NCBI GenBank assembly: GCA_963575745.1
Contig: CAUYUJ010019919.1
Span: forward strand, 1 to 64,000
Source: Prorocentrum cordatum
Lineage: Eukaryota; Sar; Dinophyceae; Prorocentrales; Prorocentraceae
Length of the DNA: 64,000 nucleotides
Reading direction: 5' to 3'
The position numbers and the translations under genes were made by a program. The stretch's first letter is position 1, and each line of letters opens with the position of its first letter. Positions 1-64,000 of the stretch are shown piece after piece. The notes under the pieces are model-generated. The model searched no databases and was not told where the DNA came from. It was given only the letters and a program-made list of their open reading frames with translations.

Positions 1-1
1 G

Positions 2-1687
2 CGCACGACGGCGCACATCGTACTGATCCAGGAGACAGGCTTCACGGAGCCCTTGATCGAGTCGCTGCACAGCTCGGCAGGCAATCGAGGTTGAAAAGTT
101 ACTGCTATACCAGCTCGCCCGACGAGTGGCATGGTCCCGTCAGGTGGTACTGCAGTTCTGGCTCGAGCTGATCTAGGGCTACGACACCCAGACGGCGGCC
201 AACTGGTATACGACCATCGCCTCCAGGACGTTTTGGTCGACCTGCCAGGATGGCCCAGCCTGTCTCTGTTGAACGTTTACTTGAAGGACTCGATCGGCGC
301 GACTGGCGAGAACACTGAAGTTCTTGCAGCTGCTGGTCAAATCATGGCGCGAACGGCTACGCCATGCATCATGGGAGGTGACTGGAACATGACGGGCCAG
401 GACCTAGAGGACTCAGAGTTTCCACGACTGGCCTCGGTGGTGATAGCTATGCCTGGTCAAGTCGCATTCCGAGGTGGTACTGGCTGTTCCACGATCGATT
501 ATTTCTGCCTTAACAACGCAGTTCAGCGAGGGCTTCGAGGAGTGCAGGTGCAAAGCAGTTGGCACAAGAAAGCTCATCGGCCAGTTCAACTAAAGATATC
601 AGACAACGGGTACTCGATCCAGCACTGCGTCTATACTGTCGCGCAGAGGCTTCCCGCTGTACTGCCTCCTGGGCAGCGCACGACGCCAATTGACTGGACA
701 GTTCATGCAGCTTTGGCAGATGAGGCAGTACGTTTGGCCCAAGACCCCACGAGGGATGCTGCCGTCGCTTGGGCCTTCCTGACCAGAGTATATGGAAAGT
801 TTGCAGTCACTGTTGCTGATTACATTGCTGCCAACACGTGCACCGAGCTCAAGAACAGCGGGGCTTACGGCAAGAACCTGGAACCTCGTTGGGTCAACGC
901 TGAATACCCCATGAATGTAGAGTCGGACATGCAGGCGATAGGCAAGGGTTGGCAGTGGCTCAGAGAAAGTTTGATCACCATCCAGCAGTTGTTCTCTAAA
1001 CCAGATATGATGGCAGAATGTTCAGAAGAGATTGCTCAGTTCTTACTGTCACCGTACCCAGGAGCTGGCCTAAGTGGACGATTGGATAGTGCAGTCTCTC
1101 AAGGACGCCAGGAGATCAATCAGATACCATTCGAATTGCCACGCATTCAAACCTCCCTGGACGAGATCGACGATGATGTAGAGCTGGCAAAGAAAGGTCA
1201 GGTAAAATATGCGAATGGGTCATGGGCAGAATGGTGCCGCATCGCTGCGAGTGGAGGTGCTCGACCTCTACGCCGCGTTTCCAACGTCCGAGCTGTCCCC
1301 GCACCTGCTTCGGCCATAGGAATACCTTCTGGGGACCCCGTGGTGATTGTGAAGCAAGAGGTGGCCCTCTACAGAAAGCTATGGGGCGCCAGCAATGCGG
1401 CAGCGGAAGCGTGGATCCCAGACAGAAGCAGCTGCCCACGACTTCAATCAGATCAAATACGTCGGATCTCGAAGTCATTTCCAGCTACGACTTCGGCAAG
1501 CCCAGGCAATTTTCACCCGAGGCATGCGGCGTTGCTGGACGACGAAGGATTAGAGGTGCTAGCTTCCATCTGGGAAGCGGCAGAGGCCATGGGTCTTGCC
1601 GAAGCAGCTGTGCTGGATGCAGATGCCTCTGTTGGGCAAGCCAAGTGGAGGCAACCGCCTTATTATTCTTTATGCGGGTATGTATAG
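2..1687 (+). pseudogene. Element 1 endonuclease domain and start of reverse transcriptase (ORF2, first part)
   Basis: The frame is open to the window edge. From base 2 it reads the start of an exonuclease-endonuclease-phosphatase fold with the hallmark QET motif (bases 29-37), then hits TGA at 92-94 and continues in the same frame with GGTAVLAR. Further on come GGDWN (metal/phosphate-binding Asn), STIDY (catalytic Asp) and AHRPV (catalytic His position), so the active-site set looks complete. The last third carries the GNFHPRH and DDEGLEVL stretch that precedes RT motifs in this group. The coding then moves to another frame near 1608-1622; residues after that up to the stop at 1685 are nonsense. 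The role in the family is to nick the target DNA to prime reverse transcription. It is degenerate because of the stop and the frameshift. Confidence 0.8.
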
Positions 1688-4082
1688 GATTTGGCATAGA
1701 GCCCGTCGCGCCATTGCTCAGAGCATGCATGATACGCTGGATCGAGGATACTGGGGCGCATGCAAAGGACGATCGGCAATTGACTGCGCATGGGCGCAAG
1801 CAGTACGTTCAGAATCTGATCAGATGACGCGCAGATATGGTATTGTTTTCAGTGCTGACTGGTCTAAGTACTACGAGACCATTCCCCTGGAAGTGCTGAA
1901 GTTGAAGTTTCTTCGTCATGGAGCGCCCACGTGCTGGCTTAAACTGGTATTCAATGTGTGGCTGAGCCCCAGAGTGATCAGACTTGGCCGACACCACTCA
2001 GATGTAGCTCTCTGTGCTCGGCTCGGGTTACCAGCTGGTGATGCTTACGCTGACTTAGCCGTCAAAGTCAACACCGTGGACGCTTTCGGCATGATGATAA
2101 CTAAGTCGCCGTTGATTGATTTTCAGAATTACATTGATGATTCAGGCATGCACAATTCTTCCGCTGATTTCGACATAGCGAAAGGTACGGCAGTGGAGGC
2201 TATCAAGAATTTCTTCGAGGCCAGCAGGCAGATCAACGCCGCCCTGAACGCTGAGAAGCTCGCGATCATCTCGACGCACCAGGCCTTGGCTGCAGCCGTG
2301 TGTGATGAGCTCGAGCTTCCGAGTTCGGTGATCCAGCCCAGCGTGTCCTACCTGGGCGTGGACGAGTCTGCTGGTGCAGTTCGGCGACGACAACGAGTGC
2401 GACTGAAGCAGCAGTCGAGGTTTGTTGCGATGCGAAAAAGGATCCGAAAGGTGCGGGCCATGAGGAAAGGATTCAAAGGTCCCAAGGAGATCCCATTCAG
2501 GAAGATAAATCGCCAGGGTGTGGCCACTGCGAGCAGTTTTGGAGTTGAGATCCGGGGACTTTCTGAGTCTGAGTGGCTAGCACACCAGCGTTTGATGAGT
2601 AGTTCAGATTCTCCCTCGCACTGTGGAGTTTCACTTTCAGCTATGGTAGTTTTAAACGGTGATAGTAGCACGAGATTCGCAGTGGCGCCCGCTATCCAAT
2701 GGCGCAGGGTGGTGTGGTCAGCTGCGACTCGCCCAGAGCACGCCCTTGTTAAGATGGCTGAACTCGTGTACCTCTGGGAATTATGTCGGCCCGCCAGTTG
2801 TAAAACTTGGCAAGAGTCCAGGGGCCCGATTTGTCGTGCTTGTCTGAGTTTGGCCCGTGCGGGCTGGAAGCACCGTGGTCCCCTAAAGTGGGCAGACCAC
2901 AATGGGCACGATGTTGATTTAACGCAGACCCCGCCGTCGCTTTTTAAAGACATGCTTGAGCTAGGAGTTCAAAGGCAACGCGAGTTTCGGTTGGCCCAGA
3001 AGCTGGGTCTCGACCCTGGGACGCGTGCCACGCTGGACCTAGTTCGAAAAGCTGTCTCTCTGAAAGCCAAGCGCCTGAGTAGGTATCAGAAGTATCTAAT
3101 AAAGAGCTGTGGCTGCCTAGGATTGTGGACTAACGATCGTGCTGAGAGGGTGGGTTACTTGTGTGACGGGTTGTGCGAGTGCGGTGAAAGGGACACAATC
3201 CACCACAGGCTCTACTGTTGCCAGTTACCCAAAGTTTCAGAGGCCCGTCAGGCCGCCGAGGTCTCTCCTGAGTTCCTGGCAGCGGCCCGAGCGGAGCCCG
3301 AACATCTGATTTTCACCACTGGCATTTTCACGTACCAGGACAGTGCGCTGCCGTGCCCGTTGGTTTCGTACGAGGTTGACGTTTTAGATCAGCACGGCAA
3401 CGCACTAGATTCAACCCCTGAGCAGATTGCCAATCTCACAACGAATGTGCCGCTTCGACTGGCCTCGGATGGATCAGGCAGCAAACCGTCGTTGAGGCCG
3501 CTGGAGAGAGCTTCCTGGTCCATCGGGGTCCTCCCTGACACCGGGGAAGATCCAGTAGCTTTCCCCCGCGGAGTGGTGCCAGGCATGCTTCCGCAGACCC
3601 CCGCCATGGCGGAACACGTTGGCATCGCACTGTGCGGCCAAGTGGCAAGCAGGCCCGCCGAGTTAGGTTCCGATTGCAAGGCCGCCATCCGTGTCACTCA
3701 GCAAGTCGTTTCGAGGCAGCTAGCGGCAGGAAGCACATTTGCAGGCATCAGACTTTTTGCGCAGGGTTTGGAGGGAACGCCTTTCATCCACACCGTGCGT
3801 CACGTGAAGTCGCACAGGTCCGATGAAGAAATGGCGATGCTCGAAGGCGAGGAAAGACTGTTTGCCGTGGCCAACGCAGCTGTTGACAGGCAGGCTAAAG
3901 CAGCGCTATCCCTCCACCCTGCACCAGATGCGGATTTCCTCCCTGATGTGAACCTCGCAGCCACCCGTGCGCAGAGTTTCATTAAATTAGCCGCTGAGGT
4001 CCTCCCGCTATTCCCCAATGAGGTGAGGTGGAAAAGACCTGTGCGGATCAGAGCAGGCCGCTCAAAGCGGACTGTTTATTAG
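1596..4082 (+). pseudogene. Element 1 reverse transcriptase and RNase H (ORF2, second part)
   Basis: Frame 3 continues the endonuclease polyprotein after a +1 shift. Counting from base 1596, the RT finger motif MPLLGKPSGG is at residues 10-19, motif A SADWS has its Asp at 88, motif B LGLPAGDA is near 143-150, and motif C is YIDD at 179-182. A cysteine/histidine cluster (CECG...HHRLYCC, 528-542) separates RT from RNase H. RNase H keeps all four acidic positions: Asp625 in SDGSG, Glu673 in MAEH, Asp693 in GSDC and Asp764 in AVDRQAK. This domain set copies element RNA into DNA and removes the RNA strand. The catalytic residues are intact; only the frame breaks and the TAG at 4080 mark decay. The first true in-frame continuation is uncertain, so the start given is only the open-frame limit. 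Confidence 0.85.
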
Positions 4083-4634
4083 CACTGCTGGAAGCATGGT
4101 GAATTAGGTTTGCAGTGCGCCAGATGTCTGCTGGTGGCAGAAGGATCGCCAGATGGAGCCCCAATGAGTGGCTGCAAAGGCGTTCCTAGTCACATCAGTC
4201 GACTGCTCTCGAATCCCCTGGGTCATTCCCTCATCGCCACGGCTGGTTTGGCTCGGGAATCTGGCGACGGTGCCTCGGTGTGTCAAGTTCGAGAGCAAAC
4301 CATAGTTTGTTTGAAATGTGGAGGGTGGTCTCAAGCAAAGCTTGAGAAACTTGGCCGTCCCTGTGTTGCCCCCACTCGTAAAGGTCTAGAGGTGATCTCC
4401 ATGGTGAGGCAAGGGCGGTGCCCGAATCGTCGCGTCTTGGCCTTGCTTGATAAGGCTCTCCCCGTTTCTCGGCTGCGCCGCGACCCGCCCGAGCCCCATG
4501 ACACCTCTGACACGAATGTCCGTACGAGTTTTTCGGCCACAGAGACGGCCCCCTCCTATGAGCAAAGAATGAATGCGTTGGTCGAGCGAATTCGAGTGAA
4601 GGAGAGCACCCGTGATGCTCGATCCAGGGGATAA
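4083..4634 (+). pseudogene. Element 1 C-terminal zinc-binding tail, separated by TAG
   Basis: The same frame as the RT-RNase H part continues straight through TAG 4080-4082 with HCWKHGELGLQCARC and later CLKCGGWSQAKLEKLGRPC, ending at TAA 4632-4634. The second motif, CxxCG...LxxxC, is closely matched by the last motif of element 2 (CQRCGAYAKRQGRLLGAPC near 41510), which argues that this was coding sequence joined to the polyprotein and that the TAG is a mutation or a leaky stop. Such knuckles usually bind nucleic acid. The tail after the second knuckle is polar and arginine-rich. No start codon is needed if it was read as one polyprotein. Confidence 0.65.
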
Positions 4635-4875
4635 TTCTGGAGTTTTTAGAGGGTTTCTCTCGTTTTAACTCCCTCATCCCCGATTCGTATCCCAGTTATA
4701 TCAAGCTGAGATTATTTAGTGCTGTGCACTCCCCCATAGGGCATTCCATTCCATTCCATTCATGCAGCCCCCCCCCCCCCTGCAGAGCGGACCCCCCCTC
4801 TCCCCTGCAGCCCCTCCCTCTGCCGAGCGGACCCCCCCTGCAGAGCAGACCCCCCCCCTGCAACCCAGCTCCCCC
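4635..4875. repeat. Element 1 3' flank, CATTC repeat and C-rich tract
   Basis: After the last stop there is about 100 bp of AT-richer sequence, a run of CATTC units at 4742-4762, then C-runs separated by GCAGAGCGGAC and TGCAGCCCCTCC. The CAGAGCGGACCCCCC motif recurs in reverse at 5870-5945, making 4760-5950 a loose foldback around the satellites between. No gene is visible. Confidence 0.6.
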
Positions 4876-4876
4876 C

Positions 4877-5135
<259 letters not shown>

Positions 5136-5214
5136 CTCGCCGTCGTTCATTTCCACAGGCACCCGGAGCGCCCCGGATCGGCGGCACTGGCCGGAGGCCA
5201 CTACAATACAATAG

Positions 5215-5505
5215 CGGCGCTCTATTGCACACAGTTGTTCCGCTGCACATAGGCGCCGTGGTGCACACAAGCGCAGTAGTGCACGCGGGCACTGTGGTGT
5301 AGAATGGTGCTGTGTTGCGCACGGCTGATGTAGTGTACGCAGGCGCTGTGGTAAAAATAAACGCTGTGGTGCCCGCAGGCACTATGGCACACACTGGCGC
5401 TGTGTTGCACGCGGCTGCTGGGGTGTACATAGGCGGCGCGGTGTACACAGGCGCTGCGGTGTACGCGGGCTCTGTGGTGTACCAAGGCGTTGTGGTGCAG
5501 ATCGC
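5215..5505. repeat. 18-bp minisatellite, copy array 1
   Basis: Degenerate tandem unit of 18 bp close to ACACAGGCGCTGTGGTGT. It ends in CAGATCGCCACCTGCATG, a boundary shared with the second array at 6432-6735, so the two loci are duplicates. Being a multiple of three it keeps frames open on both strands. Confidence 0.85.
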
Positions 5506-5639
5506 CACCTGCATGCTGCTGTTACCTGTCCACAATAATTCCTAGGCGCTCCCAGACGCCGCCGGCGCGAAACGTGACGTCATCGACCCCCTCCACCCCC
5601 CCCCAAGATGGTCGCCGTCATCAGCCCAGAATAAAAAAC

Positions 5640-5815
5640 AGGCTCCAGCCGCGTCTGCGCGCAGGACGACGATAAGCGACGAGCGACGAGCGACAACGAC
5701 GACGACGACGACGACGACCACGACCACGACGACGACGTCGATAACGACGACCACGACGACGACGACGACGACCAGGACGACGACGACGAGGACGACGACG
5801 ACGACGACGAACTGC
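5640..5815. repeat. (GAC)n array preceded by GCGAC units
   Basis: A GACGAGCGAC block at 5667-5695 followed by (GAC)n. A near mirror of it (GTC with CTCGTCGCTCGTCGCT) lies at 6745-6835 in opposite orientation. The sequence before it (5575-5640, GTGACGTCATCG... and CAGAATAAA) is also echoed at 6885-6945. Confidence 0.85.
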
Positions 5816-5954
5816 GGACCAGACTTCTACGCGGATTCCTATGCGGACACCTAGGTTCGCTCGGCAGGGGGGGTCTGCTCAGCTTTGCAGGGAAGGGGGG
5901 TGCAGGGGAGGGGGGGGGGTCCGCTCTGAGGGGGAGCGCCATTATTGTATATAG

Positions 5955-6190
5955 AATGTTAGAAAGAGTCCTTGTGACAAAATGGAGCGCTTGTGGATTG
6001 CACAAAAAACAATTGCTTTACATCTAATTGGAGAGGGATCTTTTTGGAAAAAGGAAGGCCGCCGGAACCCACGAGTCTTCCCGAGTCCTGCGGCACCATT
6101 CTAATTCCTCCAATCCCAATCTGTGTCCAAAAGAGGCTCCATCTGAATTGGCCGTTCGGGAACCAAGTGGACTGATTCAATAAACCATTC
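5955..6190. other. AT-richer island, no gene recognised
   Basis: About 235 bp noticeably poorer in GC than its surroundings, lying between two satellites and ending in CAATAAACCATTC. It is open in one frame on each strand (60 and 73 codons), but neither product resembles anything I know. It may be a fragment of an older insertion. Confidence 0.4.
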
Positions 6191-6254
6191 TACGGTGCAC
6201 GCTGTGATACGCACGTGCGCTGCAGCGCCGACCCGCACGACAGGGGGGAAGGGT

Positions 6255-6345
6255 GAGGGAGGAGGAGGAGGAGGAGGAGGAGGAGGAGGAGGAGGGAGAG
6301 GAAGAGGAGGAGGTGGAGGTGGAGGAGGAGGGAGGAGAGGGCCAA
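6255..6345. repeat. (GAG)n array
   Basis: Purine trinucleotide array with few interruptions; poly-Glu/Gly/Arg frames are artefacts. Confidence 0.9.
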
Positions 6346-6431
6346 ACGTCGCATTCTATTATCAAAACTTCCCTGGCGTGGCGTTTAGCTGTCCGTTGCA
6401 GATCATCATTTACATGCTCCTTCTACTTGTC

Positions 6432-6735
6432 CTGTGCACGCAGGCGTTGTGGTGTACACCAGCGATGCGTTACACGCGGATGCTGTGGTGTAGACGGGCA
6501 GTGTAGTGTGCACAGGCGCTGCGGTGCACGCAAGTTGCACATGGTTGCTGCGGTGTGCACATTCGCTGTGGTGTACACTGGCGTTGCATTGAACGCAAGC
6601 GCTGTGGTGTACACAGGCGCTGCGTTGCACACGGCTGTTGCGGTGTACGCGGGCTCTGTGGTGTACACGCGCGTTGTGGTGCAAGCGAGCATTGGTGTAC
6701 ACAGGCATTGCATTGTGGGGCAGATCGCCACCTAC
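6432..6735. repeat. 18-bp minisatellite, copy array 2
   Basis: Same 18-bp unit as 5215-5505 (for example ACACAGGCGCTGCGTTGC then ACACGGCTGTTGCGGTGT), ending in the same CAGATCGCCACCT boundary before a (GTC)n run at 6745-6835. Confidence 0.85.
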
Positions 6736-7074
6736 ATGATGCTCGCGTTGTCGTCGTCGTAGTCGTCGTCGTCGTGGTCGTCGTTGTTGTCGTCCTCGTC
6801 GCTCGTCGCTCGTCGCTCTTCGCTCATCGTCGTCGTGCGCGCGGGCGCGGCTGTGGTGCCGGAGCCACACGGCGGGGGGGGCGTTACGTCATACCCCCCC
6901 CGCCCCCCCCCAATGACGCCCGTCATCGCCGAGAATAAAGAAACGCGCTCATGCTTGTCGCTGTGCTGTCGCTGCTGTCCAGCATCTCGCCAAGGATCGC
7001 CATTTTTGAAATAGCCGTGGAAGGTAGTTAGCTCGCCTTCCCTCCCAGCGCATTTGATTCCCATGACGTCCTCT

Positions 7075-7600
7075 TGAGTCGCATCCCCTCTGCTCCCCTC
7101 CCCTCCCCTCCCCTCCGCTCCCTCGCTCCCCTCCCCTCCCCTCCCATTTTTCGCTCTGCTCCCTCCCCTCCCTCGCTCCCCTCCGCTCCCTCGCTCCCCT
7201 CCCTCCCCTCCCTCGCTCCCCTCCCTCCCCTCTCTCGCTCCTCTCCCCTCCCCTCCTCTCCCGTCCCCTCCCTGGCTCCCCTCCCCTTCCCTCTCCTCCC
7301 CGCCCCTCCCCGCGCCGCTGGGCGCAGGTACCACGCAGAGATGCGCGTGCCCCAGTCGCCCGGTGGACAGGACGCGCCTGGGCGGGCCGCCCGCGCGTTG
7401 CCGCCTGCCGAGGGTGCAGGGGAGGAAGGGGAGGAGGGGGAAGGGGGAGGAAGGGGAGGGAGAAGGGGGGGGGAGGGGAGGAGGGGAGGAAGGGGAGGAA
7501 GGGGAGGGGAGGGGGAGGGGGAGGAAGGGAAGGGGGGGGGCAGCCGCCCGCGGGTGCTGGGGAGGAAGGGGAAAAAGGGGGAGGGGGAGGCGGCTGAGGA
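7075..7600. repeat. Polypyrimidine tract followed by polypurine tract
   Basis: 7075-7310 is built of CCCTCC/CTCCCCTC units. After about 100 bp of mixed sequence, 7420-7600 is built of GGGGAGGAAG units, the complement of the first block. The pair forms an imperfect 500-bp inverted repeat of simple sequence. It is followed to 7700 by mixed sequence without a recognisable gene. Confidence 0.85.
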
Positions 7601-7769
7601 GGCAAAGTCGCACACTCGTGGGCGACCCCTCGGCCCGGGCGGGGTCGCTGGCAGAGCCACGGGGCCCATGTAGAAGCGGTTGCTTGAGACAAGTTTTGCC
7701 TGTCTGCTGGCGAACGCCCAGCGGCACCAGGCGGTAGCCACGCCTGTACGAAAAGAGAGTGAGAAGGTT

Positions 7770-7836
7770 GAGGTGGCCATGGTGGTGGGGATGGTGGTTG
7801 CGATGGTGGTGGTGATGACGACGATTGTGATGATAC

Positions 7837-7871
<35 letters not shown>

Positions 7872-9316
7872 GTGATGGTGATGGTGATGGTGATGGTGAT
7901 GGTGATGGTGATGGTGATGGTGATGAAGAAGGTGATGAAGCTGATGATGATGCTGGTGGTGGTGATGATGATGACGATGAGGCTTGGGGGGAGATGATGG
8001 CGGTGGTGGTGGTGGTGATAATGTTGGCGCTGATGCTGCTGATGTGTTTGATGATGGAGAGATTGATGGTGATGGCGGTGGTGGTGTTGATCATTATGAT
8101 CGTGGCGGTGATGATGCTGGTGCCGACCATGAATGTGATATTGGTGATGTTGATTAAGATGATGGTGGTGCAAATTCAGGTGAGTTCTTATGCGGGTGTT
8201 GGTGGTTGATGCTGGTGGCTGGTGCTGCTGGTGATGGTGTTGCTGGTGATGTTGATGGTGACAGTGATCGCGGCGGCGGCGGTGAAAGCGGCGACGACGA
8301 TTATGATGAGGAGGGCGATCGGTGAATGAGGCGTCCGTGGCGATTGTGGTAGTGGCGGTATTGGCGATTATTATATGCTTGCTGATGTTGGTGATGCTGA
8401 AGGTGGTGATGATACTTTTGCTGACGAGGATGAAGGTGATGACGGTTGTGATGATGAGGAGCTAGGTGGGGATGGATGTGACGATAGAGATGATGACGGT
8501 GCGTCTGCGTATGATGATGTTGATGTTCATGGTGATGGACGTGGTAATGATGACGGTGGTAACGTTGATGATGAAGATGGCGATGACGATGGCGGTGATG
8601 AGGTTGACGATGAAAGTGGTGGCGGTGTCGATACGGGTTCGGACCAGGATGAGGATGGGGATGACGAGGGGGGTGGGGATGATGGTGACGATGATGGTGG
8701 TTTTGACGATGGTGGTGGTTGTGATGACGTCGATGCATATTGCAGTGGTGGTGATGATGCTTCTGATGATGGTGATGAGGATGATGCTGACGTTGTCATT
8801 GAGGATCGAGAAGTTGTTGGTGGTGGTAGAGCTTGTGATGCCGTCGATGCGGTTGATGATGGTGTGGAGGTGTAGGAGGAGGCCGGTGAGGGTAAGTTAT
8901 GATGTTGATGTTGATGGCACGTGCTGATGGCAGTTGCTACTTTTACGGGTGTTGATGGCAATTGTTTCGATGATGGTAACGGTGGCTGGGACGGCTGCGG
9001 CTGCGGCGAAGAGGGCGATGACGGAGAACACGATGAGGATGATGAGGATGAGAAGGTCGAGAAGGCGTTGTTGGCGATGGTTGTTGTGATGGTGACGACG
9101 ATCATGATCTTGGCGATGACGATGCCATGGTGAGGATGATGCTGCTGATGATCAGCTAAATGGTGATGGTAAGGGTGAGCATATGTATGATGATCGGATG
9201 ATAGGGATGATGATGCTCCTGATGATGTTGTTGATGGTGCTGCTAATGATGACGATTGTTACGGATATGGCGGCGGCGGTGGTATCGGCGGTGGCGACGA
9301 CGACGAAAATGATGAA

Positions 9317-9400
<84 letters not shown>

Positions 9401-9433
9401 GATGATGATGATGATGATGATGATGATGATAAA

Positions 9434-9483
<50 letters not shown>

Positions 9484-9680
9484 CGATGCGGAGGAGGAGG
9501 AGGAGGATGATGATAATGAATGATGATGATGCTGCTGATGATGCTGATGGCGAAGTTGATGCCAGTAGTGATGACGATGCTGGCGCTGGTGTTTCATGTG
9601 ATATGTATGCTGATGCTGTTGGGGATGAGTACTTTCATTTTGCTGATTCAGAAGATGCTGTTGCATATGTATACACATAG
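7770..9680. repeat. Long (GAT/GGT)n array cluster
   Basis: Nearly 2 kb dominated by GAT, GGT and GCT triplets, with a pure (GATGAT) core at about 9310-9482. Mixed, slightly diverged triplets dominate 7770-9250, and 9490-9680 is more degenerate. Large open frames exist on both strands (poly-Asp, poly-Met, poly-His, poly-Ser) purely because the unit is three bases. Confidence 0.95.
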
Positions 9681-9689
9681 GATGGCCTA

Positions 9690-10202
9690 AGTATATGACG
9701 ACGAGGAGAAGGAGCAGGAGGATGAGGAGGAGGAAGTAGACGAAGATCGGGAGGAGGAGGAGGAAAAGGGGGAATGTAGTGGGCGAAGAGGGCGGGCCAG
9801 GAGGAGGGTCAGGATGGTTAAGAGGAGGAAGCGGCGGAGGCGTACAGGGTTCCCTGCCTCGCCCTGTGCTCACGCTCGGCGCGCAAGACCACCGCGTGCA
9901 TGTCGACCGGCTCCCTTGCCATTGCCGTCGTCAACATTGCCGTCGCTTTTTCTGCCGTCACTGCCGCCGCCGCCGTCGCCGTCAGCGGCATCCCCGCCCC
10001 CTGCGCGGCAGAGAGGCTTGCGAGGCCGCCGTCGCCCCCTGCCGTCGCCGTCAGCGCCGCCGCCGCCGCCGCCAGCGCCATCCTCCCCCCGCCCCCCCGC
10101 GCGGCAACCTCGGCTCGGGGCCGGAGCCGAGCTCACAGAGGCTAGCGGACAGAGGCGCGCCGCGGCGGCGCGGGGCAGAGGCTCTTCGGGCAGCGCGTCC
10201 CG
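9690..10202 (+). other. Region upstream of RPL36
   Basis: Starts with an AGG array (9695-9780) and continues as GC-rich sequence with GCC and CGC runs up to the RPL36 start codon. No TATA-like element is evident, as expected for dinoflagellates. Possible trans-splice acceptor AGs lie shortly before the ATG, for example in GGGGCAGAGG and GGGCAGCGCG at about 10170-10193, but none has a strong pyrimidine tract, so I cannot choose. Confidence 0.4.
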
Positions 10203-10282
10203 ATGGCGAAGGCCGGCTACGTCAAGCCGGAGCCGACTGGCCTGGCCGCGGGGCTTAACAAGGGTTTCATCACCACGCGCAG
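10203..10282 (+). CDS. RPL36: RPL36 exon 1 (codons 1-26 and two bases of 27)
   Basis: Begins MAKAGY and contains GLAAGLNKGF, the conserved N-terminal Gly-Leu-Asn-Lys-Gly of eL36. It ends ...CGCAG before a GA donor (GATCCC). The AGG at the junction is repeated at the acceptor of exon 2. Confidence 0.9.
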
Positions 10283-10530
10283 GATCCCCTTTGTGAGAGG
10301 AGGAGAAGGAGGAGGAGGAGGAAGAGGAGGAGGATGAGGAGGGCGAGGAGGAGGAGGAGGGACGAGGGGAAAGAGGATGGACGAAGTGGAGGAGGAGGGG
10401 GAGGAAGAGGATGAGGAGGACGAGGAGGAGGAGGAGGAGAGGAGGAGGAGGAGGAGGAGGAGGCGGAACGAGGAGGACGATGAGGAGAAGGATGAGGAGG
10501 CAGAGGGAGGAAGAAGGGAGGAGGCGAACT

Positions 10531-10600
<70 letters not shown>

Positions 10601-13506
10601 CATTGTGGCCGCGCGCTGCGTCGGACGGAGCTGGCTCGGACCCCTCAGTTACACTCAGTTCCCCTCAGTTACATTCAGTTTCCTTCAGTTACACTCAGTT
10701 TCCCTCAGTTACACGCAGTTTCCCTCAGTTACATGCAGTCTCCTTCAGTTACATTCAGTTTCCCTCAGTTACACTCAGTTTCCTTCAGTTTCCTTCAGTT
10801 ACACTCAGTTTCCCTCAGTTGCGCTCAGTTTCCTCTCGGTTGCATTTAGCTTTCCTGGCACTGCGTTTGCGGCTTGGTATCCTACAACTGCAGCCTCTTT
10901 CTGACGCAAGGAGCTGAGACGAAACTGAGGGAAATCTGAGGGGGACAGCGGCGCCCCTTTGTCAACACCTCCCTTCGCCCCCTCCTTTCAGTTTCCCTCA
11001 GTTGCACACAGCTTCCTCTCGGTTGCATTTAGCTTTCCTGGCACTGCGTTTGCGGCCTTGGTATCTTACAACTGCAACCTCTTTCTGACGCAAGAAACTG
11101 AGACGAAACTGAGGGACAACTGAGGGGGACAGCGGTGCCCCTTTGCCAACACCTCCCTTCGCCCCCTCCTTTCCCATCTTCTTCCGCCATCCTTCCTCGC
11201 TGCTCTGCCTCCCTCGTGTTCCTTCCTCCCCCCTCCCTTATCCTGGTCCTGTCCCTGCTGTTGTTGCTCTTCCTCCCCCCTCGTGCTTCGGGGCGTCAGG
11301 CTTTCCGGAGTCGCGACCTCATGATGATGATGATGATGATGCTGATGATGATGATGTTGATGAGGATGATGATGATGATGACGATGCGTACGGCGATGAT
11401 GAGAGGATGATGATTGTGACGGACGGCGGGGATGAACAACATGATGGGTTGAGGACAACGAGGAGGAGGAAGAGGAGGAGGAGGATGGTGGTGGTGGTGA
11501 TGGTGAGGGGGATGAGGAGGAGAAGGAGGAGGAGGAGGAGGAGGAGGAGGAGGAGGAGGAGGCGTGTGGCGCCGCCGGTTCTGGCTCACCAGGCTGCGGC
11601 GCAGCATGCTAAGCACGATCCGGTCCCACAGCGCACAACGTCATTTCCTCGAGCCCGCCAGCCTCCCGCCCCGCGGAGCGGAGCGAGACGCTATCAGCTC
11701 GCCAAGGCATAGCGTGCCGCCAGGGGCGCCGCTGCGACGCGCTCAGCGAAAGTCCCTGGCCGTAGGCTTCCTGGCGGTTTTGGGCCTTGGCTGGGACTGC
11801 CAGCGCGTCCTTGTCCCGACGAGGCCAGGTTTTCCAGAAAGATTTTCGGCAGGCTGCAAGCGCCACGTGGGGCGTTTCAGAAAAGGCCTTGCCTTCAAGG
11901 GTCGAAGGAGTTGTCATATCTTCCTCGAAGGAAGGCAGCGAAAGGGCGGCGGAAGGTCGTCGGAAGTAGAAGATGTCCCCCCAAGAGATGAAAACAATTG
12001 GGGGTTCAAGGTCTCCGAGACCGCCCACATGAGAGGTCCGAGGGGCCGACAGGAACGGGAGGGGCCCAGATTTCCAGGCGCCGTCGAGGCATCATCGGGG
12101 GCGCCAGAGAGGGACTACAGGGCGGCAGTCGTCCGGGATTGCGTTTCCCATAGCTTAAAGTTCTGGGAAACGCTATTGTGGCTCATCGAGTGCGTTTTTT
12201 GAAGGAAAATTGCGTTTCCCATCACTCTCGAGGTGTAGGGCCTCGTCCAGGGAGGTTCTTTGCTGGCGTTTTCGTGGGTTCCCTGGGGTTTTGCCAGCCT
12301 CCGGATGCTCAGCCGCAGCCGCGCCTCGCCAGGAGCGGCCCCCCAGGTGTGCCCGGATCGTCCCGTGAGAGGCCGCCGGAGACCGGGTGTGGCGTCCTGA
12401 AAACACCAGGCGCCCGACAGGGGGTCAGGACTGTGACTTCTTCTTCGTCTTCTTCTTCCTCTTCCTCTTCTTCTTTTTCGTCTTCTTCTTCTTATTCCTC
12501 TTCTTCTTCTTCTTCTTCTTATTCTTTTTCCTATATTTACATTATTATTATTTTGTTATTCGTATTACTCGCCCTCTTCGTCATAACGCTGATGGTTACC
12601 ATTGTTTCTTGTTATGTTGTATTTGGTATTGTTTTCTTGTTCTCAGGATTGCTCTTTGCATTTGTATTTGTACTCGCATTCGTATTCGCATTCCTAATCG
12701 TATCATCTGTATTTTTCTATAAGTATTATCAGTAGTTCTGATGTCTATGATCATGAGACCATGAGTATAATCATTATTTTCGTATAATCCGTATCATTCT
12801 TATTACTCTTATCATTATTATTGACATTATTATTATCCTTTTTGTTCTTCTTCTGCTTCTTTGTTCAACACGCTCCAAGGCCCCCGCTCGTCCGCACCCC
12901 ATGCTTTTGGCCCCAGTGCGCACCACCCCCTCTTCCTGGACCCCCTGGGTCCGAGCAGATGGGGTTGGAGGATCGCGCCGCATCGTCGATGCATCGGCCT
13001 TGCGGCCCGATGTGGAGCTCGATTTTCTCCGCGCTGGCGTCGTCGATGCATCGCCGATGTCGCCGATGCATCGGCGACGTATCGCCGATGCATCGCCGAT
13101 GTGTCGTCGAGGTTGTCTTGAAAAATGAAACCAGGATCGAGGACCGAGGATAGGATCGATGACCGAGGCGAGGATCGAGGACCGAGGTTCCAGGTTCGAA
13201 TGCCTGCACTCCGATTCAGACTGATTGCGTCATGCCTTAACTCGGGTAGCTGAGGGAAACTGAGGGTAACTAGGTGTAACTAGGTGTAACTAGGTGTAAC
13301 TAGGTGTAACTGGGCGTAACTGGGCGTAACTGGGCGTAACTAGGTGTAGCTAGGTGTAACTAGGTGTAACTAGGTGTAACTAGGTGTAACTAGGTGTAAC
13401 TAGGTGTAACTAGGTGTAACTGGGTGTAACTATGTGTAACTAGGTGTAACTGGGTGTAGCCGGAAGCGCTCTCATGGCGTTTGCTGCGACGCTCGTTGCC
13501 GGGACA

Positions 13507-13597
<91 letters not shown>

Positions 13598-13691
13598 GTG
13601 ATGGTGATGGTGATGGTGATGATGATGATGATGTTGATGATGATTATTATTATTATGATGCTGAGGATGAGGATGAGGGCTGAGGCTGATG

Positions 13692-13722
<31 letters not shown>

Positions 13723-16688
13723 GGAGGAGGAGGAGGAGGAGGAGGAGGAGGAGGAGGTGGAGCAGGAGGAGGAGGAGCGGGAGCGACAAGTGTCGACGAG
13801 CGAAGACACGCAAGGGCCTGGACCAGCCCTTACCCATGACCCCTTGGTGCAGATCGTTTTCTGGCCTGGCCGGCGACCGGTAGGTTCATGCACGCGTCCC
13901 AGAGTCAAGGCGGGTTTGGCCATGTTTGATTACGCGTAAAAGTGCCTTCTCGCCAGAGTTACCTTTGGTGCGGGCCAACAGTGGTCTCCACCTGCACTGC
14001 CCAGCACGCTTGCAGTTGGCCCCTCCGTTGCCCCCTCATGCTGCGCACCACCACTCACTGTTGCCTAGGATCACGCTTTCGTGTAGCTTGCAGGTCGGGC
14101 CAGGTCGGATCGAGGTCCAAGGATCGACCTGCTTTGCGTGGCTCGGCCCTTCTCCAGGCGCCTGAATGATCTGTAGAGAAGTCCTTGCGGGCCTCTGCAG
14201 ACTTCTTTGGACCTCCAGGAGCCTCCCGATACTTCCGGGGACCTCCTTCTACCCCTCTGAAGCACTGGTCCCAGCATCTGGCCCCGACCACCAGCCGGGA
14301 AGTATAGCATGGAGATGGGCCCAGCCAGGTCTGGTGTCGGCATGCACTCTCCATGTTGTTGTCTTCGTTGTGTTTTTCCTGCTGCTGATGCGCCTGCTGC
14401 TCCTGCTGCTCCTCCTCGTTCGTATTCTTGCTCCTCTCTGCCCCGGCTCCTCCCTGCCCTGCTCCTCCCTGCCCTGGTCCTCCTGCTCCTGCCCTCACTC
14501 CCTCCACTCCCGCACTCACTTCGCCCTCCACTCCCAGCACCTATTCCCCTGCTCCCTCCCTCCCTCCCCCCCCCCTCCAAGGACCCATTCCCTCCCTCAA
14601 TCCCTCCGCCCTCTCTCCTTACTCCCTCTCCCTCCTGTCCTACTGCCTGCCCCCCTCCCTCCCAGGACCCTGAAGGCCAAGCCGTCCTACCGCATTGGCA
14701 GGAAGTCTCAGCGGGGCGCGCTGATCAAGGAGGTGGTGCGCGAGGTGGCGGGCTTCGCGCCCTACGAGCGCCGCATGATCGAGCTGCTGAGGCCGACAGG
14801 GGACAGCCAGACAGACACACCGCCCAGACTCAGGACGAGCGACATAGGTGCGGAAACAATAGGTCCAAATTCCAACAGCAGTTCTTGTTCATCCTGAACT
14901 GGGTTCGCTGTCGGCGTCGCCGCGGTCGTTTTTCCCATTCGGGACAGACGACCGCCTACCAAACAGCGGCCGGCGTCGGTTTTGGACAAAATTTGTTCTT
15001 GGGCATCGTACCCATTTGTTCCGTACCCCTTCTGGGCGTCCAAACAGATCTCCGACGTTTTGAACAACAATGAAGGTTGATATTATTCGTCTTTTTCGGC
15101 CTCCAGGGGTCGTCGTCGTCAAGAAACGGTTCCAGGATGTAAAGCCAGCCCCAGGGAAAGGGCCAGGATTTCCGGGGACAGCGTATTGAACAAACCGAGA
15201 CATCGGATGTCTGGGCCCTTCGTTCGCTTTCACTCTCTTCGGCATCCTGCCGCGCCCTCGTCGCCACGGCTGGATTCGCCTCGGCACCCTGGTCAGAACA
15301 CACCTTGGGAGGAGCTGTGGCATCGGCATCTGATCATCTGTTTGTTCCCCGAGCTGTGGCACATGAGCGACGCAAATAGACGGGTCGTCTGCGCTGACAT
15401 TCGCGCGTGAGCTACCCGCGCCAGGTCGCGCGGAAGCGCCATCGTCTCCAGTGTGGCGTGCCGAGAGCTGGCGGCCCGCGCAAGCTGCCGCACAGGGTAG
15501 CCATGCCGTTTTGCGCAAGCCCCGCTCGTTCTCGTCGCCCAAGTGTCGTTCGCTCGTCCCCCTCGTCCTCTTTGTCGCCGCCGTCTGCCGCGGCTCCCCA
15601 CACCTCGGGCGCGTCCTGGCGGGGAATCCCGGGCGAACCCCGCCAGGGCGACGAGGTCCCCCCGAGGGGGCCCCGGCAGATGAGAGCGAGGGAGGGGCAG
15701 TGGCATCGGCCAGAGGAGGGAACGGGACCGATGCCGCTACGGTCGAACCGAGGTATGAGATCGAGGTCTGTTCGGGGAGGGTGCCCTCTTCGTGTTTGTT
15801 GGGTGCTCTCGTGCATCCTGGGGGAGGGTACCCTCGAATGCTCTTCAGTTTGGGCCGGCGGAGGGTCTCATGTTCTTGAAGGGTGTTCTTCTGTCCCAGG
15901 TCAGCATTGTCTTTCCCCTTTTTGGACCTCCTGGGAGGCCCTCGCCGCAACCGCTGGGTTCGCGTCAGAACGCGCCCAGGGAGAGGTCCGGGGAGTAGCG
16001 GTATCGGTGCCTTTGGTTTCCCCGCTCGGTACTTTCCTGCGCCTCCCAGTTGCGCCAGCCGTCGCTCGCGGGCGTCCCCCGTCGCCGTGTCGCCGCCGTT
16101 CGTTCTCGCCCCTCACCCTCGTCGCCGTCCCTTGAGATCCGACGGTGCGAAAGAATTGCAGCACCGGGGAAATTCAAGGCCAGAGCAACAGACCCCATCT
16201 TTGTCAGGAGGTCAGGAGGGAAAGAAACACACAGACACAATGAATCGTCGATTTCCCAGAAAATATGGGGAAATATGGGAAGTGGGGGGGAAGACAGAAA
16301 CCCTGAGAATATGCGAAACTGTGGGGAGTCTTTTTCTTTGTGTGTACTTCTTTGTGTGTCCTGGGGCCCCTTCGAGTTAGAGCCGGATCGAGCCGCAGTG
16401 GTTCCAGACGAGAGCGCCCGTCTTGCATGCCTCGCAACGCCCGGATCTCCGGGTCGCCCGCCCCTCGTCGTCTCTGGCGTGCTCTGTCGTCCGCGGTCGC
16501 CGCTCGTTCGTCGGCCGGCTCTCGGCCGGGGCCGGGACGAGGACGAGTCCGTTCCAGGGCATTCCAGAGCGTTACGGGACGCTCCCAGAGCGGTCCGCAG
16601 CGCTCCGAGAAGGCCGCGGCGCCCGAGACGTGCTCCGAGCCCGCGGATTACCAGAGAGTTCCGATTTCTGTCGGTCCGATTTGGGGGA

Positions 16689-16730
<42 letters not shown>

Positions 16731-18595
16731 AGGGAAGGGGTGTCCCTAGAGATCCGAAGCTCCGAAGAAAAGATTGAGCGGGCGGTATTTGGCCGTTTTC
16801 GGCCTCCTTAAGCCCTCGCTTCGGGGCGCTTCCCAGCAGCTGCGCCGCCTCGTAGAGAGCTTTCTGGGGGGGCCCGGGTTGTCCCGAACGGAAAGCCAGG
16901 AGGCATCGAGGCGGGAAGGGACTACAGAGGGTATAAGTATCATGTTCGGGGCCACGAAGTCTCGGAGGCCCGCGCAGATTTCTTGGATCTGCGCTGGGCC
17001 CCCCTGGTTGATGGGTCTTGTGTCTTGACTGCCTTCGTCGGGTTCCTTGGTCTTGGTTCCTGGCTGCCTAACAACGCCAAGCAACGCCGAGCAACGCCAA
17101 GCACCGCTGGGCAATGCAAAGCAATGCAAAGCAATGCAAAGCAATGCAAAGCAGTGCCAAGCAGTGCCAAGCAACGCAACACACTGCACAAGTCAAGGCA
17201 ACCCAATACGATGCAACACTGCCAACTGCCAAGCAATGCGAAGCACTTTGAAGCACTGCAAAGCAACACCAAGCCACTCAACTGAATGCACATCAATTCC
17301 TTCCTTAGCAGTTAAGGAGGAGGAGCAGGACGAGGACGAGAAGGAGGATGAGGGTGAGGAGGAGGAGGAGGAGGAGGAGCAGGACGAGGACGAGGACGAG
17401 AAGGAGGATGAGGGTGAGGAGGAGGAGCAGGAGGAGGAGGAGGAGGAGGAAGAGGAGATGGAGGAGGAGGAGGAGGAGGAGGAGGAGGAGGAGGAGTTAG
17501 AGGAGGAGTCTTGGTGGCAGCGTGCTTGGCTGGTGTAGTGATAGACGGCAGCCCAAGGCTTCTCTTCTTGTGCGCGGGTGCACGCGTTGGGCGTGAAGTG
17601 AGGGAGGGATCGCACGTCACGCGATCATCGAGCCGCGAAGCGCATCTGCGCACGCCGTGGCAGTGGTTGGCGTGCGGGGGAGGGAGGGGACGGGGAGTGG
17701 CGAGGAGGGGGGAGGGGAGGCGAGGGGTGCGGAGGGGAGTGGCCGTTCCCTTTCTTCTCCCTCCTTCCCTCGCCCTCTTGCTATTCTCCCCTCCCTTCCC
17801 GCCCCCCTCAAGTCAACTCCACTCCGCTCCCTCCCTCCTTTCCGCTTCCTTCCCTCTCTGCCCTCCGACCGCTTCCTCCCCCTCCTCTCCCCTTCCGCAT
17901 TCCTTTTGCGAGGGGTGCGGAGGGGAGTGGCCGTTCCCTTTCTTCTCCCTCCTTCCCTCGCCCTCTTGCTATTCTCCCCTCCCTTCCCGCCCCCCTCAAG
18001 TCAACTCCACTCCGCTCCCTCCCTCCTTTCCGCTTCCTTCCCTCTCTGCCCTCCGACCGCTTCCTCCCCCTCCTCTCCCCTTCCGCATTCCTTTTGCTCT
18101 CCCCAGCTCCCCCGCCCCGTTCCCCTTTCCTCCACTTCCACAATTACACAATATGAACATACTCTCCCACTTCCCCTGATGGCGTCCCGAAGATATCCGA
18201 CCCCCCCCGCGTATTGTTTTTTTACACCGGATTCCCGGGGAACTGGTTTTCGCCTGCGTTTTTTTTCAAAATGCTGCTCTCGCTGAGGTGCCGGCCTCAT
18301 TTCTGCTCCCGAATCGTTCCGGATCGTGCTCCCGCTGCAGCGTGGGCCTCATTTTCGGATCGGTGTTTGGCCTCCGTCGTTCAGGATGGCGTTCTCGCCC
18401 CAGCGCGGGCCTCTTTCTCGCGCGCCCATCCGCCCGCCACCACCGCGCCGCACCACCACCACCACCACCACACCACCACACCACCACCACCACCACCACC
18501 ACCACCACAACCACACCACACCACACCACCCACCACACACCACCACCAGCACCACCACCAGCACCACCATCACCACCACCACCACCACCACCACC

Positions 18596-18626
<31 letters not shown>

Positions 18627-20629
18627 CCACAACCACGCACACACGCACGCACGCACGCACGCGCGCCACCACCCACTACGCACGCGCGCGCGGAGCCACA
18701 GGTCCGCTACGACACGCGTCCGCGGATAGAGAAAATCAGCGCCATGGTAAGGGATGGGAGGGAGGGGTAGGACTTCAGATATGACGCGAGCGCTCCTAGC
18801 TTGCCTCCCCCTCCTCCTTTCCCTCCCCTCCTTTCCCTCCCCTCCCCGCCTTCTGCCCTCCTTCCCTCCCTCGGTGCTCGTCCCCCTGCCTCCCCTTCCT
18901 TCTCACCTTCCCCCTCCATTCCTCGGGGACTGGGGAAGGCGGAGGAGGAAGAGGAAGAGGCAGAGGAGGATGAGGAGGAGGAGATGGATGAGAACGAGAA
19001 GGAGGAAAAGGAGGAGGAGGAAGAGGAGGAGGAAGAAGAAGAGGAAGAGGCGGACTCTAAGACGATACTCTTCCTTTGGGGTGGAAGGTCCCCAGGTGGC
19101 TGGACAACAATGGAGCAGCTACCATAATTTGGGCTTCGAGCCCTGGCGCACGTCGCTTGGCGCCCTCCAAACATGAGAGTAGGAATGCATGAAGGGCCAC
19201 AGCCTCAACGGGGGACATATAGAAAAGATGAGATGGAAAGCAAGAGATGGGAAGCGAAAGGCATGCAACGGAAAAGCAAGATGCTTGGATCGGGTGGCGG
19301 ACTACATACGGGAGGCAAGAGGCTGGATACGGGAGGCGGGGTGCCGGCGACGGGAGGCGAGATGCTTGGGACGGGAGGCGCGATGCATGAAGCGGAAGGC
19401 GGAATGCTGGGCGCGGGAGGCGAAATCGAAGCAAGAGACGAAGAGGCATATTCTCGATGCAGGGGACAGGATGTAACAGGGAGTCCATGCAGCGCGCTCA
19501 TGGTAGGCTCGATTGTGGGGATATACCTCTTAGGCAGAATGAGATGGGAAGCCAGCGACCGGGGCGAGAAGCAAGGGACGGAGGTCAGGATGCTGGGATC
19601 GGGTGGCGCAAAATACAGGATGCTGGATACGGGAAGCGAGATGCTGGAACCAGGAGGCGAGAAGATTTAGACAGGAGGCGGGATGCGGGACCGTCAGACA
19701 ACAGCGTGAAGACGAGCGCGGGCAGCAAAGCTGGAGACGGGAGGTGAGATGCAGGGGACGGAAGGCGAACGGGAGTGCCGGGATGCAAGATGCAGGGTGG
19801 AAACGAGAGAGAGAGAGAGAAGAGACAGTGGTGGAGGTGCAATGAGAAGACGCACGATCAAGCGGAATGCAGGGGAGGCGAGCTTCAAGAGAGAGGATCG
19901 ATGGGATAGGAAGAGCCGTGTCAGGAGTGGGCAGAGCATGGAATGCTGGACGGCTGCACTGAGATCGGATGAAGCCATAACCAATGATGAACCAAGAAAG
20001 CCATGAGAGAAGCACATGGGCAACCTTGCCTGAAAACAAAACAAACTGAGCAAGACATGAATCTATAGCTGCGGCAAGAAGGGGATCGAGCGGCAAGATG
20101 GGAGCCGAGAGCAAAGATTAATAACACACATGGCCTGTTACAGTAGGGGAATACTGTTGGATGGTATGGGCAAAACATGAAACCGTGCGGGAGTGGGGAA
20201 GGCTCACCCCCGTACAGTCGTATCGGGGCGCTCCCCTGTGGAGGTACATACCTAGTCGAATTGCCTGTGTCGCCCAGGAGGCCTACTCCAGAGGGCTCGG
20301 GGGAGGTGCTCTTCGGAGACCACTGGTCTCTTTACAGGCGCCCCGTGCGTTCTCCCACGAATACCCAACTGGAGCCCAGCGCACCATTGGCACGGGGAAG
20401 ATGAAGAGGAGGAGGAGGAGGAGGAGGAGGAGGAGGAGGAGGAGGAGGAGGAGGAGGAGTAGAAGGGGGCAGGAGGAGGATGAGGAGGAGAATGAAGAGG
20501 AGGATGAGGAAGAAGCGGAGAGGATGATGCTGCTGCTGATAATGCTGATGACGATGCTGCTGATGATTATGCTGCTGCTGCTGATGATGATGATCATGCT
20601 GATGATGATGATGATGATGATGATGATGC

Positions 20630-20675
<46 letters not shown>

Positions 20676-20746
20676 GATGATCACGATCGTGATGATGATG
20701 ATGATGCTGATGCTGATGCTGATGGTGATGATGATGATGATGATGT

Positions 20747-20790
<44 letters not shown>

Positions 20791-22506
20791 CTGATGCTGA
20801 TGATGATGATGATGATGCTGATGATGATGATGATGATGAGGATGATGATGATGATGATGATGATGCTGCTGATGCTGATGCTGATGCTGATGATGATGAT
20901 GAGGATGAGGAGGAGGAGGAGAGGGAGGAGGAGGATGAGGAGCAGGAGGAGGAGGAGGAGGAGGAGGGGGAAGAGGAGTATGGAGAGGAAGGGGAGGAGG
21001 CGGAGGAGGAGGAAACAGACAAGTAGGAGGATGATGATGAGGAGGAGGAAGAGGAGGAGGCGGAGGAGGAGGAGGAGGAGGAGGAAGTTGAACGGTGGGG
21101 GTGAGATGAGAGGAGGAGGAGGTGGAGGAGGAGGAGGAAGGAGGAGGAGGAGAGGAGGAGGGAGGAGGGGGAGCAGGAGGAGGAGGAGGACGAGGCCCGG
21201 ACCTTGCAAGAGGAGATGGAGGAGGAGGAGGAGGAGGAGGAGGAGGAGGAGGAGGAGGAGGAGGAGGAGGAGGGGGAGGGGGAGGGGGAGCAGGAGGAGG
21301 AGAAGAAGAGGAGGAAGAAGAGGAGGAAGAAGAGGAGGAGGAGAAGTTGGAGGAGCAGGAGGAGGAGGAGGAAGAGTAAGGATAGGAGGAGAAGAAGGAG
21401 GAGGAGAAGGAGGAGAGGAGGATGAGAAGGAGGAGGAGGAGGAGGAGGAGGAGGACGGGATCGTCGAGCGCGTCTTCCGCAGGGTCGGCTCTGCGGCCAC
21501 GCTGAAGCGGGCGCTCAAGGTCGCGAAGAAGCGCCTGGGCACGCACAAGCGCGGCAAGAAGAAGAGGCCCAGGGCCGATATCTCCTTCTTCCCCTTTCAT
21601 CCTCCCTCTCCTCTTTTCTCCTCTTTCCTCCTCTTCCTCCCGCCCTTCTTTTGATTTTGCCCAACTGCTCCTTCCTTCTCCCTTCTCCCTCTTCCTCTTC
21701 TCTTCTCTCTCTCTCTCCACCGTCCTCCCTTTCCTTCCTCTTCCCCTCCTCACCTTCCCCTCAACCCTTCGCCTACCTCCTACGTGCTCTCTCTCTCTCT
21801 CTCTCTCCCGTCTCTCTCTTGCTTCCTCCCTAGGACTCCGTCCTCCTCCCGCGCCATCCCTCCTCCCTCCGCCCCCCATCCGTTCCCCCCGGGTGCTGCC
21901 CATCGGACCGACGCCGCTTCCTCGCCCGGCCGCTTCGTTCGCTCGCTGCTCCCTTTCCGTGAGGGAGGGGGGCTTGGCATCGCTCGGACGTGTGCATTCT
22001 TGTTATCGGTGCGGGCCGTCGAGAAGCCTTCTGTCGGCGACTGCAATCGGTGCGGTTACGCTGGGGTGCGGTTTGCGAGTGGCTTTGTGGTGGCCTTTCC
22101 GGGACCTTTGTGAGAGACAATGTCATAACTGTCGTCGTTTCGAGCGACATTGTCATCCTCGATGTGTGCTCCATTGTACTAGAAGGAGCGACAGCGTCAT
22201 GTGATTCGGGCGCATTGAGTGACAGTGAAATCCTTTTTCCGGGGGCGGGAAGGGCAGGCATGACGGGAGGCAAGCCGCACCCTGCGCACACCGCACCCGT
22301 TGTAGTCGCCGATCCCGGGCCACCTTGCGAGAAAAAAGGGCACGCACGGAGCCGACCAAGACGGGAAATGGGCGCCCGAGCGATGGCAAGGGGCAGCTCG
22401 CTGGCAGGCGCAGGGCCTCGATTTTCTTCTTCTTCTCCCCCGGCCCCGCGCGGCGAGGGACGAGATGGCGGAGGCGCTGGCGGCGCTCCGCAAGAAGGGC
22501 GCGTGA
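10203..22506 (+). CDS. RPL36: 60S ribosomal protein eL36, four-exon gene
   Basis: A structural protein of the large cytosolic ribosomal subunit. Four exons join to 339 coding bases (10203-10282, 14666-14791, 21483-21566, 22458-22506), giving 112 residues, close to the 100-105 usual for the family. Signature stretches are AAGLNKG near residue 15, REVAGFAPYERR at 52-63, LKRALKVAKKRLGTHKRGKKKR at 76-97 (read across with its last Arg split) and the C-terminal LAALRKK. Every junction splits an Arg codon as AG|G (phase 2) and donors are GA, GC and GC with AG acceptors. The only other obvious donor, GTGAG at 10293, is out of phase. The first ATG has no in-frame ATG shortly upstream. The introns (4.4, 6.7 and 0.9 kb) are full of satellites. 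All exons are open and conserved, so the gene looks functional. A spliced leader is expected on the mRNA but is not encoded here. Confidence 0.93.
10295..10600. repeat. (GAG)n then (GAT)n arrays in intron 1
   Basis: GAG/AGG triplets from about 10300 to 10515, then a pure (GAT)n run of about 25 units at 10530-10600. Confidence 0.95.
10635..10835. repeat. 10-bp minisatellite (TCAGTTACAC type)
   Basis: About twenty 10-bp units alternating TCAGTTACAC, TCAGTTTCCC and TCAGTTTCCT. The reverse complement, GTGTAACTGA, is nearly the unit of the array at 13255-13460, so the two arrays are inverted relatives within one intron. Confidence 0.9.
10819..11175. repeat. Tandem duplication, period about 183 bp
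   Basis: The block with CTCTCGGTTGCATTTAGC, then CTTTCTGACGCAAG and CAACACCTCCCTTCG occurs twice (GGTTGCATT at 10838 and at 11021), with a few substitutions between copies. Confidence 0.85.
11318..11562. repeat. (GAT)n and (AGG)n arrays
   Basis: GAT/GCT triplets at 11320-11420 and AGG triplets at 11455-11562. The following 11563-12430 is GC-rich non-repetitive intron with no gene recognised; it has short repeats of TGCGTTTCCCAT at about 12139 and 12209. Confidence 0.85.
12437..12860. repeat. (TTC)n array and AT-rich TTAT/CATTATT stretch
   Basis: TTC triplets at 12437-12530, then an AT-rich stretch of ATT/GTATTC/TTATT units to about 12860, unusual in this GC-rich window. No gene. Confidence 0.8.
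12948..13110. mobile_element. Inverted-repeat element family A, copy 1 (one end eroded)
   Basis: Left terminus GGGTCCGAGCAGATGGGGTT then GGAGGATCGCGCCGCATC, followed by CGATGCATCG-type units and the internal GATGTGGAGC and TTTTCTCCGCGC blocks shared with the copies at 31532, 45970, 60880 and 61887. The right terminal repeat is missing. Confidence 0.7.
13255..13460. repeat. 10-bp minisatellite (TAACTAGGTG type)
   Basis: About twenty units of TAACTAGGTG with variants TAACTGGGCG. Reverse-complement relative of the array at 10635-10835. Confidence 0.92.
13509..13790. repeat. (GAT)n then (GAG)n arrays
   Basis: (GAT)n from 13509 to about 13730 with a (GGTGAT) patch and TTATTATTA, then (GAG)n to 13785. 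The same GAT-then-GAG order occurs at 10530/10295 and 11320/11455. Confidence 0.95.
13930..14090. mobile_element. Inverted-repeat element family F, copy 1
   Basis: Left end TTACGCGTAAAAGTG with CCTTTGGTGCGGGCC; right end GCGCACCACCACTCACTGTT and CACGCTTTCGTG. These are imperfect inverted repeats of about 45 bp, shared with copies at 24318 and 26018. Confidence 0.65.
14666..14791 (+). CDS. RPL36: RPL36 exon 2 (codons 27-69)
   Basis: Starts with the G completing the split Arg codon after acceptor CCCAG, encodes TLKAKPSYRIGRKSQRG and the highly conserved REVAGFAPYERRMIELL, and ends CTGAG before a GC donor (GCCGAC). Confidence 0.93.
14846..15045. mobile_element. Inverted-repeat element family E, copy 1
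   Basis: Internal blocks GCAGTTCTTGTTCATCC, TTCGCTGTCGGCGTCGCCGC and CCATTCGGGACAGA match the copy at 44578-44785 in order. The right terminus (GTACCCATTTGTTCCGTACC, CTGGGCGTCC) is well kept and the left is eroded. Confidence 0.7.
15100..16210. other. Intron 2, low-repeat part
   Basis: GC-rich sequence without a recognisable gene. The block 15772-15905 (TTCGGGGAGGGT...GGCGGAGGGTCTCATGTTCT) is related to 30985-31090, so it is a dispersed repeat. Open frames of 130-350 codons exist on both strands but show no known domain. Confidence 0.5.
16211..16375. mobile_element. Dispersed repeat family D, copy 1
   Basis: Begins near GAAACACACAGACACAATGA and ends TTTGTGTGTCCTGGGGCCCC. The middle is AAAATATGGG-rich, including GGGGAAGACAGAA. 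Two further copies lie at 23430-23575 and 61566-61712, all in the same orientation. Confidence 0.8.
16545..16740. repeat. CAGAGCGTT palindrome cluster and short (GTC)n
   Basis: Variants of CCAGAGCGTTCCGGAACGCT at 16545-16615, a dispersed palindromic motif also near 31835, 32370, 47365, 59090, 59180 and 59935, followed by (GTC)n at 16690-16732. Confidence 0.6.
16935..17005. mobile_element. Half copy of inverted-repeat family C
   Basis: TCTCGGAGGCCCGCGCAGAT then GATCTGCGCTGGGCC resembles the left half of the family C copies at 43629 and 44930. The right half is absent. Confidence 0.4.
17060..17285. repeat. GCAAxGCAAx minisatellite
   Basis: Tandem 5/10-bp units such as GCAATGCAAA and GCAGTGCCAA. 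Confidence 0.9.
17312..17510. repeat. (GAG)n array
   Basis: GAG with interspersed GAC, in two similar sub-blocks (17315-17375 and 17375-17510). Confidence 0.92.
17720..18095. repeat. 188-bp tandem duplication
   Basis: The block starting GCGAGGGGTGCGGAGGGG and ending CCGCATTCCTTTT occurs twice back to back (17720-17907, 17908-18095) with almost no differences, so it is recent. It is a polypyrimidine-rich unit. Confidence 0.92.
18265..18660. repeat. GCTGCAGCG/CCTCATTTCCGG repeats and (CAC)n array
   Basis: 18265-18420 holds about three degenerate copies of a roughly 47-bp unit containing GCGGGCCTCATTTTCGGATC, seen again at 29240-29345. (CAC)n runs 18450-18640 and ends in (CACG)n. Confidence 0.8.
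18790..19060. repeat. Pyrimidine tract then (GAG)n array
   Basis: CCTCCC-type tract at 18800-18925 and GAG/GAA array at 18940-19055. The following 100 bp shows nothing recognisable. Confidence 0.85.
19260..19700. repeat. 21-bp minisatellite
   Basis: Units like ACGGGAGGCGAGATGCTTGG, interrupted at 19440-19560. A seven-codon period keeps a frame open with a TGGxMLG-type repeat; this is probably not a protein. Region 19700-20400 has no recognisable gene. Confidence 0.75.
20400..21475. repeat. (AGG)n, (GAT/GCT)n and (GAG)n arrays upstream of exon 3
   Basis: AGG 20400-20460, GAT with GCT 20520-20905, then GAG to within a few bases of the exon 3 acceptor. The purine array abuts the coding exon, so frames fuse poly-Glu/Arg to genuine eL36 sequence; this is an artefact. 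Confidence 0.95.
21483..21566 (+). CDS. RPL36: RPL36 exon 3 (codons 69-97)
   Basis: Follows acceptor TTCCGCAG, encodes VGSAATLKRALKVAKKRLG then THKRGKKK, the basic C-terminal region of eL36, and ends AAGAG before a GC donor (GCCCAGG). Confidence 0.93.
21567..22457 (+). other. RPL36 intron 3 (GC-AG, 891 bp)
   Basis: Starts GCCCAGG and ends in CTTCTTCTTCTCCCCC, a GC-rich gap, then GGCGAG. It contains CT-rich sequence with (CT)n at 21785-21815 and one block (GGCATCGCTCGGACGTGTGC at 21974) found reversed at about 46314. Phase 2. Confidence 0.85.
22458..22506 (+). CDS. RPL36: RPL36 exon 4 (codons 97-112 and stop)
   Basis: Short terminal exon encoding DEMAEALAALRKKGA and TGA at 22504-22506. The match to the family C-terminus (LAALRKK) and the exact phase with exon 3 support it despite its length of 49 bases. 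Confidence 0.88.
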
Positions 22507-22592
22507 GCCCCGGGCCCTAGCCCCCCCCGCTCCTCGATCCTCGGACCGGGCCCCCTCGCCGAGGGAGTCGTAACACGGCGGTAGACCCCCAG

Positions 22593-22772
22593 CCTGACGT
22601 CGGGCCTGCCCCTCTTCAGGGGAAATACTGAAAGATTTTTTTTAGTATAAAAAAGAAACAAAAAAGGTCAGGGGACTATTGTTGGATTCTTTTTGAGCAT
22701 TTGGGGAGTGTTTTTCGAGTGAAAAAGAATGTTGCCCAACATCCCCCTGTATGGGGCACAGGCCCGACCTAG
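22593..22772. mobile_element. Inverted-repeat element family B, copy 1
   Basis: Termini ACGTCGGGCCTGCCCCT and GGGGCACAGGCCCGAC are inverted repeats around an AT-rich middle (GGACTATTG, TTGAGCATTTGGGG). It lies 87 bp downstream of the RPL36 stop. Confidence 0.8.
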
Positions 22773-22785
22773 CCCCAGCCCCAGC

Positions 22786-23040
22786 CTTACGTCGGGCCTG
22801 TCCCTCTCCAGGGGGAATATTCAAAAATAGCTACAAAATAATAGTCTGGGGACGATTTTCTGACTATTCTTGAGCATTTAGGGGGGTATTTGTTTAGTAT
22901 TCCTTTTATCTTTTTGCCCGAACTCCCCCTGTAGGGGGACGATTTTTTGACTATTCTTAAGCATTTGGGGGGTATTTTTTTAGTATTCTTTTATTTTGTT
23001 TGCCCCAAATCCCCCTCTATGGGGGACAGGCCCGACTCAA
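22786..23040. mobile_element. Inverted-repeat element family B, copy 2 with internal duplication
   Basis: Termini TTACGTCGGGCCTGTCCCT and GGGGGACAGGCCCGACT. The middle block (GACGATTTTCTGACTATTC to CCCCCTGTAGGG) is duplicated in tandem. It lies 14 bp from copy 1. Confidence 0.85.
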
Positions 23041-23045
23041 CCCCA

Positions 23046-23425
23046 GCCCCGGAGGCGCCGCCCCCCCCCCGAGAGAACATCGCCAGGGGTGTTCTTCTTT
23101 TGTCCGCGCGAGCGCCGCGGGTGGCCCTCGCCGGCGGCGCTCGGCGTTCGGGGGCGCCGCGTCGCGGGTTCTGTCTCCAGAGGAGGTCGTGAGGCGCGGA
23201 AGGCCCAGTCCCAGACATCGGGCGTCTCGAAAAAATCGAGACGGAGGTTTTTCATAGTTTTGGGCCTTTCGGGGCCCTCGCCGGGCCTCGGGGCCGTCAA
23301 CAAAACGACTCGGGATGAGAAACGGGTCCCAGAGAAGTGGTCGGGAGGTCGGGAGCCCGCGTCTCGAAAAAATCGAGACGTCGAGGTTCTGCCTCGAGAG
23401 GAGGTAGTTGAGGAGAGGAACGAAA
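23046..23425. other. GC-rich spacer, no gene
   Basis: Contains two blocks related to one another (GTCTCGAAAAAATCGAGACG-type hairpins at about 23220 and 23365). TCTCGAAAAAATCGAGA is itself a near-palindrome. Confidence 0.45.
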
Positions 23426-23429
23426 ACAC

Positions 23430-23575
23430 ACAGACACAATGAATCCTCGATTCCCCCGAAAATGTAGGAAAATATGGGAAGGGGGGGAAGACAGAAGCCC
23501 AGAAAATATGGGAACATATGGGGAATATCTTTATTTGTGTGTATGTATTTGTGTGTCCTGGGGCCCCTTCAGTAG
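23430..23575. mobile_element. Dispersed repeat family D, copy 2
   Basis: CACACAGACACAATGAATCC to TTGTGTGTCCTGGGGCCCC, same order and orientation as the copies at 16211 and 61566. Confidence 0.8.
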
Positions 23576-23854
23576 TGAGGCGCGGAAGGCCCAGAATCCG
23601 GCGCATCGAGGCGAGCCTGAGCGGCCCGTTGCTACCAGCCCGGAGCATATCGCTACCCCTGTGTTCGGCATCGCCTCACCACGATGCCAATCTTAGGGAT
23701 TCCCCTATTTTTTTGGGGCGGATATCCCTAAGATCGTCATCGACTTCTGGCGTGCCAACCTGACGGGTAGGGATACGTTCGAGGCTGGCAACGTGGGTCG
23801 TCGTTTCTGTTGGCCTCTGGAGGCCGGCTTCGGGCGGCGGGGCCCGTCAAGAAA

Positions 23855-23990
23855 CGCCTCCTCCTCCTCCTCCTCCTCCTCCTCCTCCTCCTCCTCCCCT
23901 CCTCCTCCTTCTCCTCCTCCCCCTCCTCCTCCTCCTTCCCCTCCTCCTCCTCCTCCTCCTTCTCCTCCTCCTCCTCCTCCTCAATATTTG
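23855..23990. repeat. (CTC)n array
   Basis: CTC triplets with a few CCC/TTC interruptions. Confidence 0.93.
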
Positions 23991-24317
23991 GAAAGGTGGT
24001 GGGTAAGGCCGGGAGCCACCGCATCGAGCAAGGTCGAAGCGCCGGGCGTCTGAGAAGATGCCGATGTCGTTAATTTGTCCCTCGTTTTCATCTCTCTTTG
24101 GACATCCCGTGGTGTCAGAGACCCGAATCATCAGGGATGACTCGGGTCAGGGCTAACTCGGATTCTTTTTTCGGGAGTCCGAACCCGAGTTGCCCCGGGC
24201 CCGAGCTACCCCGGATAACTCGGGCGCCCAGTGGTGGACCCCATGTCGGGCCACGACCGGGGTCCGCCAGGGAGTCTCGGCCAGGTGAAGCGCCCAGGGG
24301 GTATCTTGGCTACGCGC

Positions 24318-24475
24318 ACGAGTGGCCCGTCGTTGGAGTGAGCTTTGGTGCGGGCTCGCAGGGGTCCCCCCAAGTACTGGCCTGCGCGCTGAGATCTGCC
24401 CGCGGCCCCCCCTCCCAAGGCCGCGCACCAACGGTCACCCTTGCCTGGGGTTGCTCTTGCGCGTGGCCAGTAGTT
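24318..24475. mobile_element. Inverted-repeat element family F, copy 2
   Basis: Left arm GGCTACGCGCACGAGTGG...AGCTTTGGTGCGGGC and right arm GGCCGCGCACCAACGGTCAC...TTGCGCGTGGCC pair over about 48 bp with mismatches. Confidence 0.7.
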
Positions 24476-24501
24476 CAAGCAGTGGCGAAGCGTCCCAGCT
24501 C

Positions 24502-24677
24502 GCCTATAGTCCCACCAAGCAATGTTCCAAGAGCCTTTTGTGGTTTCCACGAAATGTTCTTAGAACATTTCTGGCGGAGTCTGTCTTGTTTTATCACATC
24601 GGGTTCATTGTCTAAGAACATTGCTTTTGTTCTTAGAGCATTTTTGGGTTCTAAGAACATTTCGTGGTAGGGCTATA
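24502..24677. mobile_element. Foldback element G (CTATAG termini)
   Basis: Left end CTATAGTCCCACCAAGCAAT and right end ATTTCGTGGTAGGGCTATAG are inverted repeats; inside are several TTCTTAGAACATTT palindromes. It is AT-richer than its flanks. Only one copy is seen in the window. Confidence 0.75.
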
Positions 24678-24765
24678 GAAATGCCGGGACGGTCGGTCCC
24701 TGCTCAAGTAGTATCAGTCTTTGCTGAATCTTTCCGCCAGGGTGGGGATGTAACCGTAGCCACGC

Positions 24766-24885
24766 CTTCAGGGATCGATCTTCGGGGGCCGCGGCAGGCG
24801 GTGACATGGACACATTCGGGTCCTGTTGGGGCAGATGTGTCCATATCCAGCGCGCCTGACGAGGTCCCCGAAGGGCGATCCCGCG
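24766..24885. mobile_element. Foldback element I
   Basis: GGGATCGATCTTCGGGGGCC on the left pairs with GGTCCCCGAAGGGCGATCCC on the right. The inner arms ATGGACACAT and ATGTGTCCAT are perfect and separated by about 20 bp. Confidence 0.65.
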
Positions 24886-25345
24886 GGCGATGGCTACGGA
24901 AGCGGTTGGCGTTGGAAAGGCAGCGTGCCATGTGGCGCCGCCAGCCCGCGTTTTGCACTCCATCTCCTACCTTTGGGGGATCGCGTGCACCGAGGAAGCC
25001 CTGGCGGGGGATATGGCGCGCACAGCGGGGGCGCTCTCGCGGGGACGCCGCACGCACTCCCTCCAACGCCTCGCACTCCTCGTGGGCGGCAAGCGTATAG
25101 ATTCGTGTCCGCGGCCTCGCGGGTCCGGCCCCTGGGCCGCGGCCCCGAGGACCATGTCAGGCTGTGATTCGCAAATGATGGCCCACCCCCCCGGGGCTGT
25201 CCCGCGGGGCGCGGAACCATTTTTGTTCCATCACGCGTGCCAGGGGTCGTCGCGGGCGCCGCCGAGGGGATCGTGCACCCCCCTGCACGGCAGCCCCTGG
25301 AAGCCGCTGTAGGGACCATATCTCATGCTGACCAATGACGCGCCA
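24886..25345. other. GC-rich sequence, no gene recognised
   Basis: Open frames on both strands without recognisable domains. Short hairpins occur at 25240-25305 (CCAGGGGTCG...GCAGCCCCTGG). Confidence 0.4.
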
Positions 25346-25575
25346 CAGTCGTCGTCGTCGTCGTCGTCGGCGTCGGCGTCGGCGTCGGCGTCGTCGTCGT
25401 CGTGGTCCCAGTCGTCGACCTGCTCCGCGCCTACTCGGCACCCCCCCGCGCCCCCCAGAGGGGCATCCGCAGTGCGCCGTCGTCGCCGCCGTCGTGGCGC
25501 TGTCGTCGTCGTCGATCCGTCGTCTGCCGTCGCCGTCGTGGTGGTTGTCGTCGTCGTCGTAGTCGTCGTCGTAGG
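25346..25575. repeat. (GTC)n and (GTCGGC)n arrays
   Basis: GTC runs at 25346-25410 and 25490-25575, separated by mixed sequence. Confidence 0.88.
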
Positions 25576-26017
25576 ATATTGTGGTGGAGAGGGGGGGGCG
25601 GAGCAGGAGAGGGACGAGCCCTTCCTGCCTGCCTTTGTCGCTCCTCCGCCCATTGTTCAGAGCGTGAATTACATACCCCGCTTTCGCTTCCAGGCAAAAC
25701 CAAGTCATACCACGCGCCTCCTCGTCAAGCGGCCTGACCAGCGCAGGCCGTAGTTTGGCGTCGTTTGGTATCTCTTGGAAGCGAGGGTGGTCAAAAGCGA
25801 GGTAGGTTTGTTTGCGCCCGAACTGTCCTTTTCATTGTCTGTAGCCCTGTCGGCACCGCACGCCAGAGGAAGCGCCTCTTTCCCCCCCGCCAGGGCCCTC
25901 CTGGAGCCTTCCGCGGTTTGTCGGCTACTTTTTTTTTTTGATCCGCGGCTCGAGAGCGCACCCCTTCCGGTCGAAGTTAAGCAGGCCGCGCACAGTTGTC
26001 AGGTTTGTCGGCTATAC

Positions 26018-26195
26018 GTAAGAGTGACCTTTCGCCGGAAAGACCTCTGGTGTGGGCCCATCGGGGCCCCCCCCCGGTCGCTGAACGCGATGCGTTAGCC
26101 GCGGCTTGCGCACTTGGTGGTGTCCCTGACCGCCCCCTCCCTTGGGCCGCGCACCAAAGTTCACTCTTGCCTACGGTCAGTCTTTCTTGCGTGGT
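26018..26195. mobile_element. Inverted-repeat element family F, copy 3
   Basis: TACGTAAGAGTGACCTTTCG at the left and GCGCACCAAAGTTCACTCTT plus TTTCTTGCGTGG at the right. Same arms as the copies at 13930 and 24318. Confidence 0.7.
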
Positions 26196-26345
26196 AGCCG
26201 AGGTTGGCGGCACCCCCCGGGGGGGGGAGCCGGAGGCTTTGGGGGGGCCCGCGTCCGAGTGGGGCAGGGCTGCGCCTCCTGCGCGCGGGCTTCTTGCACA
26301 CCATTCGAGGGCGCCCTGGCCGAGCAGCGTCGCGCCGCGAGAGGG

Positions 26346-26348
26346 GTG

Positions 26349-26380
<32 letters not shown>

Positions 26381-26575
26381 TGTCGTTGTCATCGTCGGCG
26401 TCGGCGTCGGCCTCGGCTTGGGCGTCGGCGTCGCCGTCGGCATCGGCGTGGGCGTCGGCGTGGGCGTCGGCGTCGGCGCCTGCATCGTTGTCGTCGGCGT
26501 CGAGGTCGGCGTCGGCGTCGGCGTCAGCGTCGCTTTCGCCGTCGTCGTCGTCGTCGGCGGCGGTGGCGGTGGCCT
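26346..26575. repeat. (GTC/GGC)n array
   Basis: GTC then GTCGGC hexamer-like repeats. Region 26576-26815 after it has no recognisable gene. Confidence 0.9.
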
Positions 26576-26819
26576 TTGAACGCCCTTCGGAGGGCTGCGG
26601 CTGCAGTCGGAGGCCCTCGGAGGCGCGAGGGCAAGAGTTGGCACCAGGGCCTTCGGGTCTGTGTTGCGGTCGAGGTTCTTCAGGCAGGCCGTCCAGGTCT
26701 CTACCTGCATGTCTGGGGGCCGTTTTGTAGCAACCTGGGAGGTCAAGGAGACGAGGTGGGGTGGGCGGTTGGGGCGGGCTGACGCAGTGAGCAGGGGGGA
26801 GGGGTAAGAGAGGGAGTCT

Positions 26820-27637
26820 GGGATGATGCTGATGCTGCTGATGGTGTTGTTGATATTGATGTTGATGTTGGTGTTGATGCTGCTGTTGTGGTTGAGACAT
26901 TGGAGTTGATGTTGATGATGATGAGGGTGGTGATGATGATGATGATGAGGATGCTGATGATGATTCTGATGATGCTGATGACGTTGATGATGCCGATGAT
27001 GGTGATGGTGATGCCGATGATGATGATGCCGATGATGCTGTTGCTGATGATGTTGATGCTCATGCTGATGCTGCTGATGATGATGCTGATGATGAGGATG
27101 ATGCTGCTGATGATGATGAGGATGAGGATGATGCTGATGATGATGAGAATGAGGATGAAGATGATGATGAAGACTCTTTGCATTACAATTCTCAGTACTA
27201 TTATGCTGCTGCTGATACAGATTATGATGCTGATGCTGATGCTGATGCTGATGATGATGCTGTTGTTGCTGATGGGGACGATGCTGATGATCATGATGGT
27301 GATGGTACTTTTGATGATGGTGATGATACTGGTGCTGATGATGCTGCTGATGATGACGATGGTGATGTCGATAGTGATGTTGATGTTGATGTTGATGTTG
27401 AGTTGTGGTTAAGACATTTGAGTTTATGTTTAGGTTGCTGATGCTGTGGATGTGATGTTGATTTCGATGATGATGATGGTGATTATGATGATGACGATGA
27501 TGATGCTGATGATGATGATGATGATGATGATGCTGATGCTGATGCTGATGCTGATGATGATGATGAGGATGATGACGACGATAATGAGGATAATGATGAT
27601 GGGGATGAGGATGATGATGATGATGATGCTGATGATG

Positions 27638-27694
<57 letters not shown>

Positions 27695-27775
27695 CTGATG
27701 CTGTTGATGATGATGCTCATGCTCATGCCGATGTTGATGCTAATGCTAATGCTGATGAGGTTGTGTATGAGGAGG
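26820..27775. repeat. Long (GAT/GCT)n array
   Basis: About 950 bp of GAT with GCT, GTT and GGT variants, with a short non-repeat patch at 27175-27220. Same composition as 7770-9680 and 20520-20905. Confidence 0.95.
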
Positions 27776-28017
27776 AAGCAGGAGGAAGACGGCACGGTTG
27801 GCGTGCGAGGGGGTGCACTGATCCTATCTCCCTTCCCCATTTCCTTCTTGACTCGTCCTCCCCCCTCCTCCACCCTTCTTCCCCCCGAATCCCCAACTCC
27901 TGTTGTTGCCCTGTTCCCCCCTCTTCCTCTATCCTTCTTCGTCTCCATTACTCCTCCTTCTGCCTTCCTCGTCCTTCATCCTTCCACCCCCTCCTGATGG
28001 ATGGTCTGGAGGCGTGG

Positions 28018-28200
28018 GCGACCTTGGAGGTTAGGGGAGAGGAGCACCAAGTTATGGCTGCGCACTCGTTGTGCCCTGGATGCTCGAGGCCAAGCGCAGG
28101 TCACCATGGAGTGGACTGCGTCCCATGGTTCGCCTGGGACTCGAGGCCGCTCAGATCATGAGCGCCTTCTGGCCAGCGGGGATCCGCTGGCTGGCGAGGC
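28018..28200 (+). pseudogene. Possible RNase H C-terminal remnant
   Basis: In frame 2 the stretch reads LDARGQAQVTMEWTASHG, then RGRSDHERL and GDPLAGEAAG. The order (hydrophobic strand, W.xSH, then an Asp in a DPLAGEAA helix) resembles the end of retroelement RNase H domains, such as WTPSH...NAWADFFA in element 2. The rest of the domain is absent. The segment is short and the resemblance modest, so this is an inference. Confidence 0.3.
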
Positions 28201-28723
28201 GGCGGGCGAAACTGCCGAGGAGATCCTGGCAGCCATCGGCCACCCCGAACCACAGTCTGACGCGCGGGACGCAAGGGCGCCCTCGAGGGCGCGAAGTTAT
28301 TCGCGCTTCGCGCTTCGCGCTTCGGCTCCGATTCCTCCTCATCCTCCCCTTCTCCCTTGGGAGGCGGCGCGAGAGCGCGAAGTTGGGAGCCCTTGCAATG
28401 TGCGGCGTGGTTTCCAAGAAGGGCCCGTAAAATGCGTCAGGCTCGGTCTGTGGGGCCCTTTTGGGCCTTGCTCTGGGGAGTTCCCAGGGGCAGCGCTGTG
28501 GCCACCCAGGGACCTGTCCGCGTGGGACGTGGGAGATATTGCGCCTGACCCATCCCATCCGTTGGGCTTCGGGTACGCACATCAATTGTTCTTCCCCAGG
28601 CAGTGCTTGCACTTAGGGGGCCTCACTTCTGTTCTAAGGAAGTGGGCTGGTGTGCCACTCTGACGGCTATGTTGCCGCCTCCCTCGATAGTTACACGGCG
28701 ACCGTTAGAAAGAGAGTATGTGT

Positions 28724-28870
28724 GGGTACCCAGATCCCAAGTTATTCCAAGCGCGTACCTGACTCAATAATCGACATGTTTCTGGTGTGTGTTGCTATTC
28801 GTTTGGGCGGGCCCGAACCAAATCTACTTCACCCGCCATCGAACTTCATGGTTTCACCCACTTCTTCCGA
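28724..28870. repeat. Dispersed repeat family J, copy 1
   Basis: GTGGGTACCCAGATCCCAAG, CCTGACTCAATAATCGAC and GCCCGAACCAAATCTACTTC recur in order at 42720-42880 and 49855-50010. Confidence 0.65.
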
Positions 28871-28984
28871 CTGGCGGGTACAGTCACATGATGAATGCGC
28901 GTCTTCTCTATATTTGGTGCGGGCAATATCTATATGTATCTATATTTGGTGCGTCTTGGACGTTCTTGGAAGGGGCGTCGCAAG

Positions 28985-29100
28985 GCCGAGGCGCACTGCA
29001 TATTGACAAACATCGAGCCTCCAGGGGCTAGCTTTTGATCCGTATCCAGTGCGCCTCGGGTTCCTGGGGAAGGGAGCCCGAGACTCCAAACTGCAATGGA
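28985..29100. mobile_element. Foldback element (GAGGCGCACTG arms)
   Basis: CCGAGGCGCACTGCATATTG on the left pairs with TATCCAGTGCGCCTCGG on the right, around GAGCCTCCAGGGGC. A small palindrome-like insertion, single copy here. Confidence 0.5.
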
Positions 29101-29284
29101 TACGGACACAAGTCTTACCCGAATCCTGATTATGCCCGGAAGATGTTCGGCCCTCTCCGCGTATTCACACAGGCTTTCACACATATGTTTCTCGTATGCT
29201 TATGTTAAGGCCGATTGTTTTCGTTGTTTCGAAATGGTGCGGTCGCTGCAGCGCAGGCCTCATTTCCGGATCGGCTCTGAATGA

Positions 29285-29291
29285 CGCTCTC

Positions 29292-29327
<36 letters not shown>

Positions 29328-29335
29328 CAGCGCGG
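29285..29335. repeat. (CT)n array
   Basis: CTCTCTCT run inside the GCTGCAGCGCAGGCCTCATT repeat also present at 18265-18420. Confidence 0.9.
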
Positions 29336-29349
29336 GCCATTTTGCGGTA

Positions 29350-30490
29350 TCCGAATTCATTTTCATCGTTGTCGCCCTCCTCGTTTCCCCTCCTCCGCCT
29401 TCCTCTGGTCCTCCTGCTCCTCCGACTCATTCCTCTCCAGCTCCTATCGTTGCTGTTCGTCCTCGTCCCCCTCCGTCCTGATCCTCGGGTTCGGATGTCA
29501 GAAATGGCGTGAGTGCACCTGGCTGGCCCCTCCCTCTCCATCCCCCCCCCTCCCTCCCGAGGCCCCAGCACCCGTCCAGCGTTAGGACGGGTGGCCACTG
29601 GGGCCAGGCGTGTAAGGAAGTGAGCTCTGGGTCCTTCGAAATCAACGGAGAGCGACCGCCTCCTTCCTTCCCTCCTTCTTCCCCCCCCCCCCCCCTCCCT
29701 CCCCCCCCCCTCCTCCTCCCTCCACCCCCACCCGCCCGCCGCCTCCCTCCTCAACCGCCCCCCTTCCTCCTCTCTCCCCCTCCCTCGCCCCGCCTCCATC
29801 CTCCTCCCTCCCCATCCCTCCGCTTTCCCCCTCCCCTTCCCTCCTCCCCTGCCTCCCCACCCCCTCCCCTTCCCCCCCGGGCCCGATCCTCCAGTCGGGT
29901 GGCGATGTATGGCCGCCGCCCCCGCGCGCGTACCTGGTGTCAGATCAGCTCGTTCGTCTGGGTGGGCGTCCCCAGGGGATGCCAATTTTGTTCACAACCC
30001 CCTCTCCACGGTCTTGTGCCGGACCAGCTCGTTCATGGGGGTGGTGTGCAAAAGTCGTGCTCCCATCCATGCGCCCTCCCCCAGCGTCTCCCTCCACCGC
30101 CTCCCTGCTCCACCGCCTCCCCCCCTCCCTCCTCGCCCTCCCCCCCCCTCTCTCGCCTCCCCCCCTCCCCTCCCTTCCCCCCCTCCTCCCTCCGCTTTCC
30201 CCCTCCCTCCTCCCCCCTCCCTGCCTGCCCCTTCCCCCCCCCGCTCCCCCCCCTCCCCCGACACCCTCCGGGCCCGCTCCTCCCGCGCCCTCCTCCCGCA
30301 GCGCCCCCGCGCGGCCGGCGCCCACGGCGGGCGCGGCGCCCGCGGGGGGCGGCGGGGCGCCGCGGCCGATGCCGCCGCCGCCGCGGGAGCCCCGCGGCCC
30401 GCGGCGCTCGGGGCGGCCCGGGGGGGCGGCGCCGAGCGCCAACGCGTGGGCCGAGTCTCTGGGCCTCCAGGCCGCGACAACGAGGGGGCT
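29350..30490. repeat. C-rich polypyrimidine tracts and GCC-rich sequence
   Basis: 29650-29880 and 30080-30260 are CCCTCC tracts. Between and after them (29880-30075, 30270-30490) the sequence is GC-rich, with CGGTCGTGTGCCG-like blocks near 30010-30030 and GCGCCGC runs. Very long open frames are compositional. No gene recognised. Confidence 0.7.
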
Positions 30491-30491
30491 C

Positions 30492-30735
30492 CTCCTCCTC
30501 CTCCTCCTCCTCCTCCTCCTCTCCTTGTCCTCCTCCTTGTCCTCCTCCTCCTCCTCCTCCTCCTTCTTGTCCTCCTCCCCTCCTCCTCCTCCTCCTCCCC
30601 TCCTCCTCCTCCTCCTCCTCCTCCTCCTCCTCCTCCTCCTCCGTGTTCTCCTCCTTCTCCTCCTTGTCCTCTTCACCTCCTCCTCTTCCTCTTCCTCTTC
30701 CTCCTCCTCCTCCTCCTCCTCCTCCCTTTCTCCTG
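30492..30735. repeat. (CTC)n array
   Basis: CTC/TCC triplets with TTG interruptions. Confidence 0.95.
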
Positions 30736-30739
30736 AGAT

Positions 30740-31230
30740 CCTGGCGTTGCGATGTTTTTCGCACCAGGCGTTTTCGCACGGTTTCGGGCCCCAGGGCCCT
30801 CATATATCGATCTGGCTGACGCAGAACGATGGGGTCCGGGGCTCCGGTCGTGATTTGTTGCGATGTTGCATTTTTTGTGCTACGTCGGAGCTCAGGGTCT
30901 CTGAGCCAGTGTTGGGCCACCTCCGCGCATCAGCTGGCTCAAATCCTAGGGGGTGCAGTCAGACCGTGGTGTAAGAGCGAGGACTGTTCAGGGAGGGTAT
31001 CCTCATGGTTTCCGTGTCAGTTCGGTGTTCTGTGTGTCTTGGCTGGCGGAGGGTCTTGTGTTCTCGAGGTCTGTTCTTCTGGTCTAGGTCCGGCTGGAAG
31101 TGGGCGGAGGCCAGTTGGCCCAGATCGCTGGCGTTCATAACCCCCTGGCCCCCTAGCACTCCCCGCGGAGATCCGAGCGACTAGGCCTAGGCCCATCCGA
31201 GCGAATAACACCCTGACTCGAGCAGATCGC
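30740..31230. other. Low-repeat sequence, no gene recognised
   Basis: Contains GTTCAGGGAGGGT...CTGGCGGAGGGTCTTG (30985-31090), related to 15772-15905, and a block GATCGCTGGCGTTCATAA (31122) found reversed near 46498. Mosaic of old dispersed repeats. Confidence 0.4.
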
Positions 31231-31233
31231 ACT

Positions 31234-31295
31234 CTCTCCTCCTCCTCCTCCTCCTCCTCCTCCTCCTCCTCCTCCTCCTCCTCCTCCTCCTCCTC

Positions 31296-31326
<31 letters not shown>

Positions 31327-31330
31327 TCCT
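31234..31330. repeat. (CTC)n array
   Basis: Pure CTC for about 85 bp, then C-rich. The adjacent 31340-31480 holds a direct repeat of GCCGCGGGAGGACGGGCC. Confidence 0.95.
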
Positions 31331-31531
31331 CCCAGCCAGAAGGCAAACCAGGGCCTGGAGCGCCGCGGGAGGACGGGCCCGCTCGCGCCGACAGCGTGCT
31401 GTCCCGCCACAGCGCCGACAGCGCCGCGGGAGGACGGGCCTGCTCGCGGGGGTCCCCCCAGCGTGCTGTCCCGCGCGCTCGGTGGCCGACCCGCTGCCCT
31501 CTGAAGCCGCGCAGCACGGGCTTCAGTCCTC

Positions 31532-31745
31532 CCAGATGGGGGTCCCAGATGGGGGTCGGAGGATCGCGCCGCATCGCCGATGCATCGGCTGTGCGGCTCG
31601 ATGTGGAGCCCAATGTTCTCCGCGCCAGCGTCGCAGATACACCGCCGACGTCGCGGATGCAACGCCGATGCATCGCCGATGCGTCAGCGATGCATGGGCG
31701 ATGCGGCGCGATCCTCCGACCCCATCTACTCGGACCCCATCTAGG
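31532..31745. mobile_element. Inverted-repeat element family A, copy 2 (complete)
   Basis: Left arm ATGGGGGTCGGAGGATCGCG and right arm CGCGATCCTCCGACCCCATC are long inverted repeats (about 40-50 bp) extended by CTACTCGGACCCCATCTA on the right. The middle carries GATGTGGAGCCC and CGATGCATCGCCGATGC units. Confidence 0.85.
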
Positions 31746-31975
31746 GCGCTTCTGAAGACCACTCATGCCTGTTGCGTGTTGCGTGCTGCGTGTTGTTGGC
31801 AGAATTCGGCAGGCCGGGACCTCGCGTGTCTGGGGAGCGTTCCAGAGCGTGCCGTGGACCGCTCGAGGGGCGCTGCCGCGTGCGCGGCGCCTCTCTCGTG
31901 CCGCTCGGGGGCGGATCGAGCGGCCCTTGATGAGTCGCTCCCGAGCGTGCCGAAACGCTTTCAGAGTGTTCTGGA

Positions 31976-32062
31976 CTCCTCCTCCTCCTCCTCCTCCTCC
32001 TCCTCCTCCTCCTCCACCGCCTCCGCCTCGTCGTCCTCCTCCTCCTCCTCCTCTTCCTGATC
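31976..32062. repeat. (CTC)n array
   Basis: CTC triplets flanked by CAGAGTGTTC and GAACGCCTTC-type palindromic motifs. Region 32063-33040 has no recognisable gene. Confidence 0.92.
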
Positions 32063-33049
32063 CCCCTTCTTCTCCTCGACGAAGACGGCCTGCACGGGCA
32101 GGCTTCATCTCCAACTCCTCCTCATCCTCCCACCCGGCGGCGAGCCCAGAGGGGGTACCTGAGGGGGGGCGGGCTTCCTCAGAGGGCTCGGAAGTCCCCC
32201 AGCCTTCTGAGAAGTTTCCCACGCCTTTCCCGAAGACACAGAGAACCCCTCAGACGGCGCGAGGACTCGAGGACTTCTGAGAAGTCCCGCCGCCTTCTGA
32301 AAAGGTCTTCTCCTTCTCACTTCCCCCTTCGCTCGCCGCCGATCTTCGGACGGGGCGAGGGCGAGATAAATCCGTTCCGGAGCGTTTCGGAACGCCTTCA
32401 GAGCGTTCTGGAGCGCTCTGAGAAGGCCGCGGCGCTTGGTGCATCCTCAGAGCCGCTGGATCTCAGATGTCCTCGATGCATCCTCACCAGAATTTGCCCT
32501 CGTCCTGGTATCGTCTTATCTCTGGACTGGTCGTGGCGCCCGGTGCAGTATCCTCCAGAACCGCCAGATTTCAGAGATCCCCTACTTGTCCAAGCCCGAT
32601 TTCGTCCTGGTCCTGAGAATGAGTGAGAGAGAGAGGGAGAACAACCCACCCCCAAACCCACCAGGATTCTATATTTTGTTCTGGAATGCTTGTGGACTTA
32701 GTCGACACGCCCCTACGGCGACGATTGCGACTCGCATCGCTTCCGGTTTCACAAACATTGTGATACACCCTTTTCCGTTTTTGTGAAACAGTTTCTGCGT
32801 GTTTCATAAATGCGTTTCTTCGTTGATCACGTTGTCCCGTTGCACGTGCGCGGTTGCGCGATCTGATCCGTGTCCCAGGCAAATGCGTGCGCGGCAGTTT
32901 TTCTTTTCCCGGGCCCTCGGCGGCTGCATTGTACGCAAATTATTGCCAGGGGCCTCTCCTGGGGCGTACATGCAGCTGACGATGGTGGTCGGGCCACAGG
33001 CTCTCGAGGGAAGGTTTGAACATATGACATGTGATGTGCTGAAACACAC

Positions 33050-33848
<799 letters not shown>

Positions 33849-33850
33849 CA

Positions 33851-33872
33851 TCCGTAGCCATTTTGGCTCAAG
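33851..33872 (+). other. Genomic copy of the dinoflagellate spliced leader (DinoSL)
   Basis: All 22 bases match the known dinoflagellate leader (core GTAGCCATTTTGGCTCAAG, preceded by TCC). The next bases are GCAATG, not the GT donor of an SL RNA gene, so this is a leader already joined to an mRNA and copied back to DNA. It stands at the exact boundary between (CA)n and element 2, 178 bp before the ORF1 ATG. Confidence 0.93.
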
Positions 33873-34050
33873 GCAATGCGCCACCCGACGACCGCGAGTC
33901 CGAGAGGGCGTTCTGAGCGCGAGGGGTCGCGTTTTGGGATCAATTCTCGGAAAACGACTGTTCTCTGGGCCGCCCTGGCCAACGTTGCTCTTTGGGGAAC
34001 TGTATCGTGTGGCCCCCCCCACACACACTCCGCACAGTTTTGGAGCAGCA

Positions 34051-35262
34051 ATGGCACCAGTCGGTCGCAGAGACGAGCAGCGCACCAAGTGGTGTTGCAA
34101 GTGGTGCAAGGGACGAGATGGGAAGCCATTCGTCAACTATCCAGACAAGCTGGCCTGTCACTCGTGTGCTATGCCCAAGGCTGTGGCATTCAAAGGCAAG
34201 CCAGCGCCCAAGACAAATGTTCCTTCTACTCGGTCAGGGACCAAGCCGCCTGGCAGCGCAGGTGTGAAGCCTCTTGAGAAGCAGCTTCTGGCCATGTCCA
34301 ACAAGGTCGCGCAGCTGGAGAAGGAACTCAAGAAGAAAACAGACGCAGCCGATCGCTGACGACGCGGGTACTGAGCGCACAGAGCTTGACCTGGTCGCAT
34401 GCAGCAAGGCTCGCATTGCAGAGTTGGACAGCCTCATCACGCATCTCAGTCTCACGAAGCCTCTGCCCCCTGAGATCGAGGCGGTGGTCGAAGGCTATCG
34501 CAAGGAAAAGGAGCCCCTCCGCGCCCAGGTGTTCGAGGAGAAGCCTGTCCCCGTCAAGGTGCAGGAGCTTTCCAACAAGATCATTCGGTTGGACAAGCAG
34601 CAGCTGCGCTGGCAATCCACTCTGGACGAGAAAAAGGCCAAGCTCAAGAAGCTCGAGGCTGAGATTGCCGAGGGCGAGGATGCCATGGCCAAGTTGCGTG
34701 CTCAGCTGGTGGCTATGCACGCTGAGCGTGCCCAGTTGTGCAGTGTGCTTCCCGACCCGCATCCGGAGCCTCCTGAAGATGGTGCTGGCGATCGTTACAC
34801 GCTCTCTAAGATGTGCCTGGTGCTGGAGCGCATGGGCCTGGCGCACTCGCTCTCATCGAAGGTGGAGGGCGTTGTGGCCGAGCTTCGAGAGGCGGAGCTG
34901 GCGGCGCAGCGCGCAAAGCAGCAGAGGCAGGAGGAGGCCGCGCGCGCCGCTGCCCTGGCAGGTGGCCAAGCGGCTGCTGCGGCCGCTGAGGGCGTGCCTG
35001 AGGCTGGCGCAGCTTCGGGCGCTGGTCCTGTGCATTTGGCCCTCCAGCTCCTGAGGATTCGCCCATGGGCGACGAGGAGCTCGACAGCGCCACCACTGAG
35101 GAGCTCAGGGCTTTCCTCGAGGCCTGTGGGCTGGAGAAGCTTGCGGGCGGCACAGATGACGATGCTGAGCTGCGCGACGCTGTCAAGCGTTGCCTCAAGC
35201 CCCCATCTTGGCAGGAAGTCAAGCGCCGACGGAAGGCAGCAGCTGGCACCATGGATGCCTGA
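34051..35262 (+). pseudogene. Element 2 ORF1: zinc finger and coiled-coil (gag-like) protein
   Basis: ATG 34051 opens with MAPVGRRDEQ and a CKWC...CHSC zinc finger (residues 16-40). A first coiled coil (LEKQLLAMSNKVAQLEKELK) follows, then the frame shifts +1 near 34345 (the original frame stops at 34359). A second, longer coiled coil rich in Lys/Glu/Leu lies at about 34560-34740, then an Ala-rich linker. Near 35035-35043 the frame returns (PPAPEDSPMGDEEL) and encodes a short acidic LEACGLEKLAGG region and the basic KRRRKAAAG tail before TGA at 35260-35262. The two shifts cancel, so the protein would be continuous but for two indels. By family analogy it binds element RNA. Confidence 0.7.
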
Positions 35263-35272
35263 GACAGTCGCA

Positions 35273-36680
35273 ATGATGATGAGTCCAGGTAGCCAGAATC
35301 TCGAGAATAACCAGGCTGTGGAGCTTGCTTCGGAGGGCCATTTCGAGCGTGTCCGCTCTGGTGCCAGTGCGCGCACCCCGTGTGCCCAGGGGGAAGGGCC
35401 TGCTGCATGCGAGGCCCGCCGCGGTGGGATGGCCGATGCCCTCGCACATGGAGTTGCTGCTGGCGGCCTGGTGAGGTGCTGCGATGCTCACCCCACCGCC
35501 CTCCCTGTAAGTCCGAGCGAGGCCCGCGGCGGTGGGGTGGCCGATGCCCTCGCACATGGTGTCGCTGCTGGCGGCCTGGTGAGGTGCTGCGACGCTCGCC
35601 CCATCGCCCTCCCTGTAAGCCCGAGCGAGGCCCACAGCGGTGGGGTGGCCGATGCTCTCGCACAGGAAGCTCCCCTTGGCGGCAGGGTGAGGTGCTGCGA
35701 CGCTCGCCCCGTCGCCCCCCCTATAAGCCCGAGCGAGGCCCACCGCGGTGGGGTGGTCGATGCCCTCGCACATGGAGTTGCTGCTGGCGGCCTGGCGAGG
35801 TGCTGCGACGCTCGCCCCGTCGCCCCCCCTGTAAGACCGAGCGAGGCCCACCGCGGTGGGGTGGTCGATGCCCTCGCACATGGAGTTGCTGCTGGCGGCC
35901 TGGTGAGGTGCCGCGACGCTCGCCCCGTCGCCCTCCCTGTAAGTCCGAGCGAGGCCCACCGCGGTGGGGTGGCCGATGCCCTCGCACACGGAGCTGCTGC
36001 TGGCGGCCTGGTGAGGTGTTGTGACGCTTGCCCCGTCGCCCTCCCTGTAAGCCCGAGCGAGGCCCACCGTGGTGGGGTGGCCGGTGCCCTCGCACAGGGA
36101 GTCGTTGCTGGCGGCCTGGAGAGGCGCGGCAACGATCGCCCCGTCGCCCACCCTGTAAGCCCGAGCAGGACCCACCGCAGGGAGGTAGCCGATGCCCTTG
36201 CAAATGATGTTGCCGAAGTCGGCCTGGGAAGGTGTTGCGATGTTCGCCCCACCACCATCCCTGTAAGCACGAGCGAGGACCACGCTGGTGGGGTGGCCGA
36301 TGCCTTTGCACATGGAGTTGCTGAAGGCGGCGCTGAGAGGTGCTGCGACGCTTGCATTGTTGAGTTGCACGATGGCGAGAGGTATAGCCAGGCTCCAGGG
36401 AGGAGTCCGCCACGGCGTCGACGACCTGCTCTGCCTGAGGACACACCGTGCACAGTGGCGGACCACACGACACGGCCTGGGCTTCATATTGTCACCGTCA
36501 ATGCGAACTCGCATGGGACGCTGATGCGGTATCTAAACACGGCGGACGCGGACATTGTGCTCGCCCAGGAGACACATGCGACCGACACCAAGCTCCCAGA
36601 GGTACAAGCTGATGCTCTTGATCTGGGCTGGCGGGGACAATGGCTGGCGGCTACCCCTACCCTAGATGGAGGCTCGGAAG
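35273..36680 (+). pseudogene. Element 2 ORF2, N-terminal part: 36-residue repeats and start of endonuclease
   Basis: ATG 35273 lies 10 bases after the ORF1 stop. The frame is open through nine copies of a 36-codon repeat (35411-36382) and then reads LHIVTVNANSHG...DADIVLAQETHA, the first strand and catalytic Glu motif of the endonuclease (36483-36580). It leaves frame in a run of eight G at about 36679-36686. One G fewer would restore GGVAVLAR, so a single-base homopolymer insertion explains the break. Confidence 0.7.
35411..36382 (+). repeat. Nine-copy 108-bp in-frame tandem repeat in element 2
   Basis: GAGGCC starts at 35411, 35519, 35627, 35735, 35843, 35951, 36059, 36167 and (as GAGGAC) 36275, a strict 108-bp period. 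Translated in the ORF2 frame, each unit carries GGVADALAHGVAAGGL then RCCDARPVALPV. The Cys-Cys pair and the GGVADA motif are the best kept. The outer copies are the most diverged. Confidence 0.95.
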
Positions 36681-39401
36681 GGGGGGGTGGCAGTTCTCGC
36701 ACGCACGTACATCCAGGTAACTTCAGCACCTTTCCTCAAGGCAGGGGAGATCGTTCCAGGGCGTGCTGTTGCTGGAGTGGTGCACGCAGGACCCTCTGGC
36801 GGACTGGTTTGCGTCTCATTGTATCTGTTCACTGGCGAGGGCCGCACGCCACGTAACCTCGCCATCGTCTGGGAGGTCTGTAAATCTGTCAAGAGGTTGT
36901 CTGATGCAGGGTACCCGTGGCTCATCGCTGGAGACTATAACATGACGCCCGACGAGTTGTTAGAGCACAACTGGCTGCATTTGGTGAAGGGAGTGTGTTG
37001 TGCTCCGTCCAGTCCCACCTGCGTGCAAACCCTTCCTGGGCGTGTGCTGGACGATTTCATCCTCCATCGGTCCCTCACTGATGCGAAGGCGTTCTCCCTG
37101 GACGTGCTGGTGGATACGAGTCTTTGGCCTCACCAGCCAGTCCAGCTACAACTGCCTCATGCCAAGCTAGCACTGCGGAAGCGAGTCCTGAAGCAGCCGG
37201 AGGCGTTCCCTCCCCTCAAGCCTGGATGTGCTCGCTACCCATGGTGTTGGGGGAAGGTCATCACGGATGCACAGCAGGTGCAGAGCGGTGGGCAGCTGGC
37301 CGCAGTCTGGGACCTCATGCTAGATGGCATTGAATGGGAGCTTGCAAATCGACATGACCTTGTGGGTCGACAGAGAGCCGCTCACCTCGGGCGTGCAGGC
37401 CCCCCTGTGTTGCGTAACCTACCAGTTGCCTGGGCACCTGCACGTCGGCGCGAGCGTTTTGGCAGGACCGCTTCGGCTTGGGCGGTAGCTGCGCGGTGGG
37501 CGAGGCACCTCAAGTCCGTCCGTCAGGTTTTGTTGCGGGACATCGGCGTGCTGGATGCCATGGCAGGGAATGCCGAGGCCGACCCCAAGTTGCTACAACG
37601 CTTGGGCCAACTCTTGCATGAGGCAGAGGTGTACACTCGCAAGCTCCTGCGGCAGCACCATCTTCTTGATTTACTTGATGCCGAGGCGCGTGCGTTCTTC
37701 GCCGCTGGTTTGGAAGGGCTGGCGCTCGACACCTTTGAGGAGCAGGTGGGCCGCATCAGTCCGAGAAGCGACGTTCACAGCAATGCAGCAGGGGCGAAGG
37801 CCACGGCGGCTTGGCAAGAGTGGGCGAATGCCTCCTTTCTAGGAGGTGCAGGGCTCGCCCACAGATTCACGAAGGTGAAGATGGAAGTGGGAGTGCCCAC
37901 TGCTGGCAGCTCGTGCCAGCCCACTGCCCTGGCCGATGCGGAGCTTGACGTGTGGGCAGGTATTTGGCAGCATCACCAGCTCCGTGAGGTCGACCCCCCC
38001 GCAGGCGCCGAGAACTGGGGTGACCTCGAGCCCGTCACGGTGGCCAAGCTGCGCGAGGTGCTGTACACCTTCCCCGTTAAGTCGGCAGTGGGGCAGACTG
38101 GCCTTCACCCCAGGCAGCTGGACCAGTTGTCCGACACGGCCCTGCTCGCAGTCTCTTTGGTCTTCACTCTTTGCGAGCAAAGGCTGCAGTGGCCGCCTGA
38201 CAGGCTGGCTACGATCCTCGTCCGCTTGCCCAGGGCCAGCGGGGGAACCCGACTGATTGGCCTGCTGAACTCTCTGCTGCGAGTTTGGGGCCGAGCGAGG
38301 CGCCCAATTTCCGCAGACTGGAGTAAGGCACATCGGAGTGCGCACAGCTGGGGCTCGGGGGCGGGTCGTAGCTCATCGGCATCTGCTTTCTGCTTGGCGC
38401 TGACTAACGAGATGGATGTGGCGCACGGGAAGAAAACGCTCACGCTGCTGATCGACATTTGGAAATGTTTCGAGCTTATCGACCCCAGCGTCCTGCTGCG
38501 AGAGGCCGCATTAGTCGGTTACCCGTTGAGGATGGCCTGGATGCGCATTCAGGCTTATCGGCAGCGACGCACTCTGCGGGCGCACGGCAGCGAGTCGAAG
38601 TTCTTTGTCTCCGAGCAGGGCATCGTGGCAGGATGCCCACATGCGACGACAGTGCTGGAGATCCTCCTTTATAGGTCCATGTGTAGGCTCTCGGCGATCT
38701 GCCCCAATGTGGCGCCTCACCAGCTGGTGGACGACACGTCGCTGAGATGGAGTGGAGCTGAGGCGCAGTGTGCAGAGGAGGTGGCCCTGGCAGCCGACGA
38801 AGCACAGGAGGCGCTCACTGACCTTCGATTGCCAGTGCAGGTGAAGAAGCTGGGCTATGTCGCCTCGGACGCGGCCACGGAGCGCGCGGTGCTGCGGGTC
38901 ACTCAGCAGCGCCACATAGCACGCCAGCGCTGGATGCGTAACCTAGGGCACGGGCTCACGACGGTGCGGCCGTTACGGCTGCAGGAGCAGGTGCGGATGC
39001 TCGCGCTGCGCACTCGGGTACGACGGCTCCATATCCTCAAACGTGTTGTGGGGGTTCGACGGATGGCACGGATCCAGAGCACAGGCCTCGCACCCTCTGT
39101 GCTTCACGGTGCGGCTGTCATGGGCGTGGCTGAGCATGTTCTGAAGCCCGTGCGCACGCTTGCAGGTGCCTTAGCAGGCGTGAAAGCGGCGGCTTCTTTG
39201 ACGACAGGCTTGGTGATGCAGCGTCACCGTCTTTGCTGCCACGTTGGAGCTGCCCTACCTCTACGCGTCGTGGCTGTGGGAGGCGAAGGTGTCCATCACG
39301 CAGCCCCAGCACGCTTGGGAGGTGACGGTGTCTCGTATGCAGAAGGCCGAGACATGGTCCAAAGTCACGGGCCCGCTCTCGGCACTGTGGATGACGCTTA
39401 G
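36666..39401 (+). pseudogene. Element 2 ORF2, middle part: endonuclease and reverse transcriptase
   Basis: Counting from 36666 (frame limit, not a true start), GGVAVLAR resumes the endonuclease, with AGDYN at 88-92, LDDF at 128-131 and PHQPV at 155-159 as catalytic positions. A connecting region of about 300 residues leads to RT: GQTGLHPRQL near 476, LPRASGGTRLIGLL at 521-534, motif A LLIDIWKCFE with Asp597, motif B QGIVAGCPHATT at 651-662 and motif C LVDD at 687-690 (V replaces the commoner aromatic). The thumb region continues to about 39225, where coding passes to the next frame. The residues needed for polymerisation appear intact. Confidence 0.85.
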
Positions 39402-41691
39402 ACGTGTTGGCTGGTCTATGCGATCGGCACATGAAGTTATCACCGACGAGAATGTGTATTTCTCTCTACTGGCGGTGGCACCTCGTGATTTCCGAGGCTT
39501 ACTGGAAGCTGGAGTGCAACGGTGGCAGATGCGGCGTGCACAGCAGCATCCCCCAGGCTATGATGGCGAGGTCCTCTGGTATCGGGCAGTTCGTGCGTGC
39601 ATCCATGGGCCTCGTGCTGTGCGAGACTCGGCGGAGCTGGGAGCTTTGCAGTGTCTGTGGACAGGCGCCATGTGGCCACGAGAGAGAAAGTTCTGCCATG
39701 GCTTTGTTTCGTCGCCTAATTGTCTCGCTTGTTCGGCCATGAGACCCGAGACCCTCGGGCATCGTTGGCTTGGCTGCCCCGCGCTGCTTGAAGGCACCGT
39801 AGCGGACCCGTTGGATGATGACACGCGTGAGCACAAGCGTAGGGTCGCTACGCGGGAGCTGATGCGCAAGGAGGCGCTTGAGTCCGCGGACCCCACGTTC
39901 TTTGATTCGGTCCAGCACGCTTTCGCGATGCCGCTGGTCCCACCTAGCTCTGAGAGGCCCGACAGAACTCCTGAGCAAATTTTTGAATGGGGTGATCCTG
40001 AGGTTCCCTGGGAAGGCACGGTCTACACGGATGAGGCTGGCCAGGATATGCAGGTTCCCGAGCTTGCGCTGTGTGCCTGGGCGATTGTCCAGCTGGATTC
40101 CCAGGGCCGCCCGTCCAAAGCCAGGTTTGGAAGCCTCCCAGGGATCCAGTCGGTGCCCAGAGCTGCCAGGTATGCAGGATACCAGGCCATTCTCGCTTCG
40201 CGGTGTGTAACTAGAATCGTAAGTGATCGCCTTTCCCTGGTCCAAGAGGGCGAGCGTTGGGGCGAGAGCGAGGTTTCGGCCGCCGCTCGCCACGCCGAGA
40301 TTTGGCGAGCCATAAGAGCCACGGTCGAGCGGCAGGCCCGCCCCCCGCCCCGCTTTGCCTGGACCCCGTCTCACAAAACGGCCGAAGAGGCGCTTAGTCG
40401 GGGGGTGGGGGTGATGGCCTGGCTGGGGAACGCGTGGGCGGATTTCTTTGCCACTGTGGCGCTGCATGTTGTCACGATCAGCCCTAATTTCGGCAAAGGC
40501 CTGGAATTGCGCCTCGCCGAAGCTGTCAATCGCGCCAGGTTTGTGGCTTGTGCTGGCAAGCGAGTGCTGAGCTCAGGACGGTGGGATGGCCCCAAGGACG
40601 AGCCCCGTGCCCGCAAGCCCCCGCCAAAGCCGCCCAGCCTTGCCATTGTTTCTCATGATCTGGCGCCCGATGGAAAGGGTTTCAGATGCAGGAATTGTAA
40701 CAGAGCGGGGTTTTCGGAAGAGACGATCCGCGGTCTGCTGACCCGCCCCTGTCGGCCCTCCACCCTGCTCCGAGTTCGAGCCGCGGCTTTTTTGGCGGCG
40801 CACAGCCCATCCAGAGCCGAGGAGAACACTGCTCCCCCCTCGTCCCAGTCTGCCCTTGCCCTGGGTCTGGCGGCCGCGGCAGCGTGTGCTGCGACGGCGC
40901 GTCGCGGCGACTCCTGCGCTTCGCAGGGAAGGCCTGAGCAAGGGCGTGAAGATAGCAGGTCTCCCCGACGCGAGGGCTGTGCCGCCCCTGCTGCGCGCTC
41001 AGCCACGGCGAGAGATGGAGGCGGTGGGGGCCCGTCGTTGTCGTCGTCGGAGAGGCGGAGGAGGGATTCGACCGAGGAGCGGCTAGCCGCGCGCACGGCT
41101 CGCCTCCTCAGAGCTGCAGAAGGCACACCCGCTACTCTTGTCTCTGTCGCCTCGCCTCCCACTCTTGCGCCACCCACGGCAGGATTGCTGGAGGCCCCCC
41201 TGGAGGAGCAGGATGCGGGTGATTTGCGGGTGGGCGACTCGACGCGCGAGGAGGCTAGGAGGGCGGGGAATCGTGCGATGCGAACTCGTGCGATGCGCCC
41301 TGCCGCTGGCCCCTCGCCTGCGGCGGCGCCTGGAGCGGCGCAGCCTGCGGCCGCTGCCCCCGCTGCCCTGCAGGTGCAGGGCCAGGGCTCCCGAGCTGCC
41401 GCCGCTGCTGCTATCGCCGTGGGGGCGGGTGGTCGTGGGGAGCGTGATGAGGAGGTCTCGAGTGTGCTTGGACACGAGATCATCCAGCGACCGCCTTTCA
41501 CGGTTTGTCAGCGATGTGGAGCGTACGCCAAGCGGCAAGGGCGGCTTTTGGGGGCCCCCTGCCTTGGCGTCCTCCCCGCCCCTGCACGGTGTGCCAACCC
41601 CGCGGAGCGGGAACCGGCCAAGCGCCGTGACCGCCTGGTGGCGAAGCTCCACCCTGTGACGGGGGCCCCCCTCGCTCCTGGTCGGGGTTAG
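39230..41691 (+). pseudogene. Element 2 ORF2, C-terminal part: RNase H and zinc knuckles
   Basis: The frame resumes with LELPYLYASWLWEAK and the WSKVTGPLSALWMTLRRVGW block seen before RNase H in such elements. Then come a CLAC...GHRWLGC cluster (residues 160-178 counted from 39244) and RNase H: VYTDEAG with Asp263, a Gly at 312 (RYAGYQAI) where the catalytic Glu belongs, SD at 327-328, WTPSH and Asp400 in NAWADFF. Two knuckles follow, CRNCNRAGF...RPC (482-503) and CQRCGAYAKRQGRLLGAPC near 41510, separated by an Ala/Arg-rich spacer. TAG ends it at 41689-41691. The lost Glu is one transition (GAA/GAG to GGA) and would cripple RNase H. Confidence 0.82.
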
Positions 41692-41948
41692 GCCCCAGGT
41701 CCTTCAGGTCTCTGGCGAGGCCCTGCAGGCTGTGTTTGCCTTTTTGGTGCGGTCTGGCGACCGCCTCTGTGCTCTGGCCCCTTTTTGGGTCTCTAGAGTT
41801 GCCTTGCAGGCTCGGCCTGCCCTTGCGCGCGGTCTGGGGACCGTGTACTGTGCTCTGGAGCCTGGAGAGGCCCCAAGAGCCCTCGGCCCTAGTGGCCCGT
41901 CACAAGTACAGGGCTGCGTTCGACCACGGACGCGGTCTCTTTGACGAG
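41692..41948 (+). other. Element 2 3' UTR
   Basis: Non-coding, with three loosely repeated CTCTGG...GGTCTGG(C/G)GACCG blocks, ending at GACGAGCG before the (CA)n run. No poly(A) tail is seen. Confidence 0.6.
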
Positions 41949-42003
41949 CGACACACACACACACCACACACACACACACCACACACACACACTGTGTGTG
42001 TGT
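41949..42003. repeat. (CA)n tract at the 3' edge of element 2
   Basis: ACACACAC with two CACC interruptions, then CTGTGTGTGTG. The 5' flank of element 2 is the same repeat with the same kind of CACC interruption, consistent with insertion into (CA)n. Confidence 0.92.
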
Positions 42004-42719
42004 TGCCTTCATGAATGGAGTCGGGGGCGGCAAAGAGGGGGGGGATATCATGTCGTGGGCCACGATATCTCCCCAGACTTCATGGCGGCCCTTCTTATTT
42101 CATTACGTTCCCTGGCCCCCCCGCTGGGCCGCGCACATGCCGCCGGTCATGATTTGCACCCCCCCCTCTTGGACCCCCCCCCCTTGGCCGCTCCCGATGG
42201 AGATTTTTCACCGTTTTCAGCCTCTGGGGGGCCCCAGGACCGTCAGTGAAAACGACTCGGGATGGAAACCGAGGGCCCGCAAAGTGTGCAGTGACCACAC
42301 TGTGGGGTGAATCGGCACGGATTCCGGGTGACCGCACAAGTTTCCCAATGTGCCGCAGTTTTCAACCCTCGATGTTCCGGGTACTCGGACTTTTTCGTGG
42401 GTTCCCGGAGGTCTTCCAGCTTCGAGCTACTTTCTAGCAGCTGCGCATCGCCGAGAGCGTTCCGGGGGTGCCCGAAACATCTCCAGCGGCCGGCAGAGGC
42501 GGGAGGTATGGCCCGAGAACCAAACCGCCAGTGCAACGTATTTAGAGATCAGAAAAGCCACCCCCATATTAAGCGCCCCGACAAGCGGAGCCGTGCAGCA
42601 AGCGCACCCAAGGGAGCAGTCGAACATGGCAGGGCTGATTCGTAAACGCCCAAGGCCGTGTAGTGAACGCCAGTGGTCGGGGTCTGGGTGGCTTTTCCTC
42701 CCGTGGGTACACGCTGGTC
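42004..42719. other. Low-repeat sequence, no gene recognised
   Basis: Contains a GATATCATGTCGTGGGCCACGATATC hairpin-like block (42043-42070; only its arms GATATC and CCACGATATC are exact) and blocks at 42400-42480 related to 16805-16880 (AGCAGCTGCGC...). Open frames are short. Confidence 0.4.
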
Positions 42720-42885
42720 GTTGAAAGTAGGTATTTTTGGACCCCCAGATCCCAATCAACTTCCAGCGCCTTCCTTAGCCTTCCTACTTCAAGAATCGAC
42801 GCGTTTTTGCTGTGCTTGTTTTATTCTCTGGGGCTGCCTGAGCCCAATCAGCTTCATCCGCCTTCCTACTTCCTGTTCTTACCTA
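42720..42885. repeat. Dispersed repeat family J, copy 2
   Basis: CCCAGATCCCAATCAACTTCC, CGCCTTCC and CTGAGCCCAATCAGCTTCA in the same order as 28724-28870 and 49855-50010. Confidence 0.65.
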
Positions 42886-43299
42886 CAGTGGGGGCGCGTA
42901 CCAAGAAACCAGCTGGATTTTGCCAGGGTGCCCGGGGTTTCTTGGATTTCGATGGGCCCCCGATAAGATCCTGACGATTTTCGATCGACACTTCAATGGG
43001 TTCTCACTGAACCAATCGCGGATTTCAGGGTCGGGCTTCCTGCGGAGGTCTCTTGTGGCCGAGCCCCCACCTGCACTTCTGCCGGCCGACGTGTACTGAC
43101 CACCAGCGCGGAGGCCTGCTCCACTGCTGTGGCCTCCGAGGGCCCCCGCGGGGCCCCCATCGGGACCGTCCACGGAGGCGGCTCTCGGGGCGCCGAGCCG
43201 GCCCTCGCGGGAGGGGGGGGCCTCCGGCCCCCCCCCGCAGTGCAACGCGCATTCTTTCGGGAAACAAGAAGTGGCAGAAACATAAAACCCCCATCCATC

Positions 43300-43483
43300 T
43301 ACTCCAGATTTCGTCATAAAGGGAGGGGGGTCTCATTTCGGGGGGGGGTCTCTTCCAGGCTATCTTGGAGGGCCTGGGGGGGTCTGGGGACGATGTTTTG
43401 GAGGGTTCTCCCACGGGGGGGGTCTGAAATGGCCTGTCTTGGAGGGTCCAGACCCCCTCCCTTTTATTACGAAATCTGGAGTA
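43300..43483. mobile_element. MITE H with 34-bp terminal inverted repeats and TA flanks
   Basis: Left arm TACTCCAGATTTCGTCATAA then AGGGAGGGGGGTCT; right arm AGACCCCCTCCCTTTTATTA then CGAAATCTGGAGTA. The arms differ at only a few positions. Both ends are TA, as expected for a TA target duplication of the Tc1/mariner superfamily. No transposase is encoded. Confidence 0.85.
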
Positions 43484-43628
43484 CCCTGCCACCATCTAGG
43501 AGTACTCTACAGACGCCGGGGCGTCTGTACGCCGAGCAGCCGGGGCGTCCATACGCCGAGCTCCCTGGCCGACCAGACGACGCGGTGTTTGCATCGAGCC
43601 CTTCCCTAGAGGAACGAGCAATGAAACA

Positions 43629-43783
43629 AACATAAAAACTCGGAGGTCCGCGCGGACTTCTCGGATCGGCGCCGGACCACCCTCCCTGGCGCGCGGAGCG
43701 CGCCAGGGGCGGCGCCGGAGGCGCCGCCGGGGGGCCCCAGCGCCGATCCGAGAGATCCGCGCGGACCTCCGATTTTTATGTTT
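43629..43783. mobile_element. Inverted-repeat element family C, copy 1
   Basis: AACATAAAAACTCGGAGGTC then CGCGCGGA at the left and TCCGCGCGGACCTCCGATTT then TTATGTTT at the right, about 50 bp of arms in all. The middle is itself a GGCGCCGGAGGCGCC palindrome, so the whole element can form one long hairpin. Confidence 0.87.
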
Positions 43784-44029
43784 GCGTCACTTTATGTTCC
43801 CCTAATTCTGCTTCGGGCGATGCCCTCCGGACCCGTCGGCGTTGGCGGCGTCGCCTTGCCGGTGCTTCGCGGGGGCGCGTTCGGGAGGCTCCCGTCGCCG
43901 CGCGGAGGGGCGCGGCTCAGCCGAGGCTCGTGGAGGGGTCAGGGGCCGCTCTGGCGCCACACCCCCCTGCCGAGGCCCCGAGGGGGCCCAAGAGGGCCAC
44001 GGACGCTCAAAGGTGTTCATCTCCCCCCC

Positions 44030-44572
44030 TCGTCCTCGTCGTCGTCCTCCTCCTCTTCCCTTCCTCCATTCTCCTCCTCCTCCTCCTCCTCCTCCTCCTC
44101 CTCCTCGTCCTTCTTTTTCTCCTCCTCCTCCTCCCCAGACGGCGACGACGACCACGACGACGACCGCCAACACAGAGGCGACAAGGACGACCACCGCCAC
44201 GACGAGGACGACGACCACGACCACGGCGCCGCCGACGGCGCCGCCGCCGGCGACCGCCCGGGCCTCCCAGGTGGGCCCTGCCCGACCGCCTCGGCCGGCG
44301 CAGCTGGCAGGAGCCGTCGCCGCGGTGCGCCCCCGCAGGCGCCGGCCCCGGGCGCAGCGGCCCGACCGCCTCGGCCAGAGGAGGAGGAGGAGGAGGAGGA
44401 GGAGGAGGGAAAAAAAGAAGGAGGAGACGAGGAGGAGGAGGAGGAGGAGGAGGAGGAGAAGGGGAGGAGGAGGAGGAGGAGGAGGAGGAGAAGGGGAGGA
44501 GGAGGAGGAGGAGGAGGAGGAGGAGGAGGAGGAGGAGGAGGAGGAGGAGGAGGAGAGGAGGAGGAGGACCCC
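44030..44572. repeat. (CTC)n, (GAC)n and (GAG)n arrays
   Basis: CTC 44030-44135, GAC/CGA 44140-44235, GAG 44378-44570. The CTC and GAG blocks form a loose inverted repeat around 44140-44370. Confidence 0.93.
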
Positions 44573-44577
44573 CTCGA

Positions 44578-44785
44578 GTCTGGACGCCCGAAAGGGGTAC
44601 GGAAAGAATGGGTGCAATGCCCAGCAGCAGTTCCTGCTCATTTCGAGCAGGACTCGCTGTCGGTGCCGCCGCGGCCTGTGTCCATTCGAGACAGAAGGCC
44701 GCCCGCCGAACAGCGGCCGCTGTTGCTTTGGGACAAGATGTGTTGTTGGGCGTTGTACCCATGCTTTCCGTACCCATCTGGGCGT
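44578..44785. mobile_element. Inverted-repeat element family E, copy 2 (complete)
   Basis: Left arm TGGACGCCCGAAAGGGGTAC, GGAAAGAATGGGTGCAATGC; right arm GTACCCATGCTTTCCGTACC, CATCTGGGCGTCCA. The arms are about 50 bp with small differences. Same internal order as 14846-15045. Confidence 0.82.
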
Positions 44786-44929
44786 CCAAATCGAGCCATG
44801 AGCAGAAATCAAGGCGGGAGGTGTTTTTCAAGAGGTTCGGCCTCCGGGGGCCCCTGCCAGGCCTCGGGGCCGTCGAAAAGGGGCTCAGGATGAGCAGCTG
44901 GTCATGGGACGGGGGATGGTATGGGGAGC

Positions 44930-45072
44930 GAACAAGCACAACAAGGCGGAGGTCCGCGCGAATTTCTGGGATCGGCGCTGGACCCCGCCAGGGGGGCGGC
45001 GCTGGAGGCGCCGCCAGGGGGGTCCAGTGCCGATCCGAGCAATCCGCGCGGACCTCCGAGTTGTTATGTTTA
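44930..45072. mobile_element. Inverted-repeat element family C, copy 2
   Basis: GGCGGAGGTCCGCGCGAATT at the left and CCGCGCGGACCTCCGAGTTG then TTATGTTTATG at the right, around a GCCGCC palindromic core matching 43629-43783. Confidence 0.85.
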
Positions 45073-45309
45073 TGTCATTGTTCGTTTCCCCAGATGGGTC
45101 GAGGCCGCGAGGTCATGACTAGATCATGGTGTGGGGGCTCTGGGGCGGGCGCAGCTGTCGGGGCTCGGGTGAGCGACGGAGGCGAACGGGCTCGTCTTAA
45201 GGACATTGGCGCGTAAGCTGCCCGCGTAGGGCCGCGCGTAAGCGTCTTCGCGTGCCGCTCTGGCGGCCCGCGTCAGCCACCGCGTGAGGCCGCTATGCCA
45301 TCGTGCGCG

Positions 45310-45465
45310 CGACCTGTTAATTTTCGTCACTTATGTAGCAGGGGTCAGCTTATGTCTCTTATGTAGCTTATGTGTGCTTCTTTTCGTCGCTTATTTATGT
45401 CGCGTATGTATGTCGCTTATTCCGCTAATGTATGCTCATTTTCGTCGCTCATGTAGGCCACTCTG
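45310..45465. repeat. TCGCTTATGTA minisatellite
   Basis: Degenerate tandem units around TCGCTTATGTA and CTTATGTAGC. Sequence 45470-45965 after it has no recognisable gene. Confidence 0.75.
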
Positions 45466-45969
45466 CCTGTCCCAGGGCTTGGAATGCCCAGGTGGGCGAT
45501 TCCCCCTGTCTGCCCTCCATTGGCCCGGGGCTTTAGGAGCTATATATGCGTCGGAGGTGGACAGACCTCCTACCCTGACACGTCGATCAAGGAATTGGCC
45601 GTTTTCGTTCTCGAGAGGGCGTCGCGGCCGTCATTTTTGCGGGTCCAGGTCCGTCGGTTTTGGTCCCAGGCCGTTTTCACTAAGGGGAGGTCTACCAAAG
45701 GGAGGTTTGTCCACCGCCGAATGCGGCCACCCTGGCTTGGCGCTTGGCGACAGGGCCCTGCCTGACCCGGGTCTGCGCCGAACTGGGTCATTGCGTCCCC
45801 CAAGCTGACACAGGGCCTGTGAGTATGATACCAATCATATGCAAATACACCATTCGTTGAGCGACTACAACACGACCTGAGCGTTTACAGCACTACCTGA
45901 TCAGCCTTTCGGCGAATACAAGTACACATGTATCCTTTGTATGTGGTATAACAGCGTCGATGAGTATCA

Positions 45970-46153
45970 GTGGGGTCGGAGGATCACGCCGCATCGCCGG
46001 TGTATCGGCGATGCGGCTCGATGTGGGCCCGTCTTTCTCCACGCCGACGTTGCCGATGCATCGCCGATGTCGCCAGTGCATCGCCGATGCGCTGCGATGC
46101 ATCGGCGGTGCGGCGCGATCCTCCGACCGTCGACCCCATCTGTTCGGACCCCA
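45970..46153. mobile_element. Inverted-repeat element family A, copy 3 (complete)
   Basis: GTGGGGTCGGAGGATCACGC at the left; GCGCGATCCTCCGACC, an inserted GTCGACC, and CCCATCTGTTCGGACCCC at the right. Internal GATGTGGGCCC and CGATGCATCGCCGATG units. Confidence 0.85.
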
Positions 46154-47455
46154 GCCGAAAGGCCTCCATCGAGGTGGTTGGGATGCTCTGGGCTCTTGTT
46201 GGGCTTGCCATGGCTCGGACGTCCACTCGCCGCATCATGATGTTACCTGCGCTTACTTCTCTAAAGATGACCCAGGATGCTCCTCGATGGTCCTCGCCAA
46301 AGAAACATGCACACGTCCGAGCGATGCCAAGCTACTTCTACCAAGCTTCACCCCGATCTTGGCTTCCTCTTCGTCCTTCTCCTCGAACTCCTTCCCCTGC
46401 CCTGGTTTCTGTCGCCTCAGGGTCCAGCCCTGATTATTCATTCGGATGTGTTCGCCCTAGTTGCTCGGATTTCCGCGAGTGCTAAGAGGGCAGAAGTTAT
46501 GAACGCCAGCGATCTGGGCCAACGGGCCTCCGCCCACTTAGCGGCGTTGTCTACCCCTTGGCTTTGAGCCGGCTCAGGAGCGGAGGTGGCCCAGCATTGG
46601 TTCTCACCAGCAGAGGGGGAGAAAGGGGCCCCTCCATTGCCATTCGAACAACTGGTCAGTTTCGACCCCGGGAGGGGCCTGAGGACCGATTTTGAGTGAG
46701 TTTGTTCTCATGCACCCTCCCGCTTGGCCGACTTTCTCTCGGCGTATTTCTAGCCTCGGACCCCCCCGCCGCCTCCAACCCTAAGCCATTCAGGGCGCTG
46801 GCAACCTAAGCCAGATTCTGCCAGAGATGACCCGCCTTATCCTCCACTTGCAGTCTCCGATCCCCTTCGGCAAGCCCCGTCACGGTGATCCACGCAGGCG
46901 AGAAGGTAAAAAAGCGCAGCCGTCGCCATTCATGCTCCGCGGAGGCCCTCGAGTCGCGCCGGTTGCCACTGTCAGTGGACGAGCGCGTTGCTGATCCGCG
47001 CTGCGAGCACGCTCGCATGGCCGCCCTGCTGGCGTGGGCGACCCACCAGCGCCGCTGCGACGAGGTGTGCTTCCTTGGCATTTCGAACCAGCTCGCTTCC
47101 TCCCAGCCGGCGCTGACGTCGGCGCTCGGTACAAGTCGAGGACAGGGATGCTGTCCGGGTGCTTGCTGTGCACGATCGACGACGTCGTCCCCTGACGGCC
47201 CCACATCTGCGGTGTGCGTTCCACTTGGTGCAGGACTTCAACCTTGGCGCGGGGTGAGCGCATGGTCATTGCGAGCCCCAGCACTGGCGGGCGCGGTCGC
47301 GTGCCCGAAAGAAAAAAAGCAAAGCAACAAACAGAGAATGTAAAAACGTTCCAAAGCTTTTTTTGCATCGTTCCAGAGCGGTCAGGCACGCTCTGGAACA
47401 GCCCCGGTGCCCGATAGATCTTCCAGATCCGCCACCAGGGCTCAAGAGACGGGGT
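46154..47455. other. Low-repeat region, no gene recognised
   Basis: About 1.3 kb with unbiased sequence. Frames of 130-190 codons are open on the minus strand (46806-47204, 46880-47458) and about 150 on the plus strand (46885-47343). None shows a domain I recognise, and the competing frames argue against a conserved CDS. A GAGCGATGCCAAGC block at 46318 is the reverse of one in RPL36 intron 3. Confidence 0.35.
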
Positions 47456-47460
47456 CAAAA

Positions 47461-47582
47461 CGGGGGTCAGTCAGGGCGCCCGATCTTGCAGGATCCTGCG
47501 TAGCCAGCCAGGGTTGCTCTGACCCAGGCTGGCGTGCAGGATCCTGCAGGATCCTGCAGAAGACCCCTGACTGACCCGGGTC
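47461..47582. mobile_element. Foldback element (GGGTCAGTCAGGG arms)
   Basis: Left GGGTCAGTCAGGGCGC...TTGCAGGATCCTGC; right GCAGGATCCTGCAGAAGACC, CCTGACTGACCCG. The GCAGGATCCTGC core is a perfect 12-bp palindrome present three times. Confidence 0.75.
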
Positions 47583-47618
47583 CTGACTCACACGGGTCTG
47601 GACTCACCTGGGTCAGTA

Positions 47619-47935
47619 GATCCCCGACGCCAGTTCGCAGATAGAGAGAGAGAGAGAGAGAAAAACAGAGTTCCGATTCTTCCCATCTCGATCTTGTTTT
47701 GTTCCCCTCGTCGCCTCAGCGAAGCAATCCTGCGCGCCAATCCTGGCCCGGACGGTCCCGGGCCCAGGGACGGGCGTGTGCGCAGATCCCCGACGCCAGT
47801 TCTCAGAGAGCTCCGACTCCTCCCGTCTCGATGGTGGCTTCTTCCGTCTTCGCTTCAACGAAGCACTGATGCACGCCGATCCTTGCCCGGGCGGACCTGG
47901 GCCCAAGGACAGGCGCATGCGCTTCCCTGGCCAGG
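47619..47935. repeat. Tandem duplication, about 165 bp
   Basis: AGATCCCCGACGCCAGTT at 47619 and again at 47784 opens two related blocks with AGCGAAGCA/ACGAAGCA and GGGCCCA(A)GGACNGGCG. The first copy has gained a (GA)n run at 47640-47662. Confidence 0.8.
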
Positions 47936-48734
47936 CCAGGAGAGCGCGCCGAGCCTGGGACCATGCTGGGCCTGGCCAGGATCGGTGCGCGGCGGGGGCG
48001 TTGGCTAAGGAATGTGCCCAGGAGGTTTCAGACTCCGGAGGGTTCCTCATCCGGTGATGGCGGCAGCGATGTCCATGGCCAATCCACGGTTGGAGTTCTA
48101 CCGGCTTCAGACCCTGGACTTTTTGCCCAGTGGTTCCTCTTCCAATACCCTCGCCATGTGCGCACGATTGCACTCCTCTTCCTGGGAGCCTCCATCCTCC
48201 CTCTTGGCTCCTCCCGCCCAGCTCCCCCGTCTTGGCTCCTCGTTCCTCTTCCCGCACTCCGGCCGATGCGCTGGACGCTTCCTTATAACGTATGGAGGGT
48301 GGTTGGTTTTCAAAAGGAGACAGTCGCCTTAGCGCCGCGCGCAGTCGTCGTAAGATGTCCCATCAATTCAGCGCATGGAGAACGGTCGATCTTCAACATG
48401 TAGCTCTCGCCTCGGTGCCGCGCTTTTTTGTTTTCAACGCTTCGCTTCCATCAGCTACCCAGATGGATATGGTCTTGCCTTTTGTGCTCCTTATACATAT
48501 GAGTAGAGGGGCTGGACCCTTAATGGGCAGCTCGTCCTTCAAGCGGGAGGCTTCCTTAGTTAGTGCAGACGTCGGTGGTCTGGGGAGGGTGGAGGAGTAG
48601 GAGGATAATAAAGAGGAGCTCGAGGCCAGGTGTTTGGGAGTTTTCAGTGAGGGGTTCTGGTTTCTACGAGGTTCTGCGGGACTCGACTTAAGCAGCAGGG
48701 GGAAGGATCCCAGAGCCAGGGGAGGGAGGACTAA

Positions 48735-48965
48735 GGAATGGCCTCCCTCCTTCCCCCCTCTGCCCCATCCTTTTTTCCCCCCCTGCCTCCCTTTCCCCCT
48801 CTACCTCTGATCCCTTCTCCCTCCATCCCCTTCACCCTCTCTCGTTCTCGCTTCTCACCCCCTCCCTCTCCCCCACTCGCCCTCAGCCCATCTTTCCCGT
48901 CCATCCATCATCCTCTCTTCTTCCTTCCTTCATCCTTTCCGCCGGCCCTCTTTCCCCATTGCCTT
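48735..48965. repeat. Polypyrimidine tract
   Basis: CCTCCCTT/CCCTCTC units. The preceding 47936-48734 and following 48966-49850 are low-repeat with no gene recognised. 49115-49520 is open in three frames without a recognisable domain. Confidence 0.75.
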
Positions 48966-49854
48966 TGTCAGTTCGAAGGCTTCTGCGATAACCCCGAGAC
49001 GATTTGAGACTAGGGAGGGTAGTCTGGTACCCGCAGAAAGGAAATCGTGACATATTTTGAGGTCGTCGACCAGACCACATCCAGGAACCATTTCACGAGA
49101 AAAGGGGGTGCTGTATGATTTTTGTAGCCATATTGGCATCAAGACGTTTGGCTCGATGCCCACATGTGGCAACCGATAGTGGCCTCGATCGCTTGGTCGA
49201 ACATGTTTTCTGTGTTGCTGAACAGGTGCATACACTTCCCAACCTCCAGAGTGCTGATCTTGATGTGGATTGCAAGCAGAGGCGTTGCAGGCGAGCCGCC
49301 GTTGCCGGTCGTAGCATTCTCTTGCGCATCATCTGCAAGAGGATCGGATTCGTCTCGGCAGCATTGTTCTCTTTATGGCGAGGCTTGGAGAGATTGGCGA
49401 TACTACCAAGAACAGCTTGGGAAAGGCGAGATGAGCTTCCCGCATCCTCTCGACAAGTTTTATTCAGTCTTGGGTGTGCCAATTGGTGTGCCTCCAATGG
49501 TTGGAATCCCTTCTGACTAGGCAAGTCCCTACGCTCCACAAAGCAAGGCGTGCGTAGTGGGTTGCTGCTGGCGTCAAGTTCAGGACGCAGAGTTCGACTC
49601 AGAGCAATGAGGAACCATCAAGAAGGCGCGTTGCCTCACACTAGAGTTCACGCCCCTAGCACGATGTTGTGCGGTTTTCCTCTTGCCTTTTTCTGCATAA
49701 GCTCGCAATGTCTGCGCTGTGCTCTTTCTGATCCACTGCACCAAGCACAAAGTCATAAGACATTTTAGGGCCTGCCCCGCTCGACATTCTGGCCACCTTC
49801 CTTCTTCCTTCCTTTGTCGGGGTTTTGCCGAGACCGCGACGCAGATATTTGAAG

Positions 49855-50010
49855 GTGGGTACGTTTGTATTCGCAGTTCCCGATGTACTTCCAGCGCCTT
49901 CCTGACTCAATATCGCAGGCTTCCTGCTTTAGCCGCCTACTATGTGGGCATGCCGAAGCCGAATCTACTTCAGATCACCTTCCTGTCTTATGGTTCTGCC
50001 GATGTTCTCC
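49855..50010. repeat. Dispersed repeat family J, copy 3
   Basis: GTGGGTACGTTTGTATTCGC, TTCCAGCGCCTTCCTGACTC and GCCGAATCTACTTCA in the order of the copies at 28724 and 42720. Confidence 0.65.
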
Positions 50011-50465
50011 TCAAGGGCTGGCATACTTTGAGCCGTCCTATCTGCTTATTCTTCCGACCGCCGTTAATCCCCCATGCCCAATGTTGGGTTCACATCGTTA
50101 TATTTCGAAGCCTCGTGGACATCGCCAGGATCGTCTGCGCACCGTGCGTATTTGGTAGCAGCGTAATCACTCCAAGACATCTGGCGGCTCGATTTTATTC
50201 GCGATGGAACCCTGGACCCTCGACACCTTCCTTCGGATCAGCCTTTTTGTCCGCCTCGGATAAGTCTTGACTGTCCCTGGTCTCGGAACGGCCCTGGGAT
50301 GCACAAGCTCTCAAGAAAATCCGGTAGCATGTCTTTCGAGCCGCCCGATGGATGGGCCTCCGCCCTCGAGAACCGAGGCCCGGGCATCTCTTGGGGGGCC
50401 TGCTGTCCTGCAAGACTCCCAAGGGGAATCCGGCCGTGGCGGCGAGCAGCTCCCCAGAGACTGAG

Positions 50466-50552
50466 ATCCTCCTCCTCCTCCTCCTCCTCCTCCTCCTCCC
50501 TCCTCCTCCTCCTCCTCCTCCTCCTCCTCTTCCTCCTCCTCCTCCTGGACCT
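50466..50552. repeat. (CTC)n array
   Basis: Pure CTC with two short interruptions. Confidence 0.95.
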
Positions 50553-50764
50553 CTCGACCTTCGAGCCCTACCCAGGGACCGGTGTTCCGTTCCCGTTTGC
50601 GCAGCTGCGGCAGAGCAGAGGCGTGGCTCCCAGAGTCCGTGAGATGGAGAAGCAGCTCGGGTAGAGTTGTTCGTCGAGCCCGTTGTTCAGTTTTGTAACT
50701 CCCCTTTAGCGCTAACGGGCGTTACCAGGGCGGAAGCGGGGGGAGGGAACCCGTTAACGTCACG

Positions 50765-50832
50765 ATTTGCGCTGGCGCCGTCGGGAATTGAGGCGCTCTC
50801 AGCCATTCCCAGACGGCGCCGCCGCGAGTCGC
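50765..50832. repeat. Small foldback
   Basis: GGCGCCGTCGGGAATTG and CATTCCCAGACGGCGCC are inverted arms with a loop of about 12 bp. Confidence 0.6.
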
Positions 50833-51059
50833 GGCGTTGTCGCGAATAGGCAGACAAAAACGAGCCCGAGAGGTTTAGAGTGGTGTGGGTCTGTCAGAGG
50901 CAGCTTTTTATGTTGAGCCGTTATCGAAAGCGCCTACGGCAAATCACCGCCGCCCCCTGCCTTTTTGGAAACGCCTACGTGGCCGAACGTTGTGGCCAGA
51001 GGCCTGCCAAGCTATCGGACCATGTGTTCCTCGAATCGGTTTGGAAGCGTTCGCGGAAC

Positions 51060-53215
51060 ACGGTGGGCGAGGCTGGGCCGGCTTGGGCCTTTCTTGGGGT
51101 GCTCCAGGGCCGTCGTGGAGGCCATCTTGAGCGTCTTGGAGGCCTCTTGGGCCGTCTTGGGGGCCTCTTGGGGCCGCCTTGGGAGCCTGTTGGGCTGTTC
51201 TGAAGCCATACAGGAAACCTCTTGGGCGATCTTTGGGGGCTCTTGGGCCGTCTCGGGCCGTCGGAAGGCCGAAAAAAGCAAATGCCACAATCCTTCAAAA
51301 ACCTATGGGAAATCAATGATTTTGGCCTCTTCGAGCCCTCCTGGGGGCCCTCTTGGAGGCCTCTTGGGTCATCTTAGGGCCATCTTCGGCCGTCTTGGTG
51401 GGCTCCCGGCCCGCCTGATGCCGTCGGAAGCCGTTTGGGGGGCCTCTCTGGGCCGACTTGGGGCCTTCTTGGAATGCTCCAGGGCCGTCTTGGAGGCCAT
51501 CTTGGGCGTCTTAAAGGCCGCCTGGGCCGTCTTGGGGGCCTCTTGGGGCCTTCCTGGGGGCCTCTTTGGCCGTTCTGGGGCCATCTTCTCTTGGGCGATC
51601 TTGGGGCTATCTTTGGGGCCGTCTCAGGCCGTCGGAAGGCCGAAAAGAAGCAAATGCCACAATCCTTTAAAAACCTTAACCTTAGGGAAATCAATGATTT
51701 TGGCCTCTTCGAGCCCTCCTGGGGGCCCTCTTGGAGGCCTCTTGGGCCGTCTAGGGCTAGCCTAGAGCCAACTTGGGCCATCTTCGTGGGCTCCTGGCCC
51801 GTATGATGCCGTCGGAAGCCGTTTGGGGGGCCTCTTTGGGCCGACTTGGGGCCTTCTTGGGGTGCTCCAGGGCCGTCTTAGAGGCCATCTTGGGCGTCTT
51901 GGAGGCCTCTTGGCCCTTCTTGGGGCCGTCTTGGGGGCCTCTTGGGCCCCTCTTGGGCCCCTCTTGGGCCGTCATGGCGCCATCTTGGAGGCCTCGTGGG
52001 CGATCTTGGGGCGGTCTTGGGGGCCTGTTGGGCAGAAGAAATGCCGAAATCATTCAAAAACCTTTGAAAAATCAAAGATTTTGGCATCGTCAGGGCCTCC
52101 TGGAGGACCTCTTGGAGGCCTCTTGGGCCGTCTTGGAGGCCTCCTGGGGTCCTCTTAGGCTGTCTTGGGCCATCTTGAGGCTATCTTAGGCCGTCTTGGG
52201 TGCATCTTGGGCCGTCTCAGAGGCGTATTGAGGCCATCTTAGCCGTCTTGGAGGCCGTCCTGGCCGTCTTGGAGGCATCTTGGAGGCCATCTTGGGCCAT
52301 CTTGAGCGAAGAAGCCGACGAGATGGGCACCCTGACGGGACGCGCCGGAGCCCCAGGGGGAGTTCTTTTGGACAAAAACCAAAACCAAAACCGATAGGAT
52401 TCGGCACGCCAGGCACCCCTGCGATGAATCAACAGGGGGCGGCGGATTCAGCTGCCTTCGGCGAATCCCGCCACTGTGCCTGGGCTGTGGGTGTGAAGCT
52501 TCTGGGATGTTCGTTGGATCCTCCTGGGAGGCCTCCTGGCGCCTCTGGAGTCCGTTTCGAGGCCTCCTGGGGGCCGTTTTGTGACCTCTTGGGGCCTCTT
52601 TTGGGCCTCTTGGGGGCCTCTTGGGAGCCCCTTGAGGCCTTTTGGGGGCCTCTTGGGGGCCTCTTGGGGGCCTCTTGGGGTCTCTTTTGGGCCTCTTGGG
52701 GGCCTCTTGAGGCCTTTGGGGGGCCTCTTTCGGAGCTTCTCGGCGCCTCCTGGGCGCCTCTTGGAGCCTGCAGGGGGGCAGAAGACTCGGATTTTCGGTG
52801 CGGGTGCCCTCTCTTGGGCCCCTTTGGAGGCCGTTTTGGGGCCCTCTTGGGCCCTCTTGGGCGCCTCTCGGGCCGTCTTGGGACGGACGCTCTTAGGTCG
52901 TCTTGGGACCCTCTTGGAGGCCTCTTGGGCCGTTTTGGGCTAGTCTTGGGGGCCTTTTGGGCCGTCTGGGAGCATCGGGAATCTAAAACAGCGAGAACGC
53001 TTCAAACACTTACAGTAAGTCAGTGCTGTCTGCCTCCGGGGACCCTCTTGGGAGGCCCCTTGGAGGTTTCTGGGGGCGTCCTGGAGGCCTCTTGAGTCAT
53101 CTTGAGACCTCCTTGGGCGTCTTCGAGCGATCGTTCAGCGACTCGGGACCCTCTTGGACCGTCTTGGGGGCCTCCTGGGCCGTCATGGAAGCCTTGGAGA
53201 GCCCCAGGGAGGCGC
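51060..53215. repeat. Degenerate 12-bp minisatellite with higher-order repeats
   Basis: Basic unit near GGCCTCTTGGGG/GGCCGTCTTGGG over 2.1 kb. A higher-order unit of about 372-387 bp is visible in the first kilobase: the spacer GCAAATGCCACAATCC occurs at 51278 and 51650 and a variant at 52037. Frames read as LGRLGGLLG-type repeats because the unit is four codons. Confidence 0.92.
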
Positions 53216-53499
53216 CATGGCCGTCCAGAACCCCCCGGGAGTAATTAGGGGTGGTGCAGTCACCTGGGCGTGAGGGGAGGATTGGGGGTCCTTGAGATGA
53301 CTACAGAAACCCTGCCAGGCATCCCTTGGCATTCTTCCACGCCTCAACGTGCCGCAGGCACGGTGGCGGATGACGGGAAGCGCCTCCGGCGTGCACCGTT
53401 GGTTTTGGAGCTTAATTTTTCTTGTTCGCCCTGGGGCCTGGTAATGGCCCGAGGAGGCCGAAAACGGCCGAGGCGCGAGTGGGCTTGGGCCGTCGAGGT

Positions 53500-53600
53500 C
53501 GTCATGCAGAGTCGTCGTCGTTGTCGTCGAGGCCGTCGTCGTCGTCGTCGTCGAGTGGAGATCGTCGTCGTGGAGGTGGAGGTGGTCGTCATCGTCTTCC
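53500..53600. repeat. (GTC)n array
   Basis: Short GTC/GTG run. Surrounding 53220-53660 has no gene recognised. Confidence 0.85.
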
Positions 53601-53663
53601 GCAAACTGCGCAACATCAGCCCCTGGGCTCCTACCATGCTCAATCCTGGCCCAACAGTTTCCG

Positions 53664-53685
53664 TCTGTAGCAATTTTGGCTCAAG
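53664..53685 (+). other. Decayed spliced-leader relic
   Basis: TGTAGCAATTTTGGCTCAAG with its two preceding bases matches the 22-nt dinoflagellate leader at 20 of 22 positions (changes at positions 3 and 9). It is followed by CCGCTTCCG, not a GT donor, so it marks the 5' end of an old retroposed mRNA rather than an SL RNA gene. Confidence 0.8.
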
Positions 53686-53925
53686 CCGCTTCCGCTCGAG
53701 CCACCTTCGTTCGGAGCGAGTCTCGGTTCTGTGCAAGTGTTCAGGCCTAGGCTATGCGCGATGGGGCGGAGTGTGCGGCCTTCCTTCCGCCGTGCAGTCA
53801 AGAGCTCTCTGTCCAGCGCAGATACCGCTAGTATTCATTGAGCTTCGTTTGAAGTCACCGCTACCTCAGAGTCTGCTGGTCGCAGACTCGTTTAGCCCTG
53901 GAGAGTTCGGAACGAAATTATAGAC
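53686..53925 (+). pseudogene. Possible retroposed mRNA body behind the SL relic
   Basis: The 240 bp downstream of the relic are low-repeat. The first ATG of note, 53761, reads MGRSVRPSFRRAVKSSLSS and stops at 53839-53841 (TGA). The peptide is basic and Ser-rich at its start, which might suit a targeting peptide, but I do not recognise it. No intron signals are evident. Confidence 0.35.
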
Positions 53926-54094
53926 GCTTCGCGTATCCCCTGCAGCCCATCCAGAAACGATGTCCAGGCGAGTTGAGGTGATCAGGGAAGTGCGGGAGCA
54001 AAGAGGTGGACGGCCAAACCGTGCGAAGGAGGGTGGAGGAGCAGGAGGAGGCTGGATGGATGGATGAGGGAGTGAGGAGAGGCAAGATGAATAG

Positions 54095-54206
54095 GATGAC
54101 TATGACTATGATGCTGATGATGATGCTGATATGATGATGATGATGATGATGATGATGGTGATGATGCTGATGATGATGGTGCTGCTGCTGCTGATGATGA
54201 TGCTGC

Positions 54207-54255
<49 letters not shown>

Positions 54256-54265
54256 ATGATGCTGC

Positions 54266-54324
<59 letters not shown>

Positions 54325-54430
54325 CTGATGATGATGAGTAGGAGGAGGAGGAGGAGGAGGAGGAGGGGGAGCAGGAGGACGAGGAGGGGGAAGAGAAGGA
54401 GTAGGAGGAGGAAGGAGGAGCAGGAGGAGG
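54095..54430. repeat. (GAT/GCT)n then (GAG)n arrays
   Basis: GAT with a pure TGC patch at 54180-54235, then GAT to 54330 and GAG/GGA to 54430. Confidence 0.95.
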
Positions 54431-54449
54431 AGGGCAAGCAATAGGGCCA

Positions 54450-55110
54450 GAGGTCTCTTGGATGCCTCTTGGAGCCTTTTGGGATATCTCTGATACCTCT
54501 TGGGCGCTTCTTAGAGGCCGCTTCGGACGTCTTGGGGGTATCTTGGCGGTCCTGGGGGGCTCTTGGGCGTCTTGGGTGCCTCGGGGGGTCTCTTGGGGCC
54601 GCTTGGGGTCCTCTTGGGGGCCTCCTGGGGGCCTGTTGGGGCCATATTGTCTTGGGGCCTCTTGGACGCCTCTTGGGGTCATCTTGGAGGACATCGATCA
54701 AAGAAGGGGGGGTCCTTAATTAGGGTTGTCCCTCTGGAGCGTTTAACATCGCCTCTTGGGGCGCTCTTGGATCTCTCTTGGGCGCTCTTCGGGCCGTCTT
54801 AAGGCTCTCTTGGGCCCCTCTTGGAGCCCTCTTGGGCCATCTTGGAGCCATCTTGAGGCCTCGGAAGGCTATCGGAAGCGAACGTGCACAGAAAGCATTG
54901 GTTGTCCACAGGTGTTTGAAGGATTTTGGCCTCTTGGTGGCCTCCTTGGACGTCTCGGAGGCCTCTTGGAGCCGTCTTGGAGCGTTCTTGGGGCTTCTTG
55001 GAGGGTTTGGGGAGCCATCTTGAGGCATCTTGGGCTATCTTCAGCCATCTTGGAGGTCATCTTGGGTTCTCGGAGGCCCTCTTGGCGCCATCTTGGGCGA
55101 AATAATTCCC
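54450..55110. repeat. 12-bp minisatellite, second locus
   Basis: GGCCTCTTGGGG/GCCTCTTGGACG units as at 51060. It includes the GGTGTTTGAAGGATTTTGGC spacer (54911) that corresponds to the CTTCAAAAACC spacer of the first locus. Confidence 0.9.
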
Positions 55111-55302
55111 TCTGACACCTCGCGGGGCGGCCCGTCCAGGTCCAGGGGAGGGGGTAGGGGGAGGGGTCAAGACGCCCTCCCCGCCCGCAAGCCGTCTCGC
55201 TCACTCTCACCCGCCCTCCCAACACATACGTAGCACCCGAGCCTGGCCCGAGCCGCAGCATATGCAGCAGTCGTTTTTGGATGGCCAGCTACTGGGGGCC
55301 AA

Positions 55303-55324
55303 TCCGCCGCCGCCGCCGCCTCAT

Positions 55325-55355
<31 letters not shown>

Positions 55356-55489
55356 GCCGCCGCCGCCGCCGCCGCGCCGCCGCCGCCGCCGCCGCTGCCG
55401 CTGCCCGCCGCCGCCGCCGCCGCCCCCGCTGCCAAATCGCCGCCGCCGCAGCCGCTGCCGCCGCAGTCGCTGCCGTCACCGCTGCCGCC

Positions 55490-55531
<42 letters not shown>

Positions 55532-55663
55532 CGCCGCCGCCGCCCCCGCTGCCCGCCGCCGCCGCCGCCCGCCGCTGCCCGCCGCCGCCTGCCCGCCGCC
55601 GCCCGCCGCCGCTGCCAAACCGCCGCCGCCGCAGCCGCTGCCGCCGCAGTCGCTGCCGCCACC

Positions 55664-55694
<31 letters not shown>

Positions 55695-55792
55695 CCGCCG
55701 CCGCCGCTGCCGGCCCCCGCTGCCGCCACTTCCGCAGCCGCCGGAGCCGCTGCCCCCGCCGCAGCCGCCGCAGCCGCCGCCGCCGCCGCCAA
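55303..55792. repeat. (GCC)n array
   Basis: Nearly 500 bp of GCC/CGC triplets with CTG and CAG variants, in three similar blocks (GCCGCAGTCGCTGCCG at 55460 and 55644). Poly-Ala/Pro/Arg frames are artefacts. Confidence 0.95.
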
Positions 55793-55794
55793 GT

Positions 55795-55960
55795 GTACTT
55801 TGTTTTGTTATTTGACAGGGATGGTGGGGGGAGGCCGCATCGGGTTCGCTGCGCATGCTCCGAATTTGGAGACAGGGTGTGTTTTGTATTGTTTTGTACA
55901 AGGGATGGTAGGGCCAGAGTGTGTTCTGTATTGTTTTTACCAAGGGATGGTGGGGGGGGG
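55795..55960. repeat. TTGTATTGTTTT...GGGATGGT repeats
   Basis: Three diverged copies of a block ending AAGGGATGGT (or ACAGGGATGGT), about 45-85 bp apart. 55960-56440 after it shows no gene I can recognise. Confidence 0.6.
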
Positions 55961-56445
55961 GCCCTCATGGACTTGGGTTGGTTTCCAGTCGCCTGGGGGA
56001 GGGGGTGTATATTAATAGGGAACAGTGATAAACCCCTCCCCGACGGGGAAGAAAGGGGGTGGAAGAAGAAACTGCGCCAAGAGGGCTGGTGGGAGTCATG
56101 GGGGAGCGGTGGCGCGACAGGTTGGTACAGAACGGGCTGCATTATTGCAATGTGGTGAACAAAGTGTGCAGATCCAGGGTATGTATAGCAGGTACACGAG
56201 CTACGAGGGTATTCAGCGGAGGGAACTCTACCTCAACGCAGCAGCTATGGCAACGAAGAAGGTGTTGCGGCTCGGCTTTAAAATGATGATCAGGTTTTAT
56301 TTCCCCCTCTGCGGCCTTCCGAATCCCATGGGGAGAGCCTGTCAGTTGGGCGACGGGGGCATGGTCCAGAATCAATGACCCGATCGATTGATCGCATTCC
56401 GAGATTGCATGTTTATGTGCGTGGCAATGTGCGCTTCATGCCATT

Positions 56446-56826
56446 GTGTTTGAACATTGTTCTGCAGAATTGCTCTGCTGCATTTCTCAGATGCCACAGT
56501 TATTCGAAGTGCACACAATCACGGGTGGATGCTATGTGTCTGCGAGGAGGAAGGTGTCGAGATCAATTTCGAGAAACCGTTCCCGTTTCCATGCTTATTT
56601 TTCAGCAGAGGGGCTGCGACACGCTGTGAATCGGTGTCCATGTGGCGGTATACCTTTAGTTGACCGGTCTCATGGATGTGTTGGAGGCGGCTCAAATAGC
56701 TTATCCTTCGACAGAGTCGACCCTTGTGGCGCGTACAGCCTCGAAAACGTACGAGTCACTGCTCGGTCAGTAAACTCGCTGAAAGGTCATCTGTGCATGG
56801 CTGATCTGTATAGGCTGCTGCATTGA
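56446..56826 (+). CDS. HNH-nuclease-like protein fragment or terminal exon
   Basis: The frame ends at TGA 56824-56826. Its last 80 residues read RCPCGGIPLVDRSHG, then SLSFDRVDPCGAYSLENVRV and ARSVNSLKG. The order Cys-x-Cys-G-x-PL, S-x-DR-x-D, a Gly/Ala-Tyr-x-x-x-Asn-Val turn and a final Asn resembles small HNH-type nucleases in which the SLDRID motif stands for the first His. The upstream SARRKVSRSISRNRS fits the basic helix before the fold. There is no ATG at the frame limit; a pyrimidine tract and AG (TTATTTTTCAG, about 56592-56602) could be a splice acceptor making this a last exon. Function, if any, is unknown; mobile-DNA association is an inference. Confidence 0.5.
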   Translation: MFEHCSAELLCCISQMPQLFEVHTITGGCYVSARRKVSRSISRNRSRFHAYFSAEGLRHAVNRCPCGGIPLVDRSHGCVGGGSNSLSFDRVDPCGAYSLENVRVTARSVNSLKGHLCMADLYRLLH

Positions 56827-57284
56827 CTTCGTCAGCACAAAATAGCATCACGAATCGCATCTGATTCCTTGCATGCGCAGACCTGGAGGACCGGCGGGTG
56901 GTAGTGGACATCAGGCCCGGAGCCAGGTCTCCCTGGACTTCATGGCCCGTCATGTTTGTGTTTTTATTTCGCTGGCGCCATTCCAACATACAGTCGGGGC
57001 CCTGAAGAAGGAACCCTTTTCGTTGTGGAGGGGCTCCGCGTTCCTTAACTGTTTCGCAGCTTGCCTCAGGTTTTCCTTATGTTTTCGATCGGACATCGAA
57101 GTTGAACTTATGGAAAAAAGGGGCCTCGTTCCTTATCCGTAAGGGCTTCGCCCCCTGCCGCCGGCCCCCTCTCTCGGAGAATGGGCCATGGAAGAGCTAA
57201 GTCATGAGGCTTTGGCGCTGTCGTGCAGCAGTATCGGAACTTCATGCGAGGCCGATTCGCAATCGGCAAAACCAACTGATCACA

Positions 57285-57410
57285 AGAGGGGTTACCACAC
57301 AGGGCGATTGGTAAGACGTGTATGGTTTACGAGCTTGGTTACCACACCTTGGGATTAAAGGGCCGAGGGAGTACTCGCAGTTTGGGTTACCACGCCTTGC
57401 GATGGATGTG
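57285..57410. repeat. GGTTACCACAC repeats
   Basis: Three copies of GGTTACCACACCTTGGGAT-like blocks at about 57291, 57339 and 57384, leading into the 73-bp array. Region 56830-57284 before it has no recognisable gene. Confidence 0.65.
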
Positions 57411-57411
57411 C

Positions 57412-58026
57412 GTGAGGGGTGGCACCGAATTTCAGAAATGTGGCAAATCCCCTGTGTTTTTGGACCCTGACCCCGCGGATCTGCGTGAGGGGTGGCACCG
57501 AATTTCAGAAATGTGGCAAATCCCATGTGTTTTTGGACCCTGACCCCGCGGATCTGCGTGAGGGGTGGCACCGAATTTCAGAAATGTGGCAAATCCCATG
57601 TGTTTTTGGACCCTGACCCCGCGGATCTGCGTGAGGGGTGGCACCGAATTTCAGAAATGTGGCAAATCCCATGTGTTTTTGGACCCTGACCCCGCGGATC
57701 TGCGTGAGGGGTGGCACCGAAGAAATGTTCAGAAATGTGGCAAATCCCACCGAATTTCAGTGTTTGTGTTTTTGGACCCTGACCCCGCGGATCTGCGTGA
57801 GGGGTGGCACCGAATTTCAGAAATGTGGCAAATCCCATGTGTTTTTGGACCCTGACCCCGCGGATCTGCGTGAGGGGTGGCACCGAATTTCAGAAATGTG
57901 GCAAATCCCATGTGTTTTTGGACCCTGACCCCGCGGATCTGCGTGAGGGGTGGCACCGAATTTCAGAAATGTGGCAAATCCCATGTGTTTTTGGACCCTG
58001 ACCCCGCGGATCTGCGTGAGGGGTGT
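57412..58026. repeat. 73-bp tandem array, about eight copies
   Basis: Unit GATCTGCGTGAGGGGTGGCA...CCCTGACCCCGCG, nearly identical between copies, with periods of exactly 73 bp except around 57720-57770, where a copy carries an extra rearranged piece of the same unit (AGAAATGTTCAGAAATGTGG and CACCGAATTTCAGTG). Since 73 is not a multiple of three, the successive open frames are not one protein. No spacers, so not a CRISPR. Confidence 0.95.
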
Positions 58027-58885
58027 CGATTTCGAGCCCCCCCAGCAATTCAGACAACGCGCCCAGGGGACGCTGGAAAATCCTGTTTGGGCCTCCCCCC
58101 CCCTCGCGCGGTCAATCAACTAGTTACAGTAACCAGCAAGAAGCAGAACTGTAACACTGGAAACTACAAGCTACAACTGGTACTGGAAACTGCGAACCCG
58201 TGCCTACAGCCTGGTGGCCCCACAAGGGGGCCAGCGGATTTTGGGTTCCTTAGGTCAAGGCCCCGACTGTACTATACTATGTGTGCGTCGCCCCCCCAGG
58301 GGCGACGCGCGCACCGAGAAACTTTCTGGTATGTGCGTCGTGGCGGGCGCTTTCTGGCTGTAGCGCCCCGGCAACGATATACTGCAATATGGTGATTTTA
58401 GAGGTCTGGGTCGGACACGCGCCTCCGAGGAGGATACCTGGTAGTATTCGCATGTCCTTCTGCGCCCCATTTCAGTAGCGCCCTGGCCCCCCCCCCTCGT
58501 CCGCGCACGTGCCTCGGGCCATGATGTGGGACCTGCCCTCTTGGACGCCCGCCTCTCGGACGCCGCCGCCCGAGCCGCGTCCAAGAGAGGCGACCAGCAC
58601 CCCCAGAAACGCCCAAGTAACCTTCGAGACGACGAGGGCAACGTCGTCGACCCTGGGATCCGACGTCGCGAGGAAAGTTACAACCTCGCGGGAACGCACG
58701 ACGGGAGCCCCAGACCCCCAACGTGTTGCGGTGCTCCCCGAGCTGGCTCCTTCCGTGAGGGCCCATGTGTGGGCCCGAGGCAGGGCGAGCACGGCACAGT
58801 GCGAAACAGAGGAGACGGAGGCCGCTCTTCGTCAGACTCTGGCACGTTGATTGCGAAGGCCTTTCGGCCGATGCCGCCGACCCTG
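58027..58885. other. GC-rich sequence, no gene recognised
   Basis: Includes short ACTGGAAACT repeats at 58155-58195 and a GCGTCGCCCCCC/GGGGCGACGC hairpin at 58287-58313 whose flanks recur at 60245-60290. Confidence 0.4.
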
Positions 58886-59032
58886 AAGGGGGACGATGAA
58901 CGACGACGACGATGACGACGACGACGGCGACGGCGATCGCGAGTCCTTGTTGGGGCCTTCCCGGGCCCTCTTGGGCTGTCCGGGGGGGCCTCTGGGCCGT
59001 CTCGGGGCCTTCCCGGGCCCTGGCAGGTTTGT

Positions 59033-59225
59033 TTGCATGGAGGGGGGAGGAGGTTCGGACGAGGCCAGGACGAGGATAAGCCTATTCCAGAGCGTTCCGG
59101 AACGCTCCCAGAGCGTTTCGGAACGCTGAGGAGGGGGGAGGAGGTTCGGACGAGGCCAGGACGACACAAGTCTATTCCAGAGCGTTCCGGAACGCTCCCA
59201 GAGCGTTTCGGAACGCTGAGGAAGG
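59033..59225. repeat. Tandem duplication (about 90 bp) with GAGCGTTCCGGAACGCTC palindromes
   Basis: GGGGGGAGGAGGTTCGGACG...GAACGCTGAGG occurs twice. Each copy contains the perfect 18-bp palindrome GAGCGTTCCGGAACGCTC (59090-59107, 59180-59197), also present at 59935-59952. A short GAC/CGA run lies just before (58890-58940). Confidence 0.88.
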
Positions 59226-59454
59226 CCATGGCGCCCGAATCCTCGTCCTAGCCTCGTCTTAGAGGTGGGGGGGAGTGGCGAGGTCCGAAAGGAAATCTGG
59301 ACTTCGCGAAAGCCAGGGCTCTAATTGCACGCCCTGACGGCCCAGCGCTGCTGGAAAAGGCGGCCGCGGGGGGTTGTGGGGGGGAAGGGCGGGTGCATGC
59401 CATGCAAGTGAACTCGCCTGCGTCTCAAATACAACGCCCTCTCACTCGGGCTCC

Positions 59455-59612
59455 AGGAGGAGGAGGAGGAGGAGGAGGAGGAGGAGGAGGAGGAGGAGGA
59501 GGAAGAGGAGGATGAGGGAGGAGGAGGAGGAAGGGGAGGAGGAGGAGGATGAGGAGGAGGAGGAGGAGGAGGAGGAGGAGGAGGAGGAGGAGGAGGAGGA
59601 GGAGGAGGAGGG
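59455..59612. repeat. (GAG)n array
   Basis: GAG/AGG with one GAT and one AAG interruption. 59613-60090 after it has no gene recognised. Confidence 0.95.
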
Positions 59613-60094
59613 CCGTTCGGGGCGATGGGGGCACCACCGGGAACGCTCTAGACGAGGCGCCGCTGCCGGAGCCCGCCCCCCCGAGGCGGGCTGGAGGATC
59701 TCCTGGGGAGCCGGCGGGCACGCGCGGAAAAAAGCCTCGGCGCCCTCGAATGTTCTCGCGCGCCGGAGAGTCGGGGCGGCTGCGAGAGTCCTGGCTGCGC
59801 GGTGCCCGCCAGGTGCCCGAGAGTTCGGTGGCAGTAAAACGACGCGAGGATCGGGACAAAATCGGATCGGGACAACTCGAAATCTCTGAGAAGCGGCGGG
59901 TTCGGAGGATGTATTGGGCGCCGCGGCCGCTCCAGAGCGTTCCGGAACGCTCTGAGAGCGCTCCGGAACGCTCTGGAGCGATTTATGCCGATCCTAGCCC
60001 TGTTTTATTAGGGCGGCTGCGAGTCCTTGCTGCGCGGTGCCCGCCAGATGCCCGAGTTCGGTGGCAGTGGGACTCGGGCATGCTTGCACTAGGT

Positions 60095-60248
60095 TGAAGT
60101 CGGGCGTGCCCCTCTGCAGGAGGAGTTTTTCCAAGAAGAGTCAGGAAGCAGCCTCGGGGCGGTGCTTCTGTTCTTTTGGAGCATGGCTGTATGGTTTTTG
60201 TACCTTTCATCCACACTCCGCCTGTAGGAGGACACGCCCGACCTACTA
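60095..60248. mobile_element. Inverted-repeat element family B, copy 3
   Basis: TGAAGTCGGGCGTGCCCCTC at the left and GAGGACACGCCCGACCTA at the right, around TTGGAGCATGG; same design as 22593, 22786 and 62118. Confidence 0.78.
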
Positions 60249-60424
60249 CTGTATGTGCGTCGCTGCCGCAGGGGCGGCGCACGCCGTGAAGCACCCCGTG
60301 GTGCAGACGCCGCGGCGGGCGCTTCCCGGCCCGACCGCTTGGCGCGGCGATGCGCCACCGGACTTGCGCGTGCTGGACGTTCGGGGCGGACCCGCACCCC
60401 CAACAGAAGCATGCAGTTCTGCAT

Positions 60425-60595
60425 TCTCCTCCTCCTCCTCCTCCTCCTCCTCCTCCTCCTCCTCCTCCTCCTCCTCCCCCTCCCCCTCCTCCTCCTCTTC
60501 CTCCTCCTCCTCTCCTCCTCCTCCTCCTCCTCCTCCTCCTCCTCCTCCTCCTCCTCCTCCTCCTCTTCCTCCTCCTCCCCCTCGTCCTCCTTCGA
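60425..60595. repeat. (CTC)n array
   Basis: CTC with CCC and TTC interruptions. 60600-60880 after it shows no gene. Confidence 0.95.
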
Positions 60596-60879
60596 GGCCC
60601 TCCCCGCTCCCCAGAACCCCGACGTCGTGCCTTGTTCAACACGTGCGCCCCCCAGGAACCTGGACCCCTCCTTAGGGGCCAGAAGTCTCCTCCCGAAAAT
60701 CTGGGCCAGCGTTTCTCAACCGCCCTGCCGGAAACCTGGCGGGGCTTCTTGAGCGAGGTCACCTTCTGCAGCATTAGCCAGGGAAGCTGGCGCCCAGGCT
60801 TGTTTCAGGAAGCTTCTGCTGGGAGGCTGACCCAGGTTTCTTCAGTCATTACTTTCTAACATCGCCTTTGCGGCCGTCG

Positions 60880-61118
60880 ATGGGGTCGGAGGATCGCGCC
60901 GCATCGCCGATGCATCGGCGATGCGGCTCGGTGTGGAGCCTGATATTCTCCACGCCGACGTCGCCGAGGCGTCGCCGACGCATCGCCCATGCATCGCCGA
61001 TGCATCGACGATGTGGAGGAGGAGGAGGAGGAGCAGGAGGAGGAGGAGGAGCAGGAGGAGGAGGAGGAGGAGGAGGAGGAGGCATCGGCGATGCGGCGAG
61101 ACTCCCCGACCCCATCTG
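60880..61118. mobile_element. Inverted-repeat element family A, copy 4, split by a GAG array
   Basis: Left arm ATGGGGTCGGAGGATCGCGC and right arm GCATCGGCGATGCGGCGAGA...CCCCATCT. A 65-bp (GAG)n run (61016-61082) lies inside it, right after GACGATGTGGAGGAG, so the microsatellite seems to have grown from the element's own GTGGAG. Confidence 0.85.
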
Positions 61119-61314
61119 GGAGGCTCCCTGCCGCGCCCCACGAGCCTGCACTGCAGCGCCCCCCTGCCTCGTGCTGCCCCGCGGCCTGCCTGCCCGAGGC
61201 CCGCCGGCGCCGCCCTCCGCCCAGCCCGCGGCGGCCCCGCCGGCGGCCGCGGCCGCGGCGGCCGAGCTGCGGGGCGGCACGGGCGCGGGGCCCGTGGCCG
61301 AGGCCGGGCGCCAG

Positions 61315-61354
61315 GGATCGACGACGGCGACGACGACGACGACGGCGACGACAA

Positions 61355-61386
<32 letters not shown>

Positions 61387-61406
61387 AGGACGACGACGGC
61401 GACGAC

Positions 61407-61441
<35 letters not shown>

Positions 61442-61442
61442 T
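61315..61442. repeat. (GAC/GGC)n array
   Basis: GACGAC with GGCGAC. A related short run at 61715-61755 is followed by the same GGTGTCCCTCGAT(A/G)GCCTT sequence as at 61440, so this is a duplicated segment split by the family D copy. Confidence 0.88.
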
Positions 61443-61565
61443 GTCCCTCGATGGCCTTCGGTGGCCGTCGGCGGCCTCTGGTGGTCGCTGGCGCGGGGCC
61501 AGTGGCCGAGGCCGGGCGCCAGGGATCGACGACGACGACGACGGCGACGACTCAGGAGGGAAGCA

Positions 61566-61712
61566 AACACACAGACACAGTGAATCGTCGATTCCCAGAG
61601 AATATGAGAAGATATGGGAAGTGGTGGGGAAGACAAAAAACCCCAAACATATGGAAAAATAGGGGGAATCCTGTTATTGGTGTGTATTTATTTGTGTGTC
61701 CCAGGGCCCCTT
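61566..61712. mobile_element. Dispersed repeat family D, copy 3
   Basis: CACACAGACACAGTGAATCG to TTTGTGTGTCCCAGGGCCCC. It separates two duplicated (GAC)n/GGTGTCCCTCGAT segments (61315-61510 and 61715-61800). Confidence 0.8.
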
Positions 61713-61886
61713 CAACGACGGCGACGACGACGACGGCGACGACGACGACGGTGTCCCTCGATAGCCTTCGGTGGCCTTCGGCGGCCTCTGGTGGTCGGCG
61801 ACGACGAACACGGACGAGAGGAGGAACTACGACGAAGCTGGTCGCCGGGCGCGTGGGTCCCGAGGGACACGCCAGGACTCCCAAGC

Positions 61887-62021
61887 GGGGTCCGAGTAGA
61901 TGGGGTCGGAGGGTCGCGCCGCATTGCCGATGCATCGGCGGTGCGGCTCGACGTGGGGCCACGACGTGCTCCACGCCGGCGTTCGCCGATGCATCGCCAA
62001 CCGTGCTCCGGCCCCATCTGT
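61887..62021. mobile_element. Inverted-repeat element family A, copy 5
   Basis: GGGGTCCGAGTAGATGGGGT, then CGGAGGGTCGCGCCGC at the left; GTGCTCCGGCCCCATCTGTA at the right, with part of the right arm lost. Internal TGCTCCACGCCGGCG. Confidence 0.82.
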
Positions 62022-62117
62022 AGTCGGGCTCCAGCTATAGGAGGGCTCCAGAAGCGGGTCCCGAGGTTGTCGCCGTCCTCGTGCTCCTGGGGCTCTCCAC
62101 GGTCCCTGGGGCTGTCG

Positions 62118-62309
62118 TTAAGTCGGGCGTGTCCCCCTACAGGGGGATTTTCGACGAAGAACAAAAAACACCAAAGATACCCCCAAAAGGCCAAAAAATA
62201 GTCAAAACATAGTCCCCATTCTATTGCTGGACTATTTTTGGATTATTTTTTGGGGTACTTTTTATTTTTCGTCGAACATCCCCCTGTATGGGGGACAGGC
62301 CCGACTTCA
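62118..62309. mobile_element. Inverted-repeat element family B, copy 4 (best preserved)
   Basis: TTAAGTCGGGCGTGTCCCCC, then TACAGGGGGATTTTCGACGA at the left; TCGTCGAACATCCCCCTGTA, then TGGGGGACAGGCCCGACTT at the right. Arms of about 40 bp around an AT-rich core with CCAAAAAATAGTC and GACTATTTTTGG, also inverted. Confidence 0.9.
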
Positions 62310-63225
62310 GGCTGTCAGCAAACGGCTCAGGACGGAGAGTTGGTCCTAGGCCTCGGGGTCCTCGACCCGCTTCCCTCAGGACCCGCCTCTCTCATGCCAG
62401 CATCGAGGCTCGCTCGAGAGGGCGGCATCGGGGCCGCAAAAGGGGGGGTGGGGGGATCGAGGGTTGCAGGCGAGTGGCCCTACATCCGAGGAGGAGCAGG
62501 TGTCGGCGATTGCCGCCGGACCCCTACCTCGCCGCCACGGCTGGATCCTCATGGAACGTCCAAGTCCGAACGCGCGCTGGGAGAGGTCCCGGGAGCAGCG
62601 GTATTGGTACTTTCTTGCGCCCCCACATGCAGGGGCCCCAAGTGGCACCCGGGCTGCTGCGGCGGCGGGCCCAGGCTCTCCGGGGGCGTCGGAGGGGGGG
62701 GGGGAGGATTGCTTTCGACCCCGAAACCAAGGACACCACCCCACCTACGGCCCTCCATGTTGCGCTACGGCCCATCGGGGGCCGTGGCGCATACCACGCA
62801 AATGCCCACGCCAGATCTCCTGGTATACGCCAAGCCCCGTGGGGTCGTAGGCGGGGTGGTGTCGTTTGTTTTCTCGTCCACTGCTTGGGGGGGGAGGGGG
62901 TCCTGGCCGGGGCACAGGTCTCCTCGATCTCATGGCCCCCTCGGTGTCGTGACCGCGGCCGGGCGCCGAAGATCGATGCTCGATCGAGGGGGCCACCTCA
63001 ATCTCTAGTCGGCATGGTTTATGGTTAAGACCAGGACGGTCTCTGATCGTCTTCGATCCCCTAACTTTCGTTCCTCCTCCTCCTCCTCCTGCCTGGGTCG
63101 GAGGAGGAAGGGGCGGCACCTGCATGTGTGTTTTTTGGGGGGGTTCGAGGGCCTGCGTGGCGCAAGCTGTCGTGGCGCCAGGCTGGCCCCGCGGGAGGCC
63201 CCCTCGCGGGGGCCTCGTCGCCGCA
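62310..63225. other. GC-rich sequence, no gene recognised
   Basis: Long frames are open on both strands without known domains. The parts 62690-62930 contain G- and C-runs and a CCTACGGCCC...GGGGCCGTGG pair of inverted blocks. A short CTC run lies at 63068-63090. Confidence 0.4.
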
Positions 63226-63229
63226 GTTT

Positions 63230-63905
63230 CTGGAGGCCTCCTATGGGGGCCAACTTCGGGGCCTCTTCTGCGCCTCCAAGGGGCCTCTTGGGGGCTCTTG
63301 GCCCAAGAGCCCCCGAGAGTCTCGGGGGCCCCCGAGAGGGCCCCGAGAGTCTTGGGGGCCCCCGAGGAGGGCCCCGAGGCCCCCAGAAGTCTTGAGGCGC
63401 CCCGGAGAGCCCCAAGAGTCTCGGGGGCCTCCGGGGCGCCTCGTGGAGCCTCTTGGGGGCCTCTCGGGGCAGAAGGCCTGGACGTTTGGGCCACGTTCCC
63501 TCTCTTGCGCCCCTTTCGGGGCCGTGTTGGGGCCCTCTTGGGCCGTTGGGGGCATTTGTTGGGCCGCCTTGCCTTCTTGGGCCGTGTTGGGGCCCCCTTG
63601 GAGGCCTGTTGTGCCGTCTTGGTGCGGTCTTGGGGGCCTCTGGGGCCGTCTGGGAGCGTCGGGGAGTCGAAATGGCAAGAACGCCCAAATCTTGCAAAAA
63701 CCTAAGGAGAATATATGAGTTCGGCCTCTTGGGGCCCCCTTCTTGGGAGGCCTCCTGGAGGCCTCTTGGGAGGCCTCTCTTGGCGACCTCGTGGGGCGTC
63801 TTGGAGGCCTCTCGGGCCGTCTGGGGGCCACCTCGAGCGCCTCGGAGCGGTCGTTCGGCGACTCGGGGCCCTCTTGGCCCATCTTGGGGGGCAATGTTAT
63901 TCTAC
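63230..63905. repeat. 12-bp minisatellite, third locus
   Basis: GGCCTCTTGGGG/GGGGGCCCCCGAGAG units in both orientations: 63296-63430 contains an inverted stretch (CCCCGAGAGTCTCGGGGGCC) that can fold back. The spacer CTTGCAAAAACCTAAGG at 63694 corresponds to the spacers of the first two loci. Confidence 0.9.
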
Positions 63906-64000
63906 CGACGCTATTTTAAATAGTTTCCTAGCCCAATCAAAAAGCACAAACATGCTGCAGATTGCGTGTAATTCTTATTGGGGCCTCTCGAGGTTCTGTC
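63906..64000. other. Right edge, no feature
   Basis: AT-richer sequence running off the window. Nothing recognisable. Confidence 0.4.

Follow-up and report, generated by a model that had tools for sequence, protein, structure and literature searches.

The window (the whole stretch of DNA analysed here, 64,000 nucleotides or 64 kb of Prorocentrum cordatum contig CAUYUJ010019919.1) contains an 8.1-kb LINE-like element on its forward strand. The unit considered below extends from the first nucleotide of a dinoflagellate spliced leader (DinoSL; SL) at 33851 to 41950, where the non-repeat sequence of the element ends and (AC)n and TGTGTG follow. Upstream, the unit abuts a long CA-rich microsatellite array. 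The features of the locus are listed in Table 1. Four open stretches distributed over the three forward frames tile positions 33853–41691; the three frame changes and the lack of any other internal stop would fit a fairly young copy. The ATG in the presumptive 5′ UTR, just 3′ of the SL, starts a frame of 133 aa. Rfam searches gave no match within 33700–34300 at E up to 1, nor in the whole window at the gathering threshold, and the folding of the first 200 nt is unremarkable (z = −0.20).

Table 1. Features of the LINE-like element and its flanks (window coordinates)
Feature	Position	Strand	Remarks
CA-rich microsatellite array	33044-33850		807 bp; CACG units for about the first 110 bp, then CA; ends at 33850
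5′ copy of candidate 18-bp target-site duplication	33833-33850		ACACACACACACACCACA
Presumptive 5′ UTR	33873-34050	+	178 bp; upstream ATG at 33876
ORF1 start	34051-34359	+	Cys-rich (CCKWC...CHSC, motif read by eye); 102 aa to stop after frame change near 34340
Second-frame continuation	34268-36856	+	coiled-coil-like part, 108-bp repeat array, endonuclease start (36485-36607)
108-bp (36-aa) tandem repeat	35409-36352	+	8.7 copies; within coding region, upstream of endonuclease
Run of eight G	36680-36687	+	reading frame changes here, inside endonuclease domain
Remaining endonuclease and reverse transcriptase	36666-39401	+	RVT_1 at about 38238-38861
C-terminal part	39217-41691	+	RNase H-like motifs conserved in P0001 and P0002, then Cys motifs
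3′ UTR	41692-41950	+	
3′ copy of candidate 18-bp target-site duplication	41951-41968		ACACACACACACACCACA
(AC)n at 3′ junction	41951-41992		period 15; then TGTGTGTG

The similarity of the coding region to known domains is weak. The reverse transcriptase matches RVT_1 with an E-value of 2.5e-6 and 27.8 bits, under the Pfam cut-off of 29.6, and Exo_endo_phos, split by a frame change, gives two matches (E 0.0021 and 0.011) that are both under the cut-off. The C-terminal part has no profile match above E 0.16 and no match in a sequence search of the PDB at E up to 0.1; the motifs only suggest that it may be RNase H-like. AlphaFold models are too poor to use, with a mean pLDDT of 37.2 for the reverse transcriptase part and 34.9 for the RNase H-like part. 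Of the 47 direct-repeat families in 33860–43000, the 20 largest include no long terminal repeats; within that set, the longest direct repeat besides the 108-bp array is 44 nt at 70% identity. Judged from the sequence, the combination of a reverse transcriptase, an APE-type endonuclease and the lack of long terminal repeats characterizes the element as LINE-like, that is, as a putative non-LTR retrotransposon.

Protein searches, in which the best 7994 or 7995 candidates by shared words were scored, identified two relatives, P0001 from Prorocentrum cordatum and P0002 from an ENA contig. Their identity to the element is 28–40%, depending on the piece. Over 190 positions, the coiled-coil-like part shares 24% identity with P0001, and P0002 aligns in two pieces at 38% identity within 36696–40845. 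P0002 itself contains PF03372 above the cut-off (E 8.2e-9) and RVT_1 below the cut-off. Among the scored candidates, the closest named protein is from Prorocentrum cordatum (30% identity), and an ORF1 query of the protein set gave no relative. Three protein or alignment queries of viral contigs likewise gave no relative of the element, and a self-comparison of the window revealed no second copy. All inferences on the 5′ end are therefore those that one element copy permits. A second LINE-like element occupies positions 1–4082, where it is truncated by the start of the window. It is a distant relative of P0002 (∼22% identity), reaches about 4.1 kb or slightly further, and has its 5′ end outside the window; a short ATTCC-like repeat (about 4742–4763) is located ∼660 bp past its last ORF.

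The sequence TCCGTAGCCATTTTGGCTCAAG at 33851–33872 (plus strand) is a complete 22-nt DinoSL. It agrees at 22 of 22 positions with DCCGTAGCCATTTTGGCTCAAG, the dinoflagellate SL as printed in PMC7245778, including position 1 (D = T). The match terminates precisely at the SL exon boundary (CAAG), and the bases directly 3′ of it, after position 33872, are GC. The preliminary description had located a perfect SL where the CA array stops (33850), separated by 178 bp from the start codon of ORF1 (34051), and these coordinates are correct, the spacer being 33873–34050. A scan with an SL 21-mer at up to 3 mismatches returned this site as the sole exact match in the window, and the same scan of 100 dinucleotide shuffles returned zero matches; the chance expectation for an exact 22-mer is ∼7e-9. 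With two SL-like sites per window, the probability that one of them lies on the same strand and at most 200 nt upstream of ORF1 is ∼0.003, as a simple product. The SL at 33851 is single, with no tandem partial SL. With up to 3 mismatches allowed, a 15-nt relic matches the window at four sites (33858, 53671, 51762 and 5971). The second SL-like site of the window is the relic TCTGTAGCAATTTTGGCTCAAG at 53664–53685 (plus strand; 21-mer match at 53665–53685 with 2 mismatches), which is probably the mark of an older retroposition; the sequence behind it has no similarity to the LINE described above.

SL matches were also observed in other contigs. Among viral contigs, the SL 21-mer identified one, L001 (IMGVR_UViG_3300045993_001077), a virus-like contig of 22% G+C with two exact DinoSL 21-mers on the minus strand (2913–2893 and 2766–2746). 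Behind the second of these lies a stretch with 49% G+C, measured over 960 nt, that includes an intact ORF; it looks as though the cDNA of an SL-tagged dinoflagellate message had been taken up by a viral genome. A further viral contig, L004, added by an 18-mer scan, was judged from its context to be a chance match. The 21-mer scan of genome contigs identified L002 and L003. In L002, a (TCA)n microsatellite runs directly into a complete SL (1–57), and the ATG of a 49-aa ORF follows 4 nt later; the contig, whose longer ORFs look bacterial by eye, is a second instance of a full SL that starts at the end of a microsatellite. L003 contains an SL on the minus strand (4354–4334) followed by GTACGC, resembling a genuine SL RNA gene; as this contig is filed under a Dehalococcoidia MAG, it possibly represents eukaryotic contamination.

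CA repeats abut the unit on both sides. Perfect CA tracts of at least 12 bp number 10 in the 64-kb window, and all of them lie within 33052–33846 or 41951–41992; perfect TG tracts of at least 12 bp are absent from the window. Both flanks share the 18-bp ACACACACACACACCACA exactly at 33850/33851 and 41950/41951, a candidate target-site duplication. The duplication is weak evidence alone because the sequence involved is simple repeat; at 29 of the array's 748 cut points (3.9%), the match to the 3′ flank reaches at least 18 bp, and most cut points match over 13–15 bp. When the 3′ boundary is left free, the match at the SL boundary increases to 19 bp, compared to 18 bp with the boundary fixed at 41950, and 33 of the 748 cut points match over at least 19 bp. 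On the same terms, alternative 5′ boundaries between 33873 and 34061 yield 10 bp at most, the best being at 34029, directly after a short CCACACACAC inside the 5′ UTR (34019–34028), and at 34030. The restriction of CA tracts to the two flanks, together with the candidate duplication, thus supports a single insertion of SL plus LINE into the CA array, which was presumably the insertion target. An analogy with RTE elements, which terminate in simple repeats according to PMC2887409, suggests that the 3′ (AC)n could instead be the element's own tail. The SL was previously taken to be the exact 5′ terminus of the element, and the boundary comparison upholds this assignment: we consider it very likely that the SL is the 5′ end of the inserted LINE copy and not the relic of a neighbour.

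The best explanation, which we regard as likely, is that a LINE copy made from trans-spliced element RNA was reverse-transcribed as far as the leader's first base and inserted at (CA)n. The element RNA would first gain the SL by trans-splicing. Target-primed reverse transcription would then start at the (CA)n microsatellite, traverse the element and end with the first base of the SL; as a result, the copy would open with a complete SL and have CA repeat on both sides, which is the arrangement seen at 33851–41950. On this boundary evidence, the earlier proposal that the RNA of the element is trans-spliced, and that the leader is carried into the new copy, probably holds for this copy. Its extension to every round, a regular SL-dependent life cycle of the element, is a tentative idea that we consider rather unlikely.

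More weakly, a copy that starts with the SL may bring along its own splice acceptor. The dinucleotide AG is absent from the array (33044–33850), and in 33001–33872 it occurs only at 33007, 33012, 33856 and 33871. Since there is no AG between 33014 and 33855, a transcript reading through the array could be trans-spliced within the inherited SL, where the first AG encountered would be that of GTAG (33856) and the next that at 33871. Re-splicing at the first AG would yield SL + CCATTTTGGCTCAAG, and reads would then run SL + CCATTTTGGCTCAAG + GCAATGCG. With the last AG, re-splicing would simply regenerate the SL and leave no trace, so that a single SL cannot separate one round from many. SL + CCATTTTGGCTCAAG is a relic form known from transcripts (PMC12014239), and transcript relics are described as beginning with CCA, genomic relics as retaining CCGTAG (PMC6616646). 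Since TG has been proposed as an additional acceptor (PMC12014239) and genes with tandem SLs as an alternative origin of relics (PMC6616646), the GTAG step is not the sole reading of these forms. In its fullest version, the scheme would describe a LINE lineage whose copies start with the SL, lack a promoter of their own, lie in microsatellites of transcribed regions, and are read through and re-capped via the inherited SL acceptor; the enzyme of this lineage would also act on SL-capped messages of the host, placing them likewise in microsatellites, as the arrangement in L002 may illustrate, and would in this way account for the dinoflagellate retrogenes. We offer this version as a conjecture that is less likely than not.

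A serious contender, somewhat short of probable, is that the copy was processed once. A normal element with a longer 5′ UTR and its own promoter would have been trans-spliced a single time at a cryptic acceptor, and the resulting promoter-less copy would have been dead on arrival. The SL would then mark an accident and not a life cycle, and this accounts for the sequence equally well. The proposal has its first step in common with the best explanation, and our assessments of the two are not exclusive. One round of splicing predicts the single SL without a tandem partial SL, but exact reuse of the last AG of the SL also leaves a single SL after repeated rounds. The three frame changes in the copy agree with a single event, as does the report that full-length RNA is not trans-spliced in L1Tc (PMC8190864) or in Cer1 (PMC3315495), whereas the retention of a 178-bp 5′ UTR and of the ORF1 start codon counts against it.

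It is unlikely that the SL and the LINE arrived separately, in a nested arrangement where an SL-tagged host mRNA was retroposed beside the CA array and a LINE later entered its 5′ UTR, for example at CCACACACAC. SL-tagged host retrogenes are described as common (PMC12014239, PMC6050394), the SL-like relic at 53665–53685 stands without a recognised LINE, and a 10-bp candidate duplication is available at 34029. Such a history, however, would reduce the outer CA tracts to a coincidence, even though the window has no other perfect tract of at least 12 bp, and its duplication is shorter than the 19 bp found under equal conditions at the SL boundary.

LINE reverse transcriptases can switch templates, and the enzyme may have jumped from element RNA to an SL-bearing RNA at the end of the first strand. 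We consider this quite improbable, as the junction coincides with the end of the SL exon (CAAG), which is predicted by splicing and not by a random jump. LINEs of the SLACS/CRE type insert within SL RNA genes and have SL remnants at their junctions. It is highly improbable that the SL described here derives in this way from an SL RNA gene or pseudogene targeted by a SLACS/CRE-like element, since the SL copy flanked by the CA array and the LINE is single and uninterrupted, the 3′ junction has CA repeat and no SL fragment (15-nt relic scan, up to 3 mismatches), and the real-looking SL gene in L003 continues into GTACGC; the GC that follows the SL does not decide the matter, because G(U/C) donors were accepted for Fugacium SL genes (PMC6616646).

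The closest parallel to the arrangement at 33851 is provided by DinoSL-tagged host retrogenes, in which a genomic SL is likewise located 5′ of a reverse-transcribed and re-inserted RNA (as described in PMC6050394, PMC12014239 and PMC7245778). By the boundary argument, and for one copy, the SL here also lies directly 5′ of the copied RNA. The difference is that the retrotransposon itself is tagged, with a complete SL that starts at a microsatellite and a visible candidate duplication. The trypanosomatid L1Tc/ingi elements with Pr77 are also LINEs whose hosts use SL trans-splicing. L1Tc is reported to produce unspliced transcripts from an internal promoter, with the 5′ end freed by an HDV-like ribozyme (PMC8190864); at our locus, in contrast, the Rfam search of 33700–34300 detected no such ribozyme, and it is the copy that bears the SL. 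Spliced mRNA of Cer1, a Ty3/gypsy element of C. elegans, occurs with and without SL1 (PMC3315495). Cer1, however, is an LTR element with an 8-kb message, whereas here a full-length copy bears the SL.

Additional comparisons concern other parasites and other LINEs. A dinoRNAV with a 5′ dinoSL (PMC10235124) is similarly a parasite RNA that bears the host SL, although it is a +ssRNA virus and not a LINE; among endogenised dinoRNAV fragments, a dinoSL was reported nearby in 6 of 26 RdRp ORFs (PMC10235124). The SymbioLINE elements of Symbiodinium are likewise dinoflagellate LINEs with two ORFs, those highlighted having a DNA methyltransferase in ORF1 (PMC5890265); neither "spliced leader" nor "splice leader" occurs in the main text of that paper. 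RTE elements of Lepidoptera also combine LINE ends with simple repeats, but their repeats form the 3′ UTR of the element (PMC2887409), whereas the CA repeat described here flanks both sides. No description of a LINE copy headed by an SL was found in open-licence PMC papers, among the matches listed and as far as their available text extends. An SL-capped LINE would be new relative to L1Tc and Cer1, whose full-length RNAs lack the SL in the accounts cited above.

Dinoflagellate genomes are reported to contain many SL-tagged retrogenes. According to a review (PMC6050394), it is not known which type of retroelement produced them, and LTR elements are favoured. A LINE that had indeed been copied up to the opening base of its own SL would show that SL-capped RNA is accepted by LINE machinery. 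It would also raise a testable question: how does such an element keep a promoter when trans-splicing replaces its 5′ end? The copy described here suggests that the RNA of a jumping gene was handled like a host message before it was copied back into the genome.
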